The translations under genes and the position numbers were made by a program. Under the pieces are notes generated by a model, which was given only the letters and a program-made list of their open reading frames with translations, was not told the DNA's origin and did not search any database. From Halobacteriovorax sp. HLS (GTDB taxonomy: Bacteria > Bdellovibrionota > Bacteriovoracia > Bacteriovoracales > Bacteriovoracaceae), in the NCBI RefSeq assembly GCF_004006665.1, contig NZ_QOCL01000009.1, positions 310,001 to 374,000 of the forward strand: a DNA stretch of 64,000 nucleotides, given 5' to 3'. Below are positions 1 to 64,000 of this stretch, in pieces; within the stretch, counting starts at the first letter, position 1, and each line of letters opens with the position of its first letter.

Positions 1-69
1 GATGAGATTATAGGTTCACAGCTAAAGTTTAGTGATGAAGACTTGAATATTCTTGAGGACGCTAGTTAG
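1..69 (+). CDS. C-terminal end of an unidentified protein (partial)
   Basis: Frame 1 is open from the window edge to a TAG at 67-69 and encodes 22 residues ending in ...ILEDAS. The piece is acidic and too short to assign to a family. It is on the same strand as the Rsm22-like gene that starts 36 bases later, so the two may be co-transcribed. Confidence 0.5.
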   Translation, partial: DEIIGSQLKFSDEDLNILEDAS

Positions 70-105
70 AGTGACAATAAAACTCATATGTAGTAAAATC
101 TCTTC

Positions 106-1149
106 ATGAAATTTGAACTAGAACAAATTAAAAAAAACCTTCTGTGTGAAGATATGACTGAGCATAGATTAGTTCAAACTCTTGAGCTCATCTCTAAAGG
201 CTTTACTTCGAAAAGAGAAAATATTTCAAAATATGTTAATGATCGGGAGTATGTGAGTGCATATACATCTTTTTATCTACCAACAAATATTCCTAAATTA
301 AAATTTGTTTTCGATCAATTACCGAAAGATCTTCTTAGCTCAATTAAAGATTCTCATATCGTAGACTATGGCTGTGGCCCTGGAACCTTTTCCTTTGCGT
401 TCGATGAATACTTTGATGGAGATATTAGGGTAACTGGAGTTGATCAAAGTTCAATAATGATTGAGCAAGCGAAGAAACTTAATGAGAGATTGTATCTCAA
501 TACCGATCTTCACTTTGATTCAGAGATTCCTGCTCAATGGTCTGAGGGGACTTTGTTATTTGGTCATTCTATGAATGAAATGGGACATGAGAGAGCTTTA
601 AAGTTGATAACTCAGCACCGGCCGAAACATATTATCTTTATCGAACCTGGCACTAGCGAAGTCTTTAAGTCAATATTGGCCATTAGAGACGCTCTTAGCA
701 AATCAGGGTACACATGTTTTTACCCTTGTCAGAATATTCAGATGAGGTGTCCAGTAGGTGAGAGAGTTAGCGAGGGACTTAGTGATTGGTGTCATCAGGT
801 CATTCGAACAACTCATGGGCCTGATATAGAGAGGCTAGCTCAGCTCATTAAATTAGATCGCAAAACGATGCCTTTGATTGCTCATGTTTATAGCACAGAA
901 GTAACTAGATCATCTTCTTTGGCGAGAATGATTAGATTCTATCGAGAGACTAAGTTCTCTTTTGATTGGGAAGTCTGCCTAGAGAGGGAAGGAAAGCTCT
1001 CTGTCATTGATTTTGAGGTGACAAAGAGAGAACTAACTAAGGGACAGATTAAGTATCTACAAAAAATCAGTGTAGGTCTTGAATTTGAATTTGAAGTTAT
1101 TAAAGAGTTAGGCCCAGATCGTTGGCGAGTGAAAATAAATCTTGATTAG
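106..1149 (+). CDS. Rsm22-family SAM-dependent methyltransferase-like protein
   Basis: This 347-residue protein has a class I methyltransferase fold: a glycine-rich SAM loop VDYGCGPG at residues 86-93, followed by an acidic VTGVDQS strand end. It matches the Rsm22/METTL17 family, which acts on or near the small ribosomal subunit. Four cysteines at about 204, 208, 215 and 229, within a YPCQ...RCP...DWCH pattern, correspond to the region where Rsm22/METTL17 proteins bind an Fe-S cluster. The C-terminal part probably forms a small beta domain. The ATG follows a short gap after the partial upstream gene, and no strong ribosome binding site is seen. The family assignment is fairly secure; whether it methylates rRNA or acts as an assembly factor is not decided by sequence. 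Confidence 0.8.
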   Translation: MKFELEQIKKNLLCEDMTEHRLVQTLELISKGFTSKRENISKYVNDREYVSAYTSFYLPTNIPKLKFVFDQLPKDLLSSIKDSHIVDYGCGPGTFSFAFDEYFDGDIRVTGVDQSSIMIEQAKKLNERLYLNTDLHFDSEIPAQWSEGTLLFGHSMNEMGHERALKLITQHRPKHIIFIEPGTSEVFKSILAIRDALSKSGYTCFYPCQNIQMRCPVGERVSEGLSDWCHQVIRTTHGPDIERLAQLIKLDRKTMPLIAHVYSTEVTRSSSLARMIRFYRETKFSFDWEVCLEREGKLSVIDFEVTKRELTKGQIKYLQKISVGLEFEFEVIKELGPDRWRVKINLD

Positions 1150-1188
1150 ATATTAATATTTTTTATAAATATATGGTAATATATAAAA

Positions 1189-2034
1189 ATGTTACCAAGC
1201 TCAAATGATATACAATATTTTCTAGAAGTTTCTAAAACTTTAAACCTCAGTCGTTCTGCCGAAAAGTTGGGAATTACTCAGCCAACACTGAGTTTTGCTA
1301 TTAAGAGATTAGAGCAGTCCCTAGGTGTTGAGCTCTTAGTTAGGTCTAAGACGGGTGTCTCTCTAACTCGCTATGGAGAGAGCTTTAGGCGTGAGTCGAA
1401 GAAGTTCTTAGAGGATTGGTATCAATTAAAATCTAAACTTGTTCAAGAAAAAGAGGAAATTAGAGGATTATATACAATGGGTGTTCATCCCTCTGTTGCT
1501 CTATATACACTGGGAGAGTTCATTCCTAAACTCTATCATGATTACCCAAGTCTAGAAGTGAAACTAGTTCATAGCTCTAGTAGACTTATTACTGAACAAG
1601 TTATTTCCCATAAGTTAGATTTAGGGATCGTTGTCAATCCTGTTTCTCATCCTGACCTAGTGATAATTAAATTATTAACAGATGAGGTGACCCTATGGGA
1701 GAGTCCGTCCAATAAAAATAAAGATGTCCTATTATGTGACCCTGATCTCACACAAACATCCTCCCTTGTCATGAAGTTAAAAAAGCAAAAATTACATTTT
1801 AGCAGAATTCTTCATTCTCAAAACTTAGAGGTATTAACTGATTTAACTGTTAATGGTGCTGGAGTAGGAATACTTCCAGGTAAAGTCGTAATGAGCAGTG
1901 GAGCAAAGCTGTTAAAGGTTCCCGCTGCACCAGTATTTAAGGATACTATTTGTCTGATTTTTAGAGTTGATAGAGTTAAAACTAGGGCCAGTGAAGAAAT
2001 TATAAGTCGAATAAAGAAAATCAAGAATATATAA
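1189..2034 (+). CDS. LysR-family transcriptional regulator
   Basis: The 281-residue protein has an N-terminal winged helix-turn-helix at about residues 5-64 (FLEVSKTLNLSRSAEKLGITQ, then TLSFAIKRLEQSLG), the LysR signature. A periplasmic-binding-protein-like effector domain follows at about 90-275. It lies 39 bases after the Rsm22-like gene and has little ribosome binding site. The spacer is very AT-rich and could hold its own promoter. LysR proteins usually control a neighbouring divergent gene, but none is present here, so its target and effector are unknown. A strong hairpin follows its stop codon. Confidence 0.88.
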   Translation: MLPSSNDIQYFLEVSKTLNLSRSAEKLGITQPTLSFAIKRLEQSLGVELLVRSKTGVSLTRYGESFRRESKKFLEDWYQLKSKLVQEKEEIRGLYTMGVHPSVALYTLGEFIPKLYHDYPSLEVKLVHSSSRLITEQVISHKLDLGIVVNPVSHPDLVIIKLLTDEVTLWESPSNKNKDVLLCDPDLTQTSSLVMKLKKQKLHFSRILHSQNLEVLTDLTVNGAGVGILPGKVVMSSGAKLLKVPAAPVFKDTICLIFRVDRVKTRASEEIISRIKKIKNI

Positions 2035-2064
2035 AAAAAAGGCCTTCTTACGAAGGCCATTTTT
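2034..2064. terminator. Bidirectional Rho-independent terminator
   Basis: A 7-bp stem GGCCTTC / GAAGGCC (2041-2047 with 2052-2058) has a TTAC loop, with an A-run on the left and TTTTT on the right. It lies between the convergent LysR and L31 genes and can serve both strands. Confidence 0.85.
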
Positions 2065-2067
2065 AAA

Positions 2068-2331
2068 TTATTTTTTAAGTTTACCTGCGTAAGCTCCACC
2101 AAATTTCTTTCTGAATTTCTCAATACGTCCTTCAGAGTCAACGATTTTGTGGTTACCAGTATAGAATGGGTGAGACTCAGAAGAGATATCTAATTTAACC
2201 ATTGGGTATTCTTTACCTTCAAAAGTTTCAGTTAGATCAGCTGAGATCGTAGATTTAATAACAAATTTCTTATCACAAGAAACGTCCCAAAAAAGAACAT
2301 CTCTAAATTCTGGGTGAATACCTTTTTTCAT
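2068..2331 (-). CDS. rpmE: 50S ribosomal protein L31, type B
   Basis: This 87-residue protein has the L31 type B pattern: MKKGIHPEF near the start, a VKLDISSESHPFYTG segment, and a C-terminal FRKKFGG. It lacks the four zinc-ligand cysteines of type A L31 and has only one Cys near residue 19, so it is a zinc-independent form. The ATG is preceded by AAGGATAATT, a good ribosome binding site. A shared hairpin ends transcription. It probably forms its own transcription unit with a promoter in 2332-2440. Confidence 0.95.
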   Translation of the reverse strand: MKKGIHPEFRDVLFWDVSCDKKFVIKSTISADLTETFEGKEYPMVKLDISSESHPFYTGNHKIVDSEGRIEKFRKKFGGAYAGKLKK

Positions 2332-2440
2332 AATTATCCTTTTGCTTTCCTTGAATATACAAGGGCCATTATTTAAGATTTAAGGCTGTAATTTCGCTAA
2401 TTTTACCTATGCTGTCAAGAGAGAAGTATAAAAAAGAAAG

Positions 2441-2731
2441 TTAATGGGCGCTACAACTAGAGCACCCATCGCTACCTGGAGGGTGTTCTGCATCAAAGAT
2501 TGGCCAGTGTCCATACTTCTTGTTTATAAGAGAAATGGCCTCTTCAATTGTGTCATGACTTGATTGATACACTTCTTGGTGATCTTGGTCTGTTACTGTT
2601 ACAAAGTATTGAATTTCTTCAGTTTTTGGGTGAGCTCCAATTGAAATAAATGATTTCAATTCATCTGTTGAATAGTGAACAAAGGTCCAATTTTCAAAAT
2701 TAATTTGAGTCGCTGCGTTCATATTACCCAT
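2441..2731 (-). CDS. Small hypothetical protein with Cys/His tail
   Basis: The 96-residue protein has no recognised family. It is polar, has no signal peptide or membrane segment, and ends in a CSSCSAH tail that could bind a metal or form a disulfide. Two in-frame ATGs lie close together (2731 and 2722) and neither has a strong ribosome binding site, so the start is uncertain. It is transcribed away from the L33 gene and upstream of L31 on the same strand. Confidence 0.55.
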   Translation of the reverse strand: MGNMNAATQINFENWTFVHYSTDELKSFISIGAHPKTEEIQYFVTVTDQDHQEVYQSSHDTIEEAISLINKKYGHWPIFDAEHPPGSDGCSSCSAH

Positions 2732-2856
2732 ATTGCTAGTGTTTTTAACCTTTTTAACAATTTTCTGTTGTCATGCCAATGAAAATCTAGTAGTTTTGGC
2801 TTTCTCATAAGAGGAATTTTAATTAAAGAATATTAGATATATCACTGGAGAACGAC

Positions 2857-3033
2857 ATGGCTAAAGGTCCAAGAGTAGTAATTACACTTGAATGTACTGA
2901 AGCGAGAAAGATAGGAAAAACTCCTTCTCGTTACACAACTACTAAAAACAAGAAGACAACACCTGATCGTATTGAAATTAAGAAATACAACCCTTTCTTA
3001 AAGAAACATACGATTCACAAAGAAATTAAATAA
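2857..3033 (+). CDS. rpmG: 50S ribosomal protein L33
   Basis: This 58-residue protein begins [17 protein letters not shown] and ends in a [15 protein letters not shown] tail typical of L33. Only one cysteine remains where zinc-binding L33 has two CxxC pairs, so this is the zinc-independent form. The start is fixed by GGAG at 2848-2851, six bases before the ATG at 2857. A hairpin terminator follows about 30 bases after the stop. Confidence 0.95.
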
Positions 3034-3063
3034 TTCTAAAGAGAACCTTTAGATTTATATAAT

Positions 3064-3090
3064 AAGGCCAGCTTTTTGCGGGCCTTTTTT
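3064..3090 (+). terminator. Rho-independent terminator of rpmG
   Basis: The stem AAGGCC / GGCCTT encloses a T-rich loop and runs straight into TTTTTT. It sits just downstream of the L33 stop codon. Confidence 0.75.
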
Positions 3091-3198
3091 GTTTGTATTT
3101 CAATAAGTTATGACTCAAAAAAGTCATTATTTCGCTATAGTTCCCACTCTTTTTGTCGATAAGTCCTATGTAATTTTTATGAAATCAAGGCGACTAAA

Positions 3199-4650
3199 TT
3201 GGCTTTAAAAGTATTAATTGTAGACCCTAGTGATGAATGGCTCGAAAATGCGGCCAAGTTTCTAGTAGAACAATTCTATGAAATAACCAAAGTAAATAAC
3301 GGTAAAGACGCTCAGCTTGCTTTGTATAATGACAAGTTCTTTGCTGTCGTTATGAATTTCGATACAAAGAACCACTCTGGAATGCAGGTTTTAAAGTTTA
3401 TTAAGACGAATCATCCAAGTCAGCGAGTGGTAATGGTACTTGAGTCTCAGGAAATTATAGACTCAGGAAAAACATCTGAAGAAAAGTTAAAAAAATTAGG
3501 GGCCACCGAAATCGCGATAAAGCCTTTTGAAATAGAGCATCTTAAAGATCTGCTTGAAGGTCACCAGTCTTTAGGTGATGTTATGAGCAATATCACTAGA
3601 AGAGAAGGTCAGTCTGATGAGGTAGAGGTTGATACTCCTGATGATCAATTCACTAAAGTGAGAATTGATGATTTCTATAGTGCCAAGGCGGTTCTCTTTG
3701 ATGTCTATATTCAATTAAGATCAAATAGATATGTAAAGATTCTTCACAGCGGAGATACATTTTCTAAGGAGAGGATCGATAAGTATAAAAATGAAAAGAA
3801 TGTAGAGAATCTATACTTTCACAATTCAGACCGTAGAAAGTTTGTTCAATATCATAATCTTCTTGCAAAGAAACTGATTGATAATGAGAAGATGCCTGCT
3901 CAGGTTAAGGTTAAAATGCTTCGAAATGTTACAGATAAGTACGTTCAGGAAGCTTTTCACCAGGGAATGAAACCTCAAGTCATTGATCAAGGTAAACAAG
4001 TTTGCGAAAATATATTTAACTTAGTTGAAAAAGAAAAAGGACTCTATCAAATTCTAAAGTCCTATGAAGAGTTTGATCCAACAGCATTTACGCATGCATT
4101 CTTGGTTAGTTTATTTTCAACGGCAATTATTAAGCAATTTGATTGGCAGTCGAAAACTACTATTGAAGCTACTGCCATGGCCTGTTTATTTCATGATATT
4201 GGTAAAATGAAATTACCTAAAGAGCTTTTAAATAAGAGACCTGTAGAAATGAATGATGAAGAAATGGAGCTATATCAAACTCACCCAGAGTTAGGGGTAG
4301 AAATAATTGAAGGTAATAGATTAATTAATAACTCTGTTAAGCAAATCATTTTACAGCATCATGAAAACTTTGACGGTTCAGGTTTTCCATATGGAAAGAG
4401 AGGCTCTAAGATATTAACGCTCGCTAATATCGTTTCTCTTGCCGATGATTTTGTTCACATCATGATTGATGAAGAATTAGATCCACCTAAGGCCCTTAGA
4501 AAAATGTTAATTGATCAAGATCAGATTTCGAAGTATAACTCAATGATTGTAGAAAACTTTATTAAGGTCTTTGTAGATCCTGAAAAAATAGTTAAAGAAA
4601 CTGGTGCACTTCCTTCAAACTCAAAAATTGTTAGTAAAAAAGTTTCTTAA
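3199..4650 (+). CDS. Degenerate receiver domain plus HD-GYP domain protein
   Basis: The 483-residue protein has an N-terminal response-regulator receiver fold (about 1-120), a middle region (about 150-260) and a C-terminal HD-GYP domain. HD-GYP motifs are clear: HD at 332-333 in FHDIGK, HHE at 387-389 and DGSGFP at 392-397. Cyclic-di-GMP phosphodiesterase activity is therefore plausible, although the signature is GFP rather than GYP. In the receiver, D9 and the conserved lysine K108 are present, but the expected phospho-acceptor position is N53, with an aspartate two residues later. Start is TTG with AAGG eight bases upstream. Its 3' end overlaps the convergent DUF4340 gene by 20 bases. Confidence 0.85.
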   Translation: MALKVLIVDPSDEWLENAAKFLVEQFYEITKVNNGKDAQLALYNDKFFAVVMNFDTKNHSGMQVLKFIKTNHPSQRVVMVLESQEIIDSGKTSEEKLKKLGATEIAIKPFEIEHLKDLLEGHQSLGDVMSNITRREGQSDEVEVDTPDDQFTKVRIDDFYSAKAVLFDVYIQLRSNRYVKILHSGDTFSKERIDKYKNEKNVENLYFHNSDRRKFVQYHNLLAKKLIDNEKMPAQVKVKMLRNVTDKYVQEAFHQGMKPQVIDQGKQVCENIFNLVEKEKGLYQILKSYEEFDPTAFTHAFLVSLFSTAIIKQFDWQSKTTIEATAMACLFHDIGKMKLPKELLNKRPVEMNDEEMELYQTHPELGVEIIEGNRLINNSVKQIILQHHENFDGSGFPYGKRGSKILTLANIVSLADDFVHIMIDEELDPPKALRKMLIDQDQISKYNSMIVENFIKVFVDPEKIVKETGALPSNSKIVSKKVS

Positions 4651-5659
4651 TCGAAAGCTTCTTAAAAGACTTCTCTGTTTTATAAAAAATATTCATATGA
4701 TTTTTTTCAATGACATATGGATGAGGTCTATTAGACGCCTTGATTAGGAAGGTTTGTCTCTTTTCCATCTTGGTATCAGGTATTGTATTAAGCAAGTAAC
4801 TAATTTCGTAGAATACCTTGCCCTTATCGGTTTCAATTTCTAAAGAGTATTGTGGATTGCCTAGATACCTTTCAATAAATGAGTCTAGCTTTTCTGTTCT
4901 CTTATCTAGAATCAAACTTGATTTAAGTTCTAGAACTTCTTCCAAATAAGGAATTACAGAAGCTGGATCAACTTGTTTTTTACTATCGATAAGCCAAGTT
5001 TCTTTGTCTTTCGATAAGTGAAGGCGAGTCGTTGTCGAAGGGATCTTCCCTTTATAAATTTTAAACTGCTTGATGGAGCCAATTTTCTGCGTAAAAATCT
5101 TAGAGTCAATAAAGCTTGCAAGGTTTAGCGATTCTAAACTTCCTTTAAGTGAATCAACACGATAGATTGCTTCTTGATTAGATAATGTTACATATGTCGA
5201 CTTATCTATAGGGTTAACCAGCCCTACACTTAGCTCTGACTCTTTTCCACCGAAGTACTTCAGTTTTACTTTCATCTGCGGGGTATCTAGCGAGTAGTTA
5301 GAAATATTAATTGCATCCTTAGGAAGGATTTTTCTAATTCTAATCTCTTTTAAATTATCTAAAATAGTTTGAATTGTATCTTGGCTACTAGGCAAGTTAC
5401 GTGGAGAGGTTAGTGACCATGTTTGTGCATTTGACTTAGAGAGGGTGAATTCTCCAAGACGATTTTTTAATTCAATCGTTTGAATTTGGTCAACTTGTTC
5501 TGGCTTGATTAAAAGCTGGTAGCGACTTAGTTCTGTATTTTTAATTTCTGGAGCTTGAAAAAACTCACTGGCCAAGGCACCAATAATTATGGCCACGATG
5601 AAAATAGCAATTAGAGTATTTGCCGCTCTTGTGCGATCAGTCGATATTTTGACTAACAC
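4631..5659 (-). CDS. DUF4340 domain protein, membrane-anchored
   Basis: The 342-residue protein has one N-terminal transmembrane segment (about 14-33) followed by a long extracytoplasmic region. The pattern of short alternating beta strands and the QTWSLTSPRNLPSSQ-type segment match DUF4340. That family is often encoded beside Gld-type ABC transporter genes, but no such gene is visible here. Start is GTG at 5659 with AAGGAG six bases upstream. The end overlaps the convergent HD-GYP gene. Function unknown. Confidence 0.7.
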   Translation of the reverse strand: MLVKISTDRTRAANTLIAIFIVAIIIGALASEFFQAPEIKNTELSRYQLLIKPEQVDQIQTIELKNRLGEFTLSKSNAQTWSLTSPRNLPSSQDTIQTILDNLKEIRIRKILPKDAINISNYSLDTPQMKVKLKYFGGKESELSVGLVNPIDKSTYVTLSNQEAIYRVDSLKGSLESLNLASFIDSKIFTQKIGSIKQFKIYKGKIPSTTTRLHLSKDKETWLIDSKKQVDPASVIPYLEEVLELKSSLILDKRTEKLDSFIERYLGNPQYSLEIETDKGKVFYEISYLLNTIPDTKMEKRQTFLIKASNRPHPYVIEKNHMNIFYKTEKSFKKLSIKKLFY

Positions 5660-5765
5660 GCTTTCTCCTTAACATTAGATTTTCAATATTCTAACTTGAT
5701 TAATCAGGTAAGTATAGCGATGATTAGGGCGAGTTTTGATTCAATTAACACGGAGAGTTGTTTTT

Positions 5766-6359
5766 ATGCTTGAATTATTTCATGCTGGTGGATTTATCAT
5801 GTATCCACTTCTTATATGTTCAATACTAGTTTGGTTTGTAACTTTTGAAAAAATAATGTTTCTAAAACAAATGTCTAAAGAATTAGAACTACTTTCAAAA
5901 AATGGGCAACGTCTTTTAGAAGAAAAGAAAATTAATGAAGCGAAAGGACTTTCCCATAGTGTGAGTCCTTTACTTGCTACCCCGTTTTTGACTCTCTTTG
6001 AAGGTGAGTCTATGGATAGAGATCTTTGGTATGCGAGGATGGGAAGAAGGCTTGTTGAGACACAACAAGGCCTAAAGAAGTCCTTATGGATAATTGGTAC
6101 AATTGGATCTTCAGCTCCATTTATTGGTCTTTTTGGAACAGTCGTGGGAATTATTAAATCTTTTCAATCTATTGCAAGTTCTGGCAAGAGTGGTTTTGCC
6201 GTAGTTGCTGGTGGACTATCAGAAGCACTGGTTGCTACTGCTGCGGGAATTATAGTCGCAGTTATGGCCGTGATTCTTTATAACTATTTTCAAAATAGAC
6301 TTTCGAAAGTTAATACTGATATTAAAAATAGAATGCAAGACTTGATGGATCTGATCTAG
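5766..6359 (+). CDS. ExbB/TolQ/MotA-family proton channel protein
   Basis: This 197-residue protein has three predicted membrane segments: an N-terminal helix, then two in the conserved C-terminal block IGSSAPFIGLFGTVVGII and EALVATAAGIIVAVMAVI. These are the hallmarks of the ExbB/TolQ/AglR channel family, which couples proton flow to envelope work. The ATG at 5766 is chosen over an upstream in-frame TTG because GGAGAG lies eight bases before it. ExbD follows nine bases later, so the two form an operon. The partner (TonB, gliding or another system) cannot be told from this locus. Confidence 0.9.
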   Translation: MLELFHAGGFIMYPLLICSILVWFVTFEKIMFLKQMSKELELLSKNGQRLLEEKKINEAKGLSHSVSPLLATPFLTLFEGESMDRDLWYARMGRRLVETQQGLKKSLWIIGTIGSSAPFIGLFGTVVGIIKSFQSIASSGKSGFAVVAGGLSEALVATAAGIIVAVMAVILYNYFQNRLSKVNTDIKNRMQDLMDLI

Positions 6360-6367
6360 GAATTAAT

Positions 6368-6787
6368 ATGTCGCTAAATTTAAATCAAAATGATGATGAT
6401 GAGAGTATCATTGCAGAAATTAATATGACTCCATTGATAGACATTATGTTGGTTCTACTTATCATTTTTATGGTGACCTCTTCTGTGTCTTTAGAGTCTG
6501 GGCTTGATATCGATATTCCTAGTACCGTCTCTAAAACTAAGAAGCAAGAGGGGAGGTCGGTTCTTGTCTCTCTAGATAAGGATGGAAAAATATCTGTGCA
6601 AGGAAAAATTGTAACTAAAGAGGCCCTACAGAACTCTATTACCGAAGCTCTTAAATCAGAGCAAACAGGATTGGTTGTCTTTGAAGGAGATAAGAATTCT
6701 CAGCTAGGAATGGCCGTAGAAGTCATGGATATAGCTAAAGCTGCAGGTGCAGAAAAATTTGCAATTGCAGCTGAAGCAACGAACTAG
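6368..6787 (+). CDS. ExbD/TolR-family protein
   Basis: The 139-residue protein has a short acidic cytoplasmic start, then NMTPLIDIMLVLLIIFMV. The membrane aspartate in PLID is the conserved proton-pathway residue of ExbD/TolR. A periplasmic domain of about 95 residues follows. AGGAATTAAT precedes the ATG. It pairs with the ExbB-like gene directly upstream. Its stop overlaps the convergent PilZ-like gene by four bases. Confidence 0.9.
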   Translation: MSLNLNQNDDDESIIAEINMTPLIDIMLVLLIIFMVTSSVSLESGLDIDIPSTVSKTKKQEGRSVLVSLDKDGKISVQGKIVTKEALQNSITEALKSEQTGLVVFEGDKNSQLGMAVEVMDIAKAAGAEKFAIAAEATN

Positions 6788-7563
6788 AGATCTAGATCAT
6801 CTAATTCATCAAAATCCTCGTCTTCGGCAGCTGCTGGAGCCTCAGTCCTAACCGGAGCCTCTGGAATATCTGGCTCAATTGAATTAATGAATTGTCTAAG
6901 TAGTGTTCTTTCTCCTTCTTTTAGAAAAGAGAAATCTGCGCCTATTCTATATGGAAGTCTGTTTTGTGAGATGATTCTACTTTTCATATTGTACTCTCTA
7001 CAGAAAACAATATTTGCATTTAGGACGAATCGCTTAGGAATTATAAACTCTATAACAATTGATTGTCCGTTTAAGAAAGCTTTATTACTAAAGAAGAAAA
7101 TCTTATCCATTCCAATTTCAGCGAGAATAGTTCTTCCACTTGAAATTTCATCTTCTTCTAATTTTGGAGAACGTTGAATAACTTTGATTCCAGCTTCTTG
7201 GGGCTGTTGAGCATCTTCTACGGCAGCTTGATCACCAAGCATAGCAGCGGCTGCTGCATCTTCTTCGGACTGCTCACTATCTTCTTCTGGAGCATCTGCG
7301 GCCATGGCCGCGGCCATTTCATCTTCGCCCATTTCAAGATCACCTTTTGCAACAAGCTCAATAACTTCCGCATCCTGTGCTCCTTGATCACCCTTTGAAC
7401 GATACTCTTTTATAAGATCATCTATTGAAAGATTTTCATCTTTACTTTCTTTCATTCTGTCTCGAATGACGGATTTTATTTCATCTTTTAAAGACCAAAT
7501 CTTCAAAGATATTTTTTTTATATAAACAGGATCAGTAGAATTGTTGTAAATCATAACTAACAT
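6784..7563 (-). CDS. PilZ-like domain protein with acidic Ala-rich linker
   Basis: The 259-residue protein has an N-terminal helical region, a low-complexity Ala/Glu/Asp-rich linker (about 80-125), and a C-terminal beta-rich domain (about 140-230). That domain holds the PilZ-like pattern GQSIVIEFIIPKRFVLNANIV ... RIGADFSFLKEGERTLLRQFI. A further Ala/Asp-rich tail ends the protein. The classic RxxxR c-di-GMP-binding motif is not obvious, so ligand binding is uncertain. An HD-GYP protein lies nearby, but no direct link is shown. Convergent with exbD. Confidence 0.55.
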   Translation of the reverse strand: MLVMIYNNSTDPVYIKKISLKIWSLKDEIKSVIRDRMKESKDENLSIDDLIKEYRSKGDQGAQDAEVIELVAKGDLEMGEDEMAAAMAADAPEEDSEQSEEDAAAAAMLGDQAAVEDAQQPQEAGIKVIQRSPKLEEDEISSGRTILAEIGMDKIFFFSNKAFLNGQSIVIEFIIPKRFVLNANIVFCREYNMKSRIISQNRLPYRIGADFSFLKEGERTLLRQFINSIEPDIPEAPVRTEAPAAAEDEDFDELDDLDL

Positions 7564-7729
7564 TTTCTCACATTTAGCGATGAAATGGGAGGTTAGGGTA
7601 TAATGGAATAAATTACCTATAGAGTTAATTTATTCAAAGACTTATTACTTTAATACTAATTAAAAAATAGGTTAATAGTTAAGTTTTTTTGTCGGTTTAG
7701 GATAGACCACGATACTCCAAGGAGGGAGA

Positions 7730-9421
7730 ATGAAAAAGTCGCATGTACTATTAGGTGCAACAATGGCCGCGCTAAGTGTATCAAGCTTAGCAGCTAAGCA
7801 TGTGCCAGGTGAGCTAATTGTAAAATTAAAAGATGGAGCAAACAAAAGTGCTTTAACTTCACTCAAGTCATTGGGTGTTGAATTAGATCGTACAATTGAT
7901 CTAAGCTCTGGTTCTCTTTATGTTGTTAAGTTTGGTCAAAATAAACTTATGAAGAATATAAAGTCTGCACTAAATAATAACCCAAATGTAGAATACGCTG
8001 AGCCTAACTTCATATATGAAATTGTAAAGCCTCAAGAATCTTTTTCAGTTAATTCACTGCTTGCAAGAACAACTAACTTAGAGCCAACAGCTTATACTCC
8101 TGTTGATGCAAAATTTGGTCAATTATGGGGACTTGTAAATACAGGTTCAAATGATCCAAAAGGTGGAGCTGGAGTAGAAGGTGCAGATATTGATGCGATT
8201 AAAGCTTGGTCACTTACTAAAGGTGATAAGAGAGTAAGAATTGCTGTTATTGATACAGGTATCGACTACAACCACCCTGATCTTAAAGATCAGATGTGGA
8301 CAAATACTGCAGAACTAAATGGTCAGCCAGGTGTTGATGATGACGGAAATGGTTACATCGATGATATTCATGGATATGACTTTGCAAATAATGACGGTGA
8401 TCCAGTTGATGGTCACTCACACGGTACTCACTGTGCAGGTACAATCGGTGCATCCCATAACTCAATTGGTGTTGCAGGTGTAATGGCAGACGTAGAATTT
8501 GTAGCTGTTAAATTTTTAACAGATAGTGGTTCAGGTTCTACAGAAGGTGCAATTAAGTCTATTGATTACGCAACAAAAATGAATGTTGATATTATGTCAA
8601 ACTCTTGGGGTGGGGGCGGACGCTCACAAGCTCTTGAGGATGCAATCAGAAGAGCTGCTGACAAAGGAATTGTTTTCACGGCCGCTGCTGGTAACTCTTC
8701 AACAAATAATGATCAAAGACCACATTATCCATCTAACTATGATGTGAAGAATGTTATCTCTGTAGCAGCAACAACTTCTAGTGATTCACTAGCAAGCTTT
8801 TCTTGTTACGGAAGAAATACTGTTCATATCGCTGCTCCAGGGCACAATATTGTTTCTACAACTAAGAATGGTGGATACGCTTCTTACTCAGGAACATCAA
8901 TGGCAACTCCACATGTTTCAGGTGCAATTGGTCTTCTAATTGCTCAAGAAGGAAGAATGGACCTTGATGAGTTAAGACAAAGAGTAATGGCAACTTCTGA
9001 GCCACTATCTGCTTTAAGAGGTAAGACTATCAACTCTGGTAGACTTAACGCTTATAACTTATTAACAGATACTCGTCCTGTTCGTAACGAGCCTAAGCCA
9101 GGTAACTGGGAAACTAAGCAATTAGATGAAGTTTGGGAATCGGCACATCCATATGCAGACAACCAAAATATTTCTAAAACTTTCACTTACCCAGGTGCGA
9201 AGTATGTAAGACTAAGAGTAAGAAAGGTTGATCTTGAAAAAGGTTATGACTTCTTACAAGTTTCAGACAAAAATAGAAGCGTTTCAGAAAAAGTTTCTGG
9301 TTCAGCTGAAGATTATGTTTCTGAGTATGTTGAAGGTGATACTATGGTTGTTACTTTCAAATCTGACAGATCAGTTTCTAAGTGGGGATTCATCATCGAC
9401 TCTGTTGATGTTCAATATTAA
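7730..9421 (+). CDS. Secreted subtilisin-like serine protease (S8) with I9 propeptide
   Basis: The 563-residue preproenzyme has a signal peptide (about 1-22) and an inhibitor-I9 propeptide (about 25-98, ending NVEYAEPNF). The peptidase S8 domain contains the catalytic triad D175 in VIDTGID, H231 in HGTHCAG and S390 in GTSMATPHV, with oxyanion N322 in AAAGNS. Residues after about 465 form a CUB-like beta domain. A strong ribosome binding site AAGGAGGG lies just before the ATG, which suggests high expression. A strong hairpin terminator follows. In predatory or saprophytic bacteria such proteases digest extracellular or prey protein; that role is inferred. Confidence 0.96.
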   Translation: MKKSHVLLGATMAALSVSSLAAKHVPGELIVKLKDGANKSALTSLKSLGVELDRTIDLSSGSLYVVKFGQNKLMKNIKSALNNNPNVEYAEPNFIYEIVKPQESFSVNSLLARTTNLEPTAYTPVDAKFGQLWGLVNTGSNDPKGGAGVEGADIDAIKAWSLTKGDKRVRIAVIDTGIDYNHPDLKDQMWTNTAELNGQPGVDDDGNGYIDDIHGYDFANNDGDPVDGHSHGTHCAGTIGASHNSIGVAGVMADVEFVAVKFLTDSGSGSTEGAIKSIDYATKMNVDIMSNSWGGGGRSQALEDAIRRAADKGIVFTAAAGNSSTNNDQRPHYPSNYDVKNVISVAATTSSDSLASFSCYGRNTVHIAAPGHNIVSTTKNGGYASYSGTSMATPHVSGAIGLLIAQEGRMDLDELRQRVMATSEPLSALRGKTINSGRLNAYNLLTDTRPVRNEPKPGNWETKQLDEVWESAHPYADNQNISKTFTYPGAKYVRLRVRKVDLEKGYDFLQVSDKNRSVSEKVSGSAEDYVSEYVEGDTMVVTFKSDRSVSKWGFIIDSVDVQY

Positions 9422-9456
9422 TCCACTGATTAAATAGAAAACAACTCCATAACGCC

Positions 9457-9490
9457 CAAAGGCCCCGATTTTTTTCGGGGCCTTTTTTAT
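9457..9490 (+). terminator. Strong Rho-independent terminator of the protease gene
   Basis: A 10-bp stem AAGGCCCCGA / TCGGGGCCTT with a T-only loop is followed by TTTTTT. It lies about 40 bases after the protease stop. Confidence 0.9.
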
Positions 9491-9510
9491 TTTCATAACA
9501 AAATTATTCA

Positions 9511-9590
9511 AGTAGTGTATTTTTCTACTGTAGATGAAGAGGGTTAAACTCCCCACTGTCCCGCAACGGTAAAGTCCGATCTCTACTCAA
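9511..9590 (+). ncRNA. Cobalamin-riboswitch-like leader (short or variant)
   Basis: The stretch ACTGTCCCGCAACGGTAA then AGTCCGA (about 9555-9579) closely resembles the P5 / J6-3 core of cobalamin riboswitches. The preceding GGTTAAACTCC (9542-9552) resembles the P4 GGTGAAAATCC T-loop. Flanking GTAGA (about 9529) and TCTAC (about 9583) could close the core, and AGTAG...CTACT upstream forms a separate hairpin. The long P6 extension and an L13 loop complementary to L5 are not seen. It may be a compact variant or a remnant. It lies between a terminator and the ribosome binding site of the thioesterase gene, so it would control that gene. Confidence 0.5.
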
Positions 9591-9615
9591 TATATTAATT
9601 ACCCGAGGAGGTATT

Positions 9616-10011
9616 ATGATGACTTCGAATTATGAAGACAGGGTTCGCCTGTCACAAACCCGTGTAACTAAAGCTGTTTTTCCTAACACTACCAATCACT
9701 ATGAAACTCTTTTTGGTGGTACTGCTATGCAGTGGATGGATGAAGTCGCATTTATCACAGCAACTCGATTTACTCGAATGAAGGTTGTTACTGTCTCTAG
9801 TGATCGATTAGACTTTAAAAAAGCAATTCCTGAAGGAAGTATTGTGGAGCTTGTAGGCAATGTCACTAAGCTTGGGCGTACTAGTCTTGAGATACAGGTT
9901 CAAGTCTTCTTAGAAGCGATGCTAGATGACTCTAGGGAGCTAGCTCTTGAAGGGTCTTTTACCTTTGTCGCTTTGGGTGAAGACAAAAAGCCTGTAAAAA
10001 TAGCTATCTAG
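9616..10011 (+). CDS. Acyl-CoA thioesterase (hotdog fold, YciA/BFIT type)
   Basis: The 131-residue hotdog-fold protein carries the family block NHYETLFGGTAMQWMDEVAFITA (residues about 27-49), with the conserved HxxxLFGG segment and catalytic Asp in WMDE. Enzymes of this type hydrolyse acyl-CoA to free acid and CoA in the cytosol. GAGGAGG nine bases before the ATG is a strong ribosome binding site. A cobalamin-riboswitch-like leader precedes it, which would be an unusual control for this family. Confidence 0.88.
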   Translation: MMTSNYEDRVRLSQTRVTKAVFPNTTNHYETLFGGTAMQWMDEVAFITATRFTRMKVVTVSSDRLDFKKAIPEGSIVELVGNVTKLGRTSLEIQVQVFLEAMLDDSRELALEGSFTFVALGEDKKPVKIAI

Positions 10012-10091
10012 AACTAATGTAAGAATATATTCATTGATGGAAGGTCTATTTTCTTGATAGCCTTTTAATATTAAAAATTAGGAGTCTTTCA

Positions 10092-11357
10092 ATGCTAATA
10101 CGGAAATTGGCCTTCATATCATTAATTACAATAGTCGCTGCTTTTGCTTGGCCTTGGTCTAAAGATGGTATATCTAGAATACGATTAACTTGGGAAAAAG
10201 ACCCTTCTACTACAATGAAGATCATCTGGGATGCACAGGCGCAAAAAGGTGTCTCTCAAAAACTCTACTTCGATACTGTTGACCATGGCAGGAACTATGA
10301 AGAATATTCTAATAAAGTTTCTCTCACTCGATTCTATAAATTCAAAGGTATGTATAATGCTGTTGTACATTTAGAAAACCTTTCTCCAGAGACAAAGTAC
10401 TATTTTGTTATTCGATCTTCTCAGGGCGTTGTTTCTAAGCGCTACTGGTTTGAAACTATTAGTGATCGATCAGATACTAAACTGAGTATTATATCTGGTG
10501 GAGATTCTCGAAATAATCGAACTCCAAGAGTTAAGGGGAATAAATTAGTTGCGAAGCTTAGACCTCACTTTGTTCTCTTTGGTGGAGATATGACAAGCAT
10601 TGATATTTCTTCACAATGGGAGAAGTGGTTCAATGATTGGCAACATACAATTTCAGCTGATGGAAGAATCACTCCAATAGTCGCGGCAAGAGGAAATCAT
10701 GAGCGCTCTAATGAGTCTGTCTCAAAGCTCTTTGGAACTAGCCCAGGAGTATTCTACGCACTTAGCTTTGGAGGAGATCTGCTAAGAGCATATACTTTAA
10801 ATTCAGAATCTTCTATAACAGGTGATCAATATGAGTGGCTTAAGACTGACCTCGCTCGTAATATGAATCACACATGGAAGATTGCTCAATATCACAGACC
10901 AATGAGACCGCATGTAAAGAAGAAGAGTGAAAATGATCGTATCTATCATAGTTGGGGAAAAGAGTTTTTTAAGTATGGGGTAGACCTAGTCACAGAGTCT
11001 GACTCTCATACCGTTAAGACGACTAGACCGATAGCACCTTCGAACTCTGCCGGACATGATGAAGGTTTTGTCGTTGATGAAGAGCGTGGAACTGTATATA
11101 TCGGAGAGGGATGTTGGGGTGCACCTCTTAGGTCTAATGATGACGATAAGTCTTGGACTGTTGCCTCTGGAAGTTTTAATCAGTTTAAATTAATTCACTT
11201 AGACTCACATCAGTTAATAGCAAGAACAATCAAGGTAGATAATGCAAATCAAGTTGCAGCTCTGACAGATGAGAACCGTTTTGATCTTCCTGCTAACTTG
11301 TCTGTATGGAACGAGGGTGAAGTTGAACTTTCTCCTAGAGTGTATGGAAGACAGTAG
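10092..11357 (+). CDS. Exported purple-acid-phosphatase-like metallophosphoesterase
   Basis: The 421-residue protein has an N-terminal export signal (about 1-20), a fibronectin-III-like domain typical of purple acid phosphatases (about 25-120), and a calcineurin-like phosphoesterase domain. Metal-ligand motifs are visible in order: SGGDSR, FGGDM, ARGNHE, QYHRP and SDSH. It probably hydrolyses phosphate esters outside the cytoplasm. AGGAGT precedes the ATG. Its stop overlaps the start of the next membrane-protein gene by 14 bases, indicating co-translation. Confidence 0.87.
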   Translation: MLIRKLAFISLITIVAAFAWPWSKDGISRIRLTWEKDPSTTMKIIWDAQAQKGVSQKLYFDTVDHGRNYEEYSNKVSLTRFYKFKGMYNAVVHLENLSPETKYYFVIRSSQGVVSKRYWFETISDRSDTKLSIISGGDSRNNRTPRVKGNKLVAKLRPHFVLFGGDMTSIDISSQWEKWFNDWQHTISADGRITPIVAARGNHERSNESVSKLFGTSPGVFYALSFGGDLLRAYTLNSESSITGDQYEWLKTDLARNMNHTWKIAQYHRPMRPHVKKKSENDRIYHSWGKEFFKYGVDLVTESDSHTVKTTRPIAPSNSAGHDEGFVVDEERGTVYIGEGCWGAPLRSNDDDKSWTVASGSFNQFKLIHLDSHQLIARTIKVDNANQVAALTDENRFDLPANLSVWNEGEVELSPRVYGRQ

Positions 11358-12177
11358 AGAGCGCTTAGGCCACGTACTCAAGCTAAGCGCATTCAGTGTA
11401 CTATTTGCTAGAGCAGTTCAGCATATATTCTTTGATGTTCCATACCGAGCAATTCTGTGGAATGAAGATCTACTCTTACCTTTATTTAATTTTATTAAAA
11501 TTGATTGGCAAGAATATGTAACTTCTTCAGTTGTAGATAGCGCTATAAGTGTCACTGCTAGTTGCGTAGGTGTCTTGCTTCTTGGTTGTTCTGTAGTAGC
11601 ACTTTTCTCATTAAAAAAAGCTCGCTTTGCTCTTGTTATTAGTTCGCTTTATTTAGGTTTTCTTGCTTTTTTGATATTTATAGAGAAGTTCTTTGTAATA
11701 GCTCAGTTCTTTGAATATTCGATTCAAGTGATTAGTCCATTTTGTTTATACTACTATTGGAAAAATGGAGTAGATGAATTACTTCTAAAAATAATCAGAG
11801 TAGGAATTGCTTTAACATTTTTTGGGCATGGAGCTTATGCGCTTGGTATTTTTCCAACCCCTGGTAATTTTCTCGACATGGTTATTACCATTCTTAATTG
11901 TAGCGAATCAACAGCAGTGGTATTTTTAAAAATTATGGGTAGTTTAGACTTCTTGGCAGGAGCTCTTTTATTCTTTCGTCCAACTAGAAATTGGGCCTAT
12001 GCCTTTTGCTTTATCTGGGGATTGTTTACTAGTTTGGCCAGAGTTCTTGAATTTAACTCTCTAGGTGTGACCCATGTGATGGCCCAATATGCTCACGAGT
12101 TAATTATGAGAGGACCTCACTTTCTGATGCCACTCTTTCTTATTCTGTCGATCCCACAAACTAAAAAAGACCTTTAA
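11344..12177 (+). CDS. Polytopic membrane protein of unknown function
   Basis: From the ATG at 11344 the protein has about 277 residues and roughly seven hydrophobic segments. The C-terminal part contains LTFFGHGAYALG and MGSLDFLAGALLFF, loosely reminiscent of DoxX-like quinone-associated membrane proteins, but I cannot assign a family. An in-frame start further upstream (11269) would lie deep inside the phosphatase gene and is disfavoured. The 14-base overlap couples it to the phosphatase. The terminator hairpin overlaps its stop codon. Confidence 0.65.
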   Translation: MEDSRERLGHVLKLSAFSVLFARAVQHIFFDVPYRAILWNEDLLLPLFNFIKIDWQEYVTSSVVDSAISVTASCVGVLLLGCSVVALFSLKKARFALVISSLYLGFLAFLIFIEKFFVIAQFFEYSIQVISPFCLYYYWKNGVDELLLKIIRVGIALTFFGHGAYALGIFPTPGNFLDMVITILNCSESTAVVFLKIMGSLDFLAGALLFFRPTRNWAYAFCFIWGLFTSLARVLEFNSLGVTHVMAQYAHELIMRGPHFLMPLFLILSIPQTKKDL

Positions 12178-12192
12178 AAAAAGGTCTTTTTT
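12162..12192. terminator. Bidirectional terminator
   Basis: The stem AAAAAAGACCTTT / AAGGTCTTTTTT begins inside the last codons of the membrane-protein gene and ends in a T-run. It also faces the convergent L28 gene. Confidence 0.85.
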
Positions 12193-12217
12193 ATCATTTT
12201 TTAATTTCTGTTAGAAA

Positions 12218-12448
12218 CTAGAAAAGGTGGTTGTATTTCTTTAAAAACTTTGTAAGTGATCCAACTTTATCAAGAGTTCTAATTGCTCTTGTAGAAAGTC
12301 TAAGCTTAATAGTTTGACCAGATACTGGATCAAAGATTCTCTTCGTTTGAAGGTTAGGCTTTTGAGTCATTTTAGTTCTGTTTTTAGCGTGAGAAACTTT
12401 ATTTCCAACTAATCTTCTTTTTCCTGTTAAATCGCATGTACGTGCCAT
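12218..12448 (-). CDS. rpmB: 50S ribosomal protein L28
   Basis: The 76-residue protein begins MARTCDLTGKRRLVGNKVSH, the L28 signature, and continues with KPNLQTKRI and a basic C-terminus ending in FLKKYNHLF. Length is normal for L28. It has one cysteine only, so it has no zinc ribbon. AGAGGATTT precedes the ATG. It is separate from rpmG, unlike the rpmB-rpmG pairing of many Proteobacteria. Confidence 0.96.
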   Translation of the reverse strand: MARTCDLTGKRRLVGNKVSHAKNRTKMTQKPNLQTKRIFDPVSGQTIKLRLSTRAIRTLDKVGSLTKFLKKYNHLF

Positions 12449-12535
12449 ATCTAAATCCTCTTCCTGTACGCCGCAGCATTCAGCTTGATAATAATTATAC
12501 TTTCAGGTTCGCTAATATATACTTCAAAATACTAA

Positions 12536-12570
12536 AGTTCAAGGGCCTTTTCGACCCTTGAAGCATTTTT
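12536..12570 (-). terminator. Terminator-like hairpin
   Basis: TTCAAGGG (12538-12545) pairs with CCCTTGAA (12555-12562) around a 9-base loop. It lies just downstream of the minus-strand charged periplasmic protein. The T-tract is broken on that strand, so the terminator is moderate. Confidence 0.6.
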
Positions 12571-12579
12571 AATTATTAG

Positions 12580-12999
12580 CTAGTTAGAAGATTCTTTCTT
12601 TTGCTTTTTCATGGCCTTTCTAGCTTTTTTTCTCTCTTCTCTTTCTTTTTTGTGCTGTAATTTCAACGGCTTAAGCTTCTCTTCTTTAAATGCCTTTCTT
12701 CTGGCCTTAGATTCCTCTTTAAAGGTTTTTTTCAGCTCTTTCATTTTCTTTCTGATTTTCTTATTACCTTCTTTGTCTCCAGGTTTCATTTGAGCAGCTA
12801 AGGCTTCAAGTTCATCAAAGAATTTTAATTGCTTAGCATAACTATCATTTAGGTTTTGTAGCTTTAGTTCATGAAATTTTTTGGCATGATCTCGTCTTCT
12901 TTGGTTTGACTCTTCCATCTTTGCTTTAAAGTCTACTGAATTGTCAGCTAGTGTTGGTACTGTAAGTGCTAGTAATAACGTAAAGATTAATGTTTTCAT
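12580..12999 (-). CDS. Exported highly basic coiled-coil protein
   Basis: From ATG 12999 (GGAGGA upstream) the protein has 139 residues: a signal peptide ending near PTLA, then an almost wholly helical region packed with Lys, Arg and Glu. The tail is KK/KE-rich. It resembles small periplasmic helical chaperone or sensor proteins of the Spy/CpxP/ZraP kind in general shape, but the LTxxQ motifs of that family are not seen. It is divergent from an ECF sigma factor, which may control it. Function unknown. Confidence 0.65.
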   Translation of the reverse strand: MKTLIFTLLLALTVPTLADNSVDFKAKMEESNQRRRDHAKKFHELKLQNLNDSYAKQLKFFDELEALAAQMKPGDKEGNKKIRKKMKELKKTFKEESKARRKAFKEEKLKPLKLQHKKEREERKKARKAMKKQKKESSN

Positions 13000-13158
13000 T
13001 CTGTCCTCCAAGCATTGGTTAAGCTGCTTCTGTATTGGAAACGAGTGAGGGCGCAAAAAGTTTCATTTTTTTTTATAAAATCAATTATCATATTGAAATT
13101 ACGTTATAAAAGAGCTGAAACTTTTTCTTCTCTCATTCGTTATAAAGATGTGAGTGCA

Positions 13159-13752
13159 ATGGATTTAATAAATATTAAGAAATGGTGGCTACAGGCCAAG
13201 TATAGCAGTTATGAAGACTGTGCTCTAGTTGATTTGGTTATAATTGAGAGCGACGAAGTTGCCTTTGGAATTCTCTATGAGAGATATAAGCTAGGTGCTT
13301 ATAACTATGCTTTAAGTATATTGAAAGATAAGGCAAGAGCGATGGATGCCACACACGATTGCTTTTTGAAGTTTTATGAAAAGAGGAGTTCTTTTAAAGA
13401 AGAGATAAAATTTAAACCGCTGTTTTATAGAATGATTAGGAATAGATGTTTTGATTTATTGAAAAAGAAGTCGGAACTTCTAGTAGAAGACGAATATGAA
13501 CTGGAGTTTAGTGAAAGAGATGACGTGGTCTTTGACGAAACTCTGAAGAATATGAGCTTAGAGCAGATCGACAAGGCCTTTTATGAATTAGATGATGGGC
13601 AACGAGAGGTATTTCTTTTATGGGCACAAGGTTTTTCTATGAAAGAGATCTCTGTTGCAACAGATTTAAAAGAAAGTGATATTAAAACTAAGATACATAG
13701 AGCGAAGAAGAAACTTTCAACATTAGGAAGTCAGAATGAAAAAGAAAATTAA
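13159..13752 (+). CDS. ECF-type RNA polymerase sigma factor
   Basis: From the ATG at 13159 the protein has 197 residues with sigma-70 region 2 (about 25-95, including AFGILYERYKLGAYNYALSI and FYRMIRNRCFDLLKKK) and region 4 (about 135-190, DDGQREVFLLWAQGFSMKEIS, then KTKIHRAKKKL). An upstream in-frame start at 13015 would overlap the divergent promoter region and encode non-family sequence, so it is rejected. The next gene starts inside its 3' end (17-base overlap), a layout typical of sigma/anti-sigma pairs. Confidence 0.85.
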   Translation: MDLINIKKWWLQAKYSSYEDCALVDLVIIESDEVAFGILYERYKLGAYNYALSILKDKARAMDATHDCFLKFYEKRSSFKEEIKFKPLFYRMIRNRCFDLLKKKSELLVEDEYELEFSERDDVVFDETLKNMSLEQIDKAFYELDDGQREVFLLWAQGFSMKEISVATDLKESDIKTKIHRAKKKLSTLGSQNEKEN

Positions 13753-14038
13753 TAATGCAGTTACTAGAAGATTAGATAAGAGCTTTGATAAGAAGTTCTG
13801 GAATCGCTTTGAACAAAAATTTCCAAAGAGTGTGCAGGAACAAAATTGGCAAAGGATTTTTACACCTCTAGCTATGGTTACAGTTTTAATTGTGTTAACA
13901 ATTAATCTGTATAGTAATGATCCTAATTACACTCAAGCTGAAATTAATGAATATCTTCAGCAGATGCAAGAAATTGAAAAGATTGTAGATTCGGTAAATG
14001 CCGAACTTGAGACGGAGTATTACGCTTTAATTGATTGA
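13736..14038 (+). CDS. Single-pass membrane protein, candidate anti-sigma factor
   Basis: The 100-residue protein has a basic cytoplasmic N-terminus (about 1-45), one membrane helix (about 46-62, LAMVTVLIVLTINLY) and a short acidic extracytoplasmic tail. No zinc-binding anti-sigma motif (HxxxCxxC) is present. Its overlap with the ECF sigma gene and its topology suggest it regulates that factor. This is inference from position. The last 19 bases overlap the convergent histidine kinase gene. Confidence 0.65.
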   Translation: MKKKINNAVTRRLDKSFDKKFWNRFEQKFPKSVQEQNWQRIFTPLAMVTVLIVLTINLYSNDPNYTQAEINEYLQQMQEIEKIVDSVNAELETEYYALID

Positions 14039-15381
14039 AGGAAGCTATAATCTGCATTTTGAAAACAAATTTTAAATATTGTTCCGTGATCTTCTATGTA
14101 CTCATAACTTGTTCTACTTGTAATTTGTAATGTCCCACCTAATAGACCAATACTTCTTTTAGCGATTGGTAGTCCAAAGCCTGTTCCTTTTTCTCCATTA
14201 GTACCAAGTCTTGATGTGGAGGCGAGTGGATCAAATATTTTACGGAGTATATAGTCTGGAATTCCTATTCCTTGGTCTTTAATAATTAGATGAACTTCTT
14301 TATTTACTTTCTTTGAGTGAATGAGAATTTCACTTTTGTTTTCTGAGAACTTGATTGTGTTAGTTACAATATTACAGATAATCTGATGTTCGATAACACT
14401 TTTTATTCCCCAGATATGGTCATCGTCCATGAGTATTCTTACCGTGATTTCTTTTTCAGTGATCATGTCACTAAGAATGTCTAGACATTCATCAACACAT
14501 TGAGTGATAGAAACTCTCTGTATTTCTAATTGCTTTTTTCCAGATTCAAAGGCCTCAATTTCTTTAACAGATGAAATGAGATTAAATATTGTGTTACTAC
14601 TTTTTTCTGTTGCGACTAGCTTCTTTTTAATTTTTGGATACATATCAGCGTGACCATTGACACCAACATGCTTATTAAGAAAAGCAATATTATTTTTAAT
14701 AACAGTAATAGGGTTTGTTACATCGTGAGCGATAACTCTTAGTAGGTTCTGCTTAGAAATCGCTCTTGATCTAAGTTGATCTTCACTCACTTTTCTAAGT
14801 TGAATTAGAGATATAGTAAATCCAGAATGAAGAAAAATCATACCAAAGGCCGTTAGAATATGATTTAGAGCTACGCCTTCAGCAAGAAGGTAACTCTTGG
14901 TAAAAGTACCAAGACTTAGATCTAGGTATGCGATCACACTTACTACAACACATACTGCAGAAGAAACAAATATAGTGTGCTTCATATTACTTAGAATCCC
15001 TGTAATTACTGGGAGAATAGCAATCCAAACAAGTATAGGACTCAAGAAGCCGGCAGTAAGTAAAGCATAGTGAATTTGAAATAGACCACCTGGAATTATA
15101 ATTGTATATAATGCTTTTTTAATAGAGCCCGTGTACTTGTAAACGAGTGGGGCCATCAGGTGAATAAAAGCATAGAAAAAGCCTGTGTACTTTATGCTTG
15201 GATGATTAATATAGTAGTAGGCCGTAATAGCATAGCCCCACATCAAAATTCCTGTTGCAGATGTAATCACTAACATTGAGTGTACTTTAAATAAATGGAC
15301 CTGATCGAACTTGTCTTTTGGAGATAGGAGCCAATTATAAAAATTATGATAGATGCTTTTTAGGAAAGCGAATTTTTTCAT
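14020..15381 (-). CDS. Membrane sensor histidine kinase
   Basis: The 453-residue protein has about six or seven N-terminal membrane helices (about 35-200), then a HisKA segment with the phospho-accepting His in RVIAHDVTNPI (about 225), and a HATPase_c domain. ATP-binding boxes are visible: an N box near EHQIICNIVTNTIKF, G1 DQGIGIP and G2 GTGFGLPIAKR. No receiver or PAS domain is attached. No response regulator lies beside it, so its partner is elsewhere. The signal is unknown. Confidence 0.88.
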   Translation of the reverse strand: MKKFAFLKSIYHNFYNWLLSPKDKFDQVHLFKVHSMLVITSATGILMWGYAITAYYYINHPSIKYTGFFYAFIHLMAPLVYKYTGSIKKALYTIIIPGGLFQIHYALLTAGFLSPILVWIAILPVITGILSNMKHTIFVSSAVCVVVSVIAYLDLSLGTFTKSYLLAEGVALNHILTAFGMIFLHSGFTISLIQLRKVSEDQLRSRAISKQNLLRVIAHDVTNPITVIKNNIAFLNKHVGVNGHADMYPKIKKKLVATEKSSNTIFNLISSVKEIEAFESGKKQLEIQRVSITQCVDECLDILSDMITEKEITVRILMDDDHIWGIKSVIEHQIICNIVTNTIKFSENKSEILIHSKKVNKEVHLIIKDQGIGIPDYILRKIFDPLASTSRLGTNGEKGTGFGLPIAKRSIGLLGGTLQITSRTSYEYIEDHGTIFKICFQNADYSFLQSIKA

Positions 15382-15441
15382 AAGTTCTTATCGGCCATTT
15401 TTGTTCAAAATTTAGATAAACTAGTGATATATGGACATTAA

Positions 15442-15954
15442 TTAATCTTCAAGTTTGGGCGCCGTGCTACACCATCCTGCGATTGTTTTTCTAGATCCTC
15501 GAGTGACTTTATTTACTTTGTGTTCAAATCCATACTCACCAGTGAGAAATACGGTGAGAACTTCTCTTGGTGGAGGGGAAATTGTTGTTACCTCTTCAGA
15601 TTTCTTGAGTTTAAACAGAAGTTCACCTCCTGTAAGACTGGAATCATCATTAAATGACCAGGTGAATGCAATATGCCTGGAGCCATCGTCATGCCAGATA
15701 CCATCTTCGTCAGTGGCTGCATCCCGTAAAGCGATAATATGCTCAGTGGAATCAAAAGGGTGAAATTTATTGAGAATATCCCTTAAATATCCACCTGGAG
15801 CAAGATAGCTAAAGAGAAGCTCATCAACTTGCTTCCAATCTGCTTGAATGAGCGCGATGTCCATCTCTTTAGGAAAGGGAACTTTCATTTGAAAGTGTCC
15901 TTTTTTAAAAAGTTCTGTAAATAATGGGAATTTATACTTGTCTAATTCGGTCAT
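15442..15954 (-). CDS. 2-oxoglutarate/Fe(II)-dependent oxygenase superfamily protein
   Basis: The 170-residue protein shows the double-stranded beta-helix signature of 2OG-Fe(II) oxygenases. An HxD pair lies at H88 and D90 in GIWHDDGSRH, the distal His is H145 in FEHKV, and the 2-oxoglutarate-binding Arg is R155 in GSRKTI. It resembles prolyl-4-hydroxylase-like members; the substrate is unknown. ATG 15954 is preferred to an in-frame TTG at 15966. It probably forms a single-gene unit divergent from the gene at 16045. Confidence 0.75.
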   Translation of the reverse strand: MTELDKYKFPLFTELFKKGHFQMKVPFPKEMDIALIQADWKQVDELLFSYLAPGGYLRDILNKFHPFDSTEHIIALRDAATDEDGIWHDDGSRHIAFTWSFNDDSSLTGGELLFKLKKSEEVTTISPPPREVLTVFLTGEYGFEHKVNKVTRGSRKTIAGWCSTAPKLED

Positions 15955-16044
15955 AATAAGAAACAATGTTTATATATTAGTACTTTTGTCCATTTTGCGT
16001 AGCTTAGTCAATGCAATATTATTAACTTTAAAATACCTAGGTTT

Positions 16045-16974
16045 ATGAAGTCTTTTAAAAGTAAATTTATTCTTCTTTTTTTTGCGTGTGTTGGTCTAGG
16101 TCTTATCTATTACTTAAAGAATAATTTAACTCCCGAACTAGCGAGAGAGCATCATGGGAAAGAAGCACTAGTTATAACGAAAAAAGAATCTATCTTCCAA
16201 AAAAAAAATATTCAGCAACTAAAAAAACTAAGTCCGACAGAACTTGCTAAAAAGAGTGATGATTATAATAGGGAAGAGTTTAACAAGCTAATGAAAGCTC
16301 TTATTGATGTAGAAGCAAGTGTAAAAGAAAGGCAAAAGGTTTGCTCTCAAACTTTAAATAATGTTCTTCCTAATGATGATTACCTAGATATTAATACTAT
16401 TATGTATAATGATTTTGATTCAGTGGTAGAGAACTTTAGAGCAGTCTTAAATGGAGCCATGTATCGCCCTGAAGTGGACCAAGGTTTTACTATTATTCAC
16501 TCTCTCATTGAAGAGGAGTATCCAATTGACCCACTTATTATGTACAAAAGACTTGAGAGACTAGATATTTGCCGAGATCCAAAGGCCCTAAATTTTGTAG
16601 ATACTGTATTTGAAGCATATAGGCTAAAGAAGTGGCCAAAGAATGTTGGAAACCAATTGATTCTAGAATCATTCGAGCTTTTAACTAATTCCCTTCGTAC
16701 TAATAAGTCTGTTGAAAATTTACTCTACTTTAATAATTTAATTCTTGTTATGGCCGATAATGAAATTCTTCCTAAGACTTATTTAGAAGACCTAGAGGAC
16801 TTAGGTAGAAGAATGAATGATAATCATAATATATTTAAGGAAAGCTTTGGTCCTAGGCACACAAGAGAAAAGAACTTAATGGCCCTTAGCGACTACTTAA
16901 GAAGAAACGATGAATATGCAACAGATCTACTTCAGCATGTAACTGACCTTAAGTATCAGCTCGAAATTAAATAG
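16045..16974 (+). CDS. Hypothetical membrane-anchored protein
   Basis: The 309-residue protein has one N-terminal hydrophobic segment (about 7-24, LLFFACVGLGLIYYL), either an anchor or an uncleaved signal, followed by a mostly helical extracytoplasmic region. No family is recognised. Its end overlaps the convergent radical SAM gene by eight bases. Confidence 0.6.
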   Translation: MKSFKSKFILLFFACVGLGLIYYLKNNLTPELAREHHGKEALVITKKESIFQKKNIQQLKKLSPTELAKKSDDYNREEFNKLMKALIDVEASVKERQKVCSQTLNNVLPNDDYLDINTIMYNDFDSVVENFRAVLNGAMYRPEVDQGFTIIHSLIEEEYPIDPLIMYKRLERLDICRDPKALNFVDTVFEAYRLKKWPKNVGNQLILESFELLTNSLRTNKSVENLLYFNNLILVMADNEILPKTYLEDLEDLGRRMNDNHNIFKESFGPRHTREKNLMALSDYLRRNDEYATDLLQHVTDLKYQLEIK

Positions 16975-17986
16975 AATCCTCATCTTCCATACATAGATAT
17001 ATTTTACTTTCATCAACCTTTCGGTTTAACAATAAATCCTTTATTGTTGAAAGAATCCATAGCCGCATCGGTCTATTGTAACGAATCTTTCCATCAAAAG
17101 ACTTTATGAGCTCACTTGAGAGTAGCTCACTTTTTGGGTAGTTCGATTGAACTTGATGATAAACATCCTTGGTAAAACGAACAACTCCTACCGAGATATA
17201 TTCTAAAGAACTCATTGGAAGAACTGCGAGTGTTTCGTCAATGAGCTGAGCATACTTACTTGAGAAGTCATCATCGTAAACCACTGGGTCAAAATGTATG
17301 CCTATTGGATGTCCTAGCTTGGCAAGTCTTTCAATTGATTTTAATCTTGCTTTGAGTGATGGAGTTTTAAGGTCATTATTCTTGATCTTATCTGCAGGAG
17401 ATAGAGAGAAAGTTATAATGATATTATCCTTAGGGGTTAGATTTTCAATTTCCTTTATATTTGCTGACTTCGTTCTTAGTTCTAACTTTGCAAATGGGAG
17501 TCGAGAGAAGAGCTCATGATAGATTGGTAATTCACCTGTTAAGTGACTTAGTGCTAAAGAATCAGAAAATTCCCCCGCATGAAACCAAGGTGTTTTTCCT
17601 AATTGGTAATCTCTTGTTGCAACTTTTTCTATTTCTTCACAAATCTCTTCATGGTTAATAAATAATACTAAGTCTGGAGAGTGAAAGTAACCTTGAAGAT
17701 AGCAATAGTTACATTCATAAATACAGTTATAGGCATGAATAAAGTAGTAATGAGGCTCACCTGAAATTCCATATGCATCAGGGGCTTCTTTTACTAATTG
17801 ACCTTTTTTTTGTCCTAAAAATAAATTAAGAGTGTCTCTTTTTTGCAAGTAAGGTTTTTTTACTCTAGCAAAAACATCTTCGACCTTTTCTATAACTTGA
17901 GTCTCGATATTGGGAAAAGTTCTAAGAATTTTCTTTGTTTGTTGATGTTCAAGAATATCTCTTTCAATGAAAATCTTTTCAAACAT
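16967..17986 (-). CDS. Spore-photoproduct-lyase-like radical SAM protein
   Basis: From ATG 17986 the protein has 339 residues. The radical SAM cluster motif CxxxCxxC is C88, C92, C95 in NCIYECNYCYLQ, the exact style of spore photoproduct lyases. Downstream EFSDSLALSHLTG aligns with the SPL segment CTSD...HLT, but the hydrogen-donor cysteine (Cys141 in B. subtilis SplB, recalled from memory) is Glu139 here. It is therefore unlikely to be an ordinary SP lyase. ATG overlaps the TGA of the upstream nucleosidase-like gene by eight bases, so the two are translationally coupled. Confidence 0.8.
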   Translation of the reverse strand: MFEKIFIERDILEHQQTKKILRTFPNIETQVIEKVEDVFARVKKPYLQKRDTLNLFLGQKKGQLVKEAPDAYGISGEPHYYFIHAYNCIYECNYCYLQGYFHSPDLVLFINHEEICEEIEKVATRDYQLGKTPWFHAGEFSDSLALSHLTGELPIYHELFSRLPFAKLELRTKSANIKEIENLTPKDNIIITFSLSPADKIKNNDLKTPSLKARLKSIERLAKLGHPIGIHFDPVVYDDDFSSKYAQLIDETLAVLPMSSLEYISVGVVRFTKDVYHQVQSNYPKSELLSSELIKSFDGKIRYNRPMRLWILSTIKDLLLNRKVDESKIYLCMEDEDSI

Positions 17987-19016
17987 CAATATTTCCGCGA
18001 AGAATAGATTGATAATTCTTATAGTCAAATTTCTTTAATGCCTGGGATATTTGCAATAAATCCATTTCGTTGTGAATTGAAGCGGATATAGAAAATGAGT
18101 CGCTTTCAAAATCTTTTGAGAGTTTTACTTGTAGTTGGGCCTTCTTTAGTGGCGCAAGGATAGTATCAAGTTGCTTGGTTAGCTTATGATTAAAAGGAGT
18201 TTGTAGCTCTCTCATCTTATCAATAAGTAATTGGGCCCTTTGTTTTTCTGTTGCCTTTACTTCAGCTATAGAAGAAATTTGACAGGTCTCTAAGATCGCT
18301 TCTTCACTTTCATACTTCGTTAGTAGTGAACTTAGTATTCCTTTGTAATTTCTGTATTGGGATACTGTGAAGTAGAAAGACTTATTCCTATCTATTAGTA
18401 GTGGAGCCTCATTTTCAAGTGTAAACTCTAGCGAACAAAAATGACGCCACATCTTATCACTATAGATTTCTGCATTCTCTTTAATGATCTCACATATTGG
18501 AGAGTCTTCAGTATGTTCTAGGGCCATATCTGAAATGAGTTTAAATGCTCTCAATTTAATATTTGAATTACTAGCAGCTCTTGCAATTGCCCAACCTTCA
18601 CGATCTACAAGACTAGCAAAGCAGCTCAACTTCTGAGCATAATCTTTATTCAGCACTCGTTGTGAGCTTGTAATACAGTCTAATAATTCTTTGGAATCAG
18701 TGGAGAAGGATTTAAATTCAACAATTTGTTCCATTTGTGCGTAGAACGTTCTTACTTCGACAATAGAGTTTATATCAACTTTGGGGCTTAAGCTTCCAGC
18801 AATTCCGTAGTTTATAATTTCGACAGGAGCATTTGAAAGTTCTCCTAGTACTGTACTTACAGTTTCTAAGGAATTTAATATTCCTTCGCCACAAATGAGT
18901 AAGTAGTCTTCTTCATTCTGATAGAGCGATTGAGTTGAGGATTCAACGGATTTGAAATTTCCTTGCTTTAGAAATGTAGCGGCCTCTGCTCTATGAGCAA
19001 AAACTAGTAAGCGCAT
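17979..19016 (-). CDS. Nucleoside phosphorylase/MTA-SAH-nucleosidase-like protein with extra C-terminal domain
   Basis: The N-terminal 200 residues follow the MTA/SAH nucleosidase-phosphorylase pattern. A catalytic Glu lies in AHRAEAA near the start, followed by a glycine segment ICGEGILNSLETVSTVL. The core strand INYGIAGSLS is next, then VDREGWAIARAA (purine-binding Glu) and KLISDMA (catalytic Asp). About 140 further residues form an unknown, mostly helical C-terminal region. AAGG precedes the ATG. Coupling to the radical SAM gene suggests it removes 5'-deoxyadenosine or MTA, or modifies the same substrate; this is inference. Confidence 0.65.
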   Translation of the reverse strand: MRLLVFAHRAEAATFLKQGNFKSVESSTQSLYQNEEDYLLICGEGILNSLETVSTVLGELSNAPVEIINYGIAGSLSPKVDINSIVEVRTFYAQMEQIVEFKSFSTDSKELLDCITSSQRVLNKDYAQKLSCFASLVDREGWAIARAASNSNIKLRAFKLISDMALEHTEDSPICEIIKENAEIYSDKMWRHFCSLEFTLENEAPLLIDRNKSFYFTVSQYRNYKGILSSLLTKYESEEAILETCQISSIAEVKATEKQRAQLLIDKMRELQTPFNHKLTKQLDTILAPLKKAQLQVKLSKDFESDSFSISASIHNEMDLLQISQALKKFDYKNYQSILRGNIDV

Positions 19017-19098
19017 AAATTACCTTGATTTTGATACTTCGCGACTTTATAGTGGGCCTATTGTTTTGTCTAGTCTTCAAGTAAAATTGAGAGGTCAT

Positions 19099-20037
19099 AT
19101 GTCACGTATTTTAAGGGACTTATCTGAATTACCCATTGGTTTTGGTGGTGCCGCAATTAGTGGAGAAGGGGCTGGCTACGGTTTTGGAGATATTTCTAAA
19201 GATGAGTCTGTAGAGTTACTTCGTTACAGCTATGATCTAGGGATCAGGGTTTTTGATACTGCTCCAATATATGGTTTTGGAGAATCAGAAAAAAGAATTG
19301 CTAAGGCATTTAAGACTACGAGAGATAAGGTTTTTATAATTTCTAAAAGTGGTGTTTCATGGCATTCGAATATGCGTGTCAATATGACCAATGATCCAAA
19401 GGAAACACAGAAGATGTTGCACGAGTCTCTTGAGAGGTTAGAGACTGATTATATCGACCTTTTCATGATTCATTGGCCTGACAAGTCAGTAGATATAAGA
19501 AGAGTTATGGAAGTTCTTTCTAAAGCAAAACATCAGGGGAAAATTAAATCCATTGGTCTGTGTAATACCTTTACTGAAGATTTTGTTAAGGCAAGCGAAG
19601 TTGATGAAGTTGAAGTTATTCAAGCTCAGTTAAATGTCTTTGAAAATAAAGAAGCGTTGGAGCTGCTAGACCTATGTGAAAAGAATGATTTAAGTTTTAT
19701 GAGTTGGGGAACTCTTGATAAAGGAATTCTGACTGGAAGAGTTCATGAAAAGAGAACTTTTGATAAAACAGATTGTCGCTCATGGGCACCGTGGTGGAAG
19801 GCAATGGATAAGAAAGAAAAGTTTCAAAAAATGAAGCTGTTGTTACCTTATTTGGAAGAGATTGAGAAAACGCCTTTAAGCTTGGCGATTTCTTTTAATA
19901 GACAGTTTTCTCATGTGGATAATTTATTGTGTGGGAGTCGTAGTAAGAAGCAGTGGCAAGAGTTAGTTCATGCTTACTCGAATCCTTTGACTCAAGCCGA
20001 GCTAGAGCAGGTTAATCGTATTCTCCATGAAAGTTAG
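19099..20037 (+). CDS. Aldo/keto reductase
   Basis: From ATG 19099 (AGAGG upstream) the protein has 312 residues. It has the AKR barrel with the tetrad regions visible: D in FDTAPIYG, Y in the same motif, K in IISKSG and H in FMIHWPD. It probably reduces a carbonyl with NAD(P)H. The upstream in-frame start at 19066 lacks a ribosome binding site. Its stop overlaps the glycosyltransferase start by 11 bases, so both may act on a sugar or surface glycan; that is inference. Confidence 0.88.
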   Translation: MSRILRDLSELPIGFGGAAISGEGAGYGFGDISKDESVELLRYSYDLGIRVFDTAPIYGFGESEKRIAKAFKTTRDKVFIISKSGVSWHSNMRVNMTNDPKETQKMLHESLERLETDYIDLFMIHWPDKSVDIRRVMEVLSKAKHQGKIKSIGLCNTFTEDFVKASEVDEVEVIQAQLNVFENKEALELLDLCEKNDLSFMSWGTLDKGILTGRVHEKRTFDKTDCRSWAPWWKAMDKKEKFQKMKLLLPYLEEIEKTPLSLAISFNRQFSHVDNLLCGSRSKKQWQELVHAYSNPLTQAELEQVNRILHES

Positions 20038-20854
20038 TGTTATTATTCCCACTCATAATCGTCAACATCTTATTGAGAGATCAGTCCTTTCTGTTTTAAA
20101 GCAGACCTATAAGAATATTGAAGTCATTATTGTTGATGATGGTTCGACAGATGAGACTTATTTTAAAGTCAAAAAGCTCTTAGAGGATAAGCGAGTTCAA
20201 TATATCCGTTGTGATAATAAAGGGGTTAGTGCTGCTAGAAACTTAGGAGCTGCCTGCTCAAGTGGCGATTACTTAGCTTTTCTTGACTCTGATGACGAGT
20301 GGTTAAAGTATAAACTTGAAAAACAAGTGAACTTTATTGAAAGTAATAGAGATGTTCACTGTCTTCATACTAATGAGCAGTGGATTAGAAACGGTAATAA
20401 AGTTAATCAACGCAAAATTCATCAAAAGTTTGGAGGGAGGATTTTTGAAAAATGTCTCTCTCTATGCTTCATTTCTCCTTCTACTGTAATGATTTCACGA
20501 GATGTCTTTTTGGAAGTCGGAGGCTTTGACGAAGAATTCATCGTGTGTGAGGACTTCGATCTTTGGCTTAAACTAAGCTCTCTTTATGAAATTCATTATA
20601 TAGACGAAGTTCTTATCAATAAGTACGGAGGTCATGAGGATCAATTAAGCATGAAGTACTTTGCTATGGATTACTGGAGAGTAAAGGCCCTCGCAAATAT
20701 TCTAGTATTAAGAGAACTAGGGCAATCTCAGGTTGAGTTAGTTAAAAAATCAATTATAAGAAAATGCGAAGTTCTAATTCAGGGTTATAAAAAGCATGAG
20801 AACTTTACAAATCTAAGTGAAGTACAAGAAATCCTAAACGATCATCTTTCGTAA
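20027..20854 (+). CDS. Family 2 glycosyltransferase
   Basis: The 275-residue protein starts KVSVIIPTHNR, with VDDGSTD and FLDSDDEW nucleotide-sugar and metal-binding motifs, then FDEEFIVCEDFDLWLKL, all typical of GT-A family 2. No membrane segment is present, so it acts at the cytoplasmic face. It is coupled to the aldo/keto reductase by an 11-base overlap. Donor and acceptor unknown. The end overlaps the convergent gene by 13 bases. Confidence 0.9.
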   Translation: MKVSVIIPTHNRQHLIERSVLSVLKQTYKNIEVIIVDDGSTDETYFKVKKLLEDKRVQYIRCDNKGVSAARNLGAACSSGDYLAFLDSDDEWLKYKLEKQVNFIESNRDVHCLHTNEQWIRNGNKVNQRKIHQKFGGRIFEKCLSLCFISPSTVMISRDVFLEVGGFDEEFIVCEDFDLWLKLSSLYEIHYIDEVLINKYGGHEDQLSMKYFAMDYWRVKALANILVLRELGQSQVELVKKSIIRKCEVLIQGYKKHENFTNLSEVQEILNDHLS

Positions 20855-21672
20855 GAGAATCTATTCTTAGTATTAAGAAGGGATTCAATTTCAAAAACAG
20901 AATATTGATTTCTTAGTAAAACCAATCCTCTAGGATCTGTATTAACAACATTCTTATTTGTATTAAGAAGAATTAGACGATTAGAGTCTAACCAGATACC
21001 GATAAAACCTGGCAACCTATAATTTGTTACAAAGTTAACTGGAGCACCATTTGTAATTAAAGTTTCATCGTCCTTATTTAACAGAGAGTAAGTTATTTTG
21101 AAAATTCCACTATATTGTTTTTTAATTACTTTATACTGCAAATCCAGCTCAAGAGTGTAGCGAGGTCCATTCTTCTTATGGGCTATAAGTTTCTTGTACC
21201 TTTTTAATAGTTCAAATTCATTGCTCTTTGCTATTACTGGAAGAGAGCCACTAATAAAATCAGTGATATTAATTCCCATGATTTTATCAATTTTCTCATC
21301 ATTCTTATTACTCTTATCTTCTTTTGTTTCTTCTTGCGGTTTATCTTCTTTTATGTAGACGATTTTCTCAATGACTTTTGGAGCACTCATTGCTTCTTTA
21401 GATTCTTTTGCAGTATTAAATTTAGAGATTTCCATATCTCTTAAATCAATTCCAAAGTACGTAAAAAGAAGTTGAAAGATTTTTCCATTTAGTTCTAAGT
21501 TCTTGCGCTGAAGTTCTTGATAAGAGAGTTCTTTGTCATTGTACTTGGAGTTAAGCAGCTCAATTTCGCTTAGAAAGTTATTTTTATTTTCTATAAACCT
21601 ATGGTTAGCAAAGAAGTAGCTTGCTCCAATTCCAATAAAAAAGAAGGCGAGAAAAGTTGATATTTTTTTCAT
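20842..21672 (-). CDS. Hypothetical protein with membrane anchor and coiled coil
   Basis: The 276-residue protein has an N-terminal membrane segment (about 4-22), a predicted coiled coil (about 30-65), a charged low-complexity Lys/Glu/Asp linker (about 110-130) and a C-terminal region with beta character. No family is recognised. Start codon and the upstream gene's stop share TAATG, so it is co-translated with the saccharopine-dehydrogenase-like gene. Confidence 0.6.
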   Translation of the reverse strand: MKKISTFLAFFFIGIGASYFFANHRFIENKNNFLSEIELLNSKYNDKELSYQELQRKNLELNGKIFQLLFTYFGIDLRDMEISKFNTAKESKEAMSAPKVIEKIVYIKEDKPQEETKEDKSNKNDEKIDKIMGINITDFISGSLPVIAKSNEFELLKRYKKLIAHKKNGPRYTLELDLQYKVIKKQYSGIFKITYSLLNKDDETLITNGAPVNFVTNYRLPGFIGIWLDSNRLILLNTNKNVVNTDPRGLVLLRNQYSVFEIESLLNTKNRFSYER

Positions 21673-22796
21673 TACATTAAGTTTTGCGGATCGTTACTTT
21701 CTAACTTATCGGCATTAAAATCAACTGGACCAAGCTCCATAGTTTTAGAATAGAATACTTCTAAAGATCTCTCCCATGGCGTTTGCTCAATTTCATTATT
21801 GAGAAAGTCTATGAGGTGTGGAAAGAGTTGTGTACAGAAGTCGATAGAGCTCTCTTTTGGTAGTAAAGAAGGAAGATGGTCAATTGCGGTAATTGTTAAA
21901 TCTTCTCTTAAAGAGGCAATAGGAGCATCCATTGTTGTACACTTTGAATAGATCGGCAGTGGATTACATGGCCCTGTTGGGTCGCAACCTACATCACTAA
22001 TGACACTAAGATGTCTTTGCTGATCAATAAGATCATTTGTTAGAAATGGTTTAACTTGTTTTGTAATAAGAGCGCAGTTAATAAGAATGTCATGTGAGAG
22101 AATGTCTTGAAATGGACCTTTTCCCTTCGTTTCTTTTGAGCCCCACATGGTCGGTTCAATCCCAATAGATCTAAGAAACTTTACAGCACCTTTTCCTGAT
22201 CTTCCTTTTGCTCCAATGACAATAACTCTAGGACGAGCTTCAATCTTTAGTAGATTCCGCTCGATATCTGTGACCATATCCATTTGTGATTGGTAAGGTC
22301 TTAATGGAGCTTTTTGATTGTAGTCCATATTTAGTTGTTGGTGTGCCCATATATCAATGGCCAAAGCCGCTCCTGAAAAGCCGGCCCAAACACCAAATGC
22401 CGCAATACGATTTTCATTTTCATCAACTAGATACTCGAGATCGAAGAGTTTCCCATCTCCCTTTAAAAATCTAGAAAGTGTTTTCTCGTGCCCATTTTGA
22501 TTCTTATAGACGTGAGCAAAGTGAATATGTCTGTGAGATAGGGCGAAGTCTTTATCTTCTAATTCTTTAAGTCCAACTATAACAGCATTCAGTGGGGCCT
22601 TATTTATCCAAGCATTCGTCTCTTCGAGAGTACAGCCTACTGCTTCGTATTCTTCATCAGAAAATACTCTAATTGGAGATCTCTCTACAACGACTTCATG
22701 ACCAAGCTTTAAAAGCTCTTCACATGCGCTCGGTGTAAGGCAACAACGTTGCTCGTATGGTTTTGTTTCATGTCTTAACCAGATCAATCTCTTCAT
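21672..22796 (-). CDS. Saccharopine dehydrogenase (lysine-forming)-like enzyme
   Basis: About 374 residues match Lys1-type saccharopine dehydrogenase. The N-terminal block LIWLRHETKPYEQRCCLTP carries substrate Arg and Lys residues, FAHVYKNQNG is in the first domain, and a Rossmann segment VIVIGAKGRSGKGAV follows. Later DVGCDP and TAIDHLPSLLP motifs complete the pattern. The reaction would be interconversion of saccharopine with lysine and 2-oxoglutarate using NAD. GAGG lies nine bases before ATG 22796; ATG 22802 and a TTG at 22811 are alternatives. No other lysine-pathway gene is adjacent. Confidence 0.85.
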   Translation of the reverse strand: MKRLIWLRHETKPYEQRCCLTPSACEELLKLGHEVVVERSPIRVFSDEEYEAVGCTLEETNAWINKAPLNAVIVGLKELEDKDFALSHRHIHFAHVYKNQNGHEKTLSRFLKGDGKLFDLEYLVDENENRIAAFGVWAGFSGAALAIDIWAHQQLNMDYNQKAPLRPYQSQMDMVTDIERNLLKIEARPRVIVIGAKGRSGKGAVKFLRSIGIEPTMWGSKETKGKGPFQDILSHDILINCALITKQVKPFLTNDLIDQQRHLSVISDVGCDPTGPCNPLPIYSKCTTMDAPIASLREDLTITAIDHLPSLLPKESSIDFCTQLFPHLIDFLNNEIEQTPWERSLEVFYSKTMELGPVDFNADKLESNDPQNLM

Positions 22797-22909
22797 CTTC
22801 ATTGCCCTCAAAGTGATTAGTGGTGCATCGAATAAAACATGTTTAGACTCATTTGGCCATAGAAGTGTGAAATTTATAGAATAAATTAAGTTCTAACTAT
22901 TTATAATTA

Positions 22910-23968
22910 CTAAAAGGTAACACCTAGGTTGAATGAGTGAATAGTTGGAACCCATATCGAATTTTGGGGATTTATATAAGTCATTCGCAATTTGTAGTTA
23001 AAAAAGAAGCTATCAGTTTTAAACTCTGGCATGAAGGTTAGAAATTGTTTACTTAAGTTAACTGAGGCCCTAAATGGGAGGTGCTTAGACTTAAACCATG
23101 AACCAATATAGATTCCCTCAAAGAGAGAGTATCTCTTTCTCATGTGAATACCTGCAAAGGGCTCAAGCCAAAAGTCCGAAGAACTTGAAGAGTGCCAATG
23201 ATGAAATGCATGGAAAAGAGGAAAGTGATCGTACTCTACATCTTTTACAGTTTTGATTGGAATGGTTGAAAGTTCTAAAACTTCGAAACGATATGTTCGA
23301 TTCTGATTAGTTCTAGTCCAAATGATATCAGTGCCCAATGACTTCTGACCATCATTTAAGGCCCCAAAGTCAAAGACCTTAGTATTATCTACTAGGTTGG
23401 ATTTTGTTTGAACTAGTGATGAATCAGCTCTTTCAAATAAGTACATATTTACTTTTAATGATCTGTCTCGCTTTGATGTTTTGGTTATAATGGTACTGAG
23501 GCCAATTTTGGATTCCTTCTTCATGTAGACAGCAACAGAAGGGTCTAAGACGTTATCAATATTTGAAATCGTAAAGAGCGTTCCTAGATTCATATTGTAA
23601 AATAGGGCCGAAGTGAAACGATATTTTTTTATCTTTAGTGTCGGTAGCGCTATCGCAAATATAGCATTTAGATCAACATACCTTTCTGAATTAATATTCT
23701 TATTTAAAATTTCTGCAATTGCTGCTTCTTTATCACTTTGGGAAGTACCACTATTTGTAGAAATATTCTTAACATCTCCAATTAAGCTCTTTACGCCTGA
23801 GCTAAGAGTTAGATCAATATCTAAGAAACTCTCGTACAGGGGGGCTTTAGTGAGTTGGTCAATAATCGTTTTATCTCTCACTAGAGTGTAGCGCTTTAGG
23901 TTATTTCTTAGACCTGAGGCATAGACGTTCGTGGCCATGACAAAGAAGATTATGATAATATTTTTCAT
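22910..23968 (-). CDS. Putative outer-membrane beta-barrel protein
   Basis: The 352-residue protein has a signal peptide (about 1-17) and a long series of alternating polar/aromatic strands. It ends in FNLGVTF with a terminal Phe, as in outer-membrane barrels. A disordered Ser/Thr stretch lies near residue 75. No specific family recognised. It is probably a single gene. Confidence 0.55.
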   Translation of the reverse strand: MKNIIIIFFVMATNVYASGLRNNLKRYTLVRDKTIIDQLTKAPLYESFLDIDLTLSSGVKSLIGDVKNISTNSGTSQSDKEAAIAEILNKNINSERYVDLNAIFAIALPTLKIKKYRFTSALFYNMNLGTLFTISNIDNVLDPSVAVYMKKESKIGLSTIITKTSKRDRSLKVNMYLFERADSSLVQTKSNLVDNTKVFDFGALNDGQKSLGTDIIWTRTNQNRTYRFEVLELSTIPIKTVKDVEYDHFPLFHAFHHWHSSSSSDFWLEPFAGIHMRKRYSLFEGIYIGSWFKSKHLPFRASVNLSKQFLTFMPEFKTDSFFFNYKLRMTYINPQNSIWVPTIHSFNLGVTF

Positions 23969-24007
23969 GAGAGTATTATAAACGACAATTATACTAAATG
24001 TAATAAA

Positions 24008-24967
24008 ATGATTATTTACAATAAGAAATTTGATTTAAACTTAAAAAGCTACGGTATTAGTGTTCCTATACATGACGATAGAGCTTCTAAAACTTTTGCA
24101 GCTCTTGGAAATATTGTCGAAACTCCTATTGAAGAAATTTCTCTTCTCTCAAAGAGTGACCTATTATTAGCACATAGTCGTGAATTTGTAGATAAACTCT
24201 TTGATGATCGTATTATAGAAGAAATATATAAGTGCTATGAATTAGTAGATTCTGAAGGTAACTTCAATCGTTATGATCCTAGTTCTGCTTCTAAAGATTT
24301 AAAAGAACTGTTCGAAACAATTCTTCTCCATGCTAGTGCTACTTCTAGGGCCTGTGAGCTAGCGACAAAGAAAGGCTTTTGTTTTTCATTGGCCGGTGGA
24401 ATGCACCATGCGATGAGTTCACTTGGAAGAGGCTTCTGTCTTATCAATGATATAGTTATTGCAGCTAGAATTTTTCAAAATAATAATCCAAGCTCAAAAG
24501 TAAGTATTATTGATATAGATGCTCATAAAGGATGTGGCAGCGCCCAGATCACTGAGCATGACACCAGTATTGAAACTCTTAGTATTCATATGCAAGACGG
24601 CTGGCCACTTGATCCACAAAGTGGGCAAGGAGATTGGCATATACCTTCAACTATAGACATCCCTATAGGACTAGGGGAAGAAAATTTATATTTATCAAAA
24701 TTAAAAGAAGGTCTCGATCGATTATCACATTGTGAGCTTGCAATTGTCGTTGCAGGTGCCGATCCATATGAAGAAGATATTTTAGAAAGTGCTTCTGGAT
24801 TAAAACTTTCTAAAGAGCAGATGTTAGAGAGAGATTTAATGGTTTACAATTTTTTGAAAGAAAGAAAAATAGCCCAGGTCTGGGTTATGGCCGGAGGTTA
24901 CGGGCCGAAGACCTGGGAGATATATGCACAATTTCTTAAATCAATTCGTGAGGAAGAATCCTTTTGA
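24008..24967 (+). CDS. Histone-deacetylase-family amidohydrolase
   Basis: The 319-residue protein has the arginase/deacetylase fold motifs: tandem histidines H133-H134 in GGMHHA, zinc ligands D171 and H173 in DIDAHKG and D252 in GADPYEED, and a late Tyr in MAGGYG. Bacterial members deacetylate polyamines or small amides. No ribosome binding site is obvious before the ATG. The 3' end overlaps the convergent nucleotidase gene by 32 bases. Confidence 0.88.
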   Translation: MIIYNKKFDLNLKSYGISVPIHDDRASKTFAALGNIVETPIEEISLLSKSDLLLAHSREFVDKLFDDRIIEEIYKCYELVDSEGNFNRYDPSSASKDLKELFETILLHASATSRACELATKKGFCFSLAGGMHHAMSSLGRGFCLINDIVIAARIFQNNNPSSKVSIIDIDAHKGCGSAQITEHDTSIETLSIHMQDGWPLDPQSGQGDWHIPSTIDIPIGLGEENLYLSKLKEGLDRLSHCELAIVVAGADPYEEDILESASGLKLSKEQMLERDLMVYNFLKERKIAQVWVMAGGYGPKTWEIYAQFLKSIREEESF

Positions 24968-26297
24968 TTGGTCTATAGTATGTTCTAGGAGAATGCTCTA
25001 GGAGGTCTGAGACCTTTGCAACATAAACACAAGCATACTTTTCGATTTGGTCGGCAAAACGACTTTCCTCTTGACCAGCTCTCATAAGTTCTCCCCAGTG
25101 AGGATTAAAACATGTTCTGTAGGTCTCTAATTCATTTGAAATATTATTATTAATCTTATCTATTCTAGAATAGATCTTACCAACTTCGTCTTTATTGAAG
25201 TCCTTTTTAAGATACTTATCCATCTCTAATTGATCGAGTTGTCTCTCAAGGGCCTCTTTATCTTTCATATAGTTGTTAATCGTTCTTTGAACCGGCTTAC
25301 TCTTTTGAATGGCCTTGATCTCGTCCTCTAGAGGCTCAACAACTAAGGCAGTTCTCCAGCCAAAAGTTTTCTTTAGAGCAAGAACGTCACCATAAATATG
25401 ATCTCCAAGATAAAGAATTTCAGAACCTTTTAAACCAAGGTCTTTTTGAAGCTTACCTGCATATCCACCTTGATAGACTCCTGGAGTTATTGGCCCTTCA
25501 TGATTTGTCATAGTTGCCGTATCAGGATCAATTCTTAAGTAGTTATTTCTAAAGTGAAAGAATCTAGGTTTACTAGAGAGAGTAATAGTGATCTCAAAGA
25601 GATCCTTCCAGCTCTTATGATTCTTGAGAAAAGGGTCAATCGCATATTCAAGTAGATTTTTACAGTAGTAAAACTCTGAGTTGGTTATAATGATTAACTT
25701 CTTCCCACACTCCTTATACATTTCAAGAAGATCTACCAATCTTTCATCCTGAATTATGTAGTCAGATAAATTATTGGCAACAGTTGTTTTTAAACTTCCA
25801 TCTGAGTGGCAAATATCGATGGCCTCTTTAATGTGATCAGCGAGTAGGTCATATCTTGGAAGTTCTACTCCTTTTTCTTTAAGCTCTACTAATTGCGCGT
25901 AAAGAACACCATTTGAAACTGAGAAAGCTGTATCTAGTGACTGAAAGTTCTTATCACTTAAATCGATGACACTGTTAGAGTAAGTATCATTTTGCTCAGT
26001 AAAACTTAGTGTTCTAAGTCCATGATTTGCTTTTTTTACTTTTCCAAATCTTGAAACATGGAGGAGGTTTCCTCTGATCTTATCAATGACCAGACCTTGT
26101 TGAACTAAATTGAATTCAAACTTAAGGTCTAATATTTCACTTGGGTAATTAAGTACTTCGACAAGTTTCTTTTGAACTTCTCCGTATGTTAATCTTTCAA
26201 AGTTTTCTGTCTTATATCGAACTAGGGTGTAGTCCATATCAAAGCCGATGGCCTTAATTTTCTTCATATTGAGGATTCTGTTAACAAAAACGCTCAT
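24936..26297 (-). CDS. HAD-family IG 5'-nucleotidase
   Basis: The 453-residue protein starts its HAD domain with FDMDYTLVRY (catalytic Asp pair) and has ITNSEFYY (motif II) and ILYLGDHIYGDVLALKK (motif IV). This is the layout of the HAD-IG purine 5'-nucleotidase group (cN-II-like). It would dephosphorylate nucleoside monophosphates such as IMP or GMP. The start at 26297 is supported by AAAGGAG nine bases upstream; an internal ATG at 26267 is less likely. Confidence 0.85.
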   Translation of the reverse strand: MSVFVNRILNMKKIKAIGFDMDYTLVRYKTENFERLTYGEVQKKLVEVLNYPSEILDLKFEFNLVQQGLVIDKIRGNLLHVSRFGKVKKANHGLRTLSFTEQNDTYSNSVIDLSDKNFQSLDTAFSVSNGVLYAQLVELKEKGVELPRYDLLADHIKEAIDICHSDGSLKTTVANNLSDYIIQDERLVDLLEMYKECGKKLIIITNSEFYYCKNLLEYAIDPFLKNHKSWKDLFEITITLSSKPRFFHFRNNYLRIDPDTATMTNHEGPITPGVYQGGYAGKLQKDLGLKGSEILYLGDHIYGDVLALKKTFGWRTALVVEPLEDEIKAIQKSKPVQRTINNYMKDKEALERQLDQLEMDKYLKKDFNKDEVGKIYSRIDKINNNISNELETYRTCFNPHWGELMRAGQEESRFADQIEKYACVYVAKVSDLLEHSPRTYYRPIKRILPHELI

Positions 26298-26466
26298 ATT
26301 AATTGACTCCTTTGGTCAAAATTATAAATATTTCCCCTTAGGGAACTTAACATACTATCAGTTAGTCAAAAAGACAGTCAACTAGACGCTTTCACTGGAC
26401 CTACAACAAGATAGCTTTTAACATAATTAGAGTAATTTATTTAATTTCAATTAAGAAGGTTTAAAG

Positions 26467-27255
26467 ATGAGAAGTTTGTTCAATTTTTGTTTGATTAGTA
26501 TTTTGACTCTTAGCGCTTTTTCTGTTGCTGCTGAGACTCCTGAACAAAAAGGGTTGAGAATCGCAACTGAAGCGGAGAAAAGAAATAATGGTTTTGTTGC
26601 AGAAGAATCGGACTTAGAGATGATTCTAATTGACGCTTACGGCTCAAAGATTACTCGAAAAATGAAGGGAATGGTTCTTGAGGTACAAGGCGATGGTGAC
26701 AAATCTCTTAATATCTTTTTAAACCCGGCCGATGTAAAAGGAACAAAGATGCTTACTTGGTCTCACAAGGATAAAGATGATAAGCAGTGGCTCTATCTTC
26801 CATCACTAAGAAGAGTTAAGAAAATCTCTTCGAGCAATAAATCTTCATCATTCATGGGAAGCGAGTTTTCTTATGAAGATATTGGCTCTCAAGAAGTTGA
26901 AAAGTATAGCTTTAAATTTTTAAAAGATGGTAAGTCTAAAAGTGGAGAAGAGGTTTACTTTGTTCAAAGAATTCCAAAGTCAAAAAGTGGTTACTCTAAG
27001 CAAATTGTTCAAATTACAAAGAAGGATTTGAGTGCTGTTTATATCGAGTACTATGATCGTAAGGGTGAGTTATTAAAGATCGCTGATATTCAAGACTTTA
27101 AAACTTATAAAGTTAAGGGGAAGTCTATAAGAAGAGCTTCGAAAATTCACATGAAGAATCTTCAGACTAAGAAAGAATCAATTTTTCTTTGGAATAATAG
27201 AAAGCTAGGAGTGAAGCTAAAGGATAATGACTTTACTAAAAGGGCATTAAAGTAA
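26467..27255 (+). CDS. LolA-like outer-membrane lipoprotein-sorting protein
   Basis: The 262-residue protein has a signal peptide (about 1-22) and the LolA-like beta fold. Typical segments are MLTWSHKDKDDKQWLYLPSL and FMGSEFSYEDIG, shared by outer-membrane lipoprotein-sorting proteins linked to MMPL/RND exporters. AAGG precedes the ATG. The barrel gene follows with a TAATG overlap, so the two work together; no exporter gene is adjacent. Confidence 0.8.
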   Translation: MRSLFNFCLISILTLSAFSVAAETPEQKGLRIATEAEKRNNGFVAEESDLEMILIDAYGSKITRKMKGMVLEVQGDGDKSLNIFLNPADVKGTKMLTWSHKDKDDKQWLYLPSLRRVKKISSSNKSSSFMGSEFSYEDIGSQEVEKYSFKFLKDGKSKSGEEVYFVQRIPKSKSGYSKQIVQITKKDLSAVYIEYYDRKGELLKIADIQDFKTYKVKGKSIRRASKIHMKNLQTKKESIFLWNNRKLGVKLKDNDFTKRALK

Positions 27256-28550
27256 TGAATAAAACAGCTCTAATTATTTTAAGCTTACTTACAACTTCGG
27301 CATTGGCCAAGGTTCGTGATCAAGGAGAGGTGACTTTCGAAAATAGAGTTTTTGAAAGAGATAATAATAACCTTACTTATGACGATAACTTTGCACTCTA
27401 TGCCAGAGCACAAGTAGAGTTTGAAGAAGGAAGTGTAAAGGGTGTTCTAAGTGCGTATGGTCGAGCAGACTCAAAAGATCGTGAGCGTAATCAATATATT
27501 ATTGAAGATGCTTATGGAGCTTATACTTTTGGCGAAAGTGAGGATTTTAAAATTGTAGCAGGATGGAAGCTATTTAATTGGTCTAGCTTAGAAGCATTTC
27601 ACCCAGCTGATGTTGTAAACTCAAAAAACTATGATGGGGAAATTGAGAACCTTGAAAAAAAAGGTGAGCTAACTCTTGAAGCGCAATATGTTGTTGGTCA
27701 AGGAACCTTAAATCTTTATTACTGGCCTAGAGTTGAAAATCCTGTTTATCCAAGTACACGCTCAAGAACTGGAGTTAACTTCGGTGTTCCATTTAAAGAT
27801 CCTGTTTGGGTAAATGGAAATGATGCTGGCACTAACTCAAAATGGCAGCCTCAATATGGAGTTCGTTTCAATCAAACAGTAGAAGATTTGGACTTTTCCG
27901 TTCACTTTCTTGATCACTTCGATAGATCTAACCCAATGGTAGGTTATACTTTTGGAACACAGCTTGGAGCTGTTGAAGTTCCTGCTGACCCGACTGACTT
28001 CAGACCACACTTCTATAGAGTACAGGAAGTTGGCGGTACAATGACTTATGCTTATGATTCTGCGCTCTTTAAGCTTGAAGGATCAGTGCGCTTTTTTGAA
28101 AATGAATTTAAAACTTTAATTCCTCTGACAACGACAACTTTTGTCAGAGATGCTCCTGAAGATCATAGTGAAGTCGCTTTTGGTTATGAACAAGTTCTAT
28201 CATTTGAAGAAATTGATCATGAAATTACATTAATATTTGAAGTTTCAAGTATCTTCGGAGTTTCAAAAGATAAAAGAAGAAGGCTTGGAACCTTTCAAAG
28301 AGATGCTTTACTAGGAATGAGATACAACTTTAATGACACTATGGGTTCAGAGCTCTTTACGAGTATTATTCAAGATCTCGAGTATTCAGATGAGAGGCTT
28401 GTGAATATCTCTTTCACTAGACGTCTGTCAGATAATTGGAAGTATCAGACGGGGCTTAGAGTGTATCAAGCAAAAGAGAGAGGGTTTTATGGCATGCAAA
28501 TATTTAAAGGCGATAGCTACGCATTCTTAAATATTTCGAGATTTTTCTGA
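27255..28550 (+). CDS. Outer-membrane beta-barrel protein paired with LolA-like protein
   Basis: The 431-residue protein has a signal peptide (about 1-18) and amphipathic strands throughout. It includes GWKLFNWSSLEAFHPADVVN, a pattern found in DUF1302-like barrels, and a C-terminal Phe. Its ATG overlaps the stop of the LolA-like gene by one base. Together they probably handle a lipid or hydrophobic ligand at the outer membrane. The tRNA-Ala gene follows 55 bases later. Confidence 0.7.
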   Translation: MNKTALIILSLLTTSALAKVRDQGEVTFENRVFERDNNNLTYDDNFALYARAQVEFEEGSVKGVLSAYGRADSKDRERNQYIIEDAYGAYTFGESEDFKIVAGWKLFNWSSLEAFHPADVVNSKNYDGEIENLEKKGELTLEAQYVVGQGTLNLYYWPRVENPVYPSTRSRTGVNFGVPFKDPVWVNGNDAGTNSKWQPQYGVRFNQTVEDLDFSVHFLDHFDRSNPMVGYTFGTQLGAVEVPADPTDFRPHFYRVQEVGGTMTYAYDSALFKLEGSVRFFENEFKTLIPLTTTTFVRDAPEDHSEVAFGYEQVLSFEEIDHEITLIFEVSSIFGVSKDKRRRLGTFQRDALLGMRYNFNDTMGSELFTSIIQDLEYSDERLVNISFTRRLSDNWKYQTGLRVYQAKERGFYGMQIFKGDSYAFLNISRFF

Positions 28551-28556
28551 AAAATC

Positions 28557-28585
28557 TTGCCAATACTTATTAAAAATCTTATCTT
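28557..28585 (+). promoter_or_regulatory. Possible sigma-70 promoter of tRNA-Ala
   Basis: TTGCCA (28557-28562) and TATCTT (28580-28585) are separated by 17 bases. They place a transcription start about 14 bases before the mature tRNA. The -10 match is moderate. Confidence 0.4.
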
Positions 28586-28605
28586 AAATGCTTCACAAAA
28601 TATGT

Positions 28606-28681
28606 GGGCCGTTAGCTCAGTTGGGAGAGCGCAACGCTGGCAGCGTTGAGGTCAACGGTTCGATCCCGTTACGGTCCACCA
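28606..28681 (+). tRNA. tRNA-Ala (anticodon GGC)
   Basis: Cloverleaf: acceptor GGGCCGT / ACGGTCC with one G-U pair, D arm AGCTCAG...GAGAGC, anticodon stem CAACG/CGTTG around loop CTGGCAG (anticodon GGC) and T-arm with GGTTCGATCCCG. The 3' CCA is encoded. The 3' end is the parent of the partial copies found at 29640, 30198 and 30799. Confidence 0.97.
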
Positions 28682-28719
28682 TTTATTTTCTTTTTAAAAT
28701 CAATACATTATAATTTAAT
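28658..28719 (+). repeat. tRNA-Ala 3'-end repeat, copy 1 (parental)
   Basis: From the T-arm TTCGAT through ACGGTCCACCA, an A/T stretch and CAATACATTATAATTT. The segment after the tRNA is repeated in copies 2 and 4. It contains CATTATAAT, a possible -10 element 30-40 bases before the next start codon. Confidence 0.75.
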
Positions 28720-28744
28720 TCGACAACTTAATTAATAGGTTTAT

Positions 28745-29635
28745 ATGAGAAGAAATATTCTGGTTTTAATTACTGTATTGATGTCATTTACAAGCTGTAT
28801 TAATGAGGAACTCCATCTTAGTAAATATAAAACTAGAGGAGCTGCAATACTGGTTCCCGTTAAATTCAAGAATAGACCTGTAACATTTCTACAGCTGGAT
28901 ACAGGTAGTGCAAGAAGCCATTTAAAACTATGTAAGAATGAATTATCCAGAGTTTCAAATGATAGTAATAACGATTCTCAAACTCATTCCATAGAGGTTC
29001 TAGGGCAAAAACTTGAACATAAATTTCATCTCTATAATTATCCTAAGAAATTTGATTGCAATAAAGTATGGAGTAAAGAACCCATAGGTACAATTGGTAA
29101 TGACATTCTTAAAGACAAATTACTCGTGATCGACTTTATTCAATCTAAGGCCGTTATTGTTGATGATGAAAGTCTTATCAAGGCTAAATATAAGCAAAAT
29201 ATTGTTTATGTTGAGTCGAAAGTTATTTCGAATCGTTTTATAGTTAACGTGAATACTTTATCTGGAAAGAAGCTGCCTCTTATGTATGATACTGGAGGTG
29301 GGGAAGCTACAATCACAGTAGAGTATCCGACTTGGCAAGAGTTAACAGGTAAGAGTTTAGATGACTCTACAAATATTTTAACTAGAGGTTGGTCATGGAA
29401 TCAATATGTCGACTTTGTAAGTAATTACTCTAAGGTCGATATTTATCTAGGGCCAATGAAAATAAAGAACCCTTTAATTATGTTTGCTAATAGTGATGCT
29501 AAGAATTTTAAATTTAGTAAGTATAAAGTTAATATATCTGGAATTCTTAGTAACAAGGCATTTGAAGGTGATTATATTCTCGTATTAGACTTTAAAAATC
29601 ATAAGTTGGGAATGCTAGACCCTTCCATGGAATAA
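28745..29635 (+). CDS. Aspartic-protease-like lipoprotein with two DTG motifs
   Basis: The 296-residue protein has a lipoprotein signal with Cys18 in SFTSC. Two aspartyl protease motifs occur: LQLDTGSA (about 51) and LMYDTGGG (about 180). Two DTG motifs in one chain recall the two-lobed pepsin plan rather than a one-domain retropepsin. It may cleave proteins at the envelope, but activity is unproven. It is the single gene of the first cassette after the tRNA. The cassette ends at repeat copy 2. Confidence 0.65.
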   Translation: MRRNILVLITVLMSFTSCINEELHLSKYKTRGAAILVPVKFKNRPVTFLQLDTGSARSHLKLCKNELSRVSNDSNNDSQTHSIEVLGQKLEHKFHLYNYPKKFDCNKVWSKEPIGTIGNDILKDKLLVIDFIQSKAVIVDDESLIKAKYKQNIVYVESKVISNRFIVNVNTLSGKKLPLMYDTGGGEATITVEYPTWQELTGKSLDDSTNILTRGWSWNQYVDFVSNYSKVDIYLGPMKIKNPLIMFANSDAKNFKFSKYKVNISGILSNKAFEGDYILVLDFKNHKLGMLDPSME

Positions 29636-29639
29636 GAAA

Positions 29640-29709
29640 GTTCGATATGTCTCAAGTACGGTCCACCAATTTATTTCCTTTTCAAAGATCAATACATTAC
29701 TATTAGACC
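29640..29709 (+). repeat. tRNA-Ala 3'-end repeat, copy 2
   Basis: TTCGATATGTC then AAGTACGGTCCACCA and CAATACATTACTATTAGACC. The last 11 tRNA bases are intact, while the T-arm is altered. It starts five bases after the protease-like gene and leads into the VOC gene 30 bases later. Confidence 0.8.
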
Positions 29710-29739
29710 GTACAGTGTTCCTCGAACTAAGGTTTAATA

Positions 29740-30195
29740 ATGAAGTCAAAAATATCTCATATCGAAATTAATGTTTTAAATTATTCCGAGTCGATTAGGT
29801 TTTATGACACTGTTTTGATTCCTATGGGCTTTAAAAGAATGAGTTGTATGAAGGATTGGACTGCCTACTCAGATGGGATGAGCAAGTTTATTATTTGTCC
29901 AACAGGTGAGGGGCATCAGAGTGCGGGCTTTCATAGAAAAAGAGCTGGATTAAACCATCTTGCTTTTTACGCAGACACCAAAGAGGATGTCGATAAATAT
30001 TATAAAGAGGTTTTAAAGAAGAACAATATTAAGGCCCTTTATGAAAATAAAGCATTTGGAGATGATCAATATTACGCGGTATTTTTTGAAAGTCCTGACC
30101 GTATTAAATTAGAATATGTATTTGCTCCTAATTATTGCGATCCTGAATGTTGGCCTAATACATTTGAAGATGATTTTGACCCATACTCTGAATAA
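29740..30195 (+). CDS. VOC (glyoxalase/dioxygenase-fold) family protein
   Basis: The 151-residue protein has the VOC start SHIEINVLNYSESIRFYDTVL and a second-module HLAFYADTKEDVDKYY. Possible metal ligands are H7 and a Glu in the second half (LEYVFAP). VOC proteins isomerise glyoxal adducts, cleave rings or modify antibiotics; the substrate here is unknown. It is the only gene between repeat copies 2 and 3. Confidence 0.8.
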   Translation: MKSKISHIEINVLNYSESIRFYDTVLIPMGFKRMSCMKDWTAYSDGMSKFIICPTGEGHQSAGFHRKRAGLNHLAFYADTKEDVDKYYKEVLKKNNIKALYENKAFGDDQYYAVFFESPDRIKLEYVFAPNYCDPECWPNTFEDDFDPYSE

Positions 30196-30197
30196 TA

Positions 30198-30226
30198 GTT
30201 CGATATGTCGGAAGAACGGTTGTACC
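30198..30226 (+). repeat. tRNA-Ala 3'-end repeat, copy 3 (truncated)
   Basis: Only TTCGATATGTCGGAAG plus ACGGT and a degenerate TGTACC remain. The promoter-like right half is lost. It abuts the end of the toxin gene on the other strand. Confidence 0.6.
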
Positions 30227-30489
30227 TATTTTTCGTAAACATCTTTTCGATGTCCAATTTTTATTACATGAACTGTAACAACTTCTGATTCTATAGAGTA
30301 TATGATTCTATAATCGCCAACTCTAAGTTTCATTAAACCTGCTAGATTTCTACGTAAAGGGAGGCCAAACTTTAAAGGGTTACTCATAAGCTTTTCTTCG
30401 ATGGCCCTTCTGATGATGTATTGTATATCCTTAGATATCTTTTTTAAGTCTTTTTGAACTGATTTCTTATAAGTTACTTTCCAAGTCAC
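30226..30489 (-). CDS. RelE/ParE-family toxin
   Basis: From GTG 30489 the protein has 87 residues with the RelE/ParE fold: KKSVQKDLKKI at the start, then LRRNLAGLMKLRVGDYRIIYSI and a C-terminal IKIGHRKDVYEK. The GTG overlaps the antitoxin TGA as GTGA, the usual coupled layout; a TTG at 30495 is an alternative. RelE-type toxins cleave mRNA on the ribosome and ParE-type block gyrase. The terminal HRKDVYE tail favours RelE-like. Confidence 0.85.
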   Translation of the reverse strand: MTWKVTYKKSVQKDLKKISKDIQYIIRRAIEEKLMSNPLKFGLPLRRNLAGLMKLRVGDYRIIYSIESEVVTVHVIKIGHRKDVYEK

Positions 30490-30704
30490 TTCCAAATTTC
30501 CTCATGAGAAAGTTCTTCTTCAGTTTCTCTTTCGGCAGCTACTTTTGAGAAATATAAGTCTTCCTGAAGCTCTAATGCTTCCTTGGTGAGTTCTAGGACA
30601 ATAGAGGATAGGGAAGGTGCACCTCTTAGTTTTTGAAGCTGTTCTAGCTCATTGTAAAGTGAATCATCGACAGATAAATTGATTCTTTTTTTAGCTGTAG
30701 GCAT
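30486..30704 (-). CDS. Ribbon-helix-helix antitoxin
   Basis: From ATG 30704 the protein has 72 residues. An N-terminal RHH motif (KKRINLSVDDSLYNELEQL) binds DNA, and an acidic C-terminus ending EELSHEEIWK would wrap the toxin. It is first in the operon. A perfect palindrome 22 bases upstream is the likely autoregulatory operator. The longer in-frame start at 30770 would run through that operator and is rejected. Confidence 0.85.
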   Translation of the reverse strand: MPTAKKRINLSVDDSLYNELEQLQKLRGAPSLSSIVLELTKEALELQEDLYFSKVAAERETEEELSHEEIWK

Positions 30705-30725
30705 AAGTAGTCTCCTAAAGATTAT

Positions 30726-30741
30726 GTTACACCGGTGTAAC
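30726..30741. promoter_or_regulatory. Operator palindrome of the toxin-antitoxin operon
   Basis: GTTACACCGGTGTAAC is a perfect 16-bp palindrome just upstream of the antitoxin start, suited to binding an RHH dimer. Confidence 0.75.
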
Positions 30742-30798
30742 ACCTTTGTCAAGTTTATACATGCATTCAACTAGTTAGGGACTGTTAACTTGATGGAA

Positions 30799-30866
30799 AT
30801 TCGATATGTCGGAAGTACGGTCCACCATTAATTTCTTTTTTAAATTCAATACATTACAATTAGACC
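30799..30866 (+). repeat. tRNA-Ala 3'-end repeat, copy 4
   Basis: TTCGATATGTCGGAAGTACG, GTCCACCA and TTCAATACATTACAATTAGACC. It closely matches copy 2 across its full length and leads into the TPR gene 18 bases later. Confidence 0.8.
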
Positions 30867-30884
30867 CTGCTGAGTAATCGAACC

Positions 30885-31379
30885 ATGAGATTAGATGTGA
30901 GTGATATTTTAGACAAAGCGATTGAGTTAAGAAAAAGTGGTAATTTTGAAGAGTCATTAAAATTATTAATTGAAGAGCTTGGTAATAATTCAGAGTCTGC
31001 ACTTCTAAATTATCATGCTGCTTGGGCATGTGATTGTCTTGGAAGAGAGAAGGATGCCGCTCCTTTTTATGAGAAAGCTATTGCTAATGGATTGAGTGGA
31101 AATGATTTAAGGGATGCATACTTAGGCCTAGGAAGTACTTATCGATGTGTCGGTAAATACGAAGAGTCTCTTGCTCTATTCGAAAAAGCGATAATGTCTT
31201 TTCCAAATGATAAGGAACTTGTCGTTTTTAGAACATTGACCCTTTATAATTTAGGTAAGCATGAAGAGTCATTTTCAACTTTATTGAATCTCTTGGCTGA
31301 TACAACTAACGATGAAGGTATTAAGGGTTATGCTAGTGTCCTTAAAAACTACTCAAAATGCTTAAGTAAAATTTGGTGA
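30885..31379 (+). CDS. Tetratricopeptide-repeat protein
   Basis: The 164-residue soluble protein consists of about four TPR-like helix pairs: SGNFEESLKLLIEEL, GREKDAAPFYEKAI, VGKYEESLALFEKAI and LGKHEESFSTLLNLL. TPRs mediate protein contacts. It is the last cassette of the tRNA-linked array. No catalytic domain. Confidence 0.8.
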   Translation: MRLDVSDILDKAIELRKSGNFEESLKLLIEELGNNSESALLNYHAAWACDCLGREKDAAPFYEKAIANGLSGNDLRDAYLGLGSTYRCVGKYEESLALFEKAIMSFPNDKELVVFRTLTLYNLGKHEESFSTLLNLLADTTNDEGIKGYASVLKNYSKCLSKIW

Positions 31380-31418
31380 TAAGCTAATGATGGTTAAAAT
31401 CTTTGGCAGAGAATACTT

Positions 31419-31598
31419 ATGCTCAATTTAAAAAAGAAGAAGTTATATAAAGAACTGTTGCTATTAATTGTTGTTTTCTCTTTGATCATTTTTAAATATA
31501 TTGATCAAGCTGGTGAGGAGAAATGTGCTTCGGTAAACCATGATTTAGGGGTTGATTGTTCAGTGAAGTTAATAGTGCCTAAGAAAAATATTGAATAG
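31419..31598 (+). CDS. Small single-pass membrane protein
   Basis: This 59-residue frame starts MLNLKKKKLYKE and has one membrane helix (about 13-28), then a short tail with two cysteines. It lies between the TPR gene and repeat R1. Its stop is 15 bases before R1. No family; no strong ribosome binding site. Confidence 0.4.
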   Translation: MLNLKKKKLYKELLLLIVVFSLIIFKYIDQAGEEKCASVNHDLGVDCSVKLIVPKKNIE

Positions 31599-31613
31599 TA
31601 ATATGGAAAAAAA

Positions 31614-31923
31614 GTATCCGTTTATTTATTGCGACTGTATGCGTTTTCAAATTTTTATTTTAAGTTGTTACGATGATTGATTTCTTGATTCAGTTGGTAT
31701 TACAGATTTATGACTAGAAGAAACTAAACACTGATAAAATGATCTTTAATTATTTCTTATCCAAAAGAATTAAAATGTAGTGTAATTAAACAGAATCAGA
31801 GAGTAGTGCAGGAGTACTGGAGAGAATTTTTAATAAATCTGTGCTCAATTAAAGAGTAGAACAAAACGTGATATACTAAAAGAGTTTTGATAAAGCATAT
31901 TATCGCAGAAAGTAAACTGATAA
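31614..31923 (+). repeat. R1: copy 1 of ~300-bp element with terminal inverted repeats
   Basis: The left end GTATCCGTTTATTTATTGCG and right end ATCGCAGAAAGTAAACTGAT are imperfect inverses. The interior has no open frame of note and matches R2-R4 with scattered changes and a few insertions. R1 is the most diverged copy. It fills most of the 31599-31982 gap. Confidence 0.85.
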
Positions 31924-31982
31924 ATATTGTTCTATAACATCATGCTCTTCTAAGAGAGATAATAGTGATGGAGGATTCTCTT

Positions 31983-32513
31983 GTGAACTTTAAAATGTTC
32001 TTTATTGTTTTTTTTATAGTCTCTTGTTCACATGGAAAACTAAATCTAGATCCATTATTAATTTCAGTTGGAATTTTAAAACAAACTGACGACCCTAGTT
32101 TGTATAGTTCTAAATATATATTTGCTGGCAAGATTAGTATTTTTGTTGGTGAAGAAAATATAACAAAAGGATGTTTGCTAAAGTTTGAAGATAGAGAGTC
32201 TAGACTTATTTCTGAGAGTGGAATCTTTATACTTGATAGAGATAGAAAAGATAGTTTTAACTTAAATAGAATAGCGTGTACTTATAAAAGTAACTTTAAA
32301 TATACTTTACAGAACCCTGAGATAAAAGTGATTAGTGATAAGTCGTATGTTGGTGATATAAAGTTAGTATTTTATGACATGACTAACGGAAGTTGGGTGG
32401 GGCCAATTTTTGAAATAAAGAAATCAACAATTACCTATAACAAAAAAACGTTACATCTTATTAAAGATAAAGTAGGTGAAATTAAAAAAGAGAGAATAAA
32501 GCCTTTGAAGTAG
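31983..32513 (+). CDS. Hypothetical lipoprotein
   Basis: From GTG 31983 (GGAGG nine bases upstream) the protein has 176 residues with a short lipoprotein signal ending FIVSC. The mature part is polar with beta character and three further cysteines. Upstream in-frame GTG/ATG codons at 31965-31970 overlap the ribosome binding site and are rejected. First gene after repeat R1. The 237-base gap after it holds an 8-bp hairpin (32617-32624 with 32640-32647) and nothing else recognisable. Confidence 0.6.
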   Translation: MNFKMFFIVFFIVSCSHGKLNLDPLLISVGILKQTDDPSLYSSKYIFAGKISIFVGEENITKGCLLKFEDRESRLISESGIFILDRDRKDSFNLNRIACTYKSNFKYTLQNPEIKVISDKSYVGDIKLVFYDMTNGSWVGPIFEIKKSTITYNKKTLHLIKDKVGEIKKERIKPLK

Positions 32514-32750
32514 AATTTGTAAATGAAGAGAGTGTAAGAGCTATAGAACTTATATTTAAACAGGTTTTCAGTTACTCTTGAGCTTTTGTACGAACTCGCT
32601 CACTGTCTTCCTCCATCACCATTTATAAACCAGATTTAGAAATGGTGGTTCTGAGTCTAATAAAGCTTGTATTTTTGGACCTAGATATGGCCTTAGAATA
32701 TGAAATTGGACTTTTATTAACTCTTAGTTAGATTAAGGAAAAATTCTGTA

Positions 32751-33419
32751 ATGTCTTTTGAAAGAAATAATACCATTCACTCTTACTTGAATAGTATTTC
32801 AGATAAAAAATGCTTAGAGATTGTAAGAGATATTGTCAGTTTAGATATCGAGAGAACTATTGAGGTTTTGGAGAAAGGAATTAATCCCCTCTCGAAAGAT
32901 TCTCCCTATGTTCCGCATTTTGCTGGAAGAATATTTTTAAAGTACGGTGAGGAAGAGTTAAAAAATAGATTGAAGCTAAACTCAAAGGGAATTCGTAAAT
33001 TGCTGGCAATACTCATAAATTCTCAAGAAGAGCTATCTAAATTGAACTTCGATAAAGAATCTGGAGAAGAGGTATTTAAAGATATTTATGCTAAGTTGGA
33101 TCTGGTCGAAGTTAAAAGGAGTTCCTTCTACTTAATGGGAGCATCTACTGCCGGTGCTGCTGGCCTTGGTTTTATTGGTGGGGCTCTTGGAGGTTACTTT
33201 GGATCAAATATCGCAACTAATGCGGTCTATAATCGCGATGCTAAATTTAGTGAAAGAGTTGCTGCCACTTTTGGCGGTGCCATAGGTGGGACATTTGTCG
33301 GAGCAGCTGTTGCGAAAGTAGCTGGAGCAGGAAGTGGTTTAGCTACAGCTAATAAAGGGGCTTACAATACCCCAGAACTATGTACTATACGAAACAAGTC
33401 CAATGGGTTTTGTAATTGA
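32751..33419 (+). CDS. Glycine-zipper membrane protein
   Basis: The 222-residue protein has a helical soluble N-terminal half (about 1-125). It then has two Gly/Ala-rich hydrophobic segments (about 128-155 and 172-198: GAAGLGFIGGALGGYFG and ATFGGAIGGTFVGAAVAK) and a short Cys-containing tail. Glycine-zipper pairs occur in pore-forming or membrane-inserting proteins. It is followed eight bases later by a membrane protein, which suggests an effector and its immunity or partner protein. That role is inference only. Confidence 0.55.
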   Translation: MSFERNNTIHSYLNSISDKKCLEIVRDIVSLDIERTIEVLEKGINPLSKDSPYVPHFAGRIFLKYGEEELKNRLKLNSKGIRKLLAILINSQEELSKLNFDKESGEEVFKDIYAKLDLVEVKRSSFYLMGASTAGAAGLGFIGGALGGYFGSNIATNAVYNRDAKFSERVAATFGGAIGGTFVGAAVAKVAGAGSGLATANKGAYNTPELCTIRNKSNGFCN

Positions 33420-33427
33420 GGTAATTT

Positions 33428-33925
33428 TTGATTAAAAATTATAAATTTAAAAAAAGTTTTTTTATTACTTTACCATTTAGCATATTTATACCATATTTAG
33501 GTTATTTACTATTTTCTTCGTTATATAGCTATTGGGAAACTGAGATATTCAGTGGGCTAAGGCTAGCTTCCTTTTGTATGTTTGTTATTTTTTGGCTTTT
33601 TTTATTTGTTTATTTATGCATCTTGGTAGTGAATTTATTACAGTTTTCATTTGTTGATTCATATCGTTTCATGTCTCTTGGGGAATACGAATTAGTTATA
33701 CCCCGTCCTGTGTCGTATAGGGGCTATCAGAAACTTATATTTTCTAAGATATCTAGAATAAAAGTAGAGAAAAGAAATAATACCCCTAGTCGGATTATCT
33801 TTATTGGAGAAGACGGAGAGAGTATTATTCCATGTCATCTTTTTGTCTCTACAGATGATGTAAATGAAGTAATAGAAAAGTTAGAAGATATTTTTTCTGG
33901 AAGAATTGAGAGTATTGATCAATAA
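33428..33925 (+). CDS. Two-helix membrane protein with PH-like C-terminal domain
   Basis: The 165-residue protein starts at TTG 33428 with GAGG seven bases upstream. Two membrane helices (about 12-32 and 42-70) are followed by a soluble beta-rich domain (about 75-160) resembling bacterial PH domains. It pairs with the glycine-zipper gene. It could protect against or anchor that protein. Function unknown. Confidence 0.55.
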   Translation: MIKNYKFKKSFFITLPFSIFIPYLGYLLFSSLYSYWETEIFSGLRLASFCMFVIFWLFLFVYLCILVVNLLQFSFVDSYRFMSLGEYELVIPRPVSYRGYQKLIFSKISRIKVEKRNNTPSRIIFIGEDGESIIPCHLFVSTDDVNEVIEKLEDIFSGRIESIDQ

Positions 33926-33971
33926 GTAACATACGTTTCAGATTAAGATAAATTTGGCAGCAATAATAAAA

Positions 33972-34263
33972 GTATCCGTTTACTTATTGCGACTGTAAGC
34001 GTTTCCAAATTTTTATTTTAAGTTGTTAGGCTGATTGATTTCTTGATTCAGTTGGTATCATAGATTTATGATTAGAAGAAACTAAACACAAATAAAATGA
34101 TCTTTAATTATTTCTTATCCAAATGAATTAATATTAATGTGGGTAGTGCAGGAGAACTAGAAAGAATTCTTTATAAATCTATGTTCAATAAGTTAGTAGA
34201 ACAAAACGTGATATAATAATAGAGTTTTGATGAAGCATATGGTCGCAGAAAGTAAACGGATAC
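33972..34263 (+). repeat. R2: copy 2 of ~300-bp element
   Basis: Terminal inverted repeats are GTATCCGTTTACTTATTGCG at the left and the inverse of GTATCCGTTTACTTTCTGCG at the right (two mismatches in 20). Directly outside, GCAGCAATA on the left and TATTGCTGC on the right form a further perfect 9-bp inverted pair. Fills the gap 33926-34293. Confidence 0.9.
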
Positions 34264-34293
34264 GTATTGCTGCAATAGAAGCTATGGGGAAAA

Positions 34294-35307
34294 ATGATAT
34301 CTATTTTTATATTTATGTTCTTATTATTGATTCTAAATAAGAAAATTAAGCTTAAGAACTCTAACTTAACTTTAATTTTCATCGCGTTGCTAATTTGGCA
34401 ATTCGTGTTTGATATCTATGTTTTACATAACATCGAAAGTTCTTGGTTGCCCAGCTTCAGTGAAAAGAAGATATCTAATTACTCTTTGATATTTCCATAT
34501 ATTGCTAAGAAGCAAGTGGAGTCTTATACCGAGTTCGTAAGAGATACAAATAAACTGATGCTAAGAAGGGTGTCTTCTACTTGTAGTTCTCTCGGGAACG
34601 AGCTTTGTATTTCAAGCGCCAGGACGAACTTAGACATGTCGGTATATAAGGAGTTGCAAAATCGATGTATAAGAAATAGTGAGGATAAACATTGTATTGT
34701 TTATATTAACGTAGCAATAGGTCTGGGACTCATAGAGGAAAACAAAGCTGTACTAGAGACTATATGTTCAAAAGAAGAATACTTCAGTGAATGCTCAAAG
34801 GTGGTGATAAAGTATGACTTAAGTATTGATGATTTGTCCTCAATGTATAAAATAGCCAGCTTAAAGTTTAAAACTGAAATAAAGAAAATAATCAATAAAA
34901 GACTAGTCTATGAGATTGAAACAAGTCAGGACGCCATTATGCGCTTTGAAGAAATTTCTAAAGAAGATAAACTTTTATTCGAGCTTAACTCATACCTTTT
35001 GTCGTCAAAAGCAAGAAAAAGATATTGGGCCGAGAGAATATGTCATGGAGCTGAAAAAAGTAATTATTTAGAATTCTGTGAAGTCGCTTTCGAAGCGAGT
35101 TCTTTAACTCAAAAAATTGAAATATTGAAAACTATTTGTGACAACCTTGTAAGTAATATGTGTATCACGAAAAGCAAAAAGATTAAAAATAGAGCTAGGG
35201 TTAATGCAGAGCTGGGAAGTCATTTAAAGAATTATTGTGTTAAAAGAAAATATAACAAAAACAATTTAGAATGTAATATAATTTTAACTCAAAGAGAGGG
35301 GGTATGA
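34294..35307 (+). CDS. Cys-rich membrane protein of unknown function (first of a pair)
   Basis: The 337-residue protein has two N-terminal membrane helices (about 3-15 and 25-45) and a long helical extracytoplasmic region. That region has regularly spaced cysteine pairs (CSSLGNELC, CIRNSEDKHC, CSKEEYFSEC, CDNLVSNMC), loosely like Sel1-type repeats. It overlaps the next gene as ATGA. The neighbour has the same layout, so the two are probably diverged duplicates or partners. Only the two genes lie between R2 and R3. Confidence 0.55.
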   Translation: MISIFIFMFLLLILNKKIKLKNSNLTLIFIALLIWQFVFDIYVLHNIESSWLPSFSEKKISNYSLIFPYIAKKQVESYTEFVRDTNKLMLRRVSSTCSSLGNELCISSARTNLDMSVYKELQNRCIRNSEDKHCIVYINVAIGLGLIEENKAVLETICSKEEYFSECSKVVIKYDLSIDDLSSMYKIASLKFKTEIKKIINKRLVYEIETSQDAIMRFEEISKEDKLLFELNSYLLSSKARKRYWAERICHGAEKSNYLEFCEVAFEASSLTQKIEILKTICDNLVSNMCITKSKKIKNRARVNAELGSHLKNYCVKRKYNKNNLECNIILTQREGV

Positions 35308-36206
35308 CAATTTTATTACTTATCTTCTCGATTATTTATTTCATATTGCAGGTACGTAATGTTAAAAGGAGAAGGGTGATTGCCAGTTACATTTTTATAG
35401 GTGTAATTTTATCTGGAAATGTCATAATTAAAATTGGCAACAGTAGGTTCTTTAATGAGGTTATCCTTGTAAAAGGAGAAAAAAAGAAAAAAACTAGTGT
35501 TTACTCAAAAAAAGACTGCTCTGAAGATTTTGGTAATAAATCTTCTTGTCTTCGGTTCTTAAAAGAGCAATATAGAATTAAAAATTACAAGATTGTTTCA
35601 GAGTTAGGCGATATTAGGTGTCGAAACGATAAGCTCGAAAGTACTCGGTACAATAGGTCTTACTGCTCTTTAGTCGTAGAGAGCTATATTCATCAACAAG
35701 ACTGGAACATGGCATTGTCTACTTATAGAAAATTTTGTAAGATAGAAAATTTCACTGAAAGAGATATTGGAAGAGCAAAAACTTGTTTTCAAATTCTTGT
35801 TAAAATTGAAAAAGATTCCGAAGCCTATATCAGAATGTTTATTAATACATGTTCATTTCTTAAAGAAGACTACTGTTTGATCGGATTAAATAGAAAGATT
35901 TCATTTTCAAAAACATATGCATTTGGAAAAATTTTTAAAAGACTTAAGTATATCTGCAAAGATGTAAAAGGTGATTGCGAAGTACTGACAAAGTTAGAGC
36001 GCTCATTTGAAAAATATTCAGATATTGGCTTTACTGATCGCTCTCTTTTTAAACTGAGGTCTATATTTAACAGGGAAGCATATATATTGTTTGCTTTGAA
36101 CCTGTTGCAAAAAAATGACTTGGCAGTATTTAAAAAGAAAGAAAATCTTTATTGCGCTAGTGAAAACAATAGAAGCAAAAAAAATTACAAGGTAAGTTGC
36201 AACTAG
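35304..36206 (+). CDS. Cys-rich membrane protein of unknown function (second of a pair)
   Basis: The 300-residue protein has two N-terminal membrane helices and a helical region with cysteine pairs (CSEDFGNKSSC, CRNDK...YC, CKIENF...C, CSFLKEDYC, CKDVKGDC). The architecture matches the preceding gene, with ATGA coupling. No family is recognised. Intrachain disulfides in the periplasm are plausible. Confidence 0.55.
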   Translation: MTILLLIFSIIYFILQVRNVKRRRVIASYIFIGVILSGNVIIKIGNSRFFNEVILVKGEKKKKTSVYSKKDCSEDFGNKSSCLRFLKEQYRIKNYKIVSELGDIRCRNDKLESTRYNRSYCSLVVESYIHQQDWNMALSTYRKFCKIENFTERDIGRAKTCFQILVKIEKDSEAYIRMFINTCSFLKEDYCLIGLNRKISFSKTYAFGKIFKRLKYICKDVKGDCEVLTKLERSFEKYSDIGFTDRSLFKLRSIFNREAYILFALNLLQKNDLAVFKKKENLYCASENNRSKKNYKVSCN

Positions 36207-36308
36207 TCTATACGAATGGAGAAGGTATTCTGATATTGATGAAAAAACAGATTAAAAAAACTCTTTAGAACTTTTAATAAAAAGTTGTAACTAAGTTTAA
36301 TAATAAAA

Positions 36309-36601
36309 GTATCCGTTTACTTATTGCGACTGTAAGCGTTTCCATTTTTTATTTTAAGTTGTTAGGATGATTGATTTCTTGATTCAGTTGGTAATATAGA
36401 TTAATGACTAGAAGAAACTAAACACACAAAAAATGATCTTTAATTATTTCTTATCCAAATGAATTAATATGTAATGTGGATAGTGCAGGAGAATTAGAAA
36501 GAATTCTTTATAAATCTGTGCTCAATTAGTAAGTAGAACAAAACGTGATATACTAAAAGAGTTTTGATAAGACATATGGTCGCAGAAAGTAAACGGATAT
36601 A
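36309..36601 (+). repeat. R3: copy 3 of ~300-bp element
   Basis: Left end GTATCCGTTTACTTATTGCG, right end CGCAGAAAGTAAACGGATAT. Nearly co-linear with R2. A second GGATACATATT occurs about 28 bases beyond the right end (36622), perhaps a leftover terminus. Within the 36207-36699 gap the remaining bases show no gene. Confidence 0.9.
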
Positions 36602-36699
36602 TATTCAAGTTTAGTTTAGCCGGATACATATTAGTCTTACTCGACAACTTTCCGTAATTATTATAGTTACATATGATGAAATATAAATATAATTAAATA

Positions 36700-37068
36700 A
36701 TGTTTTTATTTGAATTATTTAAAACTATTTTCTTATCTGTCTTAGTTATTGGTGCGCCATGTTTTAATGGTGTTGAAAATGAGATCAATTCGCACTTAGC
36801 TGAGTTTTCAAAATACTATGATAATCATCATGATAATATTGATGATGTGCCACATACTCACACGCATAAACATAGTGAGGACGGCGACGAGCACGAGCAT
36901 AATCATGAGCACTCTAAGGTTACTCAATCAGAAATTAAGATCTTGAATCACTCTATAAAAGCCTTGGCAAAAGTAACAGTTCTTGAAATCAAACAAAACT
37001 TTTCAGAGAAAAACTTAATATCAAGTCCTCATCCAAGAAAAATCTATAGGCCTCCGATAAACTCTTAG
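36700..37068 (+). CDS. His-rich exported metal-binding protein
   Basis: The 122-residue protein has an N-terminal hydrophobic signal (about 1-20). A His/Asp/Glu cluster follows at about 42-75 (HTHTHKHSEDGDEHEHNHEH) and surely binds divalent metal. The C-terminal third is basic. It heads the HupE cassette after R3. Probable role: periplasmic metal capture or buffering. Confidence 0.65.
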   Translation: MFLFELFKTIFLSVLVIGAPCFNGVENEINSHLAEFSKYYDNHHDNIDDVPHTHTHKHSEDGDEHEHNHEHSKVTQSEIKILNHSIKALAKVTVLEIKQNFSEKNLISSPHPRKIYRPPINS

Positions 37069-37107
37069 TTTTTTATAAATTATTAATAATAAATAATAGG
37101 AGGAACT

Positions 37108-37884
37108 ATGTTTAAATTTTTATTAAGCATTTCGCCACTATTCTATACAGCAAACACACTTGCTCATGGAATTAGTGAGGATGCAAAGCGTGCGATGATT
37201 GAGGGTGGTTATTTAAAATATATCATTCTGGGTGCTGAGCACATGATTACCGGATATGACCACTTACTCTTTCTTTTTGGGGTCATTTTCTTTTTAAAGA
37301 CATTTAAGGATATTGTTAAATTTATCAGTGTTTTTACAGTAGGGCACAGTATTACATTAATCTTTGCCACATTTATGGGGATAACTGCAAACTACTTTTT
37401 AATAGATGCAGTTATTGCTTTAAGTGTTTGCTACAAAGGTTTCGACAATAATAACGGATTTCAGAGCTACTTTGGAGTGAAGAAATCTCCTAATTTATTA
37501 GGCGCCGTTTTTGTTTTCGGACTAATTCATGGCTTTGGTCTTTCTACAAGACTTCAGCAGCTACCACTTGGTGAAAAAGGTGGTGAAATGTTGATGAGAA
37601 TTATTTCATTTAACGTTGGTGTTGAAGTTGGGCAAATTGTGGCCTTAACTATTATGCTAGTTCTACTAAGGGGAATTAGAAATAGAGAATCCTTTAATAG
37701 GCTTTCAAAAGTTGCTAATGATGGATTAATTTTGGCAGGGGTCTTGTTATTTCTTATGCAAATGCATGGTTACGAGCATACATCTTATCCAGATGACTAT
37801 GGATTCAGTAAGGATAATCATATTCATCACCATATGGACATGGAAAAACAAAGAACTCACGAATCTAAACACGATAATTTATAG
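37108..37884 (+). CDS. HupE/UreJ-family metal permease
   Basis: The 258-residue protein has a cleavable N-terminal signal ending near LAHG, six or so membrane helices, and HupE/UreJ motifs AEHMITGYDHLLFLFGVIFF, TVGHSITL and IHGFGLSTRL with membrane His and Asp residues. A His-rich tail (IHHHMDMEKQ) could bind metal. HupE family members take up or move nickel, cobalt or related metals. AGGAGG precedes the ATG. Confidence 0.85.
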   Translation: MFKFLLSISPLFYTANTLAHGISEDAKRAMIEGGYLKYIILGAEHMITGYDHLLFLFGVIFFLKTFKDIVKFISVFTVGHSITLIFATFMGITANYFLIDAVIALSVCYKGFDNNNGFQSYFGVKKSPNLLGAVFVFGLIHGFGLSTRLQQLPLGEKGGEMLMRIISFNVGVEVGQIVALTIMLVLLRGIRNRESFNRLSKVANDGLILAGVLLFLMQMHGYEHTSYPDDYGFSKDNHIHHHMDMEKQRTHESKHDNL

Positions 37885-37894
37885 GAGAACAGAT

Positions 37895-38242
37895 ATGAAA
37901 TATTTATTACTAATTGGATCTTTGTTATTTTCTTTTTCAAGCTTTGCAGGCCCAGGTGGTGGTCATTCTCACGGTCATAGTCACTCACATTCTAAAAAAT
38001 CTATTTCAATAGAAAAAACAGAAGAAGTTGGTCGCTATCATGTTAAGCGTCTTATTAATTCTGGAAAGATTGATGCTTCTTGGAAAAGTTCTACCTTTGA
38101 TAAGTCAGAAAAAAAGAAGTTTGGAAAAAAGACAGAATGGGTTGTTACTTTTGACAATGAAAAAGGTGTAAAAGGTAAAAAACTTTATATCTTTTTGAAA
38201 CTATCAGGTGAATTCGTAGCCGCGAATTTTACAGGAAAATAA
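37895..38242 (+). CDS. DUF6488-like exported His-rich small protein
   Basis: From ATG 37895 (AGGAGA upstream) the protein has 115 residues: signal peptide ending SSFA, a GHSHGHSHSHS metal-binding stretch, then a small domain with VGRYHVKRLINSGKIDASW and a C-terminal beta strand. It matches the DUF6488/PepSY-like proteins found in metal clusters. Starts 10 bases after hupE. Confidence 0.65.
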   Translation: MKYLLLIGSLLFSFSSFAGPGGGHSHGHSHSHSKKSISIEKTEEVGRYHVKRLINSGKIDASWKSSTFDKSEKKKFGKKTEWVVTFDNEKGVKGKKLYIFLKLSGEFVAANFTGK

Positions 38243-38243
38243 T

Positions 38244-38582
38244 ATGTGGTTAGCAATAGGTAAAACTATTGTCGCAGCAGTGCTGATTAGCTTTGTTTCT
38301 TGGTTATCAGGAAAGAAAACTGGTTTGGCAGGGTTTCTTACAGCCCTGCCTCTTACAACTCTTCTTGCTCTTGCTTTTTCTCATATGGAATGGGGAGATG
38401 CAAAGCAATCAGTTGAGTATGCTAAAAGCGTATTTGTTGCGATACCAGTATCACTACTATTTTTTGTTCCCTTTTTACTTGCCCAAAAGTTTAATCTAGG
38501 TTTTTGGACTTGTTACTCAGGAGGGATTGTTCTTCTAGGTGTAGGATATTTTATTTATACATACGTCACGAAATTGATCTAG
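38244..38582 (+). CDS. DUF3147-family membrane protein
   Basis: The 112-residue protein has four membrane helices with WLSGKKTGLAGFLTALPLTTLLAL, the pattern of DUF3147. It follows the His-rich gene directly and is the last gene of the R3-R4 metal cassette. A strong terminator follows. Confidence 0.75.
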   Translation: MWLAIGKTIVAAVLISFVSWLSGKKTGLAGFLTALPLTTLLALAFSHMEWGDAKQSVEYAKSVFVAIPVSLLFFVPFLLAQKFNLGFWTCYSGGIVLLGVGYFIYTYVTKLI

Positions 38583-38611
38583 AAGACTTTTGGATATAAA
38601 ATACTATCGAT

Positions 38612-38648
38612 GGAAGCCCTTTATGAAGAATTTAAAGGGCTTCTTTTT
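38612..38648 (+). terminator. Rho-independent terminator of the HupE operon
   Basis: GAAGCCCTTT (38613-38622) pairs with AAAGGGCTTC (38634-38643), followed by TTTTT. Confidence 0.9.
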
Positions 38649-38752
38649 AAATCGTTTTATTTGATATGTTTAAAACTACCCTTTATAGAACTACTGTAAA
38701 TACTTTCGCAAGAAAAAAATAAAAGAATAAAAGAATAAAAGGAATAATAAAA

Positions 38753-38929
38753 GTATTCGTTTACTTATTGCGACTGTAAGCGTATCCAAATTTTTATTTT
38801 AAGTTGTTAGGATGATCGATTTCTTGATTCAGTTGGTAATATAGATTAATGCCTAGAAGAAACTAAACACACAAGAAATGATCTTTAATTATTTCTTATA
38901 CAAAAGAATTAATATGTAATGTGTATAGT
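38753..38929 (+). repeat. R4: truncated copy of ~300-bp element
   Basis: It starts GTATTCGTTTACTTATTGCG and follows R3 closely to about 38929, then stops. The right 115 bases or so and the right terminal repeat are missing. Like R2 and R3 it is preceded by AATAATAAAA. The rest of the gap 38583-38920 has the terminator and an A-rich stretch. Confidence 0.85.
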
Positions 38930-39205
38930 TATATATTTCTAGCTGTTTTAGCAGTAGGACTAGTGTATTTATCAATTCTACTTTTTAGACTTCGAGGCTT
39001 AAAGGCCTTATTTACGAATGACATTAAAGAAAAGTTAAAAAATGAAAGAGGTGCAACTGAAAAGCTAGAGAAATTAATTCAGTTGAATATTACTGATAAT
39101 AAAAAAAATATTTTTTATATAAAAAAATTGTATAGATTAAGACTTCTTGTTTATTGTTGGATTATTGCGATGTTTATTAGCTTGGTACTTCTAGAAGGTT
39201 TTTAG
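38921..39205 (+). CDS. Small membrane protein starting in truncated repeat R4
   Basis: The 94-residue frame begins at GTG 38921, inside the last bases matching R4, and has two membrane helices (about 3-20 and 75-92) around a charged coiled segment. No ribosome binding site precedes it. It may be a gene whose 5' end was replaced by the repeat junction. No family. Confidence 0.4.
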   Translation: MYSYIFLAVLAVGLVYLSILLFRLRGLKALFTNDIKEKLKNERGATEKLEKLIQLNITDNKKNIFYIKKLYRLRLLVYCWIIAMFISLVLLEGF

Positions 39206-39318
39206 CGGGAGTACTCGGTAGGTAGTGGAAAAATAATCAAACTTTCGATCTAGAAATAACTTAAACCTTTCCCTTAACATCCAATATTACCATTAGAGTA
39301 TACCGGCCAATAATTCTA

Positions 39319-39675
39319 TTATTCAGATTGATGAATGACATTGAAGCTACCAAAAATTAATCTCTTTCCATCAAACGGCATTGGGTTCGTTTGCTCACTT
39401 GATCGTGGGTCTTCCATGAGCTTTTTCATTCCTTCATCGCGTACTTCTTTTGAAGGCCAAGTTATCCACGAGAACACGACCGCTTCACTTTCAAGTTTTT
39501 GTACTGCTAAAGGCATTGAAGTAACTTTTCCATCTGGGACATTATCTTCCCAGCAGTCAACTATCGATAGTGCGCCATACTCTTTTGCTAATTCACTAAA
39601 AAATTTAGTATGTTCTAAGAACTTTTCTTTATTCTCTTTAGGTACCGCTGCCATAAAGCCATCTACATAATTCAT
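39319..39675 (-). CDS. DUF1428 family protein
   Basis: The 118-residue protein matches DUF1428 (YbaA-like): MNYVDGFMAAVPKENKEKF at the start, then SWITWPSKEVRDEGMKKLMEDPR and a C-terminal MPFDGKRLIFGSF. It folds as a ferredoxin-like dimer; function unknown. AGGAG precedes the ATG at 39675. No membrane or signal segment. Confidence 0.85.
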   Translation of the reverse strand: MNYVDGFMAAVPKENKEKFLEHTKFFSELAKEYGALSIVDCWEDNVPDGKVTSMPLAVQKLESEAVVFSWITWPSKEVRDEGMKKLMEDPRSSEQTNPMPFDGKRLIFGSFNVIHQSE

Positions 39676-39887
39676 CTTTGCTCCTAGCCTTTGATGGCAA
39701 GTTATTTCCCATAATATAATTTCATTAATAGCTTAAAATAGAAATAGCTATAATGGATACTATTTAGTTTCTTTTTTTACTACTTTTCAAGTATTTATCA
39801 CACTCTCTTAAATGAATAATTTACAACAAATATTTTTCACTTCTTTACATATGATATAAATTTCAAGTCGTCGTAAGGAGTATTTAG

Positions 39888-40916
39888 GTGAAATTATTAG
39901 CGATTTTGCTATATTCAATAACTACATTTGCAAGTATCCAAGTCCAAGAGACTGAAAAATGTCCTGCTCACAGTACCCTCTCTAAAGAGGAGAGCTTCTC
40001 ACTTATTAATCAAGTACATAGTGAGTCGCAAAGAGAATTAATTAATCAATATGACTTAAGGCCCAAGGTATTTTTTCAACATCATAATATTCAGGTTTCC
40101 CTGTCTAAGAAGTTTAGTAGAGTCGAAAAAGAAAGATATCATGTACTTGCTTATATTAAGATCGGAAATGAAGTATTTCCTAGACTTGTCTATCACTCAA
40201 ACTCTCATGGAGTTTATAGAGTTCTAGATGGAATTCTTGACGGATGGTATTCTAAAGGGCCTGGACAAAACTATATTTCAGTTCCGTTCTTTATAAATAA
40301 GTTCTTGCTTGAAAACTGTATAGGTGAGAGTGCTAGAAGAACTAAAGCCGAGTTGAGAGAACTTTTAGAATTTGGAGATGATCATCTTTACTATTTTAAT
40401 AACTACGAAGTCTTTGAAGAAAATATTGTATCAGTATTAAAGGGGCCAGCAAAGCCGCCTCTTCTAGATGGAAATGGTATGAGTAAGCGCCATCCGGAAG
40501 ATATATTTACCAAAGATGGTTATGAAGCTAATTTTATGGATGTTAAAGCGAAGTATAAAACAACGACAAAGGCTGCAGGACTAGTGAATGTTGTTGTTTA
40601 CAGATCTACTAATAAGAAGATTGATTATACTTTCATGATTGATTCTGCAGGAAAAGCTTGGGTATCCGAAGTGAATAGTTTTATAGAGGAGCTAAACAAG
40701 TTTGGAATCGCAAAGAAACAATATGATGTAAAGGATCTGCTTCAGCCTCGATGGGAGTATCCAGAGGAAATAGTTGTGGATTATAGAAGCTCTATATCAA
40801 GTCCTTATAAATCTAGCTATAGATCAAATTGGAACTATCTACGTGAGATTCCTCTAATAAAGAAATGGTATGAATATAATAAACTACCTCTACCTATAAA
40901 AGAGCCAAGCTTATAA
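39888..40916 (+). CDS. Hypothetical exported protein
   Basis: The 342-residue protein begins at GTG 39888 (AAGGAG seven bases upstream) and has a signal peptide ending near TFA. No known domain is seen. It contains a mixed alpha/beta region and a basic, Ser/Tyr-rich stretch near residue 300. Probably periplasmic or secreted. The 212-base gap before it holds nothing recognisable. Confidence 0.55.
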   Translation: MKLLAILLYSITTFASIQVQETEKCPAHSTLSKEESFSLINQVHSESQRELINQYDLRPKVFFQHHNIQVSLSKKFSRVEKERYHVLAYIKIGNEVFPRLVYHSNSHGVYRVLDGILDGWYSKGPGQNYISVPFFINKFLLENCIGESARRTKAELRELLEFGDDHLYYFNNYEVFEENIVSVLKGPAKPPLLDGNGMSKRHPEDIFTKDGYEANFMDVKAKYKTTTKAAGLVNVVVYRSTNKKIDYTFMIDSAGKAWVSEVNSFIEELNKFGIAKKQYDVKDLLQPRWEYPEEIVVDYRSSISSPYKSSYRSNWNYLREIPLIKKWYEYNKLPLPIKEPSL

Positions 40917-41041
40917 CAGTAGGATTTAGCCTTTCGCGATATATTGAAGGTGCTTTCTTATTTTAAGATAAGATTGCATGTTGACTTAGGAGCACTGGTA
41001 TTATAATCAATAGTTCCTTATATATCTTATAAGGAGCTCTC

Positions 41042-41353
41042 ATGAAATTGTTAACTATTCTATTTTTTCTAATTATCGCAAATAATTCACTAGCAAGCTA
41101 CAAATGTGTTTTAGATGGTGCAAGAACTCAGTTCGACACTTGTGCTAGTAGTATCTCTTTAGAAGGTAACGTATGTTATAGAGGTAGTGTAGCAAAAGCT
41201 ATTTCTGTGCTAGAGCTAATCGGCGATGATCTGCTTGACGAAGATAGCATTGTTGAAATTAGACAATTACATGACAATAGAATTGAATATATCTATGTAC
41301 CTTATGCTGGAGAAGATTTTAAGGTGACTATAAATCGATGTGTTGGGAATTAG
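41042..41353 (+). CDS. Small exported cysteine-containing protein
   Basis: The 103-residue protein has a signal peptide ending SLAS, and the mature 84 residues carry four cysteines (positions about 22, 33, 47 and 100) suited to disulfides. AAGGAG precedes the ATG. No family recognised. Confidence 0.55.
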   Translation: MKLLTILFFLIIANNSLASYKCVLDGARTQFDTCASSISLEGNVCYRGSVAKAISVLELIGDDLLDEDSIVEIRQLHDNRIEYIYVPYAGEDFKVTINRCVGN

Positions 41354-41410
41354 AAAAGAAATTGCGAGATTTATTTAGTAAAAAATAGGACTTACAATTA
41401 ACATCTTTTG

Positions 41411-41457
41411 TTAGAGGCATTCATTCTATTAAAATATAATAGAATGAATGCCTCTAA
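41411..41457. repeat. Perfect 20-bp inverted repeat (hairpin)
   Basis: TTAGAGGCATTCATTCTATT (41411-41430) is the exact inverse of 41438-41457, with a 7-base A/T loop. No T-run follows, so it is not a standard terminator, although it lies 57 bases after a stop codon. Confidence 0.85.
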
Positions 41458-41622
41458 AGAAGTAAGACAGTTTCAATATATTTATTACTATTGCCATGTT
41501 CATATCGCCTGCTCACTTTTTCTGTAGTGATGAGAGGTATGGTCTTAAATCTCTTTTGCAGTCTATGTTAGAATAAATTAATAACTTGACTTTGTAATGT
41601 ACGAGTTGGTAATTTTATTATT

Positions 41623-42006
41623 ATGCTTAGTAAATTATTTTCACTATTCGCTTTAATTTCACTTCTTTTTAGCTTTCATGCTGAATCAACTGACTTGCAT
41701 GACCTTTCTTTAAGAGTTGCTCCTAAAGTATCTACTGTTATAACAAATTTATCAGCGACTGAGTTTGTTAGTGTGAATTGTGAGGACTGTGAAGAGAGTG
41801 ATTTCGGTGACCACTCAGAGCATTGTTCACATCATTGTAGTGGGTTACATAATCTCGCACCTGTAAAGAATCAAGCCTTCCTTAGCACACCTACAGTCAT
41901 CAACAATAATGTTGTTTGGTTGTACTATCATCAATATAAGAATCCCTTTCTTAATCCTTCTGTAAAACCTCCGATGTTTTCTTCGAAAGTTAGTATCTTC
42001 TGTTAA
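41623..42006 (+). CDS. Exported Cys/His-rich putative metal-binding protein
   Basis: The 127-residue protein has a signal peptide (about 1-21) and a central cluster VNCEDCEESDFGDHSEHCSHHCSG (two CxxC/HxC-like groups, about 51-74) able to bind zinc or copper. It precedes the RND efflux operon and may act as its metal chaperone or sensor. The 199-base gap after it holds a hairpin GAGAGT/ACTCTC (42162-42182). Confidence 0.55.
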   Translation: MLSKLFSLFALISLLFSFHAESTDLHDLSLRVAPKVSTVITNLSATEFVSVNCEDCEESDFGDHSEHCSHHCSGLHNLAPVKNQAFLSTPTVINNNVVWLYYHQYKNPFLNPSVKPPMFSSKVSIFC

Positions 42007-42205
42007 GTTTAGCTTACTAACTAATTCAATAAAATTTATAAATGACTTTTCACTGATAACCAGTCTACTTGTAGGCATTGTTTTACCAGCGATAATAGTT
42101 ATTAAAGTTAATTCTTTAAGAAAAGAATAAACAAGACTGTGCTTACCTTAAAAAATGAGAGGAGAGTGATGTTTCGACTCTCGCATGTAAAAAGGACAAA
42201 TTAGA

Positions 42206-43426
42206 ATGAAGATAATTTTCTTAGTAGTTTTTATTAGTATTTATACTTTTAAAACTTATGCTAAATGTAATCTTAAAAACTCAAATGATATCTTGGAGCT
42301 TGTTAAGAAAAATCATCCAAGTATAACTTTTAACAATGTGAAAGGAATGGCCCTTGAGTCTAACATAGAAGTCGCAGGTCAAAGACTTAATCCCGAGTTA
42401 GATGCTGAGAGCACAGTTGGTGACTCAGTAGGAGGTAAAAACTATCGTACTTCTGTTTCTTTAAAGCACACCTTTGAGCTAGGTGGAAAACGTGACTCAA
42501 GGATTAATGTTGCAAGAAATACCTTTAAAACGGGGGTGGCTTTAGCAGAATTTGATAATCAACAAACTATAATTAATACGGTTATTAAACTTCATCGCTT
42601 ACGGCAAGTTTATGAACTTGTTCCTATCTATGAAGAGTCTTTAAGTGCATTCAATAAGATTTTGAAAACGATTAAGGGGAGGATGTCTCTTTCTCCTGAG
42701 CAACAGGTAGAAGCTGAAACTCTAGAGTTAGCAGTAAATGACTATAAACTTAAAATTGCACAGCTTAATTCTGAGAAAATGAACCTGACAACTCATTTAT
42801 CATTCTTTATGGGGGTAGATTGTACTATCCCAAGAAGTGCTCTTCCTGTTTCTATAAATTTAGATGAAAGATTTGAAAGAGACTTAAAAATTGAAAACTA
42901 TTCAAAATTTAAGGCCGCTACGTTTTCTTTGGAAATGGCGAAATCGAACTTAGATTTAGAAAAATCTAATAGTTATCCAGACCTTCAAGTTGGTCCAATT
43001 TATGAATATGAAAAAAATAGTGCTGGTCGAATAGACACTTTTGGTGTTGCGATAACTATGGACTTGCCAATACTTAGTATTAATAGTGGTGGAAGAAAAA
43101 GGGCAACTAATGATGTATTGGCAGCAAGTCTAAATTTGAGAAATATTAAAAAAGAAAGTATGCTTGATGTTCAATCTTGGCTCCAAAAGTACAATCAGTA
43201 TAAAGACTCGTTAAAAACAATCGCTAATAAAGATAAATTAGAAAAAAAACACAGAAAAATTGAATCTCTTTTTAATAGAGGCATTATCTCTACTTCTCTT
43301 GTAATTGAATCGCACAGACAGTTAGTTGAGTTTTTTATTACAAGATTTGAGTTCGAGATTGGGGCAACGGAAGCGCTTTGGAACATATATAAGTTAAATG
43401 GGGAAATAGCGAGTAAAAGTCTTTAA
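42206..43426 (+). CDS. TolC-like outer-membrane factor of heavy-metal efflux
   Basis: The 406-residue protein has a signal peptide ending YAK and the tandem helical repeats of OEP/TolC family proteins, with FELGGKRDSRINVARN near residue 95 and the matching motif DLPILSINSGGRKRATND near 300, a CzcC signature. It would form the trimeric outer-membrane channel for the RND pump encoded downstream. Length is normal. Confidence 0.88.
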   Translation: MKIIFLVVFISIYTFKTYAKCNLKNSNDILELVKKNHPSITFNNVKGMALESNIEVAGQRLNPELDAESTVGDSVGGKNYRTSVSLKHTFELGGKRDSRINVARNTFKTGVALAEFDNQQTIINTVIKLHRLRQVYELVPIYEESLSAFNKILKTIKGRMSLSPEQQVEAETLELAVNDYKLKIAQLNSEKMNLTTHLSFFMGVDCTIPRSALPVSINLDERFERDLKIENYSKFKAATFSLEMAKSNLDLEKSNSYPDLQVGPIYEYEKNSAGRIDTFGVAITMDLPILSINSGGRKRATNDVLAASLNLRNIKKESMLDVQSWLQKYNQYKDSLKTIANKDKLEKKHRKIESLFNRGIISTSLVIESHRQLVEFFITRFEFEIGATEALWNIYKLNGEIASKSL

Positions 43427-43475
43427 ACCCCTGATAAATGAAACAGATTATAATTATTAAAAATAGGAGTTAAAA

Positions 43476-44132
43476 GTGAAATATAAATTAATATTGTCAG
43501 GAATTATAGTTACTACTTTTCTTGGATTTAGTTCTTTTGCAGAAGATGAACATGATCACAGCTCTCATGAAAAAAAAGAAAAGCACTCTACAGAGGATTC
43601 TCATGAGCACAGTGATGGGGATGGTCATAATCATAAGAAAAAGAAGAAAAAAGACTCTCATGCTGGTCACGATGATCATGGGCATAAAGCTCACAATGAA
43701 GATGACGGTCATGAGCATAATAAACATAAAGAAGAAGATGGTCATGATCATGGTTCACACGAAGGGCACGGTGGAGGAAAGGCGATTGGAAAAGGAAAAG
43801 CTATTGAGGAAGTAGATGAAATTAAAGGGTTCAAACTTTCAAGAGAGGCCATTAAGACTTTGGAATTAAAACTTAATACAGTAGATGGTTCTACTTTTAA
43901 GATTTCTAAGAAGACTTTAGTTGCATCCAAAAATAAAAAAGGTGTTTATAGGTTTAGAGCAGGATTTTTTAAGTTTATGCCAGCAGAGATCACAAAAGAG
44001 CTTTCTGATGGCTATCTGGTTGAAGTTAAAGGTGTTGATTTTGGAGATCAGATTGTTGTAAATGGCGTTGGTCTTTTACGAGTAACAGATGTTTATTCAA
44101 CAGATAAATCAGAGTACGGTCATTCACACTAG
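43476..44132 (+). CDS. Short His-rich periplasmic adaptor-like protein (CzcB C-terminal domain only)
   Basis: The 218-residue protein begins at GTG 43476 (AGGAG upstream). It has a signal peptide ending SSFA, then about 80 residues of repeated HD/HEH/GHDH metal-binding sequence, and a C-terminal domain of about 100 residues. That domain (VASKNKKGVYRFRAGFF...GDQIVVNGVGLLRV) resembles the last domain of CzcB/CusB adaptors. The lipoyl and alpha-hairpin parts of normal adaptors (350-500 residues) are absent. Its place between the channel and pump genes supports an adaptor or metal-delivery role. Confidence 0.7.
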   Translation: MKYKLILSGIIVTTFLGFSSFAEDEHDHSSHEKKEKHSTEDSHEHSDGDGHNHKKKKKKDSHAGHDDHGHKAHNEDDGHEHNKHKEEDGHDHGSHEGHGGGKAIGKGKAIEEVDEIKGFKLSREAIKTLELKLNTVDGSTFKISKKTLVASKNKKGVYRFRAGFFKFMPAEITKELSDGYLVEVKGVDFGDQIVVNGVGLLRVTDVYSTDKSEYGHSH

Positions 44133-44140
44133 GAGTTAGC

Positions 44141-47100
44141 ATGATTAATAAAGTTATTGAATTCTCCGTAAATAATCGAATGTTTGTCTTTATGGCAACA
44201 CTCTTGCTCATTGTATTTGGTGCGAAGTCTTTTCAGGAGTTATCTATTGATGCTGTTCCTGATATCACCAATACACAAGTTCAAATAAACACACAGGTGA
44301 AAGGCTTAGTTCCAGAAGAAGTCGAGAGAATGGTAACTTTTCCGATAGAATATTCTATGAATGGAATTCCTGGCGTTGAAACAATTCGTTCAATATCTCG
44401 ATATGGTATTTCTCAAGTTACTGTTATCTTTAAAGAGGATGCTGATATTTTTAGGGCTAGGCAACTGGCATCAGAAAAACTCCAAAACATTGAACTTCCT
44501 GATGGAGTTGTACCAGAAATGGGGCCGATCAGTACTGGACTTGGTGAAATTTTTCACTACTCAATTGAGGCAAAAGAACCTGAAACGGATCCAGAAAAAA
44601 GATTGATTCAGCTTATGGACTTAAGGTCCCTGCAAGATTGGTTTATCAAACCGAGACTTTTAACAGTGAAAGGGGTAACTGAAGTTAATACTATTGGCGG
44701 ATATGAAAAGCAATTTTTTATTCAGCCTAATATAGAAGGAATGACAAAATACGGACTTCACTTTGATGATATTGAGTCAGCAATTGAACAAACTAACCTT
44801 AATGTTGGAGGAGGTTATATTCAGCAAACCGGAGAGCAATTACTAGTTCGAGGCGTTGGTTTGTTAAGTAATATTAAAGATATCGAATCTGTTGTAGTAA
44901 AAAGACTTTCTTCATATCAGGTAATAAAAATTAAAGATATTGCGCAAGTAAAATATGATAAAGAAATTAGAACAGGCGCTGCAACTGTAAATGGGGAAGA
45001 GTCAATCATTGGAACAGCCTTTATGTTACTTGGTGAAAATTCAAGGTCTGTAGCGCAAAGAGTTTCAGGAAAGCTTGATGATATTAAGAAAGACCTTCCT
45101 CCATGGGTAAAGCTTAAGATTCTTTACGATCGTTCAGACATGGTAGACGCTACTCTTAATACAGTAGAGCATAACTTACTAATGGGAGCAGGGTTAGTCA
45201 TTTTATTTTTGTTATTACTTGTTGGAAATATAAGAGCAGCAATAATAACTTCTCTTATGATTCCAATTTCCCTTCTTATGACTTTTATTTTAATGAAATG
45301 GCAAAACGTATCAGGGAATTTGATGAGTTTAGGTGCTCTTGATTTTGGAATCATTGTAGATGGTGCTGTTATTGTTATTGAAAACTGCGTGCATAGACTT
45401 CAAAATAAAGGGAAAGCCCTTGGAAGAGACATGACCAGAGCTGAAGTTAAACAGGTCGTCATAGATTCGGCTATTGAAATTCGATCAGCTGCTGGTTTTG
45501 GTGAATTAATTGTAATTGTTGTTTTTATTCCACTCTTTGCTTTAACGGGAGTTGAGGGGAAAATGTTTGGACCTATGGCCACAACATTTATAATGGCCTT
45601 AGCATCAGCCCTTCTTCTTTCATTTACTGTTGTTCCAGCATTAGCTGCAACTTTCTTAAGTGGAAAAACAAGAGATAAAAAACCATTCTTAATGAGTCTC
45701 GCTGAAAAGGCATTTAGTCCTACACTCAGTATTGCATTAAGGGCAAAAAAGTTTGTTCTCGGTATTGGAATAGCTTCAATTGTAGTGGGTGTATTTTTAT
45801 TCTCACGATTGGGGGCGGAGTTTATTCCTCAACTAGATGAAGGAGATTTTGCGTTACAATTTATCCGCCCTGCCAATATTAGTATGGAGAATTCGGTAAA
45901 ATTGCAGAGACTTTCAGAGAGAATAGTATTGGATTTTCCACAGGTTAAAAATGTTTTTGCAAGAACTGGAGCTGCGGAAGTAGCAACAGATCCGATGGGT
46001 GTGAATATCTCAGACTCATATGTGATGCTTAATAACAAAGAAGAATGGCCGAAAGATAATTCTATTACGGATAAAAAGAGTTTGATGAAAGCGGTTAAAG
46101 ACAAATTAGATTTACATGTCCCTGGGCAAGTAATGTTGATTTCTCAACCAGTCGAACTACGTTTTAATGAACTCTTAGAAGGTACTAGGGCCGATGTGTC
46201 AGCAAAAGTATTTGGTGAGGATTTGGATAAATTAATAGAATACTCCAAAGAGGTTGCTGAAATTGTATCTAGTATTGAAGGAGCAGGAGAAGCTGAGTCT
46301 GAATCTAAAGGGAAGTCGCCTCTACTTCAATATACCCCCAAAATGGATAAACTCGCACAATTGGGAGTTACAGCACGGCCTGTATTAGATGCAATTAGCA
46401 CCGCGATCGGAGGGAGAGAGGTTGGACATGTTTATGATGGAGTACGTAAATATCCTATCGTAACTAGACTTTCTGAAGAGGAACGAAAAGACATTATGAC
46501 AGTTAGAAAATTACCTGTTGGTATTGCTGAAGGTCATACTGTTCCAATTGAACAAGTCGCAGATATTGAATTTGTTGAAACTTTCTCCGCTGTAGGTCGC
46601 GAAAACTCTCAAAGGCGTATTGCTGTACTCATTAACCCTGAGGTGAGAGACATTGAAAGCTTTGTAAATAAAGCTAAGAAAATAGTTGAAGAAAAAGTAA
46701 AGCTTCAAGAGGGCTATTACATCGAATGGGGAGGTAGTTTTAAAAATCTACAAAGTGCCAAAGAAAGATTAGGAGTACTTGTTCCAATGGCCCTCTTAAT
46801 AATTCTTGCGATGCTGTATGCTGCTTTTAAAAACTTCTCACAGGTGGTGTTAATATTTGCATGTGCTCCAATGGCCTTAATCGGTGGTGTTATTGCTTTG
46901 AATGTTATGAATATGCCTTTTAGTATATCTGCTGGAGTTGGTTTCATAGCACTTTGTGGGATTAGTATATTAAATGGAGTTGTCCTTGTAACATATTTCA
47001 ACAGACTTGTTTTAGATGGAAAAAGTCCAGATGATGTAGTTAGAGAAGGTGCTATGACAAGACTTAGACCCGTTTTAATGACTGCCCTGACCGATATCTT

Positions 47101-47278
47101 TGGATTCTTACCAATGATGTTTTCTACTGGACTTGGTGCTGAAGTCCAAAAGCCTCTTGCTACAGTTGTAGTAGGAGGGATCTTGTCTGCGACAGTACTA
47201 ACATTGATTGTATTACCGAGTTTATACAGATTGTTTTTTAAACAAATGCAACCAAATCTATTCAAAGGAGAAATATAA
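44141..47278 (+). CDS. czcA: CzcA-type heavy-metal RND efflux pump
   Basis: The 1045-residue protein has the RND plan of twelve membrane helices and two large periplasmic loops. The helix-4 motif DFGIIVDGAVIVIEN (about 401-415) is the CzcA/CnrA class (divalent Zn, Co, Cd, Ni) rather than the Cu/Ag CusA class. The start VNNRMFVFMATLLLIVFGAKSF and the FIPQLDEGDF segment are also characteristic. AGGAG precedes the ATG; a lipoprotein gene overlaps its stop. It moves metal cations outward using the proton gradient. Confidence 0.95.
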   Translation: MINKVIEFSVNNRMFVFMATLLLIVFGAKSFQELSIDAVPDITNTQVQINTQVKGLVPEEVERMVTFPIEYSMNGIPGVETIRSISRYGISQVTVIFKEDADIFRARQLASEKLQNIELPDGVVPEMGPISTGLGEIFHYSIEAKEPETDPEKRLIQLMDLRSLQDWFIKPRLLTVKGVTEVNTIGGYEKQFFIQPNIEGMTKYGLHFDDIESAIEQTNLNVGGGYIQQTGEQLLVRGVGLLSNIKDIESVVVKRLSSYQVIKIKDIAQVKYDKEIRTGAATVNGEESIIGTAFMLLGENSRSVAQRVSGKLDDIKKDLPPWVKLKILYDRSDMVDATLNTVEHNLLMGAGLVILFLLLLVGNIRAAIITSLMIPISLLMTFILMKWQNVSGNLMSLGALDFGIIVDGAVIVIENCVHRLQNKGKALGRDMTRAEVKQVVIDSAIEIRSAAGFGELIVIVVFIPLFALTGVEGKMFGPMATTFIMALASALLLSFTVVPALAATFLSGKTRDKKPFLMSLAEKAFSPTLSIALRAKKFVLGIGIASIVVGVFLFSRLGAEFIPQLDEGDFALQFIRPANISMENSVKLQRLSERIVLDFPQVKNVFARTGAAEVATDPMGVNISDSYVMLNNKEEWPKDNSITDKKSLMKAVKDKLDLHVPGQVMLISQPVELRFNELLEGTRADVSAKVFGEDLDKLIEYSKEVAEIVSSIEGAGEAESESKGKSPLLQYTPKMDKLAQLGVTARPVLDAISTAIGGREVGHVYDGVRKYPIVTRLSEEERKDIMTVRKLPVGIAEGHTVPIEQVADIEFVETFSAVGRENSQRRIAVLINPEVRDIESFVNKAKKIVEEKVKLQEGYYIEWGGSFKNLQSAKERLGVLVPMALLIILAMLYAAFKNFSQVVLIFACAPMALIGGVIALNVMNMPFSISAGVGFIALCGISILNGVVLVTYFNRLVLDGKSPDDVVREGAMTRLRPVLMTALTDIFGFLPMMFSTGLGAEVQKPLATVVVGGILSATVLTLIVLPSLYRLFFKQMQPNLFKGEI

Positions 47279-47559
47279 TGAAATTTCTTTTAACAGTCTT
47301 TATTTCAATATTTTTAGCATCATGTGCTCATCATCATAATAAAACTGAACACCATCACCATAAGTATGAAAAGCAATGCGCTTATAGTGTAGCTCATGGT
47401 GATTTAAAAACGAAAGGAAGCGTTGAGTATAGGTTTGAACACGGGGGAAAGGTTTATTTCTTTTCAACTGATGAAAAACTTAATGACTTTAAGAAAGATC
47501 TTGAATCTAACATCAAAAAAGCGAACCAGACTTGGAGCGATCGAGGTGGTAGGCTTTAA
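47278..47559 (+). CDS. YHS-like His-rich lipoprotein
   Basis: The 93-residue protein has a lipobox ASC near residue 16, then a His cluster AHHHNKTEHHHHK, then a YHS-domain-like region: QCAYSVAHGDLKTKGSVEYR then HGGKVYFFSTDEKLNDFKKD. YHS domains bind metals. Its ATG overlaps the pump stop as TAATG, so it is the last operon gene. Probable metal capture at the envelope. Confidence 0.75.
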   Translation: MKFLLTVFISIFLASCAHHHNKTEHHHHKYEKQCAYSVAHGDLKTKGSVEYRFEHGGKVYFFSTDEKLNDFKKDLESNIKKANQTWSDRGGRL

Positions 47560-47590
47560 GTTTAATGTGAATTGTTAGGAAAATATAATG

Positions 47591-47651
47591 GCCTACATTA
47601 ACATGGAAGCATGAGTATAATTGTGCCCTTGTTTTTAATGTAGGTCTTTTT
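47591..47651 (+). terminator. Terminator-like hairpin after the efflux operon
   Basis: CCTACATTAA (47592-47601) pairs with TTAATGTAGG (47635-47644), followed by TCTTTTT. The loop is long (33 bases). Confidence 0.65.
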
Positions 47652-47751
47652 GGCATAGGCTACAAATTTGTAGAAAGTAAGCAAAGGGAGAGTTTTCATT
47701 TCCTATTATATTGTCAATTCTTCAATTGAATTTAAACTGGAGTGTAAAAAA

Positions 47752-48450
47752 GTGAATAACAGAATTTATATATTTGAATATTACGCTGTGATTATTTCAG
47801 AATGTCTTAATACTGAAAAACATTCTCATCTTGCCCATCAATTAACATTTTCTTTGAGTGAAGAGCCATTTCAAATCGAGTTTAACGAAGAAATTATTAA
47901 TTCTAAAGTAGTCTTTATTCCTTCCCTAGAGGCGCATAAGTTTGTAAAGAGTTGTTCTTGTTTTCTATCTATTCTGATAGATAATGAATCATTATTTAAT
48001 TTAAACGAATTGAGAACAAAACTTATAGAGCTTGATGTTTTTCCAACCAAAGTTGAAGATGTAAAGCCTTTATTAAAATATCTAGGATTTGAAAGAAATA
48101 TAAACGTGGATTCTCGAATTACTAAGATTAAAGATATTATAGATAGCACTAAGTTTCTAGAGGATATCCGACTTAGCGAGTTGGCAAGAGAGATGTCTTT
48201 ATCTGAAAGTAGATTGTTGCATTTGTTTAAAGAACAGGTAGGAGTTCCGTTTAGGAAGTACATTCTTTGGAAGAAGCTTAGAAGAGCGATATTATCATTT
48301 GCGAATAGTAAAAATAAGAAATTGACAGATATTGCCTTAGATTCAGGGTTTAGTGATTCCGCACATTTATCTAAAGTTATCAAAGCATCTTTTGGCCTTA
48401 CTCCTTCTGAAATCCTGAGCAATAGCCAGTTTATAAAAGATTGTAATTAG
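47752..48450 (+). CDS. AraC-family transcriptional regulator
   Basis: The 232-residue protein begins at GTG 47752. Its C-terminal 100 residues hold the two AraC helix-turn-helix motifs (LSELAREMSLSESRLLHLFKE and LTDIALDSGFSDSAHLSKVIK). The N-terminal cupin-like sensing domain is weakly conserved. It lies between the metal-efflux operon and a transglutaminase-like gene, and may control either; its target is unknown. Confidence 0.85.
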   Translation: MNNRIYIFEYYAVIISECLNTEKHSHLAHQLTFSLSEEPFQIEFNEEIINSKVVFIPSLEAHKFVKSCSCFLSILIDNESLFNLNELRTKLIELDVFPTKVEDVKPLLKYLGFERNINVDSRITKIKDIIDSTKFLEDIRLSELAREMSLSESRLLHLFKEQVGVPFRKYILWKKLRRAILSFANSKNKKLTDIALDSGFSDSAHLSKVIKASFGLTPSEILSNSQFIKDCN

Positions 48451-48499
48451 TGCCTTGTTTATACTAGGAAAACAGTTACTAAACGGGAGGATTCTAGTG

Positions 48500-49261
48500 A
48501 TGAATGAAACAAAAATCATAAATTTTAAACACCCTGAGATACAAAGAGTATTAGAGAGAATAACTAACGGCCTTACTGGGCAAAAGGATATAATAAATAC
48601 CTGTTATCTTTTCGTTAGGGATGAAATTCAATTTGGCTATAATGAGAGTGATGATATTCCGGCCTCGAAGGTTTTGAGTGATGGATATGGACAATGTAAT
48701 ACAAAGTCGAATCTACTTCTTGCACTCCTTCGTGGTGCGGGAATAGACGCCCGTTTTCATGGTTTCACAATTGATAAAAGGCTTCAGTATGGAGCTGTTA
48801 CAGGAGTATTTTATTGGTTAACTCCAAAAGAAATTTTTCATAGCTGGATTGAGGTGAATTTTAACGGTTCTTGGTATAACCTTGAGGGATTTATTTTAGA
48901 TAAAGAGTATTTAAATTCTCTCAGATCATATTTTAAAAGTGAGCCTAAGACGCTTTGTGGTTACGGTGTTGCAAGTGACAATTTTCAGTCCCCGCAAGTA
49001 GAATGGAGTGGTAGCAATAGTACGTATATTCAAAAGGAGGGGATCGTACGAGATTTAGGAGTATTTAGTTCTCCTGATGAGTTTTATAATAAATTTGGAA
49101 CAAATCCTAAAGGTATAAAGAAGGTGCTATTTAAATTCTTGGTGCGTCACATTATGAACAATACAATTTCTAAACTTAGAAAGAAAATTGTAAATACTAA
49201 TGCTGACTTGAGAACTTTGTGTACCATTGAAGAAATTAACTCTCTTTCTTTAAGAGATTAA
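48500..49261 (+). CDS. Transglutaminase-like superfamily protein
   Basis: From ATG 48500 (GGGAGG nine bases upstream) the protein has 253 residues. The papain-like triad of transglutaminase-core proteins is visible: Cys in DGYGQCNTKSNLL (about 77) and His in FHSWIEVNF (about 115), with a later Asp. Bacterial members are often proteases or amidases. No signal peptide. DUF3703 follows at once, so the two form an operon with araC possibly. Confidence 0.75.
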   Translation: MNETKIINFKHPEIQRVLERITNGLTGQKDIINTCYLFVRDEIQFGYNESDDIPASKVLSDGYGQCNTKSNLLLALLRGAGIDARFHGFTIDKRLQYGAVTGVFYWLTPKEIFHSWIEVNFNGSWYNLEGFILDKEYLNSLRSYFKSEPKTLCGYGVASDNFQSPQVEWSGSNSTYIQKEGIVRDLGVFSSPDEFYNKFGTNPKGIKKVLFKFLVRHIMNNTISKLRKKIVNTNADLRTLCTIEEINSLSLRD

Positions 49262-49262
49262 C

Positions 49263-49601
49263 ATGAACGCTAAACTAAAAAAGAATTTTGAATTAAAACT
49301 TGGAAGTGCCAAGAGATTAATAAGGTTAAGGAAATTTGAGGAAGCATTCACTTTTCTTGAGGATGCACATGTCTTGGGTCAAAGTTATATATTCCCACAT
49401 ACGATTACACATATCTATATGCTCAAAATTGGCTTCTTGAAAAAAGATAAAAAAGAGATTCTCGGGCAACTCTTTCGTATTCCAATGGGGATACTAGGTT
49501 CAATGGTTGGGATTTTACCGGTAGGTAATACAGGTGGAAGTAATGTCTCGGCTTTCAAGAAAATGAAAATCCGAGATGATTTAGAGAAGATGCTAGAGTA
49601 G
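49263..49601 (+). CDS. DUF3703 family protein
   Basis: The 112-residue protein shows the DUF3703 pattern: FTFLEDAHVLGQSYIFPHTI and ILPVGNTGGSNV. The family is often found in metal-resistance clusters; its function is unknown. ATG lies two bases after the stop of the transglutaminase-like gene. Confidence 0.8.
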   Translation: MNAKLKKNFELKLGSAKRLIRLRKFEEAFTFLEDAHVLGQSYIFPHTITHIYMLKIGFLKKDKKEILGQLFRIPMGILGSMVGILPVGNTGGSNVSAFKKMKIRDDLEKMLE

Positions 49602-49672
49602 GCGTAAAGAAGTATTTACTAGTCGAAAGTATGAGAATAATTCTATCTGGTACTCAGGTTTGTTGTCCTTGT

Positions 49673-50356
49673 TTAGTTCATTTTCGGGTCAGATCTCTTA
49701 ACAGCTTTCCCATCTGCAAAGTTTGCAACCTCTGTTATGATAGCACCTTCTTTACCGGCCATTTGCCAATGTGGAGAGAGAACTTGTTCTAGATTGTAGA
49801 AGTCCCCTGGGTTGGCGACTTTAATATGTTTTGCAGAGACTTTTCCATTCCAGTGAATTTTAGGGACTTTAACTTCAGGGTAATCTTTTAAGTTATTCTT
49901 GCCTATACCTGCGACATAACTTCTGCCCCATCTAATCAGCCAGCCTTCTCTCTTAGCAGCAGTTGTTTCTCCATCAATGTGCCAATGTTCCGCCAGCATT
50001 TGATTTGGGAGTAGGAAGATGTCTAAGAGCATGTATAGATTCTTTTGATTATTTTCATACATAAGACCAGAGAGGCCAACTTTTAGAAAGTTTCCACTAT
50101 TGTAATCCATTACAAAAATCTTTTCTCTTATTCCTTTAAACATCGGATATCCATGATAATTTAAGACTGCTATAACTGCATCCTTCGCCTTTTCAGGAAG
50201 AAATTTTCCTTTAGAATTATAAAAATCAGAGTTTTTAAATTTAATGGAATCAAGGCAGGCTTGACTCTTTTTTACACGACTCGTGCACACGCTTTTAGAA
50301 TGGGCAAGGTTGGTAAATAACAGGAAAGTAATAAATAACCTTAGTAAAATTCTCAT
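49673..50356 (-). CDS. Exported cupin-like protein resembling sugar isomerases
   Basis: The 227-residue protein has a signal peptide (about 1-20), unlike cytoplasmic cupins. The metal site is probably the HWHIDGE segment (about 122-128) with a later HW in LSPHWQ. The region LAEHWHIDGETTAAKREGWLIRWG recalls D-lyxose isomerase-type cupins. AAGGAG precedes the ATG. Its exported location argues against a simple metabolic isomerase. Function uncertain. Confidence 0.6.
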   Translation of the reverse strand: MRILLRLFITFLLFTNLAHSKSVCTSRVKKSQACLDSIKFKNSDFYNSKGKFLPEKAKDAVIAVLNYHGYPMFKGIREKIFVMDYNSGNFLKVGLSGLMYENNQKNLYMLLDIFLLPNQMLAEHWHIDGETTAAKREGWLIRWGRSYVAGIGKNNLKDYPEVKVPKIHWNGKVSAKHIKVANPGDFYNLEQVLSPHWQMAGKEGAIITEVANFADGKAVKRSDPKMN

Positions 50357-50528
50357 GAGATCTCCTTTTACAAATAGTATTAAACTGAATGAAAGAAGAC
50401 AATACTGATATTGATATCTTGGACATAGCTTAGACTAATTTACATATTTCAGTCTTCTAAATATTAAGAATTCTATATAATATAGAGTAAAGATGTGGCA
50501 GTATTTCTTTATATATTAGGAGATGTAA

Positions 50529-50900
50529 ATGATTAGTGGAGTTCACGATATTTATTATAATGTCAAAGATATGAAAAGAGCCGTTGAGTTTTATACAAAA
50601 ACTTTAAATATGACTGTCTCTTGGGAGTCTGATCATTGGTCAAGTTTAGATTGTGGTGGAGTTATGATCGGTCTTCATTGGACTGAGGGAAGTGATGTGC
50701 CATCATTTCCACGAGACTCTCATGGAGCTCAATGTGGAGGAACTTTAACATTAAAAAGTGATGATGTTTCTAAAGACAGAAAAATTCTAGAAGATGCTGG
50801 TGCAAATATCCTTGGGGAAGTCGATGCTGATTGGGGGCATATGTTAGTCTTTGAAGATTTAGATGGAAATGTTTTAAAGCTTCAAAATGCTAAATACTAA
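50529..50900 (+). CDS. VOC (glyoxalase-like) family protein
   Basis: The 123-residue protein has the VOC pattern ISGVHDIYYNVKDMKRAVEFYTKTL at the start, and WGHMLVFEDLDGNVLKL near the end, with candidate metal ligands His5 and a late Glu/Asp. AGGAG precedes the ATG. Probably a single gene. Substrate unknown. Confidence 0.85.
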   Translation: MISGVHDIYYNVKDMKRAVEFYTKTLNMTVSWESDHWSSLDCGGVMIGLHWTEGSDVPSFPRDSHGAQCGGTLTLKSDDVSKDRKILEDAGANILGEVDADWGHMLVFEDLDGNVLKLQNAKY

Positions 50901-51024
50901 GTCCCTGCACTTTTTCTCTTAGGTGAAAGATGGAAATATTGAGAGGTGTCTCATACTTGAAGTTAAGTATTATTCAGATTTTGGAGAGCTTTTGAGAATC
51001 AATTTGGACTCTATGAAAAATTCA

Positions 51025-51057
51025 GCTGTCGTATTATGAAGTTCATAGTAAGACAGC
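51025..51057. promoter_or_regulatory. Palindrome, candidate enhancer-binding-protein site
   Basis: CTGTCGTATTATGAA (51026-51040) and its near-inverse TTCATAGTAAGACAG (51042-51056) face each other across one base, with 13 of 15 positions matching. It is centred about 170 bases upstream of the sigma-54 promoter, a usual distance for an activator site. The 50901-51266 gap has no gene. Confidence 0.55.
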
Positions 51058-51210
51058 CTTACATATAACTCCGTACTTAATCTTATATAGATTCCTAAAA
51101 AATGACTTGAGATAGGTCATGAAGCCTGACAAATGTAGTGTTTAAACTTTATTCAATGGTACTATTCTAAACATAGAAGTACTCTCAACCTACCGAAAAC
51201 TGGTGCCTTT

Positions 51211-51228
51211 TTTGGTACAATTCTTGCT
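51211..51228 (+). promoter_or_regulatory. Sigma-54 (-24/-12) promoter
   Basis: TTGGTACAATTCTTGCTT has GG at 51214-51215 and GC at 51226-51227 with exactly ten bases between, and the TTGC of the -12 element is intact. It matches the RpoN consensus TGGCAC-N5-TTGC with one change in the -24 box. Transcription would start near 51239, 28 bases before the ketosynthase ATG. Confidence 0.75.
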
Positions 51229-51266
51229 TCATAATACCTACTTAAACTTTGAACCTAAGGGTTATT

Positions 51267-52505
51267 ATGAAGTGCTATATCACAGGTATGGGGGCGATTT
51301 CTCCAATGGGTAAGAGTGTTGATGAAATGTTCGATAAGTACCTAGAGGGATATTGTCCAATTGAAACAATAGATGAATTTAAAAATTTCTATGGTGTAAA
51401 ATCACATATTGGTTCAATTGTTAAAGACCTTGATATTAAATCAATAGACAGAAAAATTAGACGTACTTCATCTAAGATGACTCATATGAGTATATTAGCT
51501 ATGAAAGAGGCCTTAGATCAGGCCGGACTTGATAGTGACATTTTAAATTCTAATAGATCACTTCTATGTACTGGATCGACTACTGGTAGCCCTACTGAAT
51601 ATTATGACTCACATAAGAAAATCATTGAAAATGAATCAGCAAAAGGTCAAAAGTCCACATCAGTCTTTAAATGTATGAGTCATACAAATTCAACAAATAT
51701 GGCCATTAGTATAAACTTTACTGGTGCAGTCCTATCTGCAAACTCAGCGTGTGCTTCTGGTAATCAATCTGTCGTTTTAGCTTCCCAGTTAATTAAGGCG
51801 GGTATTTATGATGTTGCTATTGTTGGTGGTTGTGAAGAAGCTCATAAAACAACTGTTTCAACTTTTGATGCTGCCCACGCTTCTTCTATAAACTATAATG
51901 ATTCTCCCAAAGATTCTTCAAGGCCATTTGATAAGAATAGAGATGGGGTTGTTATATCTGAAGGTGCAGGGATAATCATACTAGAGTCGGAAGAATTTGC
52001 TAAGAAAAGAGGAGCAACGCTACTTGCAGAAGTCGTTGGCGGGGATTACTCGGGAAGCGGTGTACATATGGCACAATCCGATACTTTGTCGATTACTAAT
52101 AATATAAAAAGAACACTGATTAACACGAATACGAACCCATTAGAAGTAGACTTTATAAGTGCTCATGCAACTTCAACAAGACAGGGAGATAATGCTGAAT
52201 CTTGGGGGATTTTTAATGCCTTTGAAAGAGATGTAAGTGTACATAGTTTAAAAGGTTATACTGGGCATACTTTTGCAGCGTCTGGTGCCATTGAAACAGC
52301 AATGTTAGTAAAAATGATGAATACGAATATGATTATTCCAAATCATAACCTTAGTGAAGTTGATCCCGAACTCCCAAATCTAAATTTTGTAAATACTCAA
52401 TCTAAGAATAGAGAATTAAAAACAGTATTAAACTTCAATAGTGGCTTTGGGGGTATCAACTCAAGCTTTATTATGAAAAAGGTAGGATCTGATGAGTCAA
52501 ATTAG
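51267..52505 (+). CDS. Beta-ketoacyl-ACP synthase
   Basis: From ATG 51267 (AAGGG upstream) the protein has 412 residues. The thiolase-fold triad is visible: Cys in NSACASGNQ (about 162), His in SAHATSTRQGD (about 301) and His in GYTGHTFAASGA (about 334). It is a KAS II-type condensing enzyme that extends acyl chains on ACP. The ACP gene overlaps its end by 14 bases. First gene of a seven-to-eight-gene lipid-type operon under a sigma-54 promoter. Confidence 0.94.
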   Translation: MKCYITGMGAISPMGKSVDEMFDKYLEGYCPIETIDEFKNFYGVKSHIGSIVKDLDIKSIDRKIRRTSSKMTHMSILAMKEALDQAGLDSDILNSNRSLLCTGSTTGSPTEYYDSHKKIIENESAKGQKSTSVFKCMSHTNSTNMAISINFTGAVLSANSACASGNQSVVLASQLIKAGIYDVAIVGGCEEAHKTTVSTFDAAHASSINYNDSPKDSSRPFDKNRDGVVISEGAGIIILESEEFAKKRGATLLAEVVGGDYSGSGVHMAQSDTLSITNNIKRTLINTNTNPLEVDFISAHATSTRQGDNAESWGIFNAFERDVSVHSLKGYTGHTFAASGAIETAMLVKMMNTNMIIPNHNLSEVDPELPNLNFVNTQSKNRELKTVLNFNSGFGGINSSFIMKKVGSDESN

Positions 52506-52734
52506 AGAAGAAATTAAAAACATCTTTTGTGAAGAATTTGAGCTAGACGCAAGTGCTCTAACTGACGAGGCACACTTATTTGATGACTTGGAGCTTGATA
52601 GTTTAGATGCTGCCGATATGTTAGTTCTTCTGGAAGAGAAAATTGGGAAAAAAATTAATGGTGAGGACTTTATGCAAGTTCGCCAGTTAAAAGATGTATA
52701 TGAGACGGTAGAGAAAATTATGGAGAATGATTAG
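52492..52734 (+). CDS. Acyl carrier protein
   Basis: The 80-residue acidic protein has the phosphopantetheine site Ser37 in LELDSLDAADML. Length and helix pattern are those of ACP. It overlaps the ketosynthase gene by 14 bases and carries the growing chain for the cluster. Its stop overlaps the convergent dehydratase-like gene by four bases. Confidence 0.95.
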   Translation: MSQIREEIKNIFCEEFELDASALTDEAHLFDDLELDSLDAADMLVLLEEKIGKKINGEDFMQVRQLKDVYETVEKIMEND

Positions 52735-53051
52735 GTCTTTATATTAATTTTAGCTACTATTTCGCCATCAAGTGTCCAGACTATTTTGTAAGGTGATTGA
52801 CTTGTTAGAATTTCGACAGAGACCTTAGACTCTGGAGCAAGTGGTTTTAAAAATTTGGATTTAGATATTTGATATTTTCTTATGTGAATATTTTTTTCTA
52901 GAAGTAATAAGAGGCAAATCTCTATATAAACAACAGCTGGGAGAATTTCTTGTTTAGGAAAGTGCCCATCAAAAAAAGGGATGTCCTTTGAAAGTGAAAA
53001 AGTAAAAGTATTCTCATTGTAAGTTAGATTATCTAAATATTTAATATTCAT
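52731..53051 (-). CDS. FabA/FabZ-like hotdog protein on the opposite strand
   Basis: From ATG 53051 the protein has 106 residues. DIPFFDGHFPKQEILPAVVYIEI contains the dehydratase GHFP histidine and the catalytic Glu of FabZ-type 3-hydroxyacyl-ACP dehydratases. It is shorter than usual (about 140-150) but retains the key residues. It is inverted within an otherwise plus-strand operon, so it is either separately expressed or the product of a local inversion. The longer frame to 53135 overlaps the divergent gene and is rejected. Confidence 0.75.
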   Translation of the reverse strand: MNIKYLDNLTYNENTFTFSLSKDIPFFDGHFPKQEILPAVVYIEICLLLLLEKNIHIRKYQISKSKFLKPLAPESKVSVEILTSQSPYKIVWTLDGEIVAKINIKT

Positions 53052-53080
53052 GACTTTATTATAAAAGATATAAGGAATTA

Positions 53081-53524
53081 ATGAAACAACAAATATCAAC
53101 AATTGATTTAGAGCACTTAATGCCCCATCGTTCAAAAATGATTTGGGTTGATTATGTCGAGTCTGTAAGTGATTTGCAAGGAGAGGTTAGTGTTACTCTT
53201 CAGAAGGACTATCCTTACTTTTTTGAGGATGATCATTTGATGAATAGTTTCTTTCTTGAGTTTATGGCACAAGGTTATGGTTACTTTAGGGCCGCCCAGG
53301 TATTAAACAAAAATCTTGACGGTCTAAATCAAGCAATGATCCCAATGATTAGTCACTATGAGTTTGAAGAGAATAATTATAAAGCAGGAACGAAGTTCAC
53401 TGCAAAACTCACAACCTTGAAAGAATTAGGTGACCTCTTCTTTGTAAAGGGCGAGTGTTTTAATGACGAAGGTAGAGTTATTGCATCTGCTGAGTTTAAA
53501 GTTTACGCAAAGGTTGATCTATGA
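53081..53524 (+). CDS. 3-hydroxyacyl-ACP dehydratase-like (hotdog) protein
   Basis: The 147-residue protein has the FabZ/ApeP-like hotdog pattern: LMPHRSKMIWVDYVESV with the first His near 17, and FFLEFMAQGYGYF with the catalytic Glu and Gln. It probably dehydrates 3-hydroxyacyl-ACP made by the ketoreductase of this operon, as in aryl polyene clusters. AAGG precedes the ATG. It overlaps the next gene as ATGA. Confidence 0.82.
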   Translation: MKQQISTIDLEHLMPHRSKMIWVDYVESVSDLQGEVSVTLQKDYPYFFEDDHLMNSFFLEFMAQGYGYFRAAQVLNKNLDGLNQAMIPMISHYEFEENNYKAGTKFTAKLTTLKELGDLFFVKGECFNDEGRVIASAEFKVYAKVDL

Positions 53525-54309
53525 ATTATTTTGAAATTGCTATCGCAACATTCTTATTTTACAATATTCGCTATCTCTCCTTTGCATATATCTATGATCT
53601 AGTTTGTAGAAACTTTTTTACAAAATTCAAAATTAATCCACAGAGTGCTAAAAAGAGCATGATAAAAAAAGAAATCTTTTGGGGATGTTCTGTTGGGCTA
53701 TCTTATATGCCTTGGATGGTTTTAATGGTTTGGATGTATAGAAATGGTTACACCAAAATATATAGTGATGTAGAGCAATATGGAGTGATCTATTTACTTA
53801 TAAGTACAGTTCTTGTTTTTGTTATTCACGATACTTACTTTTTTTGGTTTCACTATCTGTTTCATAAAAATAATACTTTGAAAAAGTTATCTCAGCACAA
53901 AGTACATCATATGTTTCATAATCCAACGGCCTTTTCGGCATTCGCTACTCACCCTAGTGAATCTTTTATGGAACTTGGTTTTAGGCCATTAATACTGGCA
54001 TTTTTACCTTTACATCCTTATGCCATTGTAGCTTTTCTGATAATTTCATTTATTTTAAATTGTCTTGGCCACTCTGGATATGAACTCTTTCCGAGTGGTT
54101 TTACTAAAAATCCTCTTACTAAATTCACGGGAAACTCAACTCATCATTACATCCATCATACGAAAACAAATTATCACTTTTCGCTGTATTTTACTTGGTG
54201 GGATAAGATAATGGGAACTGAACATCCTGATTATCATGAAATATTTGAGCAACGAGCATCAAAGAACACTATTTCTATTTATCCATTAGGTTTTAAAGTT
54301 GAAAGCTAA
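53521..54309 (+). CDS. Sterol desaturase/fatty-acid hydroxylase superfamily membrane protein
   Basis: The 262-residue protein has four or so membrane helices and the diiron histidine boxes HDTYFFWFHYLFH, HKVHHMFH and THHYIHH of the fatty-acid hydroxylase superfamily. It hydroxylates or desaturates a lipid in the membrane. ATGA overlap with the dehydratase gene upstream and an 11-base overlap downstream place it inside the operon. The substrate is likely the acyl product of the cluster. Confidence 0.88.
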   Translation: MNYFEIAIATFLFYNIRYLSFAYIYDLVCRNFFTKFKINPQSAKKSMIKKEIFWGCSVGLSYMPWMVLMVWMYRNGYTKIYSDVEQYGVIYLLISTVLVFVIHDTYFFWFHYLFHKNNTLKKLSQHKVHHMFHNPTAFSAFATHPSESFMELGFRPLILAFLPLHPYAIVAFLIISFILNCLGHSGYELFPSGFTKNPLTKFTGNSTHHYIHHTKTNYHFSLYFTWWDKIMGTEHPDYHEIFEQRASKNTISIYPLGFKVES

Positions 54310-54955
54310 TACTTCTAATATAGATTTCACTTTTCCTATTACTTATTATTTCGAAAATAAGGGAAAACGTAAGCTTGTTCTACTCCTTCATGGATACCGT
54401 ATGCATGCTAGGAAAGCGCTAATGGACTTTGAACAAATGATTCCAGATGCTTATTCGATCTTAGCGCCTAATGGTTTTTTTCCAATTCCTAAATCGGATA
54501 AGAGTATTTCTAGAATGGGATACTCTTGGTATTTTGAAGATCATAAATCAAATAAATCCATCTTCAGTGTTGAGCAATCTAAGAATGCTCTACTTAGTTT
54601 TATTGAAAGTATGTCTCTTGACTGTGAAATAACTATTGTCGGTTACTCTCAAGGTGCAATTGTTGGTCTTTCACTTGCTAATGAATTAGATAATATTAAA
54701 AAACTTGTGCTTATGTCTGCATGTCCCCTAGCTTCAAAGTATAGTGGAAAAAATAAACTTAATATTCTTGCTTTTCATGGTGAAGATGATGAAGTTATTT
54801 CGTATAATTACGCGAAAGAAGGTTATTCGCAGTTGAGTGATTCTGGGCATAAGGTGGAATTTATTAGTTTCAAAAATACTGGACATAATATTTCATCTCA
54901 ATCTTCTATTTTAAAAAGCAGAATTTATCATTTTTTGGAGAATAATAATGAGTAA
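54299..54955 (+). CDS. Alpha/beta hydrolase (esterase/thioesterase-like)
   Basis: The 218-residue protein begins at TTG 54299, within the end of the hydroxylase gene. It has the alpha/beta hydrolase fold: LLLHGYRMH (oxyanion), nucleophile Ser in VGYSQGA, Asp in HGEDDEV and His in NTGHNIS. It probably releases or transfers the acyl product as a carboxylesterase or thioesterase. Coupled to the FabG-like gene by an eight-base overlap. Confidence 0.85.
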   Translation: MKANTSNIDFTFPITYYFENKGKRKLVLLLHGYRMHARKALMDFEQMIPDAYSILAPNGFFPIPKSDKSISRMGYSWYFEDHKSNKSIFSVEQSKNALLSFIESMSLDCEITIVGYSQGAIVGLSLANELDNIKKLVLMSACPLASKYSGKNKLNILAFHGEDDEVISYNYAKEGYSQLSDSGHKVEFISFKNTGHNISSQSSILKSRIYHFLENNNE

Positions 54956-55679
54956 GTTAGATCATTGGGCATTGGTTACCGGAGCAACTGGTGGAATAGG
55001 ACAGGCCATTGCTAAGACATTAGCTAATAGTGGTTATTCAATTCTTTTGCACTATGGTTCCAATATCAATAAAGCTAACTCACTTAAAAATACTATTGTT
55101 GAATTGGGTGTGTCCTGTGAACTTATACAGTGTGATTTATCAGATCTAAGCTCCCTAGAGGCGTGTTTAAATGACTTATCTATTAAACCAAAAATTATCG
55201 TTAACAACGCAGGGATTACGGTTGACTCTCTTTTTTCAATGATTGAGTTAGATACTTTTGATAAGATAATGAAAGTAAATGCATATGCTCCTTTTTTAAT
55301 TATGAAGTGGGCGGCAAAATATATGAGCAGAGCAAAAGAGGGAAGTATTATTAATATTTCTTCTGTGAGTGGTCAAATAGGTAACCCTGGACAGGCCAGT
55401 TATAGCGCGAGTAAAGCTGCACTTATGACAATGTCTAAAACGCTTGGAAAAGAGCTAGCAAGAAAAAAAGTTCGTGTTAATTCAATTGCAGCAGGAATAA
55501 TTGATACTGAAATGAGTGAGAAAATTCCTAAACTTGATGAGATTATTGAGCATATTCCTGCTAGAAGACTAGGCAACGCTCAAGAGATTGCTGATGTTGT
55601 TGAGTTTCTCGCAAGTTCTAAATCGACTTATATTACAGGACAAATATTAAGTGTTAACGGTGGTCTCTACACTCCATGA
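54948..55679 (+). CDS. FabG-type 3-oxoacyl-ACP reductase (SDR)
   Basis: The 243-residue short-chain dehydrogenase has the NAD(P) loop VTGATGGIG (9-17), NNAG, catalytic Ser in NISSVSG and YxxxK in YSASKAA, ending in LSVNGGLYTP. It reduces the keto-acyl-ACP formed by the ketosynthase of this operon. ATGA-type coupling to the following oxidoreductase gene. Confidence 0.93.
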   Translation: MSKLDHWALVTGATGGIGQAIAKTLANSGYSILLHYGSNINKANSLKNTIVELGVSCELIQCDLSDLSSLEACLNDLSIKPKIIVNNAGITVDSLFSMIELDTFDKIMKVNAYAPFLIMKWAAKYMSRAKEGSIINISSVSGQIGNPGQASYSASKAALMTMSKTLGKELARKKVRVNSIAAGIIDTEMSEKIPKLDEIIEHIPARRLGNAQEIADVVEFLASSKSTYITGQILSVNGGLYTP

Positions 55680-57196
55680 AAAATTATGACGCTGTCATCA
55701 TTGGGGCCGGAATATCTGGTCTAACAAGTTCAATACTTCTTGCTCGAGAGGGGATGAGTGTTGCTATTGTGGAAAAGCATTCTAGAGTTGGTGGCTACTT
55801 ACATTCATTTAAAAGGTTTGGTATTGAGTTCGACACCGGAGGTCACTATATTGGTGCAATGGAAAAAGGGGGGGCTTTTAGGACTTTACTAGAATATTTA
55901 AATGTTTATGTTCCAGAGCATTACCGACCAATGGCACAAAGTAAATTCGATCGTTTCGTCATTAAAGGAAAGGAATACTCCTTTTCTCAAGGTTACGACA
56001 AATGCATTAAAGACCTTACAGAACATTTTCCACATGAATCAGAAGGAATAAAGCAATACTTTGAAAAGCTACTCTATGTTGCGAAGCTCATGCCTAGTTC
56101 TAATTTTAAATTAAATGAGAGAACAACCGAGGTTTTTAAGTGGATGGAAACTTCTTTGAAGGATACGGTTGAGAGTTATATAGAAGATTCTCAACTTCAA
56201 GACGTTCTATATAGCTACTGTACATTACACGGAGTCTCACCAAAAGACGTGGCGTTTGCTCCACATGCTGTAATTACTGATACCTTAATTCAAGGCCCCT
56301 ACACATTTCAAAACTCAGGAGACGACCTCGCTAAGAGCTTTAAAGAAGAGTGTTCCAAACTTGGAGTTGATTTTTTTCTAGGTGAGGAACTCTTAGAGAT
56401 GAATGTTATTGATTCTGAGATTAAAAAACTTAAGACAACTTCCTTCGAGTTTTGTTGTAAATATGTTATTTCTTCAATGCATCCTAAAATGACTTTTGCT
56501 CGTCTTGATCATGACCCCACTCGGAGGGTCTTCAAAGATAGGCTTCTTAAAATGAAAGAGTCTAAAAGCTTTGTTGCAGCATATATTCGACTAAAGAGTA
56601 AAACAAAATTCGATCCGGATACTAACTACTACTTCTTCAAAAAGAATATTAGTAATTTATTTGATGATGCAAATCCATTAGATCCAAATTTCTTATATCT
56701 CTGTAGGCCTGGCCGATCTAATGAAGAGAATTATAATCTTAAACATTCTTTTATAACTGTTCATATTCCTTGTGACTATAGTTATGTGAGTGGATGGAAG
56801 GATTCTACATTCGGAAAAAGATCAGAATCTTACAAAGCATTTAAGGAAAAACTAAAAGAAGTTATAAAGATTGAGCTTATTAAAATAGATGATTCTTTTA
56901 AAACTAATATTGATAAAATTGAAATAAGTACGCCTTTAACTAATATTCATTATAATGGTTCTTTAGAGGGAAGTGCTTATGGAATTTATCATTCCATTTC
57001 AAATACTGGCTTAAAAGGACTTTCACCTAAAACAAAAATTAAAAACCTTTTCCTAACCGGACAAAATATTTCTTTCCCTGGGCTTCAATCTAGCTGTAGT
57101 GCAGGCGTACGTTCTGTAAGTGCTTTATTAAGAACTGAAAAATTTGATGAAGATTTAAGGCGTATGAGTTCACAAAATCGGAAAAATGATGACTAG
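55676..57196 (+). CDS. CrtI/RetSat-like FAD-dependent oxidoreductase
   Basis: The 506-residue protein starts with a dinucleotide loop DAVIIGAGISGLTSSILLAREG and VEKHSRVGGYLHSF, the phytoene-desaturase/carotenoid-isomerase pattern, and ends with the FLTGQNISFPG...GVRSVSALL motif. Related enzymes are CrtISO and RetSat, which isomerise or saturate polyene double bonds. In this operon it may modify a polyene or unsaturated chain. Four-base overlap with the FabG gene. Confidence 0.85.
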   Translation: MKNYDAVIIGAGISGLTSSILLAREGMSVAIVEKHSRVGGYLHSFKRFGIEFDTGGHYIGAMEKGGAFRTLLEYLNVYVPEHYRPMAQSKFDRFVIKGKEYSFSQGYDKCIKDLTEHFPHESEGIKQYFEKLLYVAKLMPSSNFKLNERTTEVFKWMETSLKDTVESYIEDSQLQDVLYSYCTLHGVSPKDVAFAPHAVITDTLIQGPYTFQNSGDDLAKSFKEECSKLGVDFFLGEELLEMNVIDSEIKKLKTTSFEFCCKYVISSMHPKMTFARLDHDPTRRVFKDRLLKMKESKSFVAAYIRLKSKTKFDPDTNYYFFKKNISNLFDDANPLDPNFLYLCRPGRSNEENYNLKHSFITVHIPCDYSYVSGWKDSTFGKRSESYKAFKEKLKEVIKIELIKIDDSFKTNIDKIEISTPLTNIHYNGSLEGSAYGIYHSISNTGLKGLSPKTKIKNLFLTGQNISFPGLQSSCSAGVRSVSALLRTEKFDEDLRRMSSQNRKNDD

Positions 57197-58070
57197 ATTA
57201 GTTAGACATTACTGTTTCGAAATAATAGTACTGCTAGCTATTTCTGTATTATTTGTAGCTTTTGTATCGAATGGTATTGTTACTACTGATCAACTATATG
57301 CCTCATGGTTTATGCCCTTTGTAGGAATACTGGCCGCTACGATCGCAATGTCTACTCCGGCAGGGGGAGGAATCGTTTTCTTTCCAATAATGATTTTACT
57401 AGGGATAGCTCCACTGCAGGCCGTAGGCTTCTCATTAGGGGCCCAGTCTGTAGGAATGGGGATCTTTGGAACTTATAATTGGTTCAAAACTGACAGGGCT
57501 GCAATCGTATCGCCAATTGTAGCTATTGTTGTTCCTATCGCAATTGCCGCGAGTCTTGTTACTATCCTTATTTTTCCTGCGTCTAAGTCCTCTTACTTGC
57601 AAGTTGGTTTTAGTTGTTTCGGTATTTTTCTTGCGGGCTACATATACAAGCATTTGGATATTGATAAGAGTACGAGTCGTAGAGATATTATTCTCAATAA
57701 GTCATTGGTACTGTCGCTTGTTGGAGTAGGATTAGCAGGGGGGGCAATTGTTGGATATATTGGAATTGGAGTCGATACTTTACTCTTTTTTGTCTTAACA
57801 TTCTTTTTTAAAATAGATTCTCATAAGGCAACTGTTACTAGTATTGTCACTATGGGGATTACAGCAATGGTTCCATTTTTTGTTCATTTACTAATTATCA
57901 AAAATGTTCCACTACATCTTTGGTTAATGGTTTTACCAGGAATATTTCTAGGAGCTAGGCTTGGCCCTTGGATTAATATGAGATTAGGTCAGCGTCGTAT
58001 TTTGAGTATATTTGCGACTATATTAGTCATTGAATTCTTAATGACTATTTCTAGGTTTTTCTTTTCTTAA
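57186..58070 (+). CDS. TauE/SafE-family membrane exporter
   Basis: The 294-residue protein has about eight membrane helices with the TauE/SafE repeats (MSTPAGGGIVFFPIMILLGIAPLQAVGFSLG and the second VGYIGIGVDTLLFFVLT). Family members move sulfite, sulfonates or small organic acids. It overlaps the CrtI-like gene by 11 bases, so it is co-expressed with the lipid cluster. The first two codons are both ATG, so the exact start is open by three bases. Confidence 0.85.
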   Translation: MMTRLVRHYCFEIIVLLAISVLFVAFVSNGIVTTDQLYASWFMPFVGILAATIAMSTPAGGGIVFFPIMILLGIAPLQAVGFSLGAQSVGMGIFGTYNWFKTDRAAIVSPIVAIVVPIAIAASLVTILIFPASKSSYLQVGFSCFGIFLAGYIYKHLDIDKSTSRRDIILNKSLVLSLVGVGLAGGAIVGYIGIGVDTLLFFVLTFFFKIDSHKATVTSIVTMGITAMVPFFVHLLIIKNVPLHLWLMVLPGIFLGARLGPWINMRLGQRRILSIFATILVIEFLMTISRFFFS

Positions 58071-58152
58071 TAAGTTACTATATTTTTTTCATTTAAATTT
58101 TCGATTCTGGGAACTTATTGTAAGTAGTGATTAAATAATTACGAGGAATAAT

Positions 58153-58479
58153 ATGAAATATATAGTTACTTTTCTAGTTTTAGTACTCCTTTCAGTACCT
58201 TCTAAAGCTTCAAATTGCGAAGAAATGACTTATACAAAAGAATGGATAGATTATGATTCTTCTTGGAATGACTCTTGTAAAAGATTTATATTAGCTGCAA
58301 TGAAGGTCAATGGTTGTGAGGTTTCAAATACTTACTTTAGTCCAGTAAGAATGACTGAACTTAAGTCAGGTTCAGAGCTAATGTGCATTTATAAGGCCAA
58401 AAATGGTGTCTATCAGGTCATGGCCTCTCAAATGGCAGAGCCACATAGGGCAGTAGTTATCTTCTCTCGTTGGGATTAA
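58153..58479 (+). CDS. Small exported cysteine-containing protein
   Basis: The 108-residue protein has a signal peptide ending SKAS and four cysteines in the mature part. GAGGA precedes the ATG. No family is recognised; it is probably periplasmic. It stands alone, between the TauE genes. Confidence 0.55.
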   Translation: MKYIVTFLVLVLLSVPSKASNCEEMTYTKEWIDYDSSWNDSCKRFILAAMKVNGCEVSNTYFSPVRMTELKSGSELMCIYKAKNGVYQVMASQMAEPHRAVVIFSRWD

Positions 58480-58578
58480 TTATAATTATCGATTATTGGG
58501 ACAAAGCTCATGGTGCGTGGCCAAATCTAGAAAATTATAGTAAAAATAGATAGTTTCATTAAATTATAAAGGAATATT

Positions 58579-59301
58579 ATGAGCTTTATGCTTCTAATAA
58601 GCGTTCTTATTATTTTTTCGACTATTCAATCTGTTTTGGGGGTCGGTCTATTGGTATTTGGTACTCCAACTTTGCTTATTATGGGATTCTCTTTCGAAGA
58701 AACTCTCAGTATCGTATTACCAGCATCAATCTGTATTAGTTTACTACAGGTCATAGAACCTCAAAAATCGGGAAAATCTTTTCGCAAAGAGTTTAATCTC
58801 TTCTGTCTGCCTTTTGTGTTCTTGGGTGTTTACTATGTCCTTCTTAACGAAAAAAATATTGACTTAAGTATCTATGTTGGTGGAATGCTTTTTATAAGTG
58901 GTGCTATCAGACTATCTTCAAAGCTTACTACCATTCTTTCAAGCTTTATTTTTCAATATCGAAAATTGTACCAAGTGATCTTAGGTTTAGTGCACGGGCT
59001 TACTAATATGGGGGGAGGCTTGTTAACTCTATTCTCTTCTTCCATCCATAGTGGAGATAAGAATTCGACTAGGGCAGGGGTTGCTTACGGTTATTTACTA
59101 ATGGGTGTTATCCAGTATGGAATGCTTCTATTTTTTCATCCTGAGTTTATATCAATTAAGATTGTTCTTTATGTTCTTATCGCAGCAGTTTCATATCTTT
59201 TATTTGGAAAGCGTTTATATGTTAATACGCAAGAAAAGTTATTCCATAACTCGGTCACAGCGATCATTCTTTTCTACGGTTGCGTTTTGATCTTTCGTTA
59301 G
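58579..59301 (+). CDS. TauE/SafE-like membrane protein
   Basis: The 240-residue protein has about seven or eight membrane helices and glycine-rich repeats (IQSVLGVGLLVFGTPTLLIMG and VHGLTNMGGGLLTLFSS) that match TauE/SafE topology. It is shorter than the one at 57186 and is a separate gene with AAGGA before the ATG. Substrate unknown. Confidence 0.75.
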   Translation: MSFMLLISVLIIFSTIQSVLGVGLLVFGTPTLLIMGFSFEETLSIVLPASICISLLQVIEPQKSGKSFRKEFNLFCLPFVFLGVYYVLLNEKNIDLSIYVGGMLFISGAIRLSSKLTTILSSFIFQYRKLYQVILGLVHGLTNMGGGLLTLFSSSIHSGDKNSTRAGVAYGYLLMGVIQYGMLLFFHPEFISIKIVLYVLIAAVSYLLFGKRLYVNTQEKLFHNSVTAIILFYGCVLIFR

Positions 59302-59420
59302 GCTGCATTGCTGTCTCAATAACTTGTAGCTACATCAGAATTGAGTTTCCCTTGAGTTTAGAAAGTGTTCTTGATGCTATACTTGCATCTGAGTCTTTTT
59401 GTGTGGAGATCTTAATAATT

Positions 59421-60167
59421 ATGATCAATATTTCTTTGATAAGTTTATTTGTCTTGATGTTATCTCTTTCTAGTACAGTTTGTGCTGATGAAAAGAATAT
59501 TACAGAAGGAGTTCTTAAAATAGGAACTATGGATTTACGTCCATACGGGTGGCAAGATCGATCAGGAAAAAAACAAGGAATTATATTCGAATTAAATGAA
59601 GAAATCGGAAAAAGATTGAATATTCCATATGTAAACAAAATTTATCCTTTCAAAAGAATGCTAAAATTATTGAACGAAGGAAAGATCGATCTCATCTCTT
59701 CTCAGGCACATGCTGAGTCGTTAGAGTCCGGTGAAAAGCTTGCTATTCAATTTGATATAAATGTCATTGCAGGTACGAAAAAAGGTGAAAATATTAAGAG
59801 TATAAATGACTTTAAGGGGAAGCACATGGTATTTCATCGATCTGCATCTTATGTAGAACTTGAAGGTATTCCAAAGAAAGTGATTCAGGTTAATAGTTAT
59901 AGGCAAGCGCTTAGTGTGCTTGTTAAAGATAGAAAGGCCTCTGGCGCCGTTTTTTCTGAACCAGCATATTACTATTGGATGAAGGATTTAGGGCTTACAA
60001 ATAAGGATTTTGGAAAAGTTATTATGATAACCCCAAATAAGAAACAATGGGTATTTGTTAGAAAGGACCTTCCTATAGAGCTAAAAAATAAAATCGCAAC
60101 AATTGTAAAACAGATATACGACGAGAATATGTATAATTCATTACTTAAGAAATACGGTAAAGAATAG
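59421..60167 (+). CDS. Periplasmic solute-binding protein (SBP_bac_3-like)
   Basis: From ATG 59421 the protein has 248 residues: a signal peptide ending TVCA, then the two-lobed SBP_bac_3 plan. LKIGTMDLRPYGWQDRSGKKQG is the binding-lobe start, with INDFKGKHMVFHR and a C-terminal KKYGKE. The in-frame extension to 59280 overlaps the upstream gene. It binds an amino acid or a related small ligand in the periplasm. No permease is adjacent. It is convergent with the kinase gene. Confidence 0.75.
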   Translation: MINISLISLFVLMLSLSSTVCADEKNITEGVLKIGTMDLRPYGWQDRSGKKQGIIFELNEEIGKRLNIPYVNKIYPFKRMLKLLNEGKIDLISSQAHAESLESGEKLAIQFDINVIAGTKKGENIKSINDFKGKHMVFHRSASYVELEGIPKKVIQVNSYRQALSVLVKDRKASGAVFSEPAYYYWMKDLGLTNKDFGKVIMITPNKKQWVFVRKDLPIELKNKIATIVKQIYDENMYNSLLKKYGKE

Positions 60168-60171
60168 TTTT

Positions 60172-62946
60172 CTAAGCTATTTCTGAAAGAGTGTGCCGTA
60201 TTGGAAATGTGATGAGAAACCTAGTGTTTGCACAATTCTTTGATAGAGTGATTTCGCCACCATGATCTTCGATAATTGTTTTAGATAAACTAAGTCCTAG
60301 GCCAGTGCCTTTTCCAATTTCCTTTGTTGTAAAAAATGGTTGAAAGATTTTCTCTTGAACTTCTTCTGAAATACCTTTTCCAGAGTCCGTAAGGCTGAAT
60401 GTAATCAAATTATCAAAGATATCAATATCCAAAACGATCCACTTTTCTTCTAATTCTGATACAACGTCGAAAGCATTGTTTAGAAAATTAATAATAACTC
60501 GAGAAATATCAATACGTTTACAGCTTATTGTTGAGTTTTTAGCTTCATCATTCATATTAATCGTAAACATAACACCAGCACTTTTAAATTTACTTTCGCA
60601 AATACCAAGGCAGTCTTCTACAATATCGGTAATCCTTGTTTCAGCAAAGTCGTCTCTTGAAGTGTCTCTAGAAAGGTTTTTCATACCGTTAATTATTGAG
60701 TTTATTCTTTTAACTGTTCTATCGATGTCTCCAAGCTGCTCATGTAGTCTATCACTAGACAATTTATCTTTTGTTGATAGTCTTCTAATTAGAGAGGAGG
60801 TTGAGCTTATAATGGTCAAAGGATTATTTATTTCGTGAGCAATTCCACTTGCCATTTCTCCAAGGGCAGATAGTTTGGATGCTTGAAATGTTTTCTCCTT
60901 TTGACTCTCAAGCTCTTCAGTTCTTTTAGCTACAAGTTTCTCTAGGTTGTTATTTTGCTCTAGAATGAAATCTTGCTTTTCCTTATATAGGTTTATTCTT
61001 TTATTTAATTCCCTTGGGTCTACATTAAGGTCAGTAATGAGTTTCGCATAGAAATTTGAAAGCGCCTCTTTTTCAATTTCTGTAAAAAGACCTGAAGACT
61101 CAATGTCACTAGATGCATTGGCCGACCCAATAGCACCTGTTAGTTTTGTTTCAAGGCGATTTCTAATTTCGAAAAGTTCTATAATTGAAATTAAATCGTG
61201 ATCAATATGTCCTATATCTTTAAAGATATCATTTGAGTATGTTTCTACTACTTTATCTGTGAAATATTTTCTAAGAGTTGTTTGTACAATCTCTTTTTTC
61301 TGAGATTTCTCAATTTCTCTTTCATGGTCCTCTTGCAACTGTGTACCTTCATTATCAGCGCTTAAGTTGAAGACAATTTCTTTTGAAATTTTCTCCTCTT
61401 CAACTGATTGCTCATAGCTTAAACTTCCAATAACAAATCCTGTTATATTAAAGAACATTGTCCAAATTAGTGAGTTTGTTAAGTAGTGTAACCCAGTTAA
61501 TCCAAATAGATTTTCTGGCCTTAGAAAAGATATTCCAAATGGTCCATATTCTAAAATATCCATTGAAATAAATCCACTTTTACAAAATGCAGGTAGAACT
61601 AAAGTATATAGCCAAATGAGTGCTCCAGGAACTGTTCCGCAGAAGACACCTCGTTTGTTGGCCTCCTTCCAGTATAGACCTAAAATAATTGCGGGAGCAA
61701 ATTGGAGTGCAGCTGAAAATGAGATCATGCCCATTGCTACTAATGCATATTTACCTTCCATTACTTTCATATACATATATGAACTTGTGATAAGTACGAA
61801 AGCACTTATCCATCTTATTTGAAGTAAGTACTTACTTAGATAGTTTAAAGTGTTAGTTGTTTTTAATATAGGAATGACAATATGATTTGAAACCATTGTT
61901 GAAACTGTCATCGTAGATAGCATGATCATTCCTGACGCTGCTGAAAATCCTCCAATGAATATAGCTATAGCTAAATATTTTGAACCTTTTAGCATAGAAA
62001 GATTTACTATGAATTGATCAGCTTGTTCGATTGTAAAGCCTAACTTGTAGGCCGTTACTACAATAGGAAGAACAAATAAATTAATTAAGAAAAGATATAA
62101 ACCAAATTGCCATTTAGCATGGGTAATATGGTTTTCATTATTATTTTCAACTACTGCAATGTGAAACTGTCTAGGAAGGAATAAAATTGCATTTGTTGCT
62201 AATATTAAATATGTTGCCCATGTGGCGATATCTTTGAAGTCTCGATTGCCCATATAGGCATAACTCTCAGGTAGGTAAGTTTTTAAATCGTTAAAAAAGT
62301 TCCAAGGTTGCTCGTTATATACGAAGAATGCAACACTCCCAATCAAAATAAACGTAACTAACTTTACAATATTTTCTAGTGCTATGACAGTTATCATTTT
62401 TGGGTGTCTCTCTGTTAAGCTAACTTTTTTGATTCCAAGAATGATAGTGCCCATAATAATTAGAACTACAATAAATGCCTCTGTTAGAAAACCTAAAGCT
62501 TCATTACTTGTTAACAAAGATATTGATCCAATAATTGCTTTAATTTGTAATGATATGTAAGGAATAGTTCCAATTAGAGCAAGAGATGTTGCTATGAAGG
62601 CGACTTTTGCAGATTTTCCGTATCTTGTTGAAACAAAGTCCGCAATACTCGTAATTTTATACTGCTCTTTTGCTCTAATGAGTTTACGTAAAATTGAATC
62701 CCAAAGAATTATGGATATCATTGGTCCCAAGTAAATAGTTAAAAAGATAACTCCACTTTTGGCCGATGATCCAACCGAGCCGTAGAAAGTCCATGCAGTA
62801 CAGTATGCAGCGAGTGTTAAGGAGTATGTGAGTGGGCTCTTATTGATTTTTCCAAAAAGTTTCTTTCTTTGTAAGAAGACTACGACAGAATAAAGCATCG
62901 TGGTGTAAATAATTACATACAGGAGAACTTCAAGAAGACTAAACAT
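60172..62946 (-). CDS. CbrA-like sodium:solute symporter/histidine kinase
   Basis: The 924-residue protein has an N-terminal SSS-family transporter (about 12-14 helices, residues 1-520), a linker, a coiled coil (about 655-685), a HisKA domain with His in GEMASGIAHEINNPL and a HATPase_c domain (DSGKGIS and GTGLGLSLSKTII boxes). This is the CbrA layout that senses nutrients and controls carbon or nitrogen use. The start ATG overlaps the end of a small membrane-protein gene by eight bases. Its response regulator is not adjacent. Confidence 0.9.
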   Translation of the reverse strand: MFSLLEVLLYVIIYTTMLYSVVVFLQRKKLFGKINKSPLTYSLTLAAYCTAWTFYGSVGSSAKSGVIFLTIYLGPMISIILWDSILRKLIRAKEQYKITSIADFVSTRYGKSAKVAFIATSLALIGTIPYISLQIKAIIGSISLLTSNEALGFLTEAFIVVLIIMGTIILGIKKVSLTERHPKMITVIALENIVKLVTFILIGSVAFFVYNEQPWNFFNDLKTYLPESYAYMGNRDFKDIATWATYLILATNAILFLPRQFHIAVVENNNENHITHAKWQFGLYLFLINLFVLPIVVTAYKLGFTIEQADQFIVNLSMLKGSKYLAIAIFIGGFSAASGMIMLSTMTVSTMVSNHIVIPILKTTNTLNYLSKYLLQIRWISAFVLITSSYMYMKVMEGKYALVAMGMISFSAALQFAPAIILGLYWKEANKRGVFCGTVPGALIWLYTLVLPAFCKSGFISMDILEYGPFGISFLRPENLFGLTGLHYLTNSLIWTMFFNITGFVIGSLSYEQSVEEEKISKEIVFNLSADNEGTQLQEDHEREIEKSQKKEIVQTTLRKYFTDKVVETYSNDIFKDIGHIDHDLISIIELFEIRNRLETKLTGAIGSANASSDIESSGLFTEIEKEALSNFYAKLITDLNVDPRELNKRINLYKEKQDFILEQNNNLEKLVAKRTEELESQKEKTFQASKLSALGEMASGIAHEINNPLTIISSTSSLIRRLSTKDKLSSDRLHEQLGDIDRTVKRINSIINGMKNLSRDTSRDDFAETRITDIVEDCLGICESKFKSAGVMFTINMNDEAKNSTISCKRIDISRVIINFLNNAFDVVSELEEKWIVLDIDIFDNLITFSLTDSGKGISEEVQEKIFQPFFTTKEIGKGTGLGLSLSKTIIEDHGGEITLSKNCANTRFLITFPIRHTLSEIA

Positions 62947-63148
62947 TTCGATCCCTATTTTTTATTTTACTTTTTAAAAATAGAATGATGATTAAAAGTA
63001 GCCACATAACAAATAATGTTAAAATAAGAAATACATCGTTCTCTCTATTCTTTGTTATAAAGAATGGACCAGTAAAACCTACTACAGCGATTGCTGCTAG
63101 TAGATAGTCGAAATAAATTGAACTAAGTACTCTTTTTATCATTTTCAT
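62939..63148 (-). CDS. Small two-helix membrane protein upstream of the symporter kinase
   Basis: The 69-residue protein has two membrane helices (about 13-30 and 38-60) and a basic tail. It overlaps the kinase gene by eight bases. Position resembles the small membrane subunits that sit before SSS/CbrA genes, such as cbrX in Pseudomonas, but sequence homology is not shown. Confidence 0.6.
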   Translation of the reverse strand: MKMIKRVLSSIYFDYLLAAIAVVGFTGPFFITKNRENDVFLILTLFVMWLLLIIILFLKSKIKNRDRNV

Positions 63149-63383
63149 AAGTACTAAATCGGCATCTAAAATAAATTATGTATGATAGGAATGAATCTTT
63201 AGACAAATTAATGTTATAAGTTTTAAGTCTCGAGATAGATTAACGCTCTCTATTCTTCGAGTTTGGTATATGACCATATTGGTCTTTTTCTAATGAACAG
63301 TCTCAGATAAATTTCTTCAATCAGTTTCTTTTTGGTTCATTAAGTGCTTTAATTGATAAAATGATTTTTTTAATGGAATACTT

Positions 63384-64000
63384 ATGTATCTAATTATTTT
63401 ACTTTCTCTGTTTAACTTATCTACTTACGCTCAACGTGAGGCAAGAGTCCATACAATGCTTCAGTCTGGTGGAGTAAGACTAATAAAAGCTACTGAAAGT
63501 TTAGAATTTTCTAGTACTGTAAATATCTCAAATAATAGTAAGAATTTGATTATTGTTTCTAATGGCATCCCTGATCATAATGTTGGAAAATTTCCAAATG
63601 CTGGAAATCCTCATGCAATTAATAAGCAAAAGTATCTTTATAGAGTTGCTATAAATCCAATTATGAATATGGTTGTCACTCCATTAGAGATGACTTACGA
63701 CTTTGGCGTTGCTCTAAATGGTATTCCATTTGACCCTGGTGCGGACGAGTGGTTTCAAGGACAAAGAAACTCTGAATGGCAGTATGAAGCATTATCAGGT
63801 GCTGTTCGCTTAGGAGTTGACGAGAATCATGCTCATGTCCAGCCTACTGGGGCATACCACTACCATGGACTCCCTCTCCAATTAATGGAAAAGCTAGGGG
63901 TACGTAAGGGGGCACAGTCTCCTGTCATTGGGTACGCTGCGGATGGGTTTAAAATTCTCGCCCTCTATGGAAAGAATGGAACAAAAGTTTATTCAAGCTA
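63384..64000 (+). CDS. YHYH-domain exported protein (cut by window end)
   Basis: An open frame runs from ATG 63384 to the window edge (205 codons). It has a signal peptide ending STYA and, near residue 160, HAHVQPTGAYHYHGLP, the YHYH-domain signature with a His-rich metal site. The YGADGF-like strand follows. The C-terminus lies outside the window. The 235-base gap before it is AT-rich, with no gene seen. Confidence 0.8.
   Translation, partial: MYLIILLSLFNLSTYAQREARVHTMLQSGGVRLIKATESLEFSSTVNISNNSKNLIIVSNGIPDHNVGKFPNAGNPHAINKQKYLYRVAINPIMNMVVTPLEMTYDFGVALNGIPFDPGADEWFQGQRNSEWQYEALSGAVRLGVDENHAHVQPTGAYHYHGLPLQLMEKLGVRKGAQSPVIGYAADGFKILALYGKNGTKVYSS

Follow-up and report, generated by a model that had tools for sequence, protein, structure and literature searches.

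What is made by a compact run of nine genes (51267-58070) in Halobacteriovorax sp. HLS, a marine and probably predatory bacterium? The run lies in a stretch of 64,000 nucleotides, the window analysed here. A preliminary description had named a ketosynthase (KS), an acyl carrier protein (ACP), two hotdog proteins, a ketoreductase (KR), a hydrolase, a hydroxylase, a CrtI-like protein and an exporter-like protein. All nine were found where it had placed them, and their families match:

51267..52505, plus strand: ApeR-type (homodimeric FabB-like) beta-ketoacyl-ACP synthase; PF00109/PF02801, Cys-His-His intact, Ser118/Val135 (AbApeR numbering)
52492..52734, plus strand: acyl carrier protein, ApeF-like; PF00550, DSL phosphopantetheine motif
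52731..53051, minus strand: ApeI-type hotdog dehydratase half; GHFP motif, inverted inside the operon
53081..53524, plus strand: ApeP-type hotdog dehydratase half; hotdog family match and relatives' profile
53521..54309, plus strand: membrane diiron protein of the fatty-acid hydroxylase/sterol desaturase family; FA_hydroxylase PF04116, histidine motifs HYLFH, HKVHH and HHYIHH
54299..54955, plus strand: alpha/beta serine hydrolase, possible thioesterase; Abhydrolase_2, GYSQG motif
54948..55679, plus strand: FabG/ApeQ/FlxB-type ketoreductase; FabG-type SDR
55676..57196, plus strand: CrtI-like FAD oxidoreductase of the flexirubin-cluster clade; CrtI family
57186..58070, plus strand: TauE/SafE-family membrane permease, possible exporter; TauE PF01925

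The spacing between successive plus-strand genes (-14, +346, -4, -11, -8, -4 and -11 bases) is that of an operon-like run, far beyond chance. The single wide gap, of 346 bases, is occupied by the ApeI-type gene on the minus strand. The preliminary description had missed the opposite orientation of this gene. All nine reading frames are open, and catalytic motifs are intact throughout. Promoter and terminator scans gave a signal no richer than in shuffled sequence. Among four congeners, only one carries a full-length counterpart of the flanking histidine kinase, which left no basis for drawing an empty site.

The chain-extension logic had been likened to that of aryl polyenes (APE), and this is borne out. 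In sequence comparisons, the KS (nearest to ApeR), ACP, dehydratase halves and KR match ApeR, ApeF, ApeI/ApeP and ApeQ/FlxB-type proteins, which makes up the type II core of flexirubin and APE clusters. In trees, the KS and the CrtI-like protein group, on long branches, with proteins from flexirubin-type clusters of the same phylum. As judged from these matches, the operon core is a descendant of flexirubin/aryl-polyene clusters. The Bdellovibrionota relatives have the arrangement KR, CrtI, KS, ACP and inverted ApeI-type gene, and share the inverted gene with the operon. The flexirubin clusters compared (flx of Chitinophaga pinensis, PMC3992019; flexirubin-type clusters of Bdellovibrionota and Persicobacter) have in common with it the FlxB-type KR, ApeR-type KS, ACP, two dehydratase halves and CrtI-like flavoenzyme. 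By its own terms, the preliminary description would fall if the operon were assigned to a characterised aryl-polyene, PUFA or flexirubin family with a known product. This holds by half: the core does belong with the flexirubin/APE superfamily, yet the comparisons brought up no characterised cluster that has these genes or whose product is known. The exact gene set did not recur in the 369 genomes of the phylum and the plasmid records sampled, and a plasmid search with the ApeP-type query gave no match.

The two hotdog proteins differ in their domain matches: one reaches the cut-off for PF07977, while the other is PF22817-like below cut-off. They are assigned as ApeI-type and ApeP-type because profiles built from their relatives find the corresponding solved structures, 3esi and 6qsr_A (ApeI-type) for one and 6qsr_B (ApeP; E 7.6e-12) for the other.

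The loci of the relatives also hold an aromatic lyase, an AMP ligase, glycosyltransferase/acyltransferase genes, further ketosynthases and exporters. Compared to flexirubin clusters, the operon lacks the aromatic lyase/ligase starter module, the extra KSs, the chain-length factor (CLF), the GT-acyltransferase, LolA and the RND genes, the last three being the set for outer-membrane attachment and export. Compared to the APE clusters of E. coli and Acinetobacter (PMC8253772, PMC8358021), whose ApeR, ApeF, ApeI, ApeP and ApeQ have homologs here, it lacks ApeH, ApeO, ApeC, ApeK, ApeD, ApeJ and ApeL-N. The absence of an AMP ligase, acyltransferase and glycosyltransferase, noted earlier for the operon, was confirmed and extends to the genome in these terms: no protein matches a relative's cluster AMP ligase (generic AMP ligases fall outside this search), and there is no GT2-acyltransferase fusion, only distant GT2 matches. 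The single aromatic amino acid lyase is encoded on another contig. The only other full KSs in the genome are a FabF and one beside Ole genes. A KS/CLF pair of the ApeO-ApeC type is likewise absent genome-wide, with no relative of the CLF-like protein, which in the relatives is a 236-aa neighbor of the ApeO-like KS with a weak, sub-cut-off match to PF13723. The label "CLF" for another KS-like gene of the relatives, the one following the inverted hotdog gene, was withdrawn, as its product retains Cys-His-His.

The KS itself departs from its relatives. Two positions that touch the aryl group in ApeR of A. baumannii, 118 and 135, are Ser and Val in the window KS, as compared to Phe at 135 and Tyr, Phe or His at 118 in 15 of 15 relatives. 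Only Phe202 is retained among the three aryl contacts (118, 135 and 202). Tyr115 and Tyr116 are close to position 118. The aryl-contact rule is not universal: in the Persicobacter cluster of flexirubin type, the KS carries Leu at position 135 and is gapped at 118.

Three genes are real additions to the core: those for the hydroxylase, the alpha/beta hydrolase and the TauE permease. None of them has a counterpart in the flexirubin clusters compared. The CrtI-like flavoenzyme had also been counted as an addition, but flexirubin-type clusters regularly include it, both in the phylum and on Bacteroidota plasmids. A contig scan with this protein gave six matches, all confined to its N-terminal FAD-motif region, and the three neighborhoods read contained no cluster. 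The hydroxylase falls into a clade (support 100/99) with homologs encoded near CrtI genes in another genus, in one case (G147) also near KS and ACP genes. The KS adjoining the related hydroxylase in G147 retains the aromatic residues, and the hydroxylase is therefore no marker of a non-aryl pathway. Other homologs in the family are not beside polyene genes, and plasmid searches with the hydroxylase led to sterol-desaturase genes in unrelated settings (three records read).

We consider it slightly better than an even bet that the operon branched off from a flexirubin/aryl-polyene cluster in reduced, non-aryl form and makes a short hydroxylated polyene acid. Enzyme classes, kinship and gene losses can be read from the sequence; from these we infer the primer, the order of steps, the product and its transport. 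The ApeR-type KS would take an acyl primer from the cell's general fatty-acid metabolism and lengthen it by malonyl units, on the operon's own ACP. The FlxB/ApeQ-type KR would reduce every keto group, and the ApeI-ApeP-type hotdog pair would remove water. Conjugated double bonds would accumulate because the operon lacks an enoyl reductase. The chain would remain short, with perhaps three to four double bonds, because there is no KS/chain-length-factor pair. ApeR alone makes short polyenes, and a short polyene is likewise expected from this homodimeric KS, as for the alterochromide-type short polyenes made without KS-CLF, a likeness drawn by description only (PMC8358021). The CrtI-like flavoenzyme may oxidize, reduce or isomerize the polyene, the membrane hydroxylase would add a hydroxyl group, and the serine hydrolase would release the acid from its ACP, with the TauE-type permease as a possible exporter. 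The hydroxylated unsaturated lipid or pigment proposed earlier is a reasonable product, but it is unproven.

A housekeeping enoyl reductase could, as a counterpoint, act on the chain. The product might then be a membrane fatty acid of an uncommon kind, either unsaturated without conjugation or hydroxylated, rather than a conjugated polyene. This is unlikely, though it deserves to be taken seriously: KS, KR and hotdog proteins are also homologous to fatty-acid synthesis (FAS) enzymes, the operon has a fatty-acid hydroxylase and a hydrolase, and KS residues 118 and 135 resemble those of the genome's own FabF. Against this, KS, ACP, KR, both hotdog proteins and the CrtI-like protein are closer to polyene-cluster than to FAS proteins, and no acyltransferase is present in the operon to place the acid in a lipid.

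It is quite improbable that an aryl polyene is still made from an aromatic starter that enzymes from other parts of the genome activate. The flexirubin-type core, the remote aromatic lyase and Phe202 fit such a route; the lack of a cluster-type ligase (generic AMP ligases aside), of the GT-acyltransferase fusion, of a second cluster KS and of a CLF-like protein, together with Ser118 and Val135, argues against it. Even less can be said for a functionless, decaying remnant of a flexirubin-type cluster: the long branches and the many missing genes would suit decay, but not the tightly overlapping open frames with intact catalytic residues, nor the gain of new genes beside the losses. Tailoring of a carotenoid or other terpenoid, to which the pairing of a CrtI-family flavoenzyme with a PF04116-superfamily hydroxylase might point, was dropped as next to negligible: the flavoenzyme belongs to the clade of flexirubin-type clusters and probably has no carotenoid of the cell's own making to act on, since phytoene/squalene synthase (PF00494) is absent from the genome and from two congeners (the control search was positive in 7 of 14 genomes). 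A PUFA synthase (PfaA-D) was also dropped, as all proteins are discrete, there is no PfaA-type megasynthase, and the PfaA model matches only the KS, weakly.

The ApeI-type gene (52731-53051) converges on the ACP gene, overlapping it by 4 bases, and diverges from the next hotdog gene, from which 29 bases separate it. Its inversion was found in 14 of 14 loci, from eight families; in E. coli, by contrast, all ape genes have one direction. With an opposite-strand gene inside an otherwise same-strand operon, the locus has the form of a noncontiguous operon. The men operon of S. aureus (PMC7154746) likewise has one gene in the opposite direction; here the inverted gene codes for half of the same pathway's presumed dehydratase. 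It is tempting to speculate that flexirubin-type machinery, once its starter module and aryl contacts were lost, was turned to making hydroxylated polyene acids of a new class, short and non-aryl, and that the opposite-strand ApeI-type half also controls the ACP and its dehydratase partner by antisense transcription. For this joint proposal, the prospects are slim.

The inverted dehydratase gene is a regular and deep feature of such clusters, and it opens antisense control of a biosynthetic operon to direct testing. If the non-aryl polyene reading is right, two KS positions are named that can be tested as a switch of primer choice, and the hydroxylase and CrtI-like enzyme accompany an elongation core whose small size would allow reconstitution. 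The operon would then show how a widespread pigment pathway can lose its aromatic end and come to yield a different polyene.

The operon (51267-58070) is located on contig 9 of a 3.84-Mb genome and comprises nine genes, all intact, for a ketosynthase (KS), an ACP, two hotdog proteins (dehydratase halves), a hydroxylase, a serine hydrolase, a ketoreductase (KR), a CrtI-like flavoenzyme and a TauE permease. Eight genes are on the plus strand, and their neighbours overlap by 4 to 14 bases, with a single exception: a gap of 346 bases separates the ACP gene from the second (ApeP-type) hotdog gene. The preliminary description had assigned both hotdog genes to one run. In fact, the gap is occupied by the other one, on the opposite strand:

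52731-53051, minus strand, ApeI-type hotdog gene

At the ACP stop, 4 bases are shared with this gene, whose start is 29 bases from the next gene. No second copy of this exact gene set was found among the sampled genomes (one phylum) and plasmid records. On the 3' side of the operon, a second small membrane protein (58579-59301) resembles a TauE-type permease by eye, without a significant TauE match. The window also codes for an outer-membrane efflux protein and an AcrB-type RND pump (42206-47278), followed by an AraC-like regulator (47752; assigned by eye); no sign was seen that these belong to the polyene operon.

The core enzymes are related to those of aryl polyene biosynthesis. The best solved-structure matches of the KS are 7f27 (E 8.6e-68) and 4ewg. 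The latter is an ApeR protein, the homodimeric KS of aryl polyene clusters, for which a structure from A. baumannii has been reported (PMC8358021); the 7f27 chain exactly fits the residue numbering of that study (Phe118, Tyr135, Phe202). The KS shows 33% identity to E. coli ApeR, compared to 24% to ApeO, and the ACP shows 45% identity to E. coli ApeF. The family of the minus-strand hotdog protein matches 3esi and ApeI (6qsr_A, 1e-14), that of the plus-strand protein ApeP (6qsr_B, 7.6e-12). In the known system, the dehydratase is an ApeI-ApeP heterodimer that has a single active site (PMC8041823). Among the references compared, the KR is nearest to ApeQ and the KR of a Persicobacter cluster. 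Catalytic motifs were found in KS, ACP, KR, hydrolase and hydroxylase.

When 369 genomes of the phylum were searched with the flavoenzyme, 17 matches below E 1e-60 were obtained, not counting the window itself; gene neighbourhoods were read for these and for some weaker matches. Except for that in genome G147, all clusters uncut by a contig end have KR, CrtI, KS and ACP genes, a second KS-like gene, an aromatic amino acid lyase, an AMP ligase, a GT2-acyltransferase fusion and an acyltransferase. Most uncut clusters add a halogenase-like flavoprotein, an ApeP-type hotdog protein, an acyltransferase of C45 type, and LolA- and RND-like genes. Where this part was read, an ApeO-like KS is also present, together with a second ACP and a protein resembling the chain-length factor (CLF). 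The KR of one relative (G002) scores highest with the FlxB flexirubin model, below the model cut-off. The flavoenzyme occurs in similar settings on plasmids of Persicobacter and Aureispira (Bacteroidota). In the trees, the window flavoenzyme is placed within the Bdellovibrionota group (support 99/98), with the Bacteroidota pair outside, and the window KS within the Bdellovibrionota ApeR-type group (93/99). Because both are long-branched and have no close sister, we consider the operon an old or fast-evolving offshoot, as judged from these trees.

Several genes of the relatives' clusters have been lost. Genome-wide searches revealed no relative of the cluster AMP ligase, based on a query protein that does find counterparts in the relatives' clusters, and no GT2-acyltransferase fusion; the genome also lacks a relative of the CLF-like protein. 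Apart from the window KS, the only full KS genes are a FabF and one adjoining Ole genes. A single aromatic lyase gene is found on another contig, and the sizes of its neighbours would fit a histidine-degradation operon. On contig 3 of genome G000 (about 162000-187000; loci L046 and L047), OleA/B/C/D-like genes adjoin a separate KS, an ACP and a CrtI-like gene, and about 12 kb away are a second CrtI-like gene, a KR, a FabZ-like hotdog protein and a FabI-like reductase. This looks like a type II synthase supplying unsaturated hydrocarbon synthesis; many of the family's genomes contain CrtI-like gene pairs at comparable distances.

The aryl-contact residues of the KS were compared in ungapped alignment stretches (AbApeR numbering). 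Position 135 is Phe in all 15 Bdellovibrionota relatives, and position 118 is Tyr or Phe in 13 (His in two); both AbApeR and the E. coli protein carry Phe118 and Tyr135. In the window KS, Ser118 and Val135 take their place, similar to the genome's own FabF (Ser and Ile), while Phe202 is conserved in all. The rule holds inside the Bdellovibrionota clade but is not universal, since in the Persicobacter KS position 135 is Leu and position 118 falls in a gap. The loss of two aryl contacts is in line with the loss of the starter genes.

Other genes were gained. For neither the serine hydrolase nor the TauE permease was a counterpart seen in the clusters of the relatives. In a tree of eleven sequences, the hydroxylase forms a clade (100/99) with two homologues from genus g8 (genomes G011 and G147). 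In G147, some 4.5 kb separate the homologue from CrtI-KS-ACP genes; in G011, the distance to a CrtI gene truncated at a contig end is about 5 kb. The g8 KS and CrtI proteins are placed elsewhere in the tree than those of the window; hydroxylase and polyene genes are therefore associated in two lineages, although the G147 KS retains the aromatic residues. Genus g8 has a different compact locus (L092, G147 contig 24; L042, G011 contig 22), coding for a related hydroxylase, a DUF4442 protein, a membrane protein, a 487-aa protein, an acyltransferase and a CrtI-like enzyme, with an ApeR-type KS and an ACP at L092.

The ApeI-type gene opposes its downstream neighbour in all 14 loci where it was found: the window and 13 relatives (L037, L038, L039, L040, L083, L085, L088-L091, L093-L095), from eight families. 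In 12 of these, it is flanked by the ACP gene and the gene that follows; in G315 and G324 it is relocated, yet faces the ApeP-type or second KS gene. For its end, ten of the 11 loci measured show an overlap of 4 to 46 bases with the ACP end, and the eleventh a separation of two bases; the distance between its start and the next one is 23 to 50 bases in all nine measured loci (two more have an uncertain next start). The neighbour faced varies (ApeP-type gene, second KS or aromatic lyase), and the aligned proteins of the relatives are 19-27% identical to that of the window. No such gene turned up in the portions of G267 and G316 that were read. All E. coli ape genes have the same direction (PMC8253772). 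Judged by gene arrangement, the layout resembles a noncontiguous operon (PMC7154746). The explanations in view are predicted antisense control and common descent of the arrangement, the latter being enough to explain the presence of the inverted gene.

A home-made carotenoid is unlikely as the natural substrate of the flavoenzyme, because the genome has no phytoene/squalene synthase. We propose that a primer would be drawn from fatty-acid metabolism and elongated by repeated condensation, reduction and dehydration steps that omit enoyl reduction. The chain would be short because the only KS of the operon is of ApeR type; ApeR products are mostly short, with at most four double bonds (PMC8358021). 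Flavoenzyme and hydroxylase may then modify the chain, which would be released by hydrolysis and possibly exported.
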